This document shows, piece after piece, positions 1 through 35,378 of a DNA stretch of 35,378 nt; positions within the stretch are counted from its first letter, which is position 1; every line of letters begins with the position of its first letter. The position numbers and the translations under genes are program-made. Source of the stretch: Myxococcales bacterium (lineage in GTDB: Bacteria; Myxococcota_A; Polyangia; Polyangiales; Houyiibacteriaceae); assembly GCA_029862185.1 (NCBI GenBank), contig JAOTXX010000042.1, forward strand, positions 1-35,378, read 5' to 3'. The notes under the pieces are model-generated. The model was not told the origin of the DNA, did no database searches, and saw only the letters and a list, made by a program, of their open reading frames with translations.

Positions 1-81
1 CGTGGCCGCAACCGCGGTGTGTGCCTGAGGCCCGTGCATCACTGGGCACTTGCCTACGCTCTTTGTATTTTGGTCCGTCAT
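1..81 (-). CDS. katG: Catalase-peroxidase KatG, N-terminal fragment (runs off left edge)
   Basis: Only the first 27 codons are present. They read [17 protein letters not shown] and continue with a His/Ala/Thr-rich stretch. The GKCPxxHG element near the N-terminus is typical of bacterial catalase-peroxidases, the bifunctional haem enzymes that remove hydrogen peroxide. The ATG (81-79) overlaps the furA stop (80-78) as ATGA, so the two genes are probably translationally coupled. The furA-katG order is a well-known arrangement in which FurA represses katG. The haem and catalytic residues lie outside the window, so the call rests on the short N-terminal motif plus context. Confidence 0.75.
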
Positions 82-512
82 TTCTGCTGTGCTCCCTGCG
101 CTGAACTACACGATGGGCAGCGCCCCCAATAGATGACTTCGGCTTCGTCGATCTCGAAACCGTGATCGTCGTCGGCTGTTAGGCAGGGCGCCGCCCCCAC
201 CGCGCAGGCGATGTCGAACGTGGTGCCGCAGCCTCGGCAGATCAGGTGATGATGATTGTCGCCAACGCGATCTTCGTACCGGGCCGGGGATTGCGCTGGC
301 TGGATGCGGCGGACGAGGTTCTTCTCGACCAGGACGCCGAGTGTGTCGTACACCGCCTGGCGGGAGATCGACCCGATGAGCGCCCGGACGTCGTCGATCA
401 GCTCGTCGACCGTGGCGTGCGGCCGGGACGAAACCGCACGCATGATGGCCAGCCGCTGGGCGGTCACCTGCACGCCGTGTTGGCGAAGTAGCTGATCGAT
501 ATCGTCGGCCAC
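78..512 (-). CDS. furA: Fur-family transcriptional regulator, FurA-like (peroxide/iron-responsive)
   Basis: This 144-residue protein has the two-part Fur architecture. An N-terminal winged helix contains the recognition helix SRQAVYDTL at about residues 50-58. A C-terminal metal-binding and dimerisation domain follows, with HHH at 87-89 and two CxxC pairs (C92/C95, C132/C135) that would hold structural zinc. The segments RVGDNHHH and [13 protein letters not shown] are very close to the mycobacterial FurA type that represses katG. The start is GTG with no convincing Shine-Dalgarno sequence, so a leaderless transcript is possible. The stop overlaps the katG start. Known FurA proteins repress their own operon and release it under oxidative stress; I infer the same here from family and position. 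Confidence 0.93.
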
Positions 513-516
513 GGAG

Positions 517-546
517 GCTTTATGGAACGATTCTGGACTGCGTCAA
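517..546 (-). promoter_or_regulatory. Possible furA-katG promoter
   Basis: Reading the minus strand, a TTGACG hexamer (546-541) is followed after 18 bp by TAAAGC (522-517), resembling -35 and weak -10 boxes. Transcription would begin at or within a few bases of the furA GTG, which fits the missing Shine-Dalgarno sequence. The -10 match is poor. No clear Fur-type operator palindrome was recognised. Confidence 0.3.
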
Positions 547-557
547 GGATTGGACCG

Positions 558-698
558 GGGACACTCTCCTCCCTCGTAACGTTCCGAATTCATGGACTTC
601 CTGCGGCAAAGATCGCAGCGCCGGATCTCGCAAGTCGCTGCGATCTTTGCCTGAGATTCAGTGTATATTCGCACACTTGTGTACCCGGAGAGTGTCCC
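558..698 (+). repeat. 141-bp palindromic mobile-type element, copy A
   Basis: The element is bounded by 12-bp perfect terminal inverted repeats, GGGACACTCTCC (558-569) and GGAGAGTGTCCC (687-698). Inside is a perfect 16-bp inverted repeat (605-620 with 636-651, 15-nt loop) beginning GGCAAAGATCGC. A second copy of exactly the same length lies inverted at 4046-4186. Ungapped alignment by eye gives about 107 of 141 identical bases. No transposase gene and no obvious target-site duplication are visible. The form fits a MITE or REP/BIME-like element moved in trans, for example by a Y1-type transposase, but the mobilising enzyme is an inference. Confidence 0.8.
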
Positions 699-701
699 TG
701 A

Positions 702-1217
702 AGGGAGCACAGTGAGCAGTTCGTGCTGCTCGGGTTTGCGACCTGGCGAGAGGTTCTGTCATCGTCGCCCGCCGAGCCCGCATTCGGCCCGGGAGTTCCG
801 CTCAGCAGCGGCTTTGTATCGGTCGGGGGTTGGGCCGATCCGCTGCGTATCACTCCGCTAGAAGCGCTTGGCGCTCGCCTAACCATCACGATCAACCGCC
901 TCGGCGGTGTCGGCGGGTTCACCGAGTCGGTCACCCGCTTACTCAACGCCTCCGACGCGCAAATCGAGGCCTTGTACTCGACAACCGAACTAGCGAGCTC
1001 GTTCTACGTGGGCTTGTCCGAAGCGACCGGTGTGTGGTGCACCGACTGGGACGGCCAGGGTGGAGATCCAAATCTCCTCTTCAAGGATGCTTACAACTCA
1101 CCGCTGATCACCGACGACGCAAGGTTTCTTTGGCCGCGATATGGCTACGAGAACGTCGGGCCGAACTACTCGATCGGTGGTTGCACGCCGGGCGTGCCGG
1201 TCGTGATTGCGGAGTAA
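702..1217 (+). pseudogene. Unrecognised ORF, apparently 5'-disrupted at repeat copy A
   Basis: An open frame of about 170 codons begins directly after a TGA (699-701) at the right edge of repeat copy A and ends at 1217. Its composition is protein-like (few Arg runs, motifs such as GVWCTDWDGQGGDPN), but I do not recognise a family. The only internal start candidate near the beginning is GTG at 723, without a good ribosome site. Upstream, a strong GGAGG (513-517) precedes an ATG at 522. From that ATG the same frame runs open through the whole repeat and stops only at the TGA. The simplest reading is a gene whose 5' part was interrupted by the element. A short intact gene from 723 remains possible. 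Confidence 0.4.
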
Positions 1218-1325
1218 ATCGGCAGGCGTCATCAGTGAGGCGCCCGCAGGCCAGGGCCAGCTTAGGCCTTGACGCCTCTCGATCCGGACAAAGGTTCGTC
1301 CTCCCCTTTCAGGAAAGGAGCCGTC

Positions 1326-1862
1326 ATGAACAACGCCGCTGCAGCACTGCCCCAGATCCCTCGCGAGAATTGGCAAGCGCATCCGCGATTTCGAACGCAA
1401 GCCCTCCTGCTTGGGTCCCACGCCAACTTTCGTCGCGTAAGCCGCTTCCTGATCGACCAAGCCGCCCTTGAACAGTTCGTCGCCTTGCACTCGCTTTTCG
1501 ATCGCTGGATCGCCGCCATGCGCAGCCACGAAGCCTACGAAGAGCGGAAGCTCTACCCCTATCTCGAGTATCGCTGGGGTGTGTCCTTAGAGGCAGCACG
1601 CGGCGGCCACGCCGAGCTCCACACGCGCGCCCACGAGGTCGTCGATGTGTTCCGCTCCCTTGCCCACCCCGCCGAGGCGTCGGACCCCAGCGAGAGCCCC
1701 GCCGACAACCCTGTCCTCCATGCTCTGCAAGCACACGATTGCACGCTCGGGGCCCACCTCGACCTCGAAGAGGAAGCCGTGATCCCCCTCCTGCTCGCTC
1801 TCGACCCGGAAGAATTTGACCGCTACTATCGGAGCCCGATCTCGATGCTGATTCCCGCCTAG
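1326..1862 (+). CDS. Hemerythrin-like HHE cation-binding protein
   Basis: This 178-residue, mainly helical protein has His and acidic residues spaced as in hemerythrin HHE domains. They are H32, H55, H68 with E72 in an HEAYEERKLYP segment, H95/H99, then H137 and H144 with E148 in HLDLEEE. Such proteins bind a di-iron centre in a four-helix bundle and take part in oxygen, nitric oxide or iron-stress handling. No signal peptide is seen, so a cytoplasmic location is likely. I chose the ATG at 1326 because an AAAGGAG ribosome site lies just upstream; an in-frame ATG at 1269 has none. The furA-katG neighbourhood fits an oxidative-stress role, but the specific ligand is unknown. Confidence 0.85.
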   Translation: MNNAAAALPQIPRENWQAHPRFRTQALLLGSHANFRRVSRFLIDQAALEQFVALHSLFDRWIAAMRSHEAYEERKLYPYLEYRWGVSLEAARGGHAELHTRAHEVVDVFRSLAHPAEASDPSESPADNPVLHALQAHDCTLGAHLDLEEEAVIPLLLALDPEEFDRYYRSPISMLIPA

Positions 1863-1938
1863 CCTCAATGGCCGCAGCGCGCGTTCACGACAACACCGCG
1901 TTGAGAGCTACCATGCGCATCGGGTGTGTGAGGAGACC

Positions 1939-2575
1939 ATGAACGACCATCAGCTCCTGCCTTCGCAGCGACTCTATCCATGCTCGTTTCGAATGCGGCG
2001 GTGGCGCAACCGGAAGAACGAGGCCTGCCTCAACAAGACGCGCCAGCCGCCAAAGAAGTGGACACGCAGCAGGCGGACGCGGAGACCGTCGAGCCAGGGG
2101 AGGAGCCGAAGAACGGGCTTCTATTCGGCTTCTCGCATGCGTTTCGCCTGATTAAAGACCAAGAAAGCGCAAGCGCGTCGCGCCGCACCGAGCACGTCTA
2201 TGGCTTTCTGTTCGGGTACGAACGCGTCCTGCAGCGCTACCTGGCGCTGAGCATCATCAAACCATCTACTTCAATCCCGAGCTGGTCGAGTCGCCGTTCG
2301 AAATCGTCCTGACCGGCATATACCGCAAGAACAGCTGGGAACCTTTCCTCGGAGCCGGAGTCATCTCCACAATAGAGAGAGCGAAGAGCCGCGACGGCGA
2401 GGAGGAACGCGAGACGGTCGAGTTCGCGGTAGGGCTTCTCTTTGTGACCGGTTTTAAGTATTTCTTCACTCCGAACTGGGCCATCGAGTTGGAGCTTGCC
2501 TACGAGTACGTGCCCAAGGGCGCCTCCAACGAGCACGCGTTCGCCGATACGTACCAAGGCGCATACCTCTTCTAA
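1939..2575 (+). pseudogene. Outer-membrane beta-barrel-like protein, frameshifted
   Basis: Two frames must be joined to obtain a coherent protein. The first (through ATG 1980 to about 2250) gives a signal-peptide core with AVAQ, an acidic linker, and then NGLLFGFSHAF and HVYGFLFGYERVLQ. From about 2250 the other frame continues with HHQTIYFNPELVESP, the barrel-like strands TGIYRKNSWEPFLGAG, VEFAVGLLFVTGFKYFF and NWAIELELAYEYVPKG, and ends at 2575. A third shift seems present near the start: the ATG at 1939, after AGGAG, is one base out of frame with the signal-peptide core. Restoring one base near 1944 gives MNRPSAPAFAATLSMLVSN. Both lesions look like single-base deletions. The barrel is probably a small outer-membrane protein of unknown function. 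Sequencing error is an alternative to true decay. Confidence 0.6.
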
Positions 2576-2623
2576 CGCCGACGACGATCCGGTGAGCTCG
2601 CATCGAGGCTCTTGTCTGCCAGG

Positions 2624-2635
2624 TCGCACGTGCGA
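2624..2635. promoter_or_regulatory. 12-bp perfect palindrome upstream of secreted-protein gene
   Basis: TCGCACGTGCGA is a perfect palindrome ending 10 bases before the proposed GTG start at 2646. Its position would suit an operator or an mRNA hairpin near the ribosome site. A single palindrome of this length can occur by chance in GC-rich DNA. Confidence 0.2.
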
Positions 2636-2645
2636 TGATGGAGCC

Positions 2646-3482
2646 GTGACGGTGCGGCTCTGTGCGACTGCAATCATGATCTTGCTGGACGCAACGTCGG
2701 CGGCCGCCTCGGATAGCTGCACCATCTCGTACCGGATCGAAGCGTCCCTCCAGGTGAGCGATACGTATCTGTCGAAGGGTGACGCCATCGCCAAGGGGTT
2801 GAAAGGGTCCTTGGTCGTCTCCTATCCGCTCAGCCGGGATGGCCGGGTCACGGACGGCAAAGTGGGCGTCCTTCATTTCGCCATGTTCGAGCGATTTACG
2901 ATCGATGCGATCGCCGACGTCACGACGGTCATGCATCACTACGCGCCCACTTGTAACGGCGCACGCACGCCAACCTGGCGGCGACCTTCGGACTCTGGAT
3001 TTCCACGGGCTTGCCGCTACGCCGGTAACGAGAAGCCAGTCGCGGTGGGCAGGTTGTCTAAGGAACGCGGAACCATCGAATGGGCCCGGTGCAAAGCTGC
3101 GCCGAGCTACTGGTCAGCCGATCGAAGCGCCTACAAGCCCGAACACCAGAGCAAGGGCCGCGGCTGCCTCAACGAGATGCACGCCGTGGGCAACATCCGC
3201 TGTGACGGAAAGCTCGCCTGCAAGTTCGGCGATTTGAAACGCGGGGACAATCCGCAGTTCGACGTATGGACGCAACCGTTGTTACACGGGCCGCCCGGCT
3301 CAAGAGGCGCCGTTGAGATTTCGGGAGACCTGAGGACCGTCCGAACACCGACCGGCCGCACGGACGGGTTCCTCTCCTACAACCTCCCCAACGACTCGCC
3401 GAGCCGCACCTGGTTTTCCTGGGTGGCGACCGCGGACGACTCGAGCCCTCATACAACGTGTCCGATGGGCGTTGATCCTTAG
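2646..3482 (+). CDS. Secreted protein of unknown function
   Basis: I place the start at the GTG at 2646 because it gives a typical signal peptide: TVRLCATAIMILLDATSAAA followed by SDSC. An ATGGAG ribosome-like site precedes it. The frame is open further upstream to 2496, but that part overlaps the barrel gene in another frame and is Arg/Pro/Thr-rich, unlike coding sequence. The mature protein of about 255 residues has several cysteines (in SDSCTISY, APTCNGAR, RACRYAG, GCLNEMH, IRCDGKLACKFG), suggesting disulfides in the periplasm or outside the cell. It contains beta-rich segments such as LKGSLVVSYPLS and PQFDVWTQPLLHG. I recognise no family or catalytic motif. Confidence 0.6.
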   Translation: MTVRLCATAIMILLDATSAAASDSCTISYRIEASLQVSDTYLSKGDAIAKGLKGSLVVSYPLSRDGRVTDGKVGVLHFAMFERFTIDAIADVTTVMHHYAPTCNGARTPTWRRPSDSGFPRACRYAGNEKPVAVGRLSKERGTIEWARCKAAPSYWSADRSAYKPEHQSKGRGCLNEMHAVGNIRCDGKLACKFGDLKRGDNPQFDVWTQPLLHGPPGSRGAVEISGDLRTVRTPTGRTDGFLSYNLPNDSPSRTWFSWVATADDSSPHTTCPMGVDP

Positions 3483-3534
3483 AGTCGGCCGCGCGTAACT
3501 TTCCTTCTCGCCCGCTATTGCCTAGGGTGGCTCG

Positions 3535-4017
3535 ATGGACAGAAGCAAGGTCTACCTCGTGGTCGTCGCGCTGGTTGTAGTCGGGCTGCTCGCGTACAAG
3601 AAGCTCTCCAGCAAGAGCTACGAGCCCATCGTCTTCATGGGCGAGACGTACTTCCACGTTGAGGACAACGAGGTGAACAGAGTCGAGAACCACATGTTCA
3701 CGCCGGGGGGTGTTCCGGTCGACGAGACGGACGAGTTCATGCAGATCTCGAAATACGACCACCCGGACCTGACGGGGCAGCAGGTTCGCCTCGTGCAGAA
3801 GCAGGTGATCAGTAGCTTTCGGTTGCGCGCGCTCGAGGGCGCCCCCGAGCAATTCTTCGGCGTGTTCGAGGGCACCGTGCCCGTGTACGGGTACATGAAG
3901 GCCGATGCGTTCGTGCTCAAGGTGGGGCCGAAAGGTCAGGCGGCAGACGGCGACGCGCTTCGCGCCGGCGCCGGTGCTCGGATCGATGCGCTCGCGAGTG
4001 TGTCGACGGACCTCTAG
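3535..4017 (+). CDS. Small membrane-anchored protein of unknown function
   Basis: This 160-residue protein begins MDRSKVYLVVVALVVVGLLAY, a single N-terminal membrane anchor at about residues 7-21 with no clear cleavage site. A soluble domain of about 135 residues follows, probably periplasmic. It is mixed alpha/beta by appearance (YEPIVFMGETYFHVEDNEVN, QVRLVQKQVISSFRL, FFGVFEGTVPVYGYM). No enzymatic motif was recognised. A GGTGG just upstream may serve as ribosome site. The gene is followed after 28 bp by repeat copy B, which fills the convergent gap to the SDR gene. Confidence 0.7.
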   Translation: MDRSKVYLVVVALVVVGLLAYKKLSSKSYEPIVFMGETYFHVEDNEVNRVENHMFTPGGVPVDETDEFMQISKYDHPDLTGQQVRLVQKQVISSFRLRALEGAPEQFFGVFEGTVPVYGYMKADAFVLKVGPKGQAADGDALRAGAGARIDALASVSTDL

Positions 4018-4045
4018 CCCCGGGGAGCGCCTTGGCGCCGTCTAG

Positions 4046-4186
4046 GGGACACTCTCCGGGTGCACAAGCACGCGATTCCAAAAGGATTCTCACGCAAAGA
4101 TCGCAACGACTGGTCTGATGGGACGCTGCGATCCTTGCCGGGGGACCCGCATGAATTCGAGGGGTTGGGAGGGGGGAGAGTGTCCC
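4046..4186 (-). repeat. 141-bp palindromic mobile-type element, copy B (inverted)
   Basis: This copy carries the same 12-bp terminal inverted repeats (4046-4057 and 4175-4186) and the same 141-bp length as copy A. On the minus strand it aligns to copy A without gaps. In its internal stem two positions differ between the arms, and both differences give G-T (G-U) pairs, so the fold is kept. It occupies nearly all the space between the convergent genes ending at 4017 and 4186. Its last base is also the last base of the SDR stop codon. No transposase is associated. Confidence 0.8.
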
Positions 4187-4869
4187 TACCAGTTTTCCTT
4201 GAATGGGCGGACGTCGACTTCGAAGGACCAAGCCGATATTGGTTGGGTGGCCAGGTGGTAGACTGTCTGAGCGATATCGCTGGGGCGCAGGTGCGTGCCC
4301 GCCTCGCCGCTTTGATCGTCCGTCCCGATGCCGCCGTCGACGATGACGAGGGCGACGTGAATGCCCTCGGGCCCCAGCTGCCGCGCAAACGATTGGGCAA
4401 GGCTTCGTTGGGCAGCCTTGGCGGATGCAAACGCCGCCGTGAACGGCTTTCCACGGAGGGACGCCGTAGCGCCGGTCACGATGATCGCGCCGCTTCCCTT
4501 CTCGCGCATGGGGCCAACGACCTCACGCGTGCTCTGCAAGAGCCCGCGAACGTTGATCTGCCAACCCTTCTCGAACTCTTCGTCTGGTACGTCGTCGAAC
4601 GTTCCAAACTTCCCCGAACCCGCATTGTAGAGCAGCACATCGACGTCGCCGAGGTCTTCGCGCACTTGTTCAAACGCGTGCTTGATCGCTTCCGGATCGG
4701 TCACGTCACAGGCGTACGCTTTTCCACCGAGCTCGGCCGCAAGACCACTCGAATAGTCGGTTGAGCGCGAAAGGAGCGCAACCGCATAGTCTTCCTCCGC
4801 AAAGCGCTGCGCAAACGCGCGCCCATTCTTCGGCCCTATTCCGATGATCACACAGACTGGTTTTTTCAT
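4186..4869 (-). CDS. SDR-family protein with Phe in place of catalytic Tyr (SDR_c10-like)
   Basis: This 227-residue Rossmann-fold protein begins MKKPVCVIIGIGPKNG. The glycine motif is GIGPKNG (residues 10-16) rather than the classical TGxxxGIG. NAG is present at 82-84 (YNAG). At the active site YxxxK reads FASAK, with F147 and K151, so the usual catalytic Tyr is missing. This matches my memory of the SDR_c10 (cd05373-like) subgroup, described as having an imperfect Gly motif and Phe for Tyr. It may therefore bind NAD(P) without classical dehydrogenase chemistry, or use a different acid. Substrate is unknown. The ATG at 4869 fits the family length. The stop codon touches repeat copy B. Confidence 0.85.
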   Translation of the reverse strand: MKKPVCVIIGIGPKNGRAFAQRFAEEDYAVALLSRSTDYSSGLAAELGGKAYACDVTDPEAIKHAFEQVREDLGDVDVLLYNAGSGKFGTFDDVPDEEFEKGWQINVRGLLQSTREVVGPMREKGSGAIIVTGATASLRGKPFTAAFASAKAAQRSLAQSFARQLGPEGIHVALVIVDGGIGTDDQSGEAGTHLRPSDIAQTVYHLATQPISAWSFEVDVRPFKENW

Positions 4870-4959
4870 GTCGCGATCTTAGGGCCCAGCACGGCGCTGC
4901 ACAGTGCAGCGGACGACGCTGACGAGATACCAGTAATTTCGGCCGTGGCGGGGGTCGTA

Positions 4960-5879
4960 TCAGCCCTCTTCGGCCGCGAGCTGCCGGATGTCGAGAGGCG
5001 TTTTCGGAAAGAGCTCGATCGCCGCTGCTGCAACGGATACAGCGCCGCCGCTCGCGTCGATTGCTTTGAGCACACGCGCACTCAGGAGATGCTTCGTGGC
5101 GCGTCGCCGGTCGAACTGGACCGTGTATCGAATCGTGAACTTCACCCAGTTTTCATCGAAGACGAACGTGACCATCGGAGCAGTGCTCGCGTCTTCGAGT
5201 GGCTAGCGCCTCTGCATGCGCGCCCAGATCGTCGTGGCCTGCTCGGCGTATCCACTGCAGACTTCGTTCGCCGTTCGGTGAGAGCGGATTGGGCCATGTC
5301 GAGATCACTCCCGAACCGAATCGGCACAGTGATCTCATCCCACAAAATAGGAAAATCACCCGAGTAGTTCACGACCGGATCTTTGAAAATGAAGCTGTTC
5401 GCGACGCGCACCATCCGGCCGTTGTAGAGGTCGCCATCGACCCACTGGCCGACCTCCACCAGCGTCGTGCGGAGAACTCCGATGTCGATGACGTCCCCTT
5501 TGATGCCACCGAGTTGAATGCGGTCACCGACGGTGTAGAAGCTGCCGAACGAAACCGCAGCCCATCCAGCGACGCTGACGATGACCTCCTGAAGAGCGAA
5601 CGCGATTCCCGCACCCGCGACGCCGAAGACCACACTCAGGCGACCGAGCCGATCGCTGAACATGGCGATCACGACCAGCGCTCCGAGCAAGTATCCAATG
5701 AACCCTATCGCCTTGCGCGCTCGGTATCGGACGGCCTTGTCGTCGATGTACCGGGTTGCAACTCGCTCGACGACCTGGCCGATCGCGACCACCACCACGA
5801 TTGCGACCCGTGCGCCGACCAACTTCGAAAGCACCGGGTCATCCAGCCATTTCAGTACATTTTGAATCGCCTTTTCCAT
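4960..5879 (-). pseudogene. MscS-family mechanosensitive channel, inactivated
   Basis: From the ATG at 5879 (GAGG upstream) the frame reads MEKAIQNVLKWLDD. Membrane helices follow, then the pore/beta-domain segment GVAGAGIAFALQEVIVSV, VGDRIQLGG and VANSFIFKDPVVNY. After SALTE, near 5273, the frame is lost. Adding one base there would restore ETANEVCSGYAEQATTIWARMQ in the third frame. That frame carries a TAG at 5205-5203 and then resumes PLEDASTAP and MVTFVFDENWVKFTIRYTVQF to a stop at 4960. Two separate lesions in the cytoplasmic C-terminal domain indicate a pseudogene. MscS proteins release solutes on hypo-osmotic shock. Two further MscS genes downstream appear intact. Confidence 0.8.
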
Positions 5880-6177
5880 CGTTCGTTCCTCACACGCGAC
5901 GTCGGGATGACGGAATGCGGCGACGATACTCCCTGGCCCGACTGTCGACTGGGCGTCTTCGTTCGTCGCGCGCGAGCGGAAAGCGGCCAAGCCTGGAGTC
6001 GGTCCAATCTGTGACGACGACGTTGAGCTCGTAGTCTCGACCCAGCTCATAGGTCGAGTCCCTCGCGGACCCAAAACGGGGTCTCGCAAGGAAAGATACG
6101 GTGTTCACAGCACGAGTGCTGACTTTTCCATCGAACACCTTACGTTTCGACCAGAGCAGCCCCAGATTCAACTAGCC
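5880..6177. other. Intergenic region between MscS pseudogene and hydrolase gene
   Basis: This 298-bp gap separates divergent genes and probably holds their promoters, though no confident -35/-10 pair was found. A minus-strand frame (6171 to about 5975) reads less Arg-rich than the usual shadow frames, for example DSTYELGRDYELNVVVTDWTD. It might be the remnant of a lost gene, but it has no clear start context and no family I recognise. Confidence 0.3.
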
Positions 6178-7239
6178 ATGGCGTCCACCCGCAACCATCT
6201 CAGCCGCGTCCTCGCAATCCTAGCGCTGGCACTGGTCTCTCCCGCCGCCGCCTCCCCCTTCGAGGACGCCCTCGGCCCGGCCCCTCGCGAAGATGACGGT
6301 CGGTTCCTGAACTTGGCAGGTCCGATGCCCGAAGTAAGCGCCTCCGTGACGCTGCCCTTCTTCCTCCGGCGCATCGCGAGCTCCTTTACCGAGATCTCGA
6401 GTGCGCTCGATCAGGTGCCCAACGATGGCGCCTGGCTGCGCGAGAATGCGAAGCACAGCGAGCCCGCGGTGACCTGGGTTGGTCACGCGACGCTCCTGGT
6501 TCAAATGGGTCACCTCACGTTCCTCACCGATCCGATCTGGTCGGACCGGGCAAGTCCGGTCTCCTTCGCGGGGCCGCAACGAATCGTGGAGCCGGGTGTC
6601 GCAATCGACGACCTTCCTCCGATCGACTTCGTGGTGGTCTCGCACAATCACTACGACCACCTCGACCTTCCGAGCTTGGTCACGCTGTCGGAGCGGGATC
6701 CAAACACACGCTTCTACGTTCCTCTCGAAAACGGCGAACTCCTCCGCGAGAACGGAATCGAAAACGTCGAAGAGCTCGACTGGGGCCAGCATGTCGAGCA
6801 CGAAGGGGTGCGCGTCTACTGCCTGCCCGCGCAGCATTGGAGCAAGCGCGGCATTGGCGACGATCGCGAAGCACTCTGGTCGTCCTGGGCGGTAGTCAGC
6901 CCGGAGCGAAGGTTCTTCTTCGCGGGGGACACCGGCTACTTCGACGGATTTGCGCGCATTGCCGAAGCGCTCGGCCCGTTCGACCTCGCTGCCCTGCCGA
7001 TCGGCGCCTACGAGCCGACCGAGATGATGAAAGCCTCCCACTTGAATCCCGAAGAAGCGGTTCAAGCGGCCATCGACCTTCGCGCCCGCGCCGCCGTCGC
7101 CATGCACTACGGCACGTTCAAGCTCTCCGACGAGCCTCTCGATGAACCGCCCACGCGCTTCAAGGAAGCGGCGTCCGAAGGTGCTCTCGGAGACGAGGCC
7201 GCTTGGTTGCTCCGCATTGGCGAAACCCGCGCCTTCTGA
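6178..7239 (+). CDS. Metallo-beta-lactamase-fold hydrolase, NAPE-PLD/UlaG-like, exported
   Basis: This 353-residue protein has an N-terminal signal peptide (hydrophobic residues about 10-25, cleavage near PAAA-S). The metal site is HNHYDH (H156, H158, D160, H161). Further likely ligands are H220 (PAQHWS), D251 (FFAGDTGYF) and H310 (AMHYGTF). The order TWVGHATLLVQ, FLTDPIWSDRASP, HxHxDH, QHWSKR is characteristic of the COG2220 branch that includes N-acylphosphatidylethanolamine phospholipase D. A phosphodiesterase on membrane lipids in the periplasm is therefore plausible; related members cleave other substrates. No strong ribosome site precedes the ATG. A hairpin overlaps its stop codon. Confidence 0.88.
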   Translation: MASTRNHLSRVLAILALALVSPAAASPFEDALGPAPREDDGRFLNLAGPMPEVSASVTLPFFLRRIASSFTEISSALDQVPNDGAWLRENAKHSEPAVTWVGHATLLVQMGHLTFLTDPIWSDRASPVSFAGPQRIVEPGVAIDDLPPIDFVVVSHNHYDHLDLPSLVTLSERDPNTRFYVPLENGELLRENGIENVEELDWGQHVEHEGVRVYCLPAQHWSKRGIGDDREALWSSWAVVSPERRFFFAGDTGYFDGFARIAEALGPFDLAALPIGAYEPTEMMKASHLNPEEAVQAAIDLRARAAVAMHYGTFKLSDEPLDEPPTRFKEAASEGALGDEAAWLLRIGETRAF

Positions 7240-7246
7240 CGCGGGT
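7225..7246. terminator. Hairpin between convergent genes
   Basis: ACCCGCG (7225-7231) pairs perfectly with CGCGGGT (7240-7246) across an 8-nt loop that contains the end of the hydrolase gene. It lies between convergent genes and could stop transcription both ways. No T-run follows on either strand, so the call is weak. Confidence 0.35.
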
Positions 7247-7256
7247 GAATCGACCC

Positions 7257-8183
7257 TCAGGCCGGCACCGGCTCCATGCCGCGACCCCCCGGGATCGTCC
7301 GGTAGAGGATCGCCGGCGGGGCGATGCGGTGCTGCTCGAACGCACGCATGACCCGGAGGTTCACGTCGGTCTCGAAGGCCTTCTCGTATTGCGTGTCGAG
7401 CACATAGGCCTTGAGCTGAAGCCGCACCGCGACGTAGTTGTCTTGGATGACTTGAGTGACGAGGACGACGACGGGTTTGGGAAGATGGACATAGCGGCTG
7501 GTCAGCCCGGCCTCGGTCACGATGTCACGCGCCTTGGTGACGTCTTGGTCGAGCCCAATGTAGAAGTCCATGACGACCTGCATGTCGAGGGCGCCGTAGT
7601 TCCCGCAGGACGTCATGTCGGTCAGGAACTTGTTGTTGGGTATGGTCACCGTGTTGTCGTTCAATGTCTGAAGCCGTACCGAACGAAGGCCAATCGCCGT
7701 GATGTCTCCGTACTCCCCACCAAACGCGACCCGGTCGCCGACTTGGAACGGTTGGTCGATCATGATCATGATGCCGGCGATGAACGAGGCGACCAGATCG
7801 CGAACGGCGAAGCCCACGGCGACCGCCGCCGTGCCACCCAGCAAGGTGAGAACCTTGGCATCGAAGCGGACGCTCAGCGCGATGACGGTGCCGATGGTTC
7901 CAATGTAAACGAAGAACTGGACGATCGTGCCGAGCTTCTGGAAGAGCATGCGACGGGTCGTGAACTGGTCTCCAAGGTTTTCGACGAAGTTGTTGAAGAA
8001 ACGAATGCCAACCCAGACCCCGATGATGATGAAGATCGACGTGACGACTCCGCCCCAGCGAATCGCCTGGCTGATCTGCGAAATCACTTCCTCGTCGCTC
8101 GACTCCTGCGCGACGGCCAGCGCTGGACCGAGCCACTGCCCGAGCAGCGCTGCGGATAAGATGATTGGTTTGTGTACTTTCAT
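7257..8183 (-). CDS. MscS-family mechanosensitive channel, paired with membrane ATPase
   Basis: I choose the ATG at 8183 (GAGGTG upstream). It gives a 308-residue protein beginning MKVHKPIILSAALLGQWLGPALAVAQ, a likely signal peptide or first helix, followed by an acidic linker. Membrane helices follow (TSIFIIIGVWVGIRFF, QFFVYIGTIGTVIALSV). The conserved pore-lining/beta segment is GGTAAVAVGFAVRDLVASFIAG, then IDQPFQVGDRVAFGGEYGDITAIGLRSVRL and VTIPNNKFLTD, the MscS hallmark. The protein ends shortly after the cytoplasmic alpha/beta domain. Its start lies 10 bp after the stop of the large ATPase gene, so the two are surely co-transcribed. It probably forms a homo-heptameric inner-membrane channel whose gating may be influenced by the ATPase; that link is inferred. 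Confidence 0.92.
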   Translation of the reverse strand: MKVHKPIILSAALLGQWLGPALAVAQESSDEEVISQISQAIRWGGVVTSIFIIIGVWVGIRFFNNFVENLGDQFTTRRMLFQKLGTIVQFFVYIGTIGTVIALSVRFDAKVLTLLGGTAAVAVGFAVRDLVASFIAGIMIMIDQPFQVGDRVAFGGEYGDITAIGLRSVRLQTLNDNTVTIPNNKFLTDMTSCGNYGALDMQVVMDFYIGLDQDVTKARDIVTEAGLTSRYVHLPKPVVVLVTQVIQDNYVAVRLQLKAYVLDTQYEKAFETDVNLRVMRAFEQHRIAPPAILYRTIPGGRGMEPVPA

Positions 8184-8193
8184 GCCGAACACC

Positions 8194-11100
8194 TCAGAGC
8201 AGCAGCAGGTGCTTTCTGCGAAGGATACTGATGATCGCGCGATACCACTGAAGGTCAATCTCGAAAAGATGCGCGTTCTCCTTGATGTAGCCGTGAACGC
8301 GTGCGGCACGCAGGGCGTCTGCGACTTCAGCCGCGCTCAGGTCTGTGCAGGTGACCACATCTTCCTCGACCGCCAGCTCTAGCTGAACGATGGTGCGTAG
8401 GACGAAGTAGAAGGTCGCGGGCAGGTCGTCGAGCTGACCGGCGGACGGCCCTGAGAAGAGCCGGACGTGCACCGTCTCATCATCGGACCGCCGATACAGA
8501 GACTCCCGCCAGAAGTGAAGTGCGACCTGTGGATTGCCGTCCGAGTAATCCCAGAGAATGCGGTAGAAGTCGCGCTTCGTGCGCTCTTCGTCCGAGACCG
8601 GGGAGGTTCGCACCTGGCGCGGCACTACCAAGCGTTCGAAGCTTGGCACGACCCCCGCCGCCGCGGAGCGCTGCTCGATCAGCGACGCGATTTGATTTTC
8701 CTCCCAAGGCTGCAGCTCGATGACTTGGTCGAACGCGGCGCGATCTCCGCGGGCCCGCCGGAGGTACTGCCAGGCAGGCATGCCAATGGCGATCAACCAC
8801 GAGGTTTGCGGGCTGACGCTGCGCGTGAGTTGGACGAGTTGGTCGATGGCTTTCAAGCCACCGATCAGCGGCCGGACGAGCCTTTGCGCGTCATCGACGC
8901 GGATCACACTCGGAGCGCGCTCACCCAGGGACGCGATGACTTCGTCCTCGCTTGCCGTCTCGGGAAGCCCGAGGGCACGCGCGAACTCGACCAAGAGCGC
9001 GGCGAAGCCTCCGGGCTGGCATTGCACCGCACAGAGGCTGCCCGGTTCGAGGTCACTCGTGACGCGATTGAGAAAGGTGGTTTTCCCAAGCCCGCGTTCT
9101 CCGACCAGCGCGACAATCGCATGGCGCTCGGACCGCACGAGCGCGCGCATCGCGTGAACGCTCTCCGACATGTACGACGTCAGAAGCTCGGGGGGAGTCT
9201 CGGGATGGGGTGCCAAGGCCCCGTAGACGTCAGCGGGAATTGGCTCGGTCCCGTACTCGGCAGGGGTGGCCGTCTTGTTTTTCTCGACTCCACGTCGAAA
9301 CAAGTAGGCGAAAACCCGACGGAGCGGCGCGAGATCGCTCACCCGCCGAACGACAAACCCGGCGACGCCTTCGATTAGAAGATAAACGCCTCCGACCGTT
9401 GCAGCCGGGTAAGTGAGCAGCCCGTGGTCGTGCCGCACAACCCACTTCAACACGGCCGACGCTTCGCGGCCTTTCGCGCGCTCGAAGATCGTATCCTTCC
9501 ACCAGACGATCAGCACCAGGAACACGGGGATTGCGAGAAAGCCAAATGTACTGACGACCCAAGCGTAGATTGCGCCCTTGCCGACGGTGGCGACCGTCAG
9601 CGATAGAATCAACCCCACCGCGACGATGCTTACGCCGACCAGGCGCAGCGAGCGAAAGCGTAACTTGGCGGAAGACTCACTCGAGAAGCCCTGACGGCTG
9701 GCTGTCGCGTCGATCAGCTCGACAACGAACGCACCTGCCAACAGCCACAAGACGACGATCTGGACATACTTCGTCTCCGGCAGATGTCCCGCTTTGGCGA
9801 CCAACATCGTCAACACGGAGAACAAGGCCAGCCACTCGAGTGGCTTTCGAATTCGACGCAGGTACCAAACGAAGGTCGAAACTCCGCGGGTCAGATGCGT
9901 CTGGGGCCGTTTTTGAAGCCAAGCGCGCCGCGATTGCTCGAGCGTGTCGTCGGCCCGCTTTCGCCACCAGCGAAAGACCAGCACGAGGAGCAGAAGCTGA
10001 ACTAGGCTGAAGACCACCGGCCCGGGTGAGGACCGGAGCTGCCGATACTGGCGAGCCGCCTCCCGCGGCACGACGAGCAAGTGGAAGCGGACCTCGAGGA
10101 TGATCTGGTCGAGCTCGCGCTTGACCTGGGCGACGCCGTCGGGGCCAAAGCCCTCGAGACTGTCACGCCGAGACTCGCTGAGCATTTCAAAGAGACGAAG
10201 GCGAGCCCGATTCATGATGACAATCGCGTCGCGAAGCGCTTCAGCGCGATCCCAGTTGAGCTGAGCCTCGAGGGCCTGGAGCTCGATCGCGGAACTGCTG
10301 AGTGCGGTTCGGAGCTCCCGTGTAGCGCCGTCGTCGATGTCGGCAGGGAGCTGGTCGTCATCCGCATTGGGAGGAAGAGGGACTCCACTCGGCTCCGATC
10401 TCACGGCGTCGAGGGCGAGGCTCAAGTCGTGGCGCGCGTCGCCGAGATCCTTCGTGAGGCCCCGGTAGAGGTGGTCGGCTTGATTTGCTCTTGCCTCTCC
10501 GGACGGCATCGCGCTTCTCAACTCCCGAACTCTTCGGTTCCATGCGAGCGCGGACTCGGTCTTGGCCTCGACCTTTGCCCGACTGCTTGCAAGCTCCGCT
10601 TTGAACCGGGCTTGAGCTTCCTTCACGCTCAATAGCTGAGCACGCCGATCCGCGATCAGTCGAAGTGACTCGGTCTTGGCCTCCTGGGAGTCGACGAGCG
10701 CTACTTCACGTTCCAAAGCAGCGTCCTTGGCCGCCTGCTCGGCGCCACTTATCTGCTCGGCCAGCGCTTCGGAGGGTTCAACGCGGCTTTCCGCATGCTT
10801 TGACAGCAGGCGCCTACGCTCGGCATCGTCGAGCTCGAGAAATTGAATCCAGAGCATGTCGCGCCGTTGCTTCGCAGCGTTCAGTTGCCCGTCGACGTCA
10901 TCTTTGGCGGCGGCTGGGATAGGCCCCCGGGAGCTCGGGTCCAAGAAGCGGCGGCGCCGTTCGGGGTCTGCCGCAAGGTCCGTGAGCTCGGCCGGGTCGA
11001 TCTCGAGAAGCGGTCGGGGATCGATCGAAGGGTCCAAGTCCCCCACGAGAAACGCGTCCAGCTGCGCGATTTGCTCCTCGAGCTTGACGAGCATCTCGGC

Positions 11101-11628
11101 TTTTGCCTGGGCCGAGCTGGCTTGCGCCTCGGCCTCTCGGCGCCTGGCCTCATGCTTGGAAAGAATCGCTTCGCGCTCCGAGCGCGGGAGAGAGAGAAAC
11201 GCCGCCTGTGCTTCAACCAGCTCTCGGTGCGCCTTCCCCAAGGCGTCCTCGGAGCCTCTGGTGCGGAGAACACGCTCGCGGCTTGATTGACGCCCTTCCC
11301 GCCTGGCGTCCTGCTCGAGCTCTCGCAGCAGCAGATCGAGATCTGGGTTGGCCTTCGGGGCGCCGAGGTCGACCGTGAAGAGGGTCTGCGGATCGACCGC
11401 CACATCCAAGCGCCCCACCATGAGTTGTCGGATCCGCTTGGTCTGCTCCCGTAGCTCCTCGATGGTTGGAGCCTTGGCATCCTCGGCTTCGAGCGAAGCC
11501 GCCGGCACCCCGGCGTCCCCGACCGCCTCCGTTGCGGTTGGTGCTTGGGCGTCCGCAGAGGGGGCCCAGCAGCAGAGGACCAGCGTCAGCCTGAGCCACA
11601 GTCGGTCGCTAGAAGTGGTCATCGGCAT
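8194..11628 (-). CDS. Large membrane protein: periplasmic coiled coil, membrane helices, cytoplasmic P-loop ATPase
   Basis: Starting at ATG 11628 (ATG 11622 also possible) this is about 1,144 residues. After a signal peptide (TTSSDRLWLRLTLVLCCWAPSA) comes about 480 residues rich in Glu, Ala, Arg and Leu with coiled-coil character. Several hydrophobic helices follow at roughly 536-554, 596-614, 619-638, 661-680 and 684-708, and perhaps 736-760. The C-terminal third has a Walker A motif GERGLGKT (about 843-850), a Walker B-like VIRVDDAQ near 908, and an AAA_22/STAND-like layout. A probable winged helix ends the protein (LSAAEVADALRAARVHGYIKE). The ATPase must be cytoplasmic, so an odd number of membrane passes is expected. 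The layout echoes MscK, but an ATPase occupies the channel position and the MscS subunit is the next gene. I know of no named family with this full architecture. Confidence 0.85.
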   Translation of the reverse strand: MPMTTSSDRLWLRLTLVLCCWAPSADAQAPTATEAVGDAGVPAASLEAEDAKAPTIEELREQTKRIRQLMVGRLDVAVDPQTLFTVDLGAPKANPDLDLLLRELEQDARREGRQSSRERVLRTRGSEDALGKAHRELVEAQAAFLSLPRSEREAILSKHEARRREAEAQASSAQAKAEMLVKLEEQIAQLDAFLVGDLDPSIDPRPLLEIDPAELTDLAADPERRRRFLDPSSRGPIPAAAKDDVDGQLNAAKQRRDMLWIQFLELDDAERRRLLSKHAESRVEPSEALAEQISGAEQAAKDAALEREVALVDSQEAKTESLRLIADRRAQLLSVKEAQARFKAELASSRAKVEAKTESALAWNRRVRELRSAMPSGEARANQADHLYRGLTKDLGDARHDLSLALDAVRSEPSGVPLPPNADDDQLPADIDDGATRELRTALSSSAIELQALEAQLNWDRAEALRDAIVIMNRARLRLFEMLSESRRDSLEGFGPDGVAQVKRELDQIILEVRFHLLVVPREAARQYRQLRSSPGPVVFSLVQLLLLVLVFRWWRKRADDTLEQSRRAWLQKRPQTHLTRGVSTFVWYLRRIRKPLEWLALFSVLTMLVAKAGHLPETKYVQIVVLWLLAGAFVVELIDATASRQGFSSESSAKLRFRSLRLVGVSIVAVGLILSLTVATVGKGAIYAWVVSTFGFLAIPVFLVLIVWWKDTIFERAKGREASAVLKWVVRHDHGLLTYPAATVGGVYLLIEGVAGFVVRRVSDLAPLRRVFAYLFRRGVEKNKTATPAEYGTEPIPADVYGALAPHPETPPELLTSYMSESVHAMRALVRSERHAIVALVGERGLGKTTFLNRVTSDLEPGSLCAVQCQPGGFAALLVEFARALGLPETASEDEVIASLGERAPSVIRVDDAQRLVRPLIGGLKAIDQLVQLTRSVSPQTSWLIAIGMPAWQYLRRARGDRAAFDQVIELQPWEENQIASLIEQRSAAAGVVPSFERLVVPRQVRTSPVSDEERTKRDFYRILWDYSDGNPQVALHFWRESLYRRSDDETVHVRLFSGPSAGQLDDLPATFYFVLRTIVQLELAVEEDVVTCTDLSAAEVADALRAARVHGYIKENAHLFEIDLQWYRAIISILRRKHLLLL

Positions 11629-11721
11629 CCGAATCGGCGGGAGTATAGGCGGCCTCTGACTCCCGGAGTAGCGAATGTTTCGCCAGAGAACGAGGGGCGA
11701 AGGCAATGAGACGAGCTTGAC

Positions 11722-12942
11722 ATGGCCAAGATGGCGACGTCAGATGAGCCCGCAGAACCCAAGGAGCCTCCCATCGCCAAGAAGGTACAGCGGAAGCGAA
11801 AGCGCGCAGCTTTGCGCAGGCGGCGACCCCAGACGCTCGGCTTGGCGCCCGGGAGCATCACCGCCGTCCCTGGCGCGCCGCCTGCGGTAATTCGGGTCAT
11901 CTCCTACGACGCGGATCGCGTCGAGGAGCGATCGATCGAGCGCGTTTCCGATCTAAAGGCAATCCGCGACAGCAGTAGAGGTGTCAGTTGGATCAACATC
12001 GATGGCATAGGCGACCCGGACACCTTGTCTCAGCTCGGCGAGCTGTTTGGGCTTCATCTGCTCGCCTTGGAAGACGTGGTGAACCTGCATCAGAGACCGA
12101 AATTCGAGGACTACGGCGACACCGACTTCATCGTGCTGCGCATGCCGTCACTGAGCCCACACCTCGATCTCGAGCAAGTGAGCATGTTTGTTCACGATCG
12201 CTTCGTGATCACCATCCAGGAGAAGCCTGGGGACTGTTTCGATTCACTGCGCGAGCGAATACGGAATGGGAAAGGGAGAGTCCGCCGCCGGGGGGGCGCC
12301 TATCTCGCGTATGCCGTGCTCGATGCGATCGTCGAGACATTTTACCCGGTGGTCGAAAGCTATACTGACCAGCTGGAAGAAATCGAGAGCAGAGTGCTGG
12401 CAAACCAGACCGAGAATGTCGTCGCGGAGGTTCATGCGGTTCGGCACGATTTGCGTGTTTTGCGGCGCGCGGTCGCCCCAACCCGTGAGGTCCTTAGCGC
12501 GATGGCCCGGGCAGATGCCAGCGACTCCAACGGCGATACCCACATCTTCCTCCGAGACTGTCACGATCACACGGTTCAATTGATGGAGGCTCTCGATACG
12601 AACCGTGAGCTCGCCTCGAGCCTCATGGACATGCATCTGTCCAACGTGAGCATGCGAATGAACGAAGTCATGAAGGTCCTGACCATCATCGCGACGATTT
12701 TCATGCCGCTTGGCTTCATCGCAGGGCTCTATGGCATGAACTTCGACGGTGACCTTTCACGCTGGAACATGCCGGAGCTCCGATGGCGCTTCGGCTATCT
12801 CTTCGCTCTCGGCGCGATGGGGCTCACCGCGATCGGGCTCGTATGGTTCTTTCGAGCCAAGGGCTGGCTTGGTGAAGGCGGCCATGAAGGCAACCACGGC
12901 GGTGAGCCGGAGAAGAAACCCCCTGGCGCTGGCGGCACCTAG
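11722..12942 (+). CDS. corA: CorA-type magnesium/divalent-cation transporter
   Basis: This 406-residue protein has a basic, Lys/Arg-rich N-terminal tail, then the CorA cytoplasmic alpha/beta domain (VSWINIDGIGDPDTLSQLGELFGL, ALEDVVN..QRPKFEDYGD). A long stalk helix follows (YTDQLEEIESRV). Two C-terminal membrane helices come next, with the signature YGMNF (GMN at 338-340) at the end of the first. CorA pentamers carry Mg2+, and sometimes Co2+ or Ni2+, across the inner membrane. The C-terminus is extended by a Gly/Pro/Lys-rich tail. The start is either 11722 or the in-frame ATG at 11731; neither has a strong ribosome site. It is divergent from the ATPase-MscS unit. Confidence 0.93.
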   Translation: MAKMATSDEPAEPKEPPIAKKVQRKRKRAALRRRRPQTLGLAPGSITAVPGAPPAVIRVISYDADRVEERSIERVSDLKAIRDSSRGVSWINIDGIGDPDTLSQLGELFGLHLLALEDVVNLHQRPKFEDYGDTDFIVLRMPSLSPHLDLEQVSMFVHDRFVITIQEKPGDCFDSLRERIRNGKGRVRRRGGAYLAYAVLDAIVETFYPVVESYTDQLEEIESRVLANQTENVVAEVHAVRHDLRVLRRAVAPTREVLSAMARADASDSNGDTHIFLRDCHDHTVQLMEALDTNRELASSLMDMHLSNVSMRMNEVMKVLTIIATIFMPLGFIAGLYGMNFDGDLSRWNMPELRWRFGYLFALGAMGLTAIGLVWFFRAKGWLGEGGHEGNHGGEPEKKPPGAGGT

Positions 12943-12968
12943 CGTGCGATTGGCAATGGCGGCGAATG

Positions 12969-13403
12969 TCAGCCGGCGTTCGCTAGACCCAGGGCCGAGG
13001 AGATCTCTTGCAATGTGGTGTCCTCGGCCGCCCATACGCGGCCATCGGCAGCAGCGGCGATTGCAGCCGCGCTTCGGACCAGCTCGCTCCTGACCGGATC
13101 GCCTGCGACCCGCGCGATGCAATCAAGGGCGCGTTGCCGGCCATCTTCGGGGTTCGCAATCAAGGAGTCGGCCAAGTCCCGAAAGGTGCTTTCGAGCACG
13201 TCGAAGTCTAGACCGGAAAATACGGCCGCCTTGCCCCGGAGCATGTCGACGAACCCGTCGACCTCGGACCGGGCGAGCTCGCCGTCGGAGGCGGCCACCA
13301 ATGCAAAGGCCCCGGAGAGGGCTCGTAGCAGAACATCCGTGACATCCGCATCGAAACGAGCCCAAGTCGCAATCGCGTACGCCATAGTCTCGTCTACAAC
13401 CAT
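12969..13403 (-). CDS. TerB-like (tellurite-resistance/DjlA N-domain) protein
   Basis: This 144-residue all-helical protein shows the two acidic repeats of TerB-like domains: AASDGELARSEVDGF near residue 38 and AAADGRVWAAEDTTLQEI near residue 118, each with a DGxxxxxE pattern that may bind metal. A good AGGAGG site lies upstream of the ATG at 13403. TerB-like proteins are linked to tellurite resistance, membrane stress and metal sensing, but their biochemical role is poorly known. No other ter genes are present. Its place between corA and a divergent MscS gene suggests a part in ion or envelope stress. Confidence 0.75.
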   Translation of the reverse strand: MVVDETMAYAIATWARFDADVTDVLLRALSGAFALVAASDGELARSEVDGFVDMLRGKAAVFSGLDFDVLESTFRDLADSLIANPEDGRQRALDCIARVAGDPVRSELVRSAAAIAAAADGRVWAAEDTTLQEISSALGLANAG

Positions 13404-13487
13404 CGATGCCTCCTCAGCTGAAGAGAGATTAGCGTGACCTCCTCGAGATTGCGAGGCATCTTAGCGCTGGTTGGAATTGGAGGGCAT

Positions 13488-14375
13488 ATGAGTTTGAAGC
13501 AAGTCATCGAGAATCTGAGCTCTGTGCTGAGTACCGGGGTTTTTCAGATCGGAGGCACGCAGGTGACTCTGGGCACGCTGCTAGTCGCAGGCTTGGTCAT
13601 CGTATTGACGTTCGGGCTCTCCTCTCTGGCTCAGCGTGGGGTCCGGCGCGGAATGAAGCGACGAGGTGTCGTCGACGAAGGTGTCGTCGACGTCACCAAC
13701 AAGCTCTTGCACTACGTAGCGTTGTTCGTTGGGTTCGGCATTGCCCTTCGCCTGGTTGGGTTCGACTTGAGCACCCTGTTTGCCGCAGGCGCCATCTTCG
13801 CGGTCGGCATCGGCTTCGCGATGCAGAACATTGCGCAGAACTTCGTTTCGGGAATCATTCTCCTGGTGGAGCGGGCAATTACGCCGGGCGATGTGCTCGA
13901 GGTCGACGGCCGAATCGTCAAGGTGCTGCGCCTGGGAATCCGCGCGACCATCGCCAGATCCCGTGACGGAGAAGATGTGATCGTCCCGAACTCGCTGCTC
14001 GTGCAGTCACTGGTCAGAAACTTCACGCTCGACGACGCTGCCTATCGCGTCCGTACTGAAGTAGGGGTGACCTATGGCTCCGATATGGGGCTCGTTCGCA
14101 AGACCCTCGAGGAAGTCGCCAATCGCAACAGCGCCGGTGTCCCCCGCTACGAAGCACAAGTGCTCATGCTTCGCTTCGGCAACAGCTCGGTCGACTTCGA
14201 GGTCGCGATCTGGATGGATGACCCGTGGCTCGCGCGCCGCCGGCTTTCGCAGCTCAACGAGGAAATCTGGTCGGCGCTGAAGCGCGAAGGCATCGTCATC
14301 GCGTTCCCGCAGCTCGATGTTCACTTCGATGCCCCGGTCGAAGGGGGCCTCGGCCGGCTGGCGGCGGCTTCGTGA
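13488..14375 (+). CDS. MscS-family small-conductance mechanosensitive channel
   Basis: I select the ATG at 13488 because GGAGGG lies four bases upstream; the frame is open back to 13434, but that start (GTG) lacks support. The 295-residue protein has membrane helices (GTLLVAGLVIVLTFGLSSLA, LLHYVALFVGFGIALRLVGF). The pore helix and beta domain read FAAGAIFAVGIGFAMQNIAQNF, VERAITPGDVLEVDG and VIVPNSLLVQSLVRN. A C-terminal domain with DVHFDAP closes it, as in classical MscS (E. coli 286 residues). It should open on membrane tension to release ions and small solutes. It is transcribed divergently from the TerB-like gene (84 bp between) and converges on the glycosyltransferase gene. Confidence 0.93.
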   Translation: MSLKQVIENLSSVLSTGVFQIGGTQVTLGTLLVAGLVIVLTFGLSSLAQRGVRRGMKRRGVVDEGVVDVTNKLLHYVALFVGFGIALRLVGFDLSTLFAAGAIFAVGIGFAMQNIAQNFVSGIILLVERAITPGDVLEVDGRIVKVLRLGIRATIARSRDGEDVIVPNSLLVQSLVRNFTLDDAAYRVRTEVGVTYGSDMGLVRKTLEEVANRNSAGVPRYEAQVLMLRFGNSSVDFEVAIWMDDPWLARRRLSQLNEEIWSALKREGIVIAFPQLDVHFDAPVEGGLGRLAAAS

Positions 14376-14392
14376 CGCACGGCGATACGACG

Positions 14393-16483
14393 CTATTTCT
14401 CGAGGCTGCGAAGCTGGTCGTCGAAGCGCCGGACGTCTTCCTTGGCTTTTGCAAGCTCGATGAAACGTGGAAGCTCTCTGGAGTTGGCGCTCTGCCGCTC
14501 GAGCGCTGCGAGGTCGACGGGGGCGTTGGTTTCGTAGTCGCGGAGGGCGTCGAGGGCCGTCTGGAACTCGCGGGGCAGTCCGGCCAGGTCATTCGGCGCT
14601 TCACCGAACCCGAGGGCGTATCGGGCCAGCCGCGTTCTGGCGTCACTTGGGAGACTCGTCCGCGAAAGCGTTTCCCGCAGGGTTGCGAGCACGGAGCCTA
14701 GCGTGCCGGCGTCCGCAACAGAGGGGTCCTGTCCCAACTCGCGCAGCGACTGCTCGATACGCCCCTGCGCCGCGACCAATCGAAACCGGAGGTTGTTCGA
14801 CAACGGGTGCAGCGAATCGGAGCCAATGGCCTGGTCCTGCAGGATCTGCATGGCGGCGTCGATGTTGCCGAGGCGCGCTTCCACCGTGGCGCGCGGAAGG
14901 GCGTATTGAAGGTCTTCAGTTAGAAAGTCGCTCGTTTCCTGCGGTGTGAGCTGCATCAGCCAGGGCGGGCGTCCGCGATACGCGAACGCACCATCGCGGG
15001 CCATCTGAGTGTACGCGCTCTGCAGTGCGAGTAAGGTATTCTGGTCATCCGGGCTCGTCCGAAGCGCGAGGGCCCATGCGAGATCTTTGGCCGCACGCAG
15101 CTGGTCGTCACGTACACAGGTGCGTTCCGCCAGCGCTTGCGCTCCCTCGAGGTAGTCGAAGCCGCTATTTCGGAGGCCGGCGCGCGTTCGGGCGGTTCCC
15201 ACAGCATGCAACGCGAACGGGTTGTCCGAGTTCCGCGTCACCTCGTATTCCCAAAGCGAAGACGACGAGGCAAAGACTCGTGAATGAAGCGAGGTTACGA
15301 CTGCGAAACCCAAGACGACCACGGACGCGACGAGTGCGACGGTCCTCCCGAGCGATGCGCGCTCTTGGAACATCCACAGGAGCCCGCGGGCGAGAAGAGA
15401 GGCGACCCCAAGCATCGGAAGGTAGAGAAAACGGTCCGCCGTCAGGTTTCGGCTTCCGAGATCGATCAGGTTTGCCACCGGCAGCAGTGGAACGACCACC
15501 CAGAGCGCGTCGGCGAACACCGGGCGCCACGCGCGCCTGCGGTAGGCCACGATGCCCAATAACATCACCGCCCCAAGGACCAAGGTCCCCCCGAGCCACC
15601 ACGCGGCCGGCAGGACCTCACCGCGCTCGCATTCGTAGAGGCGCATCCCGGGGAAGGCGGTCGGATTCCAGGGCGAGAAGATCTGCTGCGCATACAATCC
15701 AAACGACGCCAGGGTCCTCGCTAGCGCGCCGCGGATCTGGCCGGTGGGCAGCGCAACGTCGACTACCCAAATGCGGGCGAGCAGCGCAACGACCACGGGC
15801 GCGACGAGTGCGATCGATGCCGACCGCTCGCGACGTCCCTGCAGCAAGAATCGATCGGCCAGAAGCAACGGCGCCGCGACGATTGCCGATTCCTTTGCGA
15901 ACAGCGCCAGCGCGAGCAGAATTCCAGCGAGCCAATTGCGGTTTGAATCGAAGGCGAGGGCGGCCAAGAGCACCAGCGCGCACATCCAGAGCTCGGTGCT
16001 TCCCGATATCCACGAAACCGCTTCGGCGCGGCTGGGGTGAAGCGCAAAGGCCGCGGCGCCGAGGCCGATCGCAAGCAGGCGATGGGCCTCTTCGCCGGGC
16101 GGGATGCGCCGTCTCAACCAAAAGAACGCGAGGACGCAACAAAGCAAATGAAGCGCCAGGCTGACCGCGCGGTACCCCACGGCGTGCAAACCGAAGAGTC
16201 GAAACTGAACGATGTAGGCAAACGTGACGAGCGGCCTGTACAGGTGATTGTAAGTCTCGTTGGCTTGCTCGACGTCGCTCGAAACGTTCCAGAAGTGGCT
16301 CGTCAGCGCCTCGCCGTAGCGCTCCGGATGCTGAATGTTCTCGTTCGTGCGGATGAGGCCGTTGTCATCCCAGGTGAACTCATCGCTGAGCCCCGGGATG
16401 AAAACCAAACCCGTGAGAAGAGCAAGGAGGATCGACGCTGCGCCCCACCGACGTTCCAAAGCCACCAGGCCATCGTATCTCAT
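14393..16483 (-). CDS. TMTC-like GT-C glycosyltransferase, multi-pass membrane protein
   Basis: This 696-residue protein has a first helix at about residues 15-32, followed by an acidic WDDNGLIRTNENIQ loop, the position of the catalytic acidic pair in GT-C enzymes that use lipid-linked sugars. Then come RPLVTFAYIVQFRLFG, ALHLLCCVLAFFWLRRR and AFALHPSRAEAVSWISGSTELW, a combination typical of bacterial relatives of eukaryotic TMTC O-mannosyltransferases. About ten hydrophobic helices precede a helical C-terminal region of roughly 280 residues with TPR-like spacing (ARLGNIDAAMQILQDQAI). It probably glycosylates an exported protein or lipid in the inner membrane; donor and acceptor cannot be told. 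It ends 17 bp from the convergent MscS gene. Confidence 0.8.
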   Translation of the reverse strand: MRYDGLVALERRWGAASILLALLTGLVFIPGLSDEFTWDDNGLIRTNENIQHPERYGEALTSHFWNVSSDVEQANETYNHLYRPLVTFAYIVQFRLFGLHAVGYRAVSLALHLLCCVLAFFWLRRRIPPGEEAHRLLAIGLGAAAFALHPSRAEAVSWISGSTELWMCALVLLAALAFDSNRNWLAGILLALALFAKESAIVAAPLLLADRFLLQGRRERSASIALVAPVVVALLARIWVVDVALPTGQIRGALARTLASFGLYAQQIFSPWNPTAFPGMRLYECERGEVLPAAWWLGGTLVLGAVMLLGIVAYRRRAWRPVFADALWVVVPLLPVANLIDLGSRNLTADRFLYLPMLGVASLLARGLLWMFQERASLGRTVALVASVVVLGFAVVTSLHSRVFASSSSLWEYEVTRNSDNPFALHAVGTARTRAGLRNSGFDYLEGAQALAERTCVRDDQLRAAKDLAWALALRTSPDDQNTLLALQSAYTQMARDGAFAYRGRPPWLMQLTPQETSDFLTEDLQYALPRATVEARLGNIDAAMQILQDQAIGSDSLHPLSNNLRFRLVAAQGRIEQSLRELGQDPSVADAGTLGSVLATLRETLSRTSLPSDARTRLARYALGFGEAPNDLAGLPREFQTALDALRDYETNAPVDLAALERQSANSRELPRFIELAKAKEDVRRFDDQLRSLEK

Positions 16484-16584
16484 CGTCCAGATCGACTAAG
16501 AAAAACCCGATGGCTTCCCGCGCTAGCGGCTCTCCTGCGGCCTCGCCGTGTGCTTTGGGCAGTCTATGCTACAGATGCCGCTTC

Positions 16585-18324
16585 ATGTCTGAGTTACTTT
16601 CCCTAGAGCAGGCCCCTGCGGGTCTCGGCGCCGCCTTGCGCAACGCCGGTTTTGAGAGCTTCACCGCCATTCAGCAGGCCATTTTGGACCCCGAGTTGGC
16701 GGGCCGCGATTTGCGAATCTCGTCCCAGACGGGGTCCGGTAAAACGGTGGCTCTTGGGCTGCTCCTCGCCCCCTCCGTCGCGATCGCTGCTGCCACGGCG
16801 CAGCCGAAGAAGTCTCGCAAGTCCGGTCCCGCAGCACCGATGGCGCTGCTCATCGCCCCGACTCGCGAGCTCGCCGGCCAGCTAGGGCGCGAGCTTCGCT
16901 GGCTCTATGAACCGCTCGGGGCGCGTGTGCTCGTGGTGACCGGTGGCACGAGCGTGATGCAGGAGCGCTACCAGCTGTCCACCCTTCCCCAGGTCGTCAT
17001 TGGCACCCCGGGGCGTCTTCTCGATCATCTGAAGGCCGGCGCCCTGACACTCGATCAGCTCAAGACCATTGCGCTCGACGAAGCCGATGAGATGCTCGAC
17101 ATGAACTTCGAGGAGGAGCTCGACGGCATCCTCGGCTTCGCGCCCGAGGCTCGTCGAACCCACCTGGTCTCGGCGACCTTTCCACGCGAAGTGGTGAGGC
17201 TGGCGGACCGGCTTCAGCAGGACGCTGTCTCGGTGCAAGGCACGGCGCTCGGCAAGGCGAATGCCGACATCGAGCATCTCGTGATGCACGTCCGTCAAGC
17301 CGATCGATTCAATGCGGCGATCAACGTCCTGCTCCGCTACCCGGAAGACAAGACCCTGCTCTTCGTGCGAACCCGAACGGAAACGGTCCGACTTGCCGAT
17401 GAGCTTTGCGCAGCCGGCCTCGCCGCGCGTGCCCTCAACGGAGAGATGACCCAGCGGGAGCGAACCGCGACATTCACCCAGTTTCGAAACGGCACCATTC
17501 GCTACCTCGTCGCCACCGACGTCGCGGCGCGCGGCCTCGACGTGCAAGACATCGGCCGGGTCATTCAGGTCGACCTCCCAGACAATGCAGATGTATTCAC
17601 CCACCGGAGCGGGCGCACCGGGCGAGCCGGACGGCGCGGCACCAATGTGCTGTTCGCGGCCGCGCGAGCCGAGCGCCGAGTCCAGAGCATGCTGCGTGCC
17701 GCGCGCGTGGATGCGCGTCTGGTCCCCATTCCGACACCGGAGGAGATTTTTGCGGCCGCCGACGAACGGACTGGTGAAGGCTTCCTTCGGGACCTCGCCA
17801 GTCAGGCAGATGAATCGGATAGCCGGGCGACGGCTCTGGCCGAACGTCTGCTCGAAAAGCATTCGCCCGCCGAGCTCGTGGCCTGCCTTCTGAAACGAGA
17901 AGCGGAGCGCAGCCAGGGCACCCCAAGGCGCGTCCGTGACGATGCGAAACCAGCGCGCCACGAGCGCAGCCCCCGTAAGGTTGGTCCAAAGGGGCGGTCG
18001 CGGCAGGCACCACAAGGCGATTTCGTCACCTATCAAGTCAGCTGGGGCGGACAGGCGGGCGCCGACACGAGGAAGCTGCTGGCGATGATCTGCCGGCGAG
18101 GCGACGTGTCGAGCGAGGTCGTTGGCGCGATTCGAGTCTCCCCGAAGAGCTCGACCGTGGACATTTCGGCGAGCGCGGCACAGCGCTTCGAGCGATCCGT
18201 TGCCCGACCGGACAAACGAAACCCGCGCGCGCAATTCCGACGGTGGGATCCAAGCGCAAAGACCAGACCAGGCGCGAAGGAACGACGCCCGCGGCACCGT
18301 TCCAACAGCGCACGTTGCGCCTGA
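16585..18324 (+). CDS. DEAD-box ATP-dependent RNA helicase with DbpA-type C-terminus
   Basis: From the ATG at 16585 (MSELLSLEQ) this is 579 residues. The helicase motifs appear in order: SSQTGSGKT (46-54), PTRELAGQ, TPGRLLDHL, DEADEM (165-170), SATF, LLFVRTRTETV, ATDVAARGLDV and HRSGRTGRAGR. A linker rich in Arg and Lys leads to a C-terminal RRM-like domain (TYQVSWGGQAGADTRKLLAMICRRG, VGAIRVSPKSSTVDIS) of the DbpA/CsdA kind. A basic tail ends the protein. Such enzymes remodel rRNA during ribosome assembly or unwind mRNA in the cold. The frame is open back to 16510, but the Ser/Ala/Cys-rich extension is unlikely to be translated. Confidence 0.92.
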   Translation: MSELLSLEQAPAGLGAALRNAGFESFTAIQQAILDPELAGRDLRISSQTGSGKTVALGLLLAPSVAIAAATAQPKKSRKSGPAAPMALLIAPTRELAGQLGRELRWLYEPLGARVLVVTGGTSVMQERYQLSTLPQVVIGTPGRLLDHLKAGALTLDQLKTIALDEADEMLDMNFEEELDGILGFAPEARRTHLVSATFPREVVRLADRLQQDAVSVQGTALGKANADIEHLVMHVRQADRFNAAINVLLRYPEDKTLLFVRTRTETVRLADELCAAGLAARALNGEMTQRERTATFTQFRNGTIRYLVATDVAARGLDVQDIGRVIQVDLPDNADVFTHRSGRTGRAGRRGTNVLFAAARAERRVQSMLRAARVDARLVPIPTPEEIFAAADERTGEGFLRDLASQADESDSRATALAERLLEKHSPAELVACLLKREAERSQGTPRRVRDDAKPARHERSPRKVGPKGRSRQAPQGDFVTYQVSWGGQAGADTRKLLAMICRRGDVSSEVVGAIRVSPKSSTVDISASAAQRFERSVARPDKRNPRAQFRRWDPSAKTRPGAKERRPRHRSNSARCA

Positions 18325-18348
18325 GCACCCGCAGCGCGTAGACGCCGG

Positions 18349-18843
18349 TCAGGCTGATGCAGACCCAAACGGATTGGGCTTCCACATGCGGACGCCAAGC
18401 AGGAATGGAACGACCCAGTACGGCCCGTTGAAGGCCCAGAAGATGGCTGCGTTACCTGGCGGTGGCCCAATCCAGTACTCGTAGATGAAGAACTCGGTGC
18501 ATCCATGCAGCATCGCGCCCACGTAAACGAGCGCCATCGGACGGATCCAGTTCTTCCCCTTGATGAACGCGTAGACGAGCACGAGATAGAACGGCCCGTA
18601 GATCATCCCCGAGATACCGGTGTTCACCCGCACGTAGGGGTGGTCGGCGAGGAAGAAATGGTCCTGCGCAATCTCGCCGTACCAGCGGTTCGCGCGCGAC
18701 CAAAACGCATCTCCTTCGAGCAGCCCGAGCGCATGCCAAGAATCCGAGAAGAACGATGAAAACGCAAAGAACGAAAAACACAGAACGAAAAAGATGTCTT
18801 TCTTGCGTAGGCTCAGCGGGAGACCGGTACCTGATTCACTCAT
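18349..18843 (-). CDS. EXPERA-domain (EBP/TMEM97-like) membrane protein
   Basis: This 164-residue protein has four hydrophobic helices (FFVLCFSFFAFSSFF, IYGPFYLVLVYAFI, PMALVYVGAMLHGCTEFFIY, AIFWAFNGPYWVVPFLLG). It carries acidic/aromatic residues characteristic of the EXPERA fold (DSWHALGLL, MLHGCTEFFIYEYW, FNGPYWVVPFLLGVRMW). In eukaryotes this fold includes sterol delta8-delta7 isomerase EBP and the sigma-2 receptor TMEM97; both bind lipids in the membrane. In bacteria the role is largely unknown. Its start lies one base after the WS/DGAT stop, so translation is probably coupled and a lipid-related job is likely. Confidence 0.8.
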   Translation of the reverse strand: MSESGTGLPLSLRKKDIFFVLCFSFFAFSSFFSDSWHALGLLEGDAFWSRANRWYGEIAQDHFFLADHPYVRVNTGISGMIYGPFYLVLVYAFIKGKNWIRPMALVYVGAMLHGCTEFFIYEYWIGPPPGNAAIFWAFNGPYWVVPFLLGVRMWKPNPFGSASA

Positions 18844-18844
18844 C

Positions 18845-20287
18845 TCAACTCCGTGTGGGTGTTATCGTCGATTGTTCGCGACTCGAAGCGCTTGACTGCG
18901 CGGCAGCGTGAAGCTCGCGGAATTGCTCGCCGATCCCCTCGACGACGTCGTGGACGTCGGGCAAGGCATCCCAGTCCGAGTTGAAGCCCCAGAACACTTT
19001 GCCGGCGTAGCTGAGAACGGCGAGCGCGAGGGCTTGATTCGGAAAGAGCGGCATCATCGGGTAGATGGCTTGCATCTCCGAACCCAGGAAGTAAAGCGGT
19101 TTTGGGGGACCGGGGACGTTGCTGACGACGACGTTGAACGGTCGGTTTCGGGTGGCCGAGCGACTGAGCTGGGCGAAGAAGCGACCCCCGATTCGATCGG
19201 CCAGGCCCTCGAGCCAGGACACGCCGAGCGCCTGCTTGCTGTGCTTCAGCTCTTGGGTCGTCTCGACCACACGTCGTAGGCGCGCAATGGGGTCACGTTC
19301 ACCGACCGGAAGCTGGGCCATGATCATCGCGACGCGATTGCCGAGATTCTTCTCTTTGTCCTTGCGAACGTTGACCGGGATCAGTGTTCGGAAGTCGATG
19401 TCGTCGGTGGCCGTTCGGTGCTCGCGGAGATACTGACCCAGCGAACCTGCGGCGGTTGTCAGGACGACGTCGTTGATCGTCCCGCCGAGCCCTGACCGCA
19501 CGTCCTTGATCTCGCGCATCGAAATGTCGGTCCAGTCGAAACGGCGATGCGGACCGACCTGGTCCGGATTGAACGGCGTCTTGGTCGCGGCTCGCCAACC
19601 CAACTTTGAGGCCTGCATCAGGCCTTGGACGACGTCGCGGGCCTCCTGCAAAGCCTCGTTCGGCCGCCGAAGGGGCGCGAGCAGCTCAAATGGCGCTCGG
19701 ACTCGCCGAACCAGCTCGGTTGCCACGAGCTCCGCACGCTGAGGCGCCGGACGTGGCGTCCAGGGCTTTGGAGACCCGTTTCGCTCGAAGGGACGTCGGC
19801 CCAGAAGCGTCTGGAGGATGCTCATGCCCGTGACGCCATCGGCCATGCAATGATGGACCTTGGTGACCAGGGCGAACCTGTCGTTCTCGAGCCCGTCGAC
19901 AATCCAGACTTCCCAGGGCGGCTTGTCGATGTCGAGGGGCAGCTCCAGCAGGTAGCCACAGACCCGCTTCAGGACGCGATCATCGGCGGGTTGCGGCAAG
20001 GCGATTTGCCGAACGTGATAGCGGACGTTGAAGTTTTCGTCGTCTACCCAAATCGGGTGGTCGAAGAGCGGGATTTTGACGAGACGCTGGCGATAGCGGG
20101 GAACCCTTTCGAAAGACCACTCGTAGTTGTTGAGGATCTGCTCGAAATCGAGCCCGCCGTCCTCGGTGCGCAGCGGGCCTGCCTCGAAGATCATAACTGC
20201 CGCTTCATGCCAGTGCGTGTTCTTCTCCTCAAAACCGAGGAGTGAGGCGTCCAGAGCAGAAAGGCGATCGTAGAAGGTGTGCGACAT
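18845..20287 (-). CDS. Wax ester synthase/diacylglycerol acyltransferase (WS/DGAT)
   Basis: This 480-residue protein has the family's acyltransferase signature HHCMADG (H145, H146, D150, G151) in the N-terminal domain. The start LSALDASLLGFE, the segment PLDIDKPPWEVWIVDGLE, and the C-terminal FNVVVSNVPGPPKPLYFLGSEM and ALAVLSYAG are hallmark blocks of bacterial WS/DGAT. The enzyme joins acyl-CoA to fatty alcohols or diacylglycerol at the inner membrane to build wax esters or triacylglycerol for storage. The downstream EXPERA gene is one base away. An Acr1-type fatty acyl-CoA reductase about 7 kb away could supply alcohol. A Ser-rich tail ends the protein. Confidence 0.95.
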   Translation of the reverse strand: MSHTFYDRLSALDASLLGFEEKNTHWHEAAVMIFEAGPLRTEDGGLDFEQILNNYEWSFERVPRYRQRLVKIPLFDHPIWVDDENFNVRYHVRQIALPQPADDRVLKRVCGYLLELPLDIDKPPWEVWIVDGLENDRFALVTKVHHCMADGVTGMSILQTLLGRRPFERNGSPKPWTPRPAPQRAELVATELVRRVRAPFELLAPLRRPNEALQEARDVVQGLMQASKLGWRAATKTPFNPDQVGPHRRFDWTDISMREIKDVRSGLGGTINDVVLTTAAGSLGQYLREHRTATDDIDFRTLIPVNVRKDKEKNLGNRVAMIMAQLPVGERDPIARLRRVVETTQELKHSKQALGVSWLEGLADRIGGRFFAQLSRSATRNRPFNVVVSNVPGPPKPLYFLGSEMQAIYPMMPLFPNQALALAVLSYAGKVFWGFNSDWDALPDVHDVVEGIGEQFRELHAAAQSSASSREQSTITPTRS

Positions 20288-20314
20288 CAGCGGGGTTGGG
20301 ACTCCCCTGCTCTT

Positions 20315-21535
20315 CTACCCTTGGAAGGCTTCGGTCGACAACCCTCTTTTGCGTCTCGCTCCAAGCACTTTGCGCCGAAACTCCCGGATCACGGGAATCG
20401 GGTCGAGCCAAGCCGACGCATCCGCGCGATCGTTGTCATGCTCACACAATTCTCCGGCAAAACCTTCCGGGATTTGACTGAAGTGTTCTGACGCATCGGC
20501 GTCTTCATCGAAGTAGTGATACTCGAAGCCCGGGACGAAGAGGTCTTCGTCCGCAACGACATCGATCGTGCGAACCCCGAACGAAGAGAGCTCTGTCGTG
20601 GTGGCTTGAGGCGGGATGATCCAAACGTGCTTGGGGCCTGCCACGAACAGGTACTGCACCTTTCGATTGCGCGAGAGGATGCGGAAGCGCTGGAGATTGC
20701 CACCGTACATCGCGCTTCTCAGCTCGCTGATCTCCACGATGCCCTCTGCGAAGTCCGGCTCGAAGCCGGCGACGATCTCGAGCGAGGTTGGGTCAGTCTT
20801 GCGCGTGAACCGAGCGATGCTGCGGCCGCCGTTGATGAGGTTTCGGCGATCGGCCGCGGCCTTCCGCCGTGGCTCGGTGAAATCTCGATACGGTGCGGTT
20901 CGCGAGCTCGGCGCACTTCGGAGCAGAAGGTAGAGCGCTTCCTCGTCGTTCAGGGCGTGTCGCGTCTTGCGGTTGAGCGTTTCGAGCGCGGTCTGCATCT
21001 CAAAAGGCAGATCGGTGGTCGACTCGACACACTCGGTGATTTCATAACCGCCGCGAGCCAGTACCTTGACGTCGCCTTTGCCGATCCAGAAATCACCATC
21101 GTTCGCGATCACATGCGAAGCGGCGCGCCAGATGAGGGACAGATCTTTGTAAAAGATGCGCGGAAAGATCTCCGTCCGACCCGTCTTCCGGTTACGCTGT
21201 ACGACGTACGCTACGAAGAAACGCAGTGCAGGATTCTGCCGAACGTTGGTCAGAAAGAACCGAGTGTCGAAGAGTGAAATCTCATACTTGGGCGTGTACC
21301 CCGCAGACAGGAGCCCGTTCGGATCGTCTTTCGCTTCACCTGCTGGACGCAGCTTCGCGCCCGAATCGAGGAGCTTGTGGAATTCTTTTGCGACATGGCG
21401 TGGGGTTCGATCCGCGGGAGCGACGCTCGGGACGATGCGAGTGGGAATGACTGAAGTCATGGCTGGTAGCGACGTAGCGTACTCAGGCCGCACAGACCAG
21501 GAATACCGGGCCTTGCGGTCAGCGAGCGCCCGCAT
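20315..21535 (-). CDS. Conserved-looking cytoplasmic protein of unknown function
   Basis: This 406-residue protein has no signal peptide or membrane helix. It contains mixed alpha/beta segments such as YTPKYEISLFDTRFFLTNVR, RFFVAYVVQRNRKTGRTEIFPRIFYKDLSLIWR, NLQRFRILSRNRKVQYLFVAG and PGFEYHYFDED. A basic Arg-rich tail follows. I recognise no catalytic motif. The start may be 21535 or the ATG at 21460; neither has a clear ribosome site. It lies 27 bp upstream of the WS/DGAT gene on the same strand, so a shared transcript and a lipid-storage role are possible. The divergent gap to the ceramidase gene is only 50 bp. Confidence 0.7.
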   Translation of the reverse strand: MRALADRKARYSWSVRPEYATSLPAMTSVIPTRIVPSVAPADRTPRHVAKEFHKLLDSGAKLRPAGEAKDDPNGLLSAGYTPKYEISLFDTRFFLTNVRQNPALRFFVAYVVQRNRKTGRTEIFPRIFYKDLSLIWRAASHVIANDGDFWIGKGDVKVLARGGYEITECVESTTDLPFEMQTALETLNRKTRHALNDEEALYLLLRSAPSSRTAPYRDFTEPRRKAAADRRNLINGGRSIARFTRKTDPTSLEIVAGFEPDFAEGIVEISELRSAMYGGNLQRFRILSRNRKVQYLFVAGPKHVWIIPPQATTTELSSFGVRTIDVVADEDLFVPGFEYHYFDEDADASEHFSQIPEGFAGELCEHDNDRADASAWLDPIPVIREFRRKVLGARRKRGLSTEAFQG

Positions 21536-21585
21536 CGTTGGCCAGTTCTAGCGCGCAGGCTAACGACGGCCCAAGATAGCGCAAC

Positions 21586-23652
21586 ATGAACATGAGCTCT
21601 CCGATGTCCCGGTTCCTCGCTCACGGGCGACTCTTCGTCGCCGTCGTGGCTTCAGTTCTGACTTCTGGCTGTTCGAGCGCGGAGCAGAGTGAGCCCAACT
21701 ACCTAATCGGCAGCGCCACCGGCGACATCACGAGCCCCGTCGTCGACGTGCCCTTTTCAGGCTATGCCCTGCCCACTCATATCGCCAACGGCATTCACAC
21801 ACGATTAAGCGCGCGCGCGTTCATCATCGGTGAGTTGGATGGGACCCGGAGGCTCGTCTTCGTGACTGCCGAGCTTCTCAACACGTCACACGAGATCAGG
21901 CTCTCGGTCGTCGAGAACTTGCAGGCGAAGTACGGCGACCTCTATTCGCTCGACAACGTCGTGCTGAGCGCAACCCATACGCACTCGAGCCCTGCCGGGT
22001 ACTCCCATGACGGTACGTTCCGTCGAGCGTATTTCGATGCGGTCGTGCAGGGAATCACCGAAGCCATCGAGTCGGCGCACGAGGACTTGCAACCTGGGCG
22101 AATCCTGCTCGGTCAGCGCGAGGTCGAAGCTGCAGGCGCCAATCGCTCTGTCATCGCCTATGCGCAAAACCCGGACGCCGAGCGAGCGCGCTACCTCCAC
22201 GACACAGACAAGGAGATGACCCTTCTCAAATTCGAGAGAGAAGATGGGGTCATTGGAGCACTGAGTTGGTTCGCCGTGCACCCGACTTCGCTCACGTACA
22301 ACAACTTGCTGGTTTCGGCGGATCACAAAGGGATTGCGTCCTTCGAAATGGAGCGACGCGCTCGCACTCGAAACGACACGACCTCAGAGTTCGTTGCCGC
22401 GTTCGCACAGAGCAATTGCGGAGACGTCACCGGGAATCTCAACCTCGACAATACCGGCCCAGGCGTCGACGACTACGACAGCGCGCGGATCATCGGAGAG
22501 CGGCAACTGGACGTCGCGATGGCGCTTCTCGAGGCCGCCTCCGAGCCACTCCAGGGAGGCGTCGACTATCGGCTCGATGCCGTCGATTTCACCGATCTCG
22601 ACGTCGGCAACGGGTTCACCGGAGCCGGGCCGCAGAACACCTGCTTCCCTGCGTATGGCTATGCCTTTGCCGGCGGTTCGACCGAAGATGGCGGCGGCCA
22701 CCCATTATTCATGGAGGGGATGCTCGAGCGAGACTCCTCGATCGACGCTCTGGTCGAGCTGGTCGTCTCGCCTCCCGCAATCAGCGATGAGCTCCGCGCC
22801 TGCCATGCGCCTAAACCGATTCTGTATCCGAAGGAGCAGCAAGATCCCCTACCGGTCGGGGTCGCAAAGCTCGGACAGCTTGCAATCGTGTTCGTACCGA
22901 GCGAGGCGACCACGATGGCAGGGCGCAGGTTGCGAGACACCGTCAGAGACGTGCTGGGCGCCGAGGCCAAGTACGTAGTGATCGCCGGGTATACAAACGA
23001 CTATGCGGGTTACATCACGACCCCGGAGGAGTACGCGATTCAACAATACGAGGGCGGCCACACCCTGTTTGGGCCGTGGACCTTGCCGGCCTTTCAACAA
23101 GAGATCGATCGCCTCGCCCGAGCGCTTGCCGACGGCACGCCGGTGCGGAGCTCGGCCGACGCGGGAGACCTCCGCGGCATGGTCGAGTCCAACGCCTTGG
23201 GCAATGAGTTTGACGAACCTCCCGCAGACGGATCATTCGGGGAGATCAGCAGGCGACCCGACCCTACGTACTCGACGGGCGCGACGATGTCGGTATCATT
23301 TTGGACGGGTCACCCCGACAACGCGTTCAGCCAAGGCTCTCGACACTTCGAGGTCCAGCGGCTCGTAGCCGCCGAATGGACGACGGTCGCCACCGAAAGC
23401 GATGGGTCGACGAAGGGCACGTGGACCCAGTCGAGTCGCACGATCCCGCCCTATGACCCGCTCGATCCGTTTGCGGAGCCTCCTGCCCCGATCAACGAAG
23501 CGTTTACGGTCACCATCGACTGGCAGATTCCGGATGACGCCGTGCCGGGCACCCACCGCGTGATCTTTCACGGTAGCGAGAAACCGGAAGGCGGCGCAGA
23601 GCTCCGCACCTTCGATGCACAAAGCCCCTCCTTCGAGGTGATCGCACCATGA
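21586..23652 (+). CDS. Neutral (alkaline) ceramidase, lipoprotein
   Basis: This 688-residue protein carries a lipoprotein signal (lipobox LTSGC, C29), so it is anchored to the cell envelope. The ceramidase core shows zinc ligands in ATHTHSSPAGY (H131, H133) and AVHPTS (H232). The nucleophilic serine of the family lies in AFAQSNCGDVTGN (S276). The late metal-site block is TTPEEYAIQQYEGGHTLFGPW. A C-terminal beta-sandwich (VSFWTGHPDNAFSQGSRHFEVQ) matches the second domain of Pseudomonas ceramidase. It hydrolyses ceramide to sphingosine and fatty acid. Several in-frame ATGs lie close together at the start; 21586 is the first. It leads a four-gene unit. Confidence 0.93.
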   Translation: MNMSSPMSRFLAHGRLFVAVVASVLTSGCSSAEQSEPNYLIGSATGDITSPVVDVPFSGYALPTHIANGIHTRLSARAFIIGELDGTRRLVFVTAELLNTSHEIRLSVVENLQAKYGDLYSLDNVVLSATHTHSSPAGYSHDGTFRRAYFDAVVQGITEAIESAHEDLQPGRILLGQREVEAAGANRSVIAYAQNPDAERARYLHDTDKEMTLLKFEREDGVIGALSWFAVHPTSLTYNNLLVSADHKGIASFEMERRARTRNDTTSEFVAAFAQSNCGDVTGNLNLDNTGPGVDDYDSARIIGERQLDVAMALLEAASEPLQGGVDYRLDAVDFTDLDVGNGFTGAGPQNTCFPAYGYAFAGGSTEDGGGHPLFMEGMLERDSSIDALVELVVSPPAISDELRACHAPKPILYPKEQQDPLPVGVAKLGQLAIVFVPSEATTMAGRRLRDTVRDVLGAEAKYVVIAGYTNDYAGYITTPEEYAIQQYEGGHTLFGPWTLPAFQQEIDRLARALADGTPVRSSADAGDLRGMVESNALGNEFDEPPADGSFGEISRRPDPTYSTGATMSVSFWTGHPDNAFSQGSRHFEVQRLVAAEWTTVATESDGSTKGTWTQSSRTIPPYDPLDPFAEPPAPINEAFTVTIDWQIPDDAVPGTHRVIFHGSEKPEGGAELRTFDAQSPSFEVIAP

Positions 23653-24794
23653 ATCCGGCTCTGCTGGTCCTCCTCGCGCTGTGCCTCGTGATCACCAGCT
23701 GCAGCGGTGATGGCTGCGGCGCCGGAGGCTGCAGCGGCACCGGCGGACCGACCGACATCCGTCTAGAGGTCGAGGACTTCATCACCGGCCTACAAAAGCC
23801 GTGGGACATCGCTTGGCTGCCCAATGGGACTGTCTTGCTGACCGAGCGCCCCGGCCGCCTCAATGTTTACGTCGACGGCGTCGGCGCCGCGCCGTTCGTC
23901 GTTGCACCCGACGACGTGGTTGCGCGGGGCGAAGGCGGCATGATGGGGCTCGAGGTCGACCCGGACTTCATTAACAACGGATACGTCTACGTTTGCACCA
24001 CATCGAACGCGGGAGGCGACAACGACGTTCGATTGCTGCGCTTGACGTTGCGCACCCCCGATGGAGGCGCTGTGATTGCGCGTGAGGACATCGTGACCGG
24101 AATGCCCTACAGCACGGGGCGGCATAGTGGTTGCCGGCCGCGCTTCGGGCCCGATGGGTCGCTGTGGGTTGGCACCGGCGATGCGGCCATCGGAACGAAT
24201 CCGCAGGACGACGCGTCGCTTGGCGGCAAAGTGCTCCGTGTCGATCGCGAAGGTGCAGCTGCCACCGACAACGCCGGCGGCTTTCGATGGTATTCCAACG
24301 GGCATCGCAACATCCAAGGGATGGCATTTCGATCCGATGGCATCGGCATGTCCGCCGAGCACGGCCCGACGATCGACGACGAAATCAATCGGCTCGTGGC
24401 TGGCAATTTCGGCTGGGATCCGGTGCCAGGGTACAACGAGTCGGTGCCGATGACCGATCTCGAGAAGTTCCCAGATGCGGTACCCGCTGTCTGGTCGAGC
24501 GGCTCGCCTACGCTGGCGCTGGCGGGCGCGACGTTCCTCGAAGGCGGCGCCTGGGGCAATTGGGATGGCGCCCTTGCGGTGGCCACCTTGAAGGCCCAGC
24601 ACCTGCACATCTACTTCGTCGACGCCGAGGGCCAGGTGACGGGCGAGGAACGCGCCATCGAGAATGAGGGACGCCTCCGCACGCCCCGGCAGGGCCCAGA
24701 CGGTTTGCTCTACATCACCAACGATGGCGGGAGCGGTGATGGAAAAGTCTTGCGTGTGACACCGGTGCCCGCGCCAAGCCCTGAAGAACGGTGA
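23649..24794 (+). CDS. PQQ-dependent aldose/sorbosone-type sugar dehydrogenase, lipoprotein
   Basis: This 381-residue protein has a lipoprotein signal with lipobox ITSC (C18) and a Gly/Cys-rich linker. The six-bladed beta-propeller of the GSDH family then shows GLQKPWDIAWLPNG, LLTERPGRL, GRHSGCRPRFGPDGSLWVGTGD (likely catalytic H159), NGHRNIQGMAF, WSSGSPTLALAGATFL and PDGLLYITNDGG. Such enzymes oxidise sugars or other polyols in the periplasm with PQQ and feed electrons to the respiratory chain. The ATG overlaps the ceramidase stop as ATGA. A link to ceramidase is odd; it could act on glycolipid head groups, which is a guess. Confidence 0.9.
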   Translation: MNPALLVLLALCLVITSCSGDGCGAGGCSGTGGPTDIRLEVEDFITGLQKPWDIAWLPNGTVLLTERPGRLNVYVDGVGAAPFVVAPDDVVARGEGGMMGLEVDPDFINNGYVYVCTTSNAGGDNDVRLLRLTLRTPDGGAVIAREDIVTGMPYSTGRHSGCRPRFGPDGSLWVGTGDAAIGTNPQDDASLGGKVLRVDREGAAATDNAGGFRWYSNGHRNIQGMAFRSDGIGMSAEHGPTIDDEINRLVAGNFGWDPVPGYNESVPMTDLEKFPDAVPAVWSSGSPTLALAGATFLEGGAWGNWDGALAVATLKAQHLHIYFVDAEGQVTGEERAIENEGRLRTPRQGPDGLLYITNDGGSGDGKVLRVTPVPAPSPEER

Positions 24795-25684
24795 GCAGCG
24801 CTTACTACGCGATCGTCAATCGAGCGGCTGGCGGCGGACGGTGCGCGAAAGCCGCACCGGAGGCGCTCAATGCGTTGGAGCGTCGCGGGCTGTCGCTGGA
24901 GGTCGCGTTTACCGAGGAACCCAAGCACGCGACCGAGCTAGCAAGGCGTGCCGCCAGCAATGGTTACCGGCGGTTTCTCTCCGTGGGCGGTGATGGAACC
25001 GCCGCCGAAGTCGTCAACGGGCTCGTCGCATCCGGTGTCGTCAGCGAATGCGAGCTTGCCATGCTTCCTCTGGGCACGGGCAACTCGTTCTTGCGCGACT
25101 TCGGCATCACCGACCTGGAAGTCGCCGTCCAGGCCATAGTGCGAGGCACCAGTACGCCCGTCGACGTGCTCCGCCTGACGCATGAAGGCGGCGTGATCCA
25201 TTTCATCAACACCATGGGGACCGGTTTCGTCGCGCGCGTCGGCGAGCTCACTAATGAGCGCTTCAAATTCCTCGGTGCGGCAGGCTATGTTGTAGCAGTC
25301 CTAATTTGCGTCATGCGGCTCCGGTACGAAGAGAGCACGCTTCGCTATGCGGACGCGACCGATGAGGCGCGCACGGTGCTCAGCTCGTTCTCCAACAGCC
25401 AATACACAGGTGGTTCGATGCGGATGGCACCGGATGCCAAGGTCGACGACGGTTTGCTCGACGTCGTTCGGGCCGGCCCGCTTCGAAGGGCTGCTCTGGT
25501 CACCGCATTCGCGCGCATCTTTGCGGGAACGCACACCGATTTGAATCAAGTGTGGACGCGGCAGGTCGATCGGGTGGAATTCGTGAACCCTTCTTTTCAA
25601 GCCGTGCTCATCGACGGTGACCTCCACCACGTCAAGCCCCTTGCGATCGATGTCCTTCCGTCCGCAATCCAGCTCGTCACATGA
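24791..25684 (+). CDS. Diacylglycerol/sphingoid-type lipid kinase
   Basis: This 297-residue protein has the DAGK catalytic fold: IVNRAAGGGRC (nucleotide loop), LSVGGDGTAAEVVNGL (GGDGT at 66-70) and LPLGTGNSFLRDFG (GTGN at 95-98). The C-terminal beta domain contains FSNSQYTGGSMRMAPDAKVDDGLLDVV. Members phosphorylate diacylglycerol, ceramide or sphingosine on the cytoplasmic face of the membrane. The GTG start overlaps the preceding stop (GTGA), and the stop overlaps the next start. Following a ceramidase gene, sphingosine is an attractive substrate, but the sequence alone cannot separate it from diacylglycerol. Confidence 0.92.
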   Translation: MSSAYYAIVNRAAGGGRCAKAAPEALNALERRGLSLEVAFTEEPKHATELARRAASNGYRRFLSVGGDGTAAEVVNGLVASGVVSECELAMLPLGTGNSFLRDFGITDLEVAVQAIVRGTSTPVDVLRLTHEGGVIHFINTMGTGFVARVGELTNERFKFLGAAGYVVAVLICVMRLRYEESTLRYADATDEARTVLSSFSNSQYTGGSMRMAPDAKVDDGLLDVVRAGPLRRAALVTAFARIFAGTHTDLNQVWTRQVDRVEFVNPSFQAVLIDGDLHHVKPLAIDVLPSAIQLVT

Positions 25685-26427
25685 CGAGGACCACGACAGC
25701 TTGGGATCGAATCGTAAGCCTGTTGATCTGGTTCTTGGCAGGCGGATTTCTGGTCATCGCCCTGTCGTTTTTGACGGTCCTCTACCAGTTCGTGAAGCCG
25801 GACCGCGTTCAGCCTCTCGAGCGCCTCTACTGCAGGCTCCAACTTGCGCTCACGTTCAACAGGCAAACGCTCCATGTGCACCCCGACGTCGACTTCGGCA
25901 CTCAGTACATCTTCATTCAGAACCACAGCAGCCATCTCGACCACGTCGCGATGTACACCGCCACGCGGCATTTCAAGCAGGGCATCGAGCTCGAAAGCCA
26001 CTTCGACTACCCCTTCTACGGCTGGTTCATGAAGGCACGCGGCACCATTCCGGTGCCCAAAGATCGAGCAGGCGCACTCGACGCGCTCCGCGAGGCGGTT
26101 CGTGCCGAAGTCGATGCCGGACATTCGATCCTCGGCTTTCCAGAGGGCCACCGAACCAAGACCGGTCACGTCGGCCCGTTTCACGACGGCTTGTTTCGGA
26201 TCGCGATCGAGCTCGGCGTGCCCATCGTGCCCGTTGCGGTAACCGGTCTTTTCGAGGTGCTACACAAGGGCTCGCTCGTCATTCGCCCCGGAAACGAAAT
26301 CGCTGTCTACGTCGAAGAGCCGATCGCCACCGAAGCGCTCACCAAGGACGACATCGCAACCTTGCGAGACCGCGTGCGGAACACGATTGCGGCCAGGGTC
26401 GACGCGCATTTGTCGGCGATCGACTGA
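25681..26427 (+). CDS. PlsC-type 1-acylglycerol-3-phosphate acyltransferase family protein
   Basis: This 248-residue protein has one N-terminal membrane helix (about 11-35). The acyltransferase motifs are NHSSHLD (HX4D, H82 and D87), FYGWFMKARGTIPV, GFPEGHRTKTG (FPEG 153-156) and VPIVPVAVTGLFEV. The enzyme transfers an acyl chain to a lysophospholipid or related lipid on the inner membrane. Its ATG overlaps the kinase stop (ATGA), closing a four-gene operon. With the kinase it could remake phospholipid from diacylglycerol or acylate a sphingoid product. It converges on the DctP gene (10-bp gap). Confidence 0.92.
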   Translation: MTRTTTAWDRIVSLLIWFLAGGFLVIALSFLTVLYQFVKPDRVQPLERLYCRLQLALTFNRQTLHVHPDVDFGTQYIFIQNHSSHLDHVAMYTATRHFKQGIELESHFDYPFYGWFMKARGTIPVPKDRAGALDALREAVRAEVDAGHSILGFPEGHRTKTGHVGPFHDGLFRIAIELGVPIVPVAVTGLFEVLHKGSLVIRPGNEIAVYVEEPIATEALTKDDIATLRDRVRNTIAARVDAHLSAID

Positions 26428-26437
26428 ACCGGCCGTT

Positions 26438-27439
26438 CTATTCGGCGGCGGCCGCTTCGACCGCTTGAAGAAGGCTCTTCGGAAAGACGCGGCCCGTCAT
26501 GCGGTCCCGCACTTGGTTGGCCGCTGCGTCCCACTCGGCCTTGTACTTGCTCGTGTCGGTGGCCGTGATCCCCTTGGTGAGGACGACGTCGTAGGCCTTT
26601 TGGTCGTCGCGGCGAATCGTCTTGTTGAGCAACACCTCGACACGCTCGCAGGTCCGCAAGAACGTTTCCTTGAGGTCGGCTGGAAGCGAGTCGACCTTCT
26701 CTTTCCTCATCACCATGCCGCCCGCGATGATCGCCGAGTTGTGACTCGTCATGTACTTGACGCGCGTGTACCACTGAAGCGCAACCGCCGTGAGCGCAGA
26801 CGACGTCACCACGTCCACCATCTTGGTCTGAAGCGCCGGGTACACCTCGTTTACGCCGAGTCGAACGCCATTGGCTCCGATAGCGTCGTAGAACTCGATG
26901 AAAACCAGGTCGTCTTTCCACATCCATGGTCGCATCGACTTGATGTCCGAGGGCTTCTCAATCGGCTTCTGTGAAAACAGCCTCGTTTTTCCCGCGTCTC
27001 CCCAAGCCAACATGACGAAACCTTCGTCGTCGAACAGCTTCTCGAAGTCCCCGGCCATCTTCGTCCGCACCCGGTCCAGCTTCTCGTAGGTATCGAGGAA
27101 GTTTGGCAAGACCAGGATCACCATCGGCCGAACCAGCATGCTCATTCCGGTCATCGTGACGACGCCGCCATCGAGCTGTCCCACGCGCATCTTTCGAACG
27201 AAGTCACGCTCATCGCCCTGAGCGCCGCCGGGATAGAAACGCAGCTTCAGCCGACCGTCGGTCTCCCTTTCGAGGGTTTTCTTCCAGGCGTTGAGGACCT
27301 TCATCCACGACGAGCCGGCCGGTGCGAGAGACGCGATGCGGAAGGTGATGGCCTCTTCCGCACGGCCGCTCGGGACGCTACCTGGGAGCCCCACGAGGAC
27401 GACGGCCAGGAGCACGACAAACAAGAAATATCGGTTCAC
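26438..27439 (-). CDS. TRAP-transporter DctP-type solute-binding protein (orphan)
   Basis: This 333-residue protein has an N-terminal signal peptide (MNRYFLFVVLLAVVLVGLPG). The DctP fold is seen in FRIASLAPAGSSWMKVLNAWKKTLERETDGRLKLRFYPGGAQGDE, GQLDGGVVTMTGMS, PWMWKDDLVF and NEVYPALQTKMVD. Such proteins bind organic anions in the periplasm and deliver them to DctQM permeases. No permease genes lie in this window, so it may serve a distant transporter or a different role, such as lipid or acyl-acid binding. It lies 24 bp after the fatty acyl-CoA reductase gene and is probably the last gene of that operon. Confidence 0.9.
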   Translation of the reverse strand: MNRYFLFVVLLAVVLVGLPGSVPSGRAEEAITFRIASLAPAGSSWMKVLNAWKKTLERETDGRLKLRFYPGGAQGDERDFVRKMRVGQLDGGVVTMTGMSMLVRPMVILVLPNFLDTYEKLDRVRTKMAGDFEKLFDDEGFVMLAWGDAGKTRLFSQKPIEKPSDIKSMRPWMWKDDLVFIEFYDAIGANGVRLGVNEVYPALQTKMVDVVTSSALTAVALQWYTRVKYMTSHNSAIIAGGMVMRKEKVDSLPADLKETFLRTCERVEVLLNKTIRRDDQKAYDVVLTKGITATDTSKYKAEWDAAANQVRDRMTGRVFPKSLLQAVEAAAAE

Positions 27440-27463
27440 GGAAAGGGATATACTCGGAGCGGG

Positions 27464-28408
27464 CTACTTTCGTCCAGAGCCCCTGCGCTTCGCCCTCCGG
27501 GAAACCGCTTTGAATACCCGCTGGAACATCGCCGCGTCTCGGGTCAGAGGCTCGCCCTGGTCCTTCTTGTCGCCAGATTCGGGGTAGAGTTGATAGGCGG
27601 CGTTGAGGACTCGATCGATTGCGTTGGGCGCGATGCCGTAGGCGAATTCAAAGAGATTCCCGACCGGCGTGGCCACCCGCTTGGGCTGATGGACGATGCC
27701 GTCGACGATCAGGTCGGCGGCCTGTTCGGCGCTCCGCATCGGAAAGGCGTCGTAGATGGTCGTTGATTCCATCATTGGGGTCTTGACGAGAGGCATGTAG
27801 ATCGTGGTGACCTTCACACCGTCTCTCAGTGCCTCCACGGCCAGCACTCGGCTGAACGCGTCGAGCGCCGCCTTGCTGGCGATGTACGCGCCGTATCGCG
27901 GCACGTTCACCTGAACGCCGATGGTCGACACGTTGAGGATCTGCCCCTGCTTTTGTGCGCGCATCGCCGGAAGAAAGCCCATGATCAGGCGCACCGCGCC
28001 GAGGAAGTTGAGCGCCAACGTGCGCTCGAAGTCGTGAACTCGGTCGTACGACTTCTCCACGCTTCGGCGAATCGATATGCCCGCATTGTTGACGAGAATG
28101 TCGACATGACCCTGCTCCTCGAGAACCGCCGCAATCAAACGCCGAGTGTCTTCGGCATTCGACAGGTCACCGGGGTAGACGAACGCTACACCGCCACGTT
28201 TTTCGATGGCCATCTTCATGTCCTCGAGCTTCTCAGCCGACCGGGCGATCAGAAGCACCTTGGCACCGGCATCGCCCAAGCGGTTTGCGAGCGCCTCGCC
28301 GATCCCGCTCGAGGCGCCGGTTATCACGATTGCGCGGCCGGAGACCCGCTCGCGCAGCAGACCTTCTTTGGTGCTCGCCACCTGCGAATCGTAGCCGACC
28401 GGATGCAA
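27464..28408 (-). CDS. Acr1-type fatty acyl-CoA reductase (SDR family)
   Basis: This protein of up to 314 residues has the SDR motifs TGASSGIG (30-37), NNAG (107-110), S161 and YIASK (Y175, K179). The stretch ISIRRSVEKSYDRVHDFERT, then ALNFLGAVRLIMGFLP and IYMPLVKTPMM, closely follows Acinetobacter Acr1 and the C-terminal domain of mycobacterial fatty acyl-CoA reductases. The likely reaction is reduction of long-chain acyl-CoA to fatty aldehyde, perhaps on to alcohol. The long start at 28408 is TTG; GTG at 28381 would match the Acr1 N-terminus better. A basic C-terminal tail is present. It lies between the AGPS-like and DctP genes. Confidence 0.88.
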   Translation of the reverse strand: MHPVGYDSQVASTKEGLLRERVSGRAIVITGASSGIGEALANRLGDAGAKVLLIARSAEKLEDMKMAIEKRGGVAFVYPGDLSNAEDTRRLIAAVLEEQGHVDILVNNAGISIRRSVEKSYDRVHDFERTLALNFLGAVRLIMGFLPAMRAQKQGQILNVSTIGVQVNVPRYGAYIASKAALDAFSRVLAVEALRDGVKVTTIYMPLVKTPMMESTTIYDAFPMRSAEQAADLIVDGIVHQPKRVATPVGNLFEFAYGIAPNAIDRVLNAAYQLYPESGDKKDQGEPLTRDAAMFQRVFKAVSRRAKRRGSGRK

Positions 28409-28450
28409 ACTGCGTCGAAAAAGGTCCGCTATTCCTCTACCTCGCTGCGA

Positions 28451-30166
28451 TCATGGCAGGCGGCGTTGGTCGTCCGGCAGGTCGAGCGCAAGGGTGCCGC
28501 CTGGGTTGAGCACGTTCCGGGGGTCGAAGTGACGCTTGAGCGCACGAAACACCTCGAGCTCGTTGCTACCGATCTGACCTTCGAGCCAGGGCGCGGTCAT
28601 CTTCCCGATGCCGTGGTGGTGGCTCATCGTCGCGCCGGAGGCCTGAACGGCATCGAGAATGCCGCGGTGGAACTCCAAGAACTCCTGGTGATCCATCTTT
28701 GCGATGAAGATGAAATACAGATTCGCGCCCTGCGGGTAGCAGTGTGACATGTGCGTCATGCAGACGGTTTGCGGGCGGCTCTTTACGTACGCCCGAACTT
28801 GCTCATGCACTTTCGGAAGCTGGTCCCAGCTGGTGGCGCACTCGAGGGTGTCGATGAGAATGCCGTAGTCCTGAAGGTCCTCGCGCATGTACGGATCGGC
28901 AAAGCGACCGTGCTCCCACTTCTTGGTGATGAAGCCGGTCGTGTACATCCCGCCCTGCGCATTGCAAACCTGACGGAGTCGGCGTTTGACCATCCCGGTG
29001 TAGGTTCGGTCTCCATCGACCGTGCCCAGCATCAGGCATCGCTCGCCCTTTTTGAAGCCTCGCAGGCTCACGAGCGCGTCGATCGGGGTGCCTTCGACTC
29101 CGTAGAGCTTGAAGGCGACGTCGGTTTCCTCCGGATCCGACAACCGAAAGACCGACGGAACACCAAATTCGCCCTGCATGATCTCGCGCACGGCGGCCGT
29201 TCCACTCTTCCAATTCGGAAAGATGAAGCTGAAGCGGCGCGTGTTTTCGGGCTGATAGCGAAAGACTTTCAAGGTCACCGCCACCAAAATCCCATACGCC
29301 CCTTCGCTTCCGATCATGATCTGATCGAGATTGGGTCCGGTCGAATACGCGGGGACATCGACGGTTTTGATGGTGCCAACCGGCGTGATGTACTCCTGGC
29401 TCAGAACCAGATCTTCTGCCTTGCCGTAGTACGTCGAATTCTGACCGGCGCCGCGCGTCACGACCCAGCCGCCTGCCGACGAGAACTCGAATGATTGCGG
29501 AAAATGACCGCAGGTATAGGCGTGCGGTGCATTGAAACCCTCGCGGGCACCATTGAGGGCAGCTTCAAGGTCAGGCCCGAGAATCCCGGGTTCCACCGTT
29601 ACCGTTTGATTGACTGTATTGAGGGACAGGACGCGCTTCATGTGCGTGCCGAGATGGATCGAAACCCCGGCTCTCACGCACTCGGTGCCGCGGGTCACGC
29701 TCGAGCCGGCGGCGTAGGTGTAGAGAGGGATTTCCTGCTCGTGGCAGTAGCGGACGATCTGCTCGACATCGTCGCGGTCGCGTGGGTGAAGCACCAAGTC
29801 GGGAAGATTCTCTACACTGTGGTCGCGAAGGCGAAGCGCGTCGATCATCGTCTTGCCGTACGACACACGAAGCCTCGAGTAGACATCGTCGCTCACATTC
29901 TCGTCGCCGAGCAAACCGCGGAAGTAGCTGACCTGCTCGAAACTGAGCGAAATCGAAGCGTCCGCCATCACCTCTTCAAGCCCGAGCTTTTGCGGCTTCT
30001 CGAAGTGAACGTCACCGAGTCCAAACGTCTCCTTCATCAAGGCGTAGAGCCTCGGATTCGGATGCTTGTAGGCCTCTGGCGCGCCCCACTTGAACGCCGA
30101 ACGATAAGAACGCGGTGGAAGCGCCCCCTCGAACCACTGCGGAGTGAAGGAATCCTTGTCCGTCAT
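28451..30166 (-). CDS. Alkyldihydroxyacetonephosphate synthase-like FAD enzyme (ether lipid synthesis)
   Basis: From ATG 30166 the protein has 571 residues. The FAD-binding half shows PDLVLHPRDRDDVEQIVRYC, YTYAAGSSVTRG, VTVEPGILGPDLEAAL, SFEFSSAGGWVVTRGAGQNSTYYG and MIGSEGAYGIL, with the block order of alkyl-DHAP synthase (AGPS). The cap/C-terminal half ends with SHHHGIGKMTAPWL near residue 513; AGPS enzymes carry a nearly identical SHHHGVGK motif needed for activity. AGPS exchanges the acyl chain of acyl-DHAP for a fatty alcohol, forming the ether bond. The ATG overlaps the GST stop as ATGA, which decides the start over an upstream GTG at 30205. A related COG0277 oxidase remains possible. 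Confidence 0.85.
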   Translation of the reverse strand: MTDKDSFTPQWFEGALPPRSYRSAFKWGAPEAYKHPNPRLYALMKETFGLGDVHFEKPQKLGLEEVMADASISLSFEQVSYFRGLLGDENVSDDVYSRLRVSYGKTMIDALRLRDHSVENLPDLVLHPRDRDDVEQIVRYCHEQEIPLYTYAAGSSVTRGTECVRAGVSIHLGTHMKRVLSLNTVNQTVTVEPGILGPDLEAALNGAREGFNAPHAYTCGHFPQSFEFSSAGGWVVTRGAGQNSTYYGKAEDLVLSQEYITPVGTIKTVDVPAYSTGPNLDQIMIGSEGAYGILVAVTLKVFRYQPENTRRFSFIFPNWKSGTAAVREIMQGEFGVPSVFRLSDPEETDVAFKLYGVEGTPIDALVSLRGFKKGERCLMLGTVDGDRTYTGMVKRRLRQVCNAQGGMYTTGFITKKWEHGRFADPYMREDLQDYGILIDTLECATSWDQLPKVHEQVRAYVKSRPQTVCMTHMSHCYPQGANLYFIFIAKMDHQEFLEFHRGILDAVQASGATMSHHHGIGKMTAPWLEGQIGSNELEVFRALKRHFDPRNVLNPGGTLALDLPDDQRRLP

Positions 30167-31344
30167 GCTTTGTCTCTCTTCGTCGGTGTGACCGGCATGT
30201 CCCACGGAGTGCCCATGAGCGCCAGCTTCATTCGCGCGAGCCTCGAAGGCTGGACGCGGTTGGGCCGAAGCGGCAACCGATGCTCCTCGATGAGCCCCGA
30301 ATCGAGCCCGTCGATGAGCTCGATCGAGCCGTAGGGCCGCAGCAAGTCGTCGACCGCCTTCCGATTGGCCTCGCTGAGACGCCGATACTCGTTTTGGAGC
30401 ACTTCGAGGCAGTAAACGCGGTAGTGCACGACCTTGAGATTGCGATAAGTAATGCCGTGCGCCTGGTGGTCGACCCGCGCTTCCCCCGCGGCCCAGGCGC
30501 GCGCGTTCCGCAAGAGGAAAGGCCAGTAGCTCTGCACGATGTCACGCAGGAAGTATTCCCACCCCGGTTGTGAAAAATCGCTCAGGATGGGCTCTCTTCC
30601 AAGGCGATGCGCCCGCGCGTTCCAGACCCGCCCGACCCAGGCAAACACTGCGGGCGCTCGCTCTTCCATCACGCGGCTCGGCGTAGGGTCCTGCGCGTAG
30701 TGCCGAAACATCGGCCCGAACAAACCGATGTCGACGAGCGTCGGATGACTTCCGAGCAGATAGGGCTGTTCCTCGAGCAGCTCGCTCATGGCGTCGAGCA
30801 GGTCGAGGTACTGACGCTTCACCTGCGGTTCGGTTTCGGCGCTTACTCCGTCACCGTGCAAGAAGGTCGCCATCTGCCGGCGCCCGTAGTACCAACCGGC
30901 GAGCCACTTGGGCGCCGGGAAGTCAGCGAGGACCTCGTGCCCGATGCGACGCATGAGAAGCTTGCGGGACTCGACCGGCTGCCAGCGCCAGTAGAGCGCC
31001 GCCCGCCAGCACCATTCGTCGGCGTAGTCCTCGACCAGCTTGGACATGAAGCGCAGGACGGGGTCCCGGGGGATCACCGGCGAGTCCGGATAGGCGGCCT
31101 CAAACCAGTCGATCATCGGCGTCGTGTCTTTGAGCCACTGCCCATTGGCCAGGCGGAGCACCGGCACCTTCATGAGCCCGGTCGCTGGAAGGACTTCTTC
31201 TCGCATGACCTTCATGTCCACGACCCGTCGCTCATAGGGAAGCTCCTTGTAGCGGAGGTAGGCCTCCATCTTCCCGCTGAAATACGACATGTCCGCGACG
31301 TAGGCGGTAATGGGCTCCCAGTCGGGATGTCGTGACGCAGGCAT
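30163..31344 (-). CDS. Glutathione S-transferase-like protein
   Basis: I use the ATG at 31344 because GGAGG lies just upstream; the frame extends to 31401 without such support. The 393-residue protein has an N-terminal thioredoxin-like GST domain (ITAYVADMSYFSGKMEAYLRYKELPYERR, MKVPVL with the cis-Pro, WLKDTTPMIDWFEAAYP). A helical GST C-terminal domain (YLLGSHPTLVDIGLFGPMFRHY, APAVFAWVGRVWNAR) follows. An extra helical segment of about 120 residues is longer than in ordinary GSTs. Substrate is unknown. It is the first gene of a likely operon with the AGPS-like enzyme (4-bp overlap) and the fatty acyl-CoA reductase. Confidence 0.85.
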   Translation of the reverse strand: MPASRHPDWEPITAYVADMSYFSGKMEAYLRYKELPYERRVVDMKVMREEVLPATGLMKVPVLRLANGQWLKDTTPMIDWFEAAYPDSPVIPRDPVLRFMSKLVEDYADEWCWRAALYWRWQPVESRKLLMRRIGHEVLADFPAPKWLAGWYYGRRQMATFLHGDGVSAETEPQVKRQYLDLLDAMSELLEEQPYLLGSHPTLVDIGLFGPMFRHYAQDPTPSRVMEERAPAVFAWVGRVWNARAHRLGREPILSDFSQPGWEYFLRDIVQSYWPFLLRNARAWAAGEARVDHQAHGITYRNLKVVHYRVYCLEVLQNEYRRLSEANRKAVDDLLRPYGSIELIDGLDSGLIEEHRLPLRPNRVQPSRLARMKLALMGTPWDMPVTPTKRDKA

Positions 31345-31389
31345 TGGCGTTCCTCCAGCTTTGCCGGTTCGAGTCTTGAGAGAGTCACG

Positions 31390-31401
31390 GTAACATGTCA
31401 C
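31390..31401. promoter_or_regulatory. Imperfect palindrome between divergent GST and SDR genes
   Basis: GTAACATGTCAC matches its reverse complement at 10 of 12 positions and lies in the 105-bp gap between the divergent GST and SDR genes. This is a natural place for an operator acting on both. No regulator gene is adjacent, and chance occurrence is possible. Confidence 0.22.
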
Positions 31402-31449
31402 AGGACTCGCGGACGCTCATGCAGGAATGCGAACGCTAAGGAGCCAGTT

Positions 31450-32235
31450 ATGGATCGAAGAGAAACTGCATTGATTACCGGTGCATCGATGGGCATCGGC
31501 AAAGAGCTGGCAAAGATCTTCGCTTCGGACGGCCGTGACTTGGTACTGGTGGCGCGGAGCGAAGACAAGCTCCAGAGCTTGGCGCGAGAGCTCGAGAGCG
31601 CGCATGGAATTGCTGCACACGTCGTGCCTGCGGACCTCACCGACCCAGGAGCGCCGGCCCGCATCTTTTCCGTACTCGAAAACGAGGGGCTCGGGGTCGA
31701 CTATCTGGTCAACAACGCCGGCTTCGGCGCAAACGGCCCGTTCGCGGAGCTTCCCCTTCAGTCACAGATGGACATGCTCCAGGTGAACATCGATGCGCTC
31801 GTTGCGCTTACTCACCTTGCGCTGCAAGGCATGCTCGCCCGCAAACGGGGTCGGATCTTGAACATCGCATCGACCGCCGGCTTTCAGCCCGGACCAGACA
31901 TGGCGGTTTACTATGCGACCAAGTCATTCGTGCTCCTGTTCTCCGAAGGGATTGCAGAAGAGGTCAAGGACGCTGGCGTCACGGTGACCGCGCACTGTCC
32001 AGGCGCCACCGCGACCAACTTCGCCGGCACCGCGGGGAACGACACGAGCATCCTTTTCAAGCTCGGGGCCGCGCCGGCCGACAAAGTGGCCAGGCATGCC
32101 TACCGTTCGATGATGAAGGGCAAAGTCGTCGCCATAGAGGGTTTGATGAATTGGCTCACCGCATTCAGCGTACGGTTCAGCCCGCGATTCCTGGTTCGAA
32201 AAATCGCCCGCTGGATGAACAAAACCGGAGCCTAG
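31450..32235 (+). CDS. DltE/YqjQ-like SDR oxidoreductase
   Basis: This 261-residue classical SDR has TGASMGIG (10-17), VNNAGFG (87-93), S141 and YYATK (Y154, K158) all intact. The order YLVNNAGFG, QVNIDALVALTHL, GRILNIASTAGFQPGP, YYATKSFVLLFSEGIAEE and VTAHCPGATATNF is typical of COG0300 proteins. It should be an active NAD(P)H-dependent reductase or dehydrogenase, but substrate cannot be read. AAGGAG lies upstream of the ATG. Its TAG stop overlaps the stop of the convergent acyl-CoA dehydrogenase gene in a shared CTAG. Confidence 0.92.
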   Translation: MDRRETALITGASMGIGKELAKIFASDGRDLVLVARSEDKLQSLARELESAHGIAAHVVPADLTDPGAPARIFSVLENEGLGVDYLVNNAGFGANGPFAELPLQSQMDMLQVNIDALVALTHLALQGMLARKRGRILNIASTAGFQPGPDMAVYYATKSFVLLFSEGIAEEVKDAGVTVTAHCPGATATNFAGTAGNDTSILFKLGAAPADKVARHAYRSMMKGKVVAIEGLMNWLTAFSVRFSPRFLVRKIARWMNKTGA

Positions 32236-33440
32236 ACGTACTTTTTGAGCTCGAGCCGCGCGACCATGCCGCGGTGCACTTCATCGGGGCCGTCGGCAAT
32301 TCGGAGAGCACGCGCCATCGCCAGCAGACGTGTGAGCTCGAGGTCGGACATGCCCTCGCCGCCATGGATTTGAATCGCCGCATCGACCACTGATTGCAGC
32401 ACATTGGGCGCGATGACTTTGATTGCGGAGATGTCGACCAAGGCGCCGAATGTACCCATGGTGTCGAGCGCCCAGGCGGCCTTCATCGTCAAGAGGCGCG
32501 CTTGGTCGATCGCCATGCGCGAGTTTGCGATGATGTCGCGGTTGCCGCCGAGGTTAGAGAGCGGCTTGCCAAACGCGACCCGATGCACTGCACGCTGACA
32601 GAGACGCTCGAGGGCTCGCTCCGCCCCGCCGATCGCGCGCATGCAATGATGAATTCGCCCTGGCCCGAGTCGGCCTTGGGCGATCTCGAAGCCACGGCCC
32701 GGCCCAGCGATGATGGCGCTCGCCGGAAGACGCACGTCGTCGAAGAGCATTTCGGCATGCCCATGCGGCTCATCGAGGTGACCAAACACGGGCAACATGC
32801 GCAGAACCTTCACGCCCTTGGCGTCAGTCGGCACCAGCACCATCGAATGACGTTCGTGCCGGCTGGCATTTGGATCGGTGACGCCCATGAAAATGTAGAA
32901 GCCGCAACGGGGGTCACCAGCCCCGCTGGTCCACCACTTCTGACCGTTGAGCACGACCTCGTCGCCCACGACCTCGCAAGTGGCCTGCATGTTGGTCGCA
33001 TCGCTCGATGCGACGGCGGGTTCGGTCATCGCGAATCCGGATCGGATCTTCCCATCGAGCAAGGGCTCGAGCCACTCTTGCTTCTGCGCCTCGGAGCCGT
33101 ACTTGACTAGAACCTCGGCATTGCCAGTGTCGGGCGCGCTGCAGTTAAATACCTCGGGCGCCAGAAAGCTGCGGCCCGTGATCTCGGCGACGGGCGCGTA
33201 GTCACGGTTGTCGAGACCGGCCCCATACTTCTCGTCGGGCAAGAAGAGATTCCACAAGCCAAGCTCTCTGGCTTCAGCCTTGAGCTCCTCGACGATCGGG
33301 GGAATCGTCCAGTCCCGCCAATCGTCGCTGCCGACGAGCTGCTCGACGTAAGTTTGCTCGTTCGGTACGACGCGTTCGCGGACGAAACGCTCTGCCTGCG
33401 CCATCACGTTTTGGGCCCGCTCCGAATGCGTGAAATCCAT
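32232..33440 (-). CDS. Acyl-CoA dehydrogenase, ACAD10/11-like
   Basis: This 402-residue protein has the acyl-CoA dehydrogenase fold: FAMTEPAVASSDATNMQATC (FAD/substrate loop), NGQKWWTSGAGDP, RCQ-free GPGRIHHCMRAIGGAERALE, HRVAFGKPLSNLGGN and IQIHGGEGMSDLELTRLLAMARALRIADGPDEVH. The final block, DGPDEVH in place of the YEGT of short/medium-chain enzymes, is typical of the ACAD10/11 branch, which acts on long or unusual acyl-CoAs. The enzyme should introduce a 2,3-double bond with FAD and pass electrons to ETF. It is divergent from a second, larger acyl-CoA dehydrogenase (gap about 93 bp). Confidence 0.94.
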   Translation of the reverse strand: MDFTHSERAQNVMAQAERFVRERVVPNEQTYVEQLVGSDDWRDWTIPPIVEELKAEARELGLWNLFLPDEKYGAGLDNRDYAPVAEITGRSFLAPEVFNCSAPDTGNAEVLVKYGSEAQKQEWLEPLLDGKIRSGFAMTEPAVASSDATNMQATCEVVGDEVVLNGQKWWTSGAGDPRCGFYIFMGVTDPNASRHERHSMVLVPTDAKGVKVLRMLPVFGHLDEPHGHAEMLFDDVRLPASAIIAGPGRGFEIAQGRLGPGRIHHCMRAIGGAERALERLCQRAVHRVAFGKPLSNLGGNRDIIANSRMAIDQARLLTMKAAWALDTMGTFGALVDISAIKVIAPNVLQSVVDAAIQIHGGEGMSDLELTRLLAMARALRIADGPDEVHRGMVARLELKKYV

Positions 33441-33533
33441 AGTTCGGGTTGATACCGCATGCGCCGGAACAATTCACGCAGGAAGTATGCGCTTACGGTG
33501 CTAGGTTTCGCCGAACCGAGGCAGCCGAAGCGC

Positions 33534-35318
33534 ATGGCAACACCAAGCAATCCACTGGTCGACGATGATCTCGTCGATTTTCTCCTCTACGCCGTTCTCG
33601 ACGCCGAGTCGCTGTGCGAGCTCGACGGCTATCGGCAACACTCCAAGCAGACCTTCGACCTCTACATCGACAGCGTCCGACGGTTCTCGCGGCACGACCT
33701 CCTTCCGACGTACAAGCCCATGGATGAAGAGCCGCCGGTGTTTCGCGATGGGCGAATCCATACCCACCCCGCGCTGCCCGCGCTTTACGAACGGATGATC
33801 GAACTCGGCGTGCTGACCGCCACGCGCCCCGAATCGGTCGGTGGACAGCAGATGCCGATGCTAATCCACACGATGGCAAGCGCGTACCTCATGGCCGCCA
33901 ACCTGAGCGCGTACGGTTACATCGGCCTCACGCTGGGAGCTGGACATCTGATCGAGGCGTTTGGTTCGGACGAGGTCAAAGAGCGCTTCTTGGCGCGCAT
34001 GTATGGAGGCGAGTGGACCGGGACGATGGCCCTCACCGAACCGCAGGCCGGAAGCAGCCTCGGCGACATCAGCACGACCGCAACGCCGACCGACGACGGT
34101 CACTACCTCATCAAGGGCAGCAAGATCTTCATCTCCGGCGCGGATCACGGCATCACTGACAACGTCGTCAACCTCACCTTGGCCCGAATCAAAGGCGCGC
34201 CCGAGGGGACCAAGGGGATTTCATTGTTCGCCATCCCGAGGCTTCGCGAAGAAGACGGTCGCCTGGTCCCGAACGACGTGACGGTGGCCGGCATGATTCA
34301 CAAGATCGGTTGGCGTGGAATCCCGAGCCTTGCGTTGGAGTTTGGCGATGAAGGCGACTGCAGGGGTTGGCTCGTCGGAGAGCCCAATCAGGGCCTTCGC
34401 TGCATGTTTCAGATGATGAACGAGGCTCGCATCATGATCGGAGTCAACGGCTTCGCGACGGCTTCGGCCGCGTATCACGAGGCGCGGCTCTACGCGCTCG
34501 ATCGCATGCAGGGGCGCACACCGGGCCGCCGCGACGGAGAACAAGTGGCGATCGTCGAGCACGCAGACGTTCGTCGGATGCTCTTACGTCAAAAAGCAAT
34601 CGTCGAGGGAAGCCTGGCATTGCTGGGCGCCGTCGCTCGCTACGCGGACCTCGCTGCGCACGGTGCAACGGCGGAGGACCGGGAGCGCGCCGACCTGTTG
34701 CTCAACTTGCTCACGCCAGTCGCGAAGACCTTCCCCGCCGAACGAGGCTTCGAGTCGAACGTGCTCTCTGTTCAAATTCACGGCGGCTACGGCTATACGA
34801 GCGAATACCTTCCCGAAGCGTACATGCGCGATCAAAAGCTCAACACGATTCATGAAGGAACCAACGGGATTCAAAGCTTGGATCTGCTCGGCCGGCAGGT
34901 CATGTCCAAAGGCGGTGCCCCACTGCGAGCGCTCGCGGAAGAGATCGGTCACACCGTTACTCGAGCACGGGAAGCCGGCTGCGACTCGGAGCTCTGTACG
35001 GCCCTCGAGGAAGCGGTCGCTCGGGTCGGCGCCATCACCATGGAGCTCGGTCAGCGCGGCATGGCCGGAGACGCGGACGGCATGCTCGGCCACAGTTGGG
35101 ACTACCTCGACATGTTTGCAACCCTCGTCATCGGCTGGCAGTGGCTCAACATGGCCGCCGTGGCGCGAACCGCGTCAATCTCCGAGGCGCGCAAAGGTGG
35201 GACCGACGCTGCAGCCCAGTATTGGATCCGCACTGAAATCCCTCGCATCCCTCTGCTCGCGGATCTCTGCCGAAGCAACGAAGACTCGTACATCAAAGCG
35301 GAAGCCGGTTGGTTCTAA
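33534..35318 (+). CDS. Large acyl-CoA dehydrogenase with C-terminal extension (FadE5/AidB-like length)
   Basis: From the ATG at 33534 the protein has 594 residues, about 200 longer than classical acyl-CoA dehydrogenases, as in the FadE5 group and related enzymes. Motifs include GTMALTEPQAGSSLGDISTTA, KGSKIFISGADHGITDN, GMIHKIGWRGIPSLALEF, MNEARIMIGVNGFATAS, SVQIHGGYGYTSEYLPEAYMRD and TIHEGTNGIQSLDLLGR. The HEGT glutamate is the expected catalytic base. The C-terminal helical extension ends near YIKAEAGWF. The frame opens at 33459, but that upstream part is basic and lies close to the divergent start. It probably takes part in fatty-acid beta-oxidation. Confidence 0.93.
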   Translation: MATPSNPLVDDDLVDFLLYAVLDAESLCELDGYRQHSKQTFDLYIDSVRRFSRHDLLPTYKPMDEEPPVFRDGRIHTHPALPALYERMIELGVLTATRPESVGGQQMPMLIHTMASAYLMAANLSAYGYIGLTLGAGHLIEAFGSDEVKERFLARMYGGEWTGTMALTEPQAGSSLGDISTTATPTDDGHYLIKGSKIFISGADHGITDNVVNLTLARIKGAPEGTKGISLFAIPRLREEDGRLVPNDVTVAGMIHKIGWRGIPSLALEFGDEGDCRGWLVGEPNQGLRCMFQMMNEARIMIGVNGFATASAAYHEARLYALDRMQGRTPGRRDGEQVAIVEHADVRRMLLRQKAIVEGSLALLGAVARYADLAAHGATAEDRERADLLLNLLTPVAKTFPAERGFESNVLSVQIHGGYGYTSEYLPEAYMRDQKLNTIHEGTNGIQSLDLLGRQVMSKGGAPLRALAEEIGHTVTRAREAGCDSELCTALEEAVARVGAITMELGQRGMAGDADGMLGHSWDYLDMFATLVIGWQWLNMAAVARTASISEARKGGTDAAAQYWIRTEIPRIPLLADLCRSNEDSYIKAEAGWF

Positions 35319-35321
35319 GGC

Positions 35322-35378
35322 TCAGCGAGCCTTCTTCTTGGCGACCTTCCGCCGGCAGACCTCGTTGATGAGCCTCAG
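35322..35378 (-). CDS. C-terminal end of a gene entering from the right edge
   Basis: The minus-strand frame from the edge reads LRLINEVCRRKVAKKKAR and stops at TGA (35324-35322), three bases after the end of the acyl-CoA dehydrogenase gene. The Lys/Arg-rich tail and close convergent spacing resemble a real gene end, but 18 codons are too few to name a product. Confidence 0.4.
   Translation of the reverse strand: MRLINEVCRRKVAKKKAR

Follow-up and report, generated by a model that had tools for sequence, protein, structure and literature searches.

We favour, with some caution, the view that two adjacent genes of a Myxococcales bacterium encode a composite mechanosensitive channel of a split MscK type, controlled by nucleotide and acting in osmotic or volume regulation. 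The genes lie in a window of 35,378 nucleotides, which is the whole stretch of DNA analysed here; they encode a membrane-bound P-loop protein (P0001) and a small MscS channel (P0002). The basis of this view is the near-obligate pairing of the two genes, their correlated divergence, the homology of the P0001 membrane bundle with that of MscK and the reuse of the same switch domain beside MscS in other proteins.

The gene pair and its products

Both open reading frames described in an earlier note on this DNA, a P-loop protein and an MscS gene 10 bp further on, were recovered by ORF calls and Pfam (Table 1). P0001 is composed of a signal peptide, a periplasmic helical domain, an MscK-type five-helix membrane bundle, an AAA_22/STAND-like ATPase and a winged helix. 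For the exported part preceding the membrane region, the earlier note had proposed a coiled-coil character and about 480 residues: sequence and models agree with export and with helical structure, but the domain following the signal peptide counts about 505 residues. Several membrane helices had also been expected, and hydropathy identifies five strong ones (534-552, 593-611, 621-639, 664-682 and 690-708); a further helix around 737-755 is weakly hydrophobic. From the basic stretch that follows TM1 (WWRKRADDTLEQSRRAWLQKRPQ) and the odd helix count, an external N-terminus and a cytoplasmic ATPase are predicted.

Table 1. Positions in the window of the two genes and of their main features
Feature	Coordinates	Strand	Basis
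Partner gene P0001, 1144 aa	8194..11628	-	ORF, Pfam, AF2 model, homologues
Export signal, P0001 residues 1-28	11545..11628	-	sequence, relatives
Periplasmic helical/coiled-coil domain, residues 29-533, with two 'DPxxLFxVDL'-like repeats	10030..11544	-	AF2 models, alignment A1
Five-helix membrane bundle, P0001 residues 534-710 (homologous to EcMscK TM1-5, MscK 502-676; very probable)	9499..10029	-	HHalign, Foldseek, VIA-align
Cytoplasmic P-loop ATPase (AAA_22; ORC/Cdc6, TnsC, NLR-like fold) and winged helix	8197..9156	-	Pfam, Foldseek, VIA-align
Walker A GERGLGKT, P0001 residues 843-850	9079..9102	-	sequence, relatives' alignment
Walker B acidic pair D912-D913 of P0001	8890..8895	-	alignment
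10-bp intergenic gap P0001/P0002, operon-like spacing	8184..8193	.	coordinates
MscS channel subunit P0002, 308 aa; own signal peptide, three-helix MscS core	7257..8183	-	Pfam PF00924, PDB matches, tree
Pore gate segment of P0002, V121 and F125	7809..7823	-	alignment with EcMscK

The two periplasmic copies of the 'DPxxLFxVDL'-like motif are located at 11356-11403 and 10987-11061 (P0001 residues 76-91 and 190-214), and the first is conserved in most relatives. In one subgroup of relatives (L011-L015) the normal signal peptide is replaced by a lipoprotein-type signal (LSSGC, LAAC and similar), so that the periplasmic domain may be lipid-anchored there and could be tethered to a membrane. A partner protein from a MAG labelled uncultured Polyangiaceae displays 90-91% identity to P0001 over its last 527 residues; Enhygromyxa salina is another named source of relatives.

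The AAA_22 domain of P0001 is detected by Pfam at residues 835-951 (E 8.7e-10, 39.4 bits for a cut-off of 27). The full-length AlphaFold2 model, computed from 12 sequences (mean pLDDT 76), begins with a helical part, followed by the bundle of membrane helices, the AAA+ domain and, at the C-terminus, a winged helix, the latter also covered by alignments with ORC/Cdc6, which reach the chain end. A PDB profile search with alignment A1 returned mostly generic P-loops. Foldseek and VIA-align give ORC1/Cdc6, TnsC and NLR-type proteins as best fold matches of the ATPase domain; FtsH is also among the similar folds. Neither the sequence nor the AF2 model contains the repeat sensor domain that STAND proteins typically carry at their C-terminus, P0001 stopping at the winged helix.

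P0002 carries the MscS beta domain (PF00924, MS_channel_2nd) with E 1.5e-17 and 63.9 bits for a curated cut-off of 20.2, whereas the C-terminal MscS domain PF21082 scores 19.0 bits for a cut-off of 21. Its solved relatives among PDB matches include MscS, MscK and MscM, and its score against the NCBIfam MscK model is 50.9, the cut-off being 991. The channel has its own signal peptide in sequence, in agreement with the export-type N-terminus pointed out before. In the tree, the MscS of such pairs cluster coherently and separately from other MscS, with the exception of two very divergent members (L169 and L170), which are placed with a long-branch sequence and whose position is unsure.

Three MscS genes and one CorA transporter gene, the latter divergently oriented to the pair, are found within about 9 kb (5142-14375). 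One of these MscS genes (5289-5885, minus strand) is of another type and is apparently frameshifted near its end by comparison with a close relative; in several other genera, as on the Caulobacter plasmid, genes of this type directly adjoin the ATPase-MscS pair. It was rejected as an obligate component, being beside the pair in four of the 11 closest members of the phylum sample, as was CorA (11722-12942) as a third component, which is kept beside the pair within the genus only. No further conserved neighbour of the pair was found beyond genus level.

Constancy of the pairing

The association was surveyed by searches starting from either the ATPase or the MscS, covering hundreds of Myxococcota genomes as well as Novosphingobium and Caulobacter plasmids; single-protein queries were used for the Myxococcota phylum and class surveys, and outside this phylum plasmids were sampled. 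The two genes are found together in about 114 places, with one case displaced and one cut off. When the ATPase is taken as starting point, an MscS of the same group lies directly downstream on the same strand for all fetched members with a membrane part, the channel gene of L055 being a fragment only. Reciprocally, the P0002 query matches in 101 of 379 Myxococcota genomes, and in 72 of the 73 loci read the ATPase family is directly upstream; in the exception, L140, the ATPase is located 3.4 kb from its MscS. The recurrence across genomes that the earlier note proposed to check is thus observed from both sides. Neither of the outcomes that it named as refuting was encountered: homologues of the ATPase usually have an MscS neighbour, and no characterised family was matched.

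Among 144 genomes of the class, 29 possess both genes, one the ATPase only and 114 neither (Fisher p = 1e-29); the linkage is far beyond chance. The source genome itself contains 12 MscS genes, two of which adjoin this ATPase family, in the window pair and in an exchanger-type locus described below. The pair is also carried by plasmids of two Novosphingobium strains and one Caulobacter, annotated in two of these three cases as plain ATPase and mechanosensitive channel; in Novosphingobium pentaromativorans US6-1 it corresponds to JI59_RS21590/RS21595. Over 104 loci, pairwise distances of the P0001-type and P0002-type proteins correlate strongly (r = 0.78, Mantel p = 0.001), as expected if both genes are inherited together. 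We hold the functional partnership of the ATPase protein and its MscS to be nearly certain.

Relationship with MscK

Direct Pfam and NCBIfam searches detect no MscK N-terminal domain in P0001, including PF12794, and, taken by itself, the coiled-coil region of the periplasmic part shows no sequence alignment with MscK (HHalign 0.2%). The membrane bundle behaves differently in profile comparison. When 87 members of the P0001 family were compared with a deeper MscK/MscM-type alignment, HHalign matched P0001 542-706 to EcMscK 510-674 at 95.4% (score 75.9, 159 columns), the five hydrophobic helices corresponding one to one to EcMscK TM1-5. A first, shallower comparison (15 versus 7 sequences) had given 32%. 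As controls, 30 block-shuffled alignments did not exceed 21% (score at most 38.5), a reversed alignment 4%, and unrelated exchanger and SLC12 membrane domains 0.5% (score at most 18).

In a fold search with the full-length model, the matches were filled by the ATPase domain; the membrane/periplasmic part was therefore folded alone (residues 245-830, pLDDT 81). Structures of EcMscK were then the first and second Foldseek matches among 350,542 PDB chains, with E-values (0.16 and 0.27) that by themselves are weak. VIA-align superposed P0001 324-709 on MscK 286-678 over 308 residues (Z 9.5, rmsd 10.1) in a compatible register. It is very probable that the membrane bundle of P0001 is a remote relative of the outer bundle of MscK, by homology and not by layout only.

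On the side of the channel, the gate residues of EcMscK, V921 and F925 (PMC9653487), align with V121 and F125 of P0002; the valine is kept in 73 and the phenylalanine in 92 of 104 paired channels. Helices TM1-6 of EcMscK lie at the periphery as a bundle connected to the periplasmic ring, and the pore opens when this unit moves (PMC9653487). Taken together, the bundle homology and the gate alignment suggest that P0001 carries the sensor half of MscK and P0002 its pore half. The idea of a split MscK-like unit, put forward from the sequence alone, is thereby strengthened by the near-universal adjacency, the bundle and the MscK-type gate. It has to be corrected on one point: the ATPase does not take the place of the membrane part of MscK but is added behind an MscK-type membrane part. 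Elsewhere in the source genome, an MscK-type protein of the conventional single-chain form, which has an MscS_TM domain, is also encoded (G000:C67:19184-19954).

A putative switch domain shared with ion transporters

Weak, ATPase-only matches of the P0001 search led to larger proteins of 1500-2600 aa. After long coiled coils and a transporter module, these sister proteins end in the same ATPase/winged-helix domain (HHalign 99.7-99.8%). According to Pfam, the module is either a Na+/H+ exchanger (PF00999) or a PF00324 permease, the latter being SLC12-like (NKCC1/KCC, E 7e-67); the exchanger type is present in 7 and the SLC12 type in 13 of the 144 class genomes. In every sister locus reaching far enough, an MscS gene is located directly downstream on the same strand. 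As the three layouts vary in the membrane module, the constant element is the ATPase/winged-helix domain with its adjacent MscS. All three kinds of membrane module are related to osmotic or volume control.

The exchanger-like protein of the source genome (L189, contig C47, minus strand, 5257-9501) combines coiled coils with a degenerate P-loop/winged helix and is directly followed by a divergent MscS. SLC12-type fusions include L193 (2327-7531, minus strand), L192, L199, L201 and L211-L227, with MscS next where the contig allows.

In the channel that we propose, P0002 subunits would form the pore. P0001 would supply the outer part of MscK as a separate subunit, with the periplasmic domain and the tension-sensing TM1-5 bundle acting as tension or periplasmic sensor. 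The P-loop/winged-helix switch at its cytoplasmic end would sit beside the MscS cytoplasmic cage and, depending on the nucleotide state or on a ligand in the cytoplasm, adjust the threshold for gating. A physical complex of P0001 and P0002 appears probable, and ATP binding, rather than mere scaffolding, may alter gating. Gating that depends on ATP in this particular species is a point on which our opinion is evenly balanced.

Walker A is intact (GxxxxGK[S/T]) in 85 of 109 relatives, P0001 included, in most cases accompanied by DD or DE, a point in favour of nucleotide binding having been kept in the majority of lineages. It is degenerate in the other 24, and variation is also seen at the second acid of Walker B; hydrolysis can hence not be what is conserved, and a binding switch or a scaffold fits better than a motor. 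The persistence of the pairing in spite of these losses, as well as the degenerate P-loop in three of the four exchanger-type members examined, would suit a pseudo-ATPase, in which P0001 would act structurally, as periplasmic anchor and outer bundle, to place or stabilise the MscS pore, its P-loop binding the cage and turnover being irrelevant. With the majority of Walker A motifs intact, we consider such a scaffold rather unlikely. Damaged motifs (GDRGxGKG, GKD and others) occur in groups among L120-L170, many outside the class, in which the MscS neighbour is retained.

The resemblance of the AAA+ fold to ORC/Cdc6, TnsC and FtsH, along with a long periplasmic domain that sometimes bears a lipobox, could also evoke a membrane-anchored ATPase for envelope assembly or quality control, merely co-transcribed with MscS. 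The near-obligate tie to one specific MscS group, with no other neighbour conserved beyond the genus, and a membrane bundle related to MscK make this very improbable. The death effector in defence considered by the earlier note, taken here as a STAND-like sensor that would open the MscS pore and kill the cell on phage infection, finds some echo in a P-loop domain that weakly resembles NACHT/NB-ARC/STAND types and is joined to a winged helix, and myxobacteria are rich in conflict systems. However, PADLOC gives no model match for either protein, no phage match or phage association of the pair was found, variable C-terminal sensor repeats are absent, divergence of the ATPase and MscS is correlated over the phylum and the MscS partners are MscK-type or volume-regulating transport modules. 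We regard this option as hardly credible.

To come back to the nucleotide-controlled channel, the sister proteins could point to a previously unrecognised superfamily of volume-control complexes. In this superfamily, the switch domain would be a standard adaptor joining the MscS pore to interchangeable modules (the MscK sensor half, a Na+/H+ antiporter or an SLC12 cation-chloride cotransporter) and coupling nucleotide or ion-transport state to mechanosensitive release. We see equal reason to expect and to doubt it.

No published description of an ATPase-paired MscS was found in the open literature, most subscription journals being outside this scope, and the statement of the earlier note that no system with this layout was described holds within the same limits. 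The pairing, together with the transporter-linked switch, suggests that bacteria connect the control of cell volume with ion transport and energy state in a way not described so far. MscS-type channels are usually viewed as passive tension valves. If a near-obligate partner does combine the sensor half of MscK with a nucleotide switch, some bacteria would regulate this valve by their energy or signalling state. Transporters of the SLC12 and Na+/H+ kinds set cell volume in animals; the same switch on such transporters would, if true, bring emergency release together with the uptake or exchange of ions within a single bacterial complex. In the pair, the sensor and the pore of MscK are also naturally 'dissected' from each other, so that the role of the MscK outer bundle becomes directly testable.

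P0001 shares with MscK (KefA) and MscM of E. coli a predicted N-out orientation, a helical periplasmic domain of about 500 residues before the outer TM bundle and, very probably by homology, TM1-5, while P0002 has in common with them an MscS-core pore with V/F gate residues; the order of the two genes mirrors the MscK domain order. MscK and MscM are nevertheless one polypeptide with eleven TM helices and the MscS core last, whereas here two genes are separated by a 10-bp gap. Unlike MscK, P0001 contains a P-loop/winged-helix domain after TM5, and MscK TM6-8 have no clear counterpart. As MscK is a single chain and TM6-8 are absent here, the pair is not MscK by definition. Compared with small MscS channels, P0002 is likewise an ordinary-sized subunit with PF00924 and three membrane helices; its type differs by its own signal peptide, by forming a distinct group and by occurring almost never without the ATPase partner. 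With AAA_22/STAND-type ATPases (ORC1/Cdc6, TnsC, NLR fold), P0001 shares the core fold, Walker A and B, the GNP motif and a C-terminal winged helix, but its family is fused behind membrane modules, lacks the repeat sensor and includes degenerate P-loops. Finally, Na+/H+ exchangers (PF00999) and SLC12 cotransporters (NKCC/KCC) provide the modules of the sister partners in the same MscS-adjacent layout, and to our knowledge long coiled coils and an ATPase/winged-helix domain are not features of the characterised transporters of these two kinds.

Follow-up and report, generated by a model that had tools for sequence, protein, structure and literature searches.

Four lipid-enzyme genes that overlap in one operon suggest a pathway, and the locus described here raises the question of whether they form one. 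The window, a stretch of 35,378 nucleotides on contig JAOTXX010000042.1 of a Myxococcales bacterium (genome G000; other G numbers denote the genomes compared with it), contains four consecutive plus-strand genes (21586-26427) for a ceramidase, a dehydrogenase, a lipid kinase and an acyltransferase. Base-level comparison with close relatives points instead to a recent accident: with a probability of roughly 0.7, the arrangement is a young, lineage-specific operon produced by insertion of the ceramidase into an older gsdh-kinase-plsC unit, and not a conserved pathway.

Organization of the operon

The initial annotation had described four overlapping genes, named their families and proposed tight co-translation; the ORF coordinates and the Pfam matches agree with it (Table 1). 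The ceramidase/dehydrogenase and kinase/acyltransferase junctions are ATGA overlaps (23649-23652 and 25681-25684) and the dehydrogenase/kinase junction is a GTGA overlap (24791-24794). The 4-bp overlap is the usual type in bacterial operons, and three of them in succession are not chance; the proposal of co-translation stands on these overlaps, and all four genes are presumably now transcribed and translated together. The operon is closed at both ends, by a divergent left neighbour starting at 21535 (gap of 50 bp) and by a convergent right neighbour ending at 26438 (gap of 10 bp). Promoter- and terminator-like sites around the operon showed no excess over the shuffled expectation, and the promoter was not located. 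A second ORF pair within the window displays the same 4-bp overlap type, at 13434-13437. Of the three overlaps, the ATGA between kinase and PlsC is the sole one that recurs in relatives (4/4 congener junctions among those listed); gene orders there were taken from tblastn, since in GC-rich loci greedy ORF picking yields shadow ORFs.

Table 1. Features of the locus, in window positions
Position	Strand	Feature	Match or remark
20315-21535	-	Conserved hypothetical protein (hyp406), 406 aa, divergent	Left edge of variable slot
21586-23652	+	Neutral ceramidase (family assignment), 688 aa	Pfam Ceramidase_alk 493.6 bits, Ceramidse_alk_C 89
21586-21625	+	Start codon and first 13 codons of the ceramidase ORF (putative captured start)	Homologous to gsdh start of G002, G005, G010
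21626-23666	+	2041-bp segment: ceramidase body and new gsdh start	Absent from G002, G005, G010; presumed insertion
23649-24794	+	GSDH-family lipoprotein (PQQ-type glucose/sorbosone dehydrogenase), 381 aa	Pfam GSDH 234.7 bits
24791-25684	+	YegS/Rv2252/BmrU-type lipid kinase, 297 aa, GTG start	DAGK_cat 100.4, YegS_C 93.7 bits
25681-26427	+	PlsC-type acyltransferase, 248 aa	Pfam Acyltransferase 74.5 bits
26438-27439	-	Lone TRAP-type DctP solute-binding protein	Convergent, right border
27464-28408	-	Short-chain dehydrogenase (SDR)	Next to AGPS-like gene
28451-30205	-	Alkyl-dihydroxyacetonephosphate synthase (AGPS)-like flavoprotein	Candidate ether-lipid enzyme

The proposed sphingolipid route

The same annotation had proposed a route in which sphingosine released by the ceramidase is passed to the kinase and then to the acyltransferase. 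This was not borne out, as no linkage is found elsewhere and the ceramidase is apparently a recent insertion. In the gene-neighbourhood survey that had been suggested beforehand, no dehydrogenase, kinase or acyltransferase gene lies near the ceramidase at any of 25 other loci (0/25), which cover all 24 other ceramidase-bearing genomes of the order among 183. Ceramidase (E<=1e-20) and kinase (E<=1e-40) are both present in 8/183 genomes, and on one contig only in that of the window; the six congener ceramidases each have other neighbours. If the ceramidase was recently inserted, the operon is therefore not evidence for a sphingolipid pathway.

Salvage or remodelling of sphingolipids, with ceramidase products phosphorylated and then acylated, is improbable, although the four-gene operon is real and the genome may make sphingolipids. 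Indeed, next to an acyl carrier protein gene it encodes an AOS enzyme that resembles serine palmitoyltransferase; the best PDB match of this enzyme is Spt 3a2b (237.8 bits), and its scores are below the cut-offs (NF047600, 313 vs 640; bioF, 314 vs 426). This candidate, however, occurs in 31/37 genomes and does not track the genus-type ceramidase, which 7 of these 37 carry. The compartments also differ: ceramidase and dehydrogenase carry export- or lipoprotein-type signals, whereas kinase and PlsC would be cytoplasmic, lipid kinases and PlsC needing cytoplasmic ATP and acyl-thioesters. One ceramide kinase known from bacteria does have a DAG-kinase domain, according to the available part of PMC10331486, but in sequence the window kinase is closer to DgkB and YegS (71.6 and 63.4 bits) than to sphingosine kinase 1 (SphK1, 32), and it is conserved with PlsC as a pair without the ceramidase. 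Among the matches listed by a search of the open-access literature, no paper pairs a ceramidase with Myxococcota and none is titled for a ceramidase operon of such type.

Origin of the operon

In the close relatives G002, G005 and G010 the same chromosomal slot is present without the ceramidase. G002 is 92% identical to the window through 21625 and resumes at 23667; the best joint in G010 falls on the same base, and that of G005 at 21623/23668, within 2 bp. The N-terminus of the window ceramidase (MNMSSPMSR) matches those of the dehydrogenases of the relatives (MNMTPPMSR, MNTTYPMSR and MNMTSPMLR). Local trees of hyp406 (98), wsdgat (99) and gsdh (90) group the window genome with G002 to the exclusion of G010 and G005, which means that an insertion needs one event. 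The empty slot, the shared joint and these trees together make it most likely that the ceramidase body entered gsdh by insertion within its signal-peptide codons. The gsdh-kinase-plsC unit is older than its association with the ceramidase, since G002 keeps a scar in which the kinase start is fused to the plsC end, and G003 has the order gsdh homologue-kinase-plsC.

The reverse history, an ancestral four-gene operon with piecemeal loss in which a deletion fused the ceramidase start to gsdh in G002, G005 and G010, is unlikely. In its favour, homology is continuous on both sides of the joint, and G002 bears a clear second deletion, the kinase-plsC scar. The ATGA overlap and the Shine-Dalgarno-like GAGGTGA ahead of the gsdh start of the window resemble an old, tuned junction, which is a point against insertion. 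However, the local trees would demand two identical deletions, or one plus a transfer. Such a transfer could have spread the deletion by recombination, which is evident at the locus from the conflict of trees farther from the joint: agps and helicase place G002 beside G010 (97, 98), and ebp places it beside G005 (94). Against deletion are also the gsdh signal of the window, MNPALLVLLALCLVITSC, which lacks K/R while the signals of the relatives have 1-2, and the joint itself, nearly without microhomology (1-bp ambiguity) as compared to 6 bp at the second G002 joint.

An assembly or binning artefact, with the ceramidase wrongly joined to the contig, is very improbable. The assembly consists of 169 contigs with 3.45% contamination, and the arrangement is found in no relative examined; yet both flanks are syntenic within the genus, the joint is in frame within the signal codons, GC content is even (0.621 in segment 21626-23666, with flanks at 0.604 and 0.641), and the ceramidase belongs to the genus type, at 66-74% to those of congeners. 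The even GC is, however, also a point against insertion, and base composition gave no signal of horizontal transfer for the ceramidase. In favour of the insertion, the ceramidase is discordant: G012 is nearer than G015 to the window genome by AGPS (95 vs 87%) and AOS (94 vs 90%), but its ceramidase is the most divergent copy (66%, vs 74% for G015).

According to the insertion reading, the ancestral gsdh-kinase-plsC would have lain in a variable slot between the WS/DGAT-hyp406 and the DctP-SDR-AGPS genes. In the window lineage the ceramidase body would then have entered the gsdh signal-peptide codons in frame, taking over the gsdh start and first 13 codons, and gsdh would have restarted at a new ATG that overlaps the stop codon of the ceramidase. 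A more specific version is put forward only tentatively, at less than even odds: a genus-typical Thr-type ceramidase, differently placed in each congener, may have acquired the promoter, start and n-region of an unrelated lipoprotein gene, gsdh, together with a new export signal in a single step, coming under an ether-lipid salvage operon, an instant operon birth.

The kinase-acyltransferase pair

The kinase and plsC genes are adjacent in all five kinase-bearing genomes of the genus. Among 13 non-genus relatives with the kinase they are adjacent in 9 and within about 0.7 kb in one more; in the remaining 3/13 PlsC is not near the kinase. The pair is the conserved element, kept together across the order without the ceramidase. 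Outside the genus its neighbours are AMP ligase, enoyl-CoA hydratase and reductase genes, the AMP ligase being beside the locus in 13/13.

The kinase exceeds the TIGR00147 cut-off (144.3 vs 118.65) and contains the motifs GGDGT and GTGNSFLRD. GGDG and several Asp positions are invariant in the 35 sequences aligned; NSF and RD, also found in 35/35, belong to a GTGNSF..RD-type signature that sets these kinases apart from DgkB and YegS (2qv7, 2bon). The window protein has DGD in place of DGE, DGD being found in 5/35 sequences and DGE in the other 30; the glutamate is presumably catalytic in the YegS/DAG kinase family, and Asp may replace it here. The PlsC-type protein has a hydrophobic N-terminal segment and the motifs NHSSHLD (HX4D) and FPEGHR; it is below the TIGR00530 cut-off (68.6 vs 102.95) and matches 5kym, which we take to be PlsC of Thermotoga maritima, with 54.2 bits, HX4D and EG-R being common to both.

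From families and context, kinase and PlsC most likely form a functional pair, in which the kinase would transfer phosphate to a glycerolipid (monoacyl- or monoalkylglycerol, or diacylglycerol) and PlsC would add an acyl chain to the resulting lysophosphatidate-type product, for the salvage of phospholipids or ether lipids alongside the neighbouring AGPS and SDR. Glycerolipid or ether-lipid salvage seems a better guess than the sphingolipid route.

A narrower assignment to ether-lipid synthesis with AGPS and SDR, as alkylglycerol kinase plus alkyl-LPA acyltransferase, is possible but rather doubtful. The AGPS-like protein matches the solved alkyl-DHAP synthases 2uuu (222.8 bits) and 4bby (176.6 bits) better than it does glycolate oxidase types, and AGPS-SDR are near kinase-PlsC in 5/5 genus genomes with the kinase, the window's included. 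As seen in excerpts of PMC8151288, the Pseudomonas aeruginosa YegS-type kinase gene PA3023 is located beside the PA3026-PA3024 operon, for the products of which a route to alkylglycerone phosphate has been proposed. On the other hand, many congeners have AGPS without the kinase, and in other families, where the pair accompanies the ligase, hydratase and reductase genes, all five non-genus relatives having both (G019, G022, G025, G028 and G034) carry AGPS (E<=1e-60) away from the kinase. The ether-lipid link is therefore confined to the genus and, as an order-wide rule, is rejected. A conserved pair tied to acyl-ligase genes across the order has moved beside AGPS in one genus, and it offers a concrete starting point in the search for what a YegS-type kinase acts on.

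Comparison with known enzymes

The dehydrogenase would be a periplasmic quinoprotein-like sugar dehydrogenase. It matches 3a9g and 2ism (138.3 and 137.3 bits) and keeps the His and R-N-x-Q positions, whose roles in GSDH-family dehydrogenases we presume, but it is far below the TIGR03606 cut-off (112.6 vs 434.55). The best PqqE score in its genome is 87.6 vs a cut-off of 381.35, with the control genomes also all below and hence no positive control; PQQ scavenging by the host is possible. In-frame stops counted in GSDH paralogues were rejected as a signal: in G000:C27 a 414-aa ORF is uninterrupted, so the stop counted there is taken to be a natural terminator, and those in the remaining paralogues are presumed to be likewise.

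The ceramidase shows a two-domain match to 2zws (367.5 bits), which we take to be the Pseudomonas aeruginosa neutral ceramidase, and to human ASAH2 (4wgk, 362.5 bits), with both domains near full length (PF04734 profile 1-509 of 509, PF17048 2-169 of 169). In the alignment with these structures the zinc ligands and the catalytic and pocket residues are all kept, at the positions of human His194, His196, Arg257, His303, Glu540, Tyr579 and Tyr591, numbered by counting along the alignment; roles other than those taken from the literature are our assumption. The roles of some residues come from the available part of PMC6952831, where Ser354 is said to position Arg257; Thr may therefore serve in the window protein, which has GDVTGN in place of GDVSPN. 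GDVTGN is found in 7/7 genus members, and T, S or N at the Ser position elsewhere in the order. Because the GDVSPN Ser354 motif is absent, the protein is claimed as a ceramidase by fold and family and its activity is left putative; it is also below the NCBIfam equivalog cut-off (396.2 vs 1200 bits). Its N-terminal signal includes a cysteine with Thr at residue -3, off the usual lipobox, and it is a probable lipoprotein. From family and signal, its most likely role is that of an exported zinc amidase that cleaves ceramides either in the periplasm or on the cell surface, whether these come from prey, organic matter or the cell itself. Ceramidases of the Thr type would test the need for Ser354 in the neutral ceramidase family.

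Control of the P. aeruginosa gene, cerN, belongs to the regulator SphR, according to the available text of PMC5150637. By description, the window kinase resembles CpgB of Caulobacter, a bacterial lipid kinase with a DAG-kinase domain; this ceramide kinase phosphorylates DAG as well (excerpts of PMC10331486). Unlike the window kinase, however, CpgB sits in a sphingolipid gene region, as described in part of PMC11324152.

Operon architecture and ceramidase linkage

Inspection of ORFs and junctions reproduced exactly the four ORFs with three 4-bp overlaps described in the initial annotation. The proposed families, ceramidase, GSDH dehydrogenase (gsdh), YegS-type lipid kinase and PlsC-type acyltransferase, were borne out by Pfam and NCBIfam, and solved relatives of all four proteins agree; the putative gene functions are read from these families alone. 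The operon is bordered by the divergent gene hyp406 on the left, 50 bp apart, and by the convergent DctP gene on the right, 10 bp apart; no TRAP permease partner for DctP was found among the window genes scanned. The window is the entire contig C136 of a 4.29 Mb assembly in 169 contigs.

Linkage was surveyed in 183 genomes of the order, including that of the window. Of these, 25 carry ceramidase (E<=1e-20) and 41 the kinase (E<=1e-40); eight carry both, on one contig only in the window's genome. GSDH, kinase, PlsC and AGPS are near ceramidase at none of 25 other loci, which span all 24 other ceramidase-bearing genomes; several loci (e.g. L024, L177, L185) meet a contig edge near ceramidase and are thus blind on one side. 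One locus has a single SDR match (30%), about 7 kb away, and the surroundings of the six congener ceramidases differ. Conserved linkage of ceramidase with the other three genes was therefore not found, and the earlier reading of a sphingolipid pathway, with release of sphingosine, phosphorylation and acylation, is unsupported.

Features of the window, slot contents in congeners (G-numbers) and other loci; slot, variable region between WS/DGAT-hyp406 and DctP-SDR-AGPS
Genome	Position	Feature	Remarks
Window	14393-16483	696-aa protein	no Pfam match; close homologues in congeners
Window	18349-20287	EXPERA/EBP-like small membrane protein gene adjoining wax ester synthase/DGAT gene	conserved alongside slot in several congeners
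Window	20315-21535	406-aa protein	no Pfam match; close homologues in congeners
Window	26438-27439	lone TRAP-type DctP binding protein	in some congeners' slots, missing from others
G002, G010		gsdh alone	between hyp406 and DctP/SDR
G003		gsdh homologue (70%)-kinase-plsC
G012		kinase-plsC
G015		kinase-plsC	left neighbours differ
G011		kinase-plsC	left neighbours other
G014		plsC alone	left neighbours differ
G002	L106 6160-6210	deletion scar
Window's genome	C27:62130-63389 (L134 7131-8390)	second AOS enzyme	divergent from adjacent acyl carrier protein gene

Origin of the ceramidase gene

G002 DNA aligns unbroken to the window as far as 21625 and resumes at 23667, and therefore lacks about 2041 bp; its gsdh start, MNMTPPMSRCLAH, matches the window ceramidase start, MNMSSPMSRFLAH. 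The best joint in G010 is the same, while G005 breaks at 21623/23668, its contig stopping inside gsdh. The more distant gsdh of G013 (80%) has a start, MEPPLRMTQGLFG, assigned to neither form. The window gsdh signal contains 0 K/R and looks truncated. The two genes lying to the left of the joint, hyp406 (98) and wsdgat (99), and gsdh (90) all give trees in which the window's genome and G002 form a group that excludes G010 and G005, so that one insertion on the branch of the window's genome suffices, whereas a deletion in the relatives would require two identical events or a transfer. However, the window's genome fails to group with G002 in trees of agps, helicase and ebp, indicating that recombination has mixed the region, and deletion is thus retained as an unlikely explanation. 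Most likely, ceramidase was recently inserted upstream of an older gsdh-kinase-plsC unit. At the G002 scar, the first kinase codons run into the last plsC codons, leaving a short open frame behind gsdh.

The kinase-PlsC pair and comparison with known enzymes

The kinase adjoins PlsC in all five genus genomes that have it (the window's, G003, G011, G012, G015), with the ATGA overlap in all four congener junctions inspected. Of the 18 non-genus genomes in a set of 37 relatives, 13 carry the kinase (E<=1e-40); nine of these have PlsC directly beside it, one has PlsC about 0.7 kb off, and three lack PlsC nearby. An AMP-binding ligase orthologue shares the kinase contig in all 13, adjoining in 12 and 1.6 kb off in one, and is absent at E<=1e-90 from all 19 genus genomes. 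The non-genus cluster also contains NAD_binding_4 reductase, PS_pyruv_trans, enoyl-CoA hydratase and TetR genes; within the genus, the pair lies instead beside AGPS-SDR. At the non-genus loci L116, L117, L118, L120-L122 and L125 the cluster (acyl-CoA reductase-type, polysaccharide-pyruvyl-transferase-like, enoyl-CoA hydratase, AMP ligase, kinase, PlsC, TetR) is conserved, not every gene being detected per locus. Among 35 kinase sequences (34 that passed the motif search out of 36 loci, plus the window), GGDG, NSF, RD and several Asp positions never vary; five have DGD in place of DGE.

The closest solved chain to the C27 AOS enzyme is serine palmitoyltransferase (SPT) 3a2b, but the C27 enzyme passes no curated cut-off; delta-proteobacterial SPTs group with those of Bacteroidetes, according to PMC9386255. 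The C27 enzyme occurs in 31 of the 37 genomes of the relatives set; should it be an SPT, the capacity for sphingolipid synthesis would be widespread here, independent of ceramidase. PQQ synthesis, searched via PqqE only and without positive control, gave no match over cut-off.

For neutral ceramidase, PMC6952831 describes the motif GDVSPN and roles of His196, Arg257, Tyr579, Tyr591 and Ser354. All seven genus ceramidases, the window's included, carry GDVTGN; among 18 further loci of the order, the search pattern found no match in eight, and Thr, Ser or Asn occupies the position of the motif Ser in the others. The residues aligned to His194, His196, Arg257, His303, Glu540, Tyr579 and Tyr591 of the human enzyme (4wgk; numbering counted by us from Ser354), of which His194, His303 and Glu540 presumably also have roles, are all kept in the window ceramidase.
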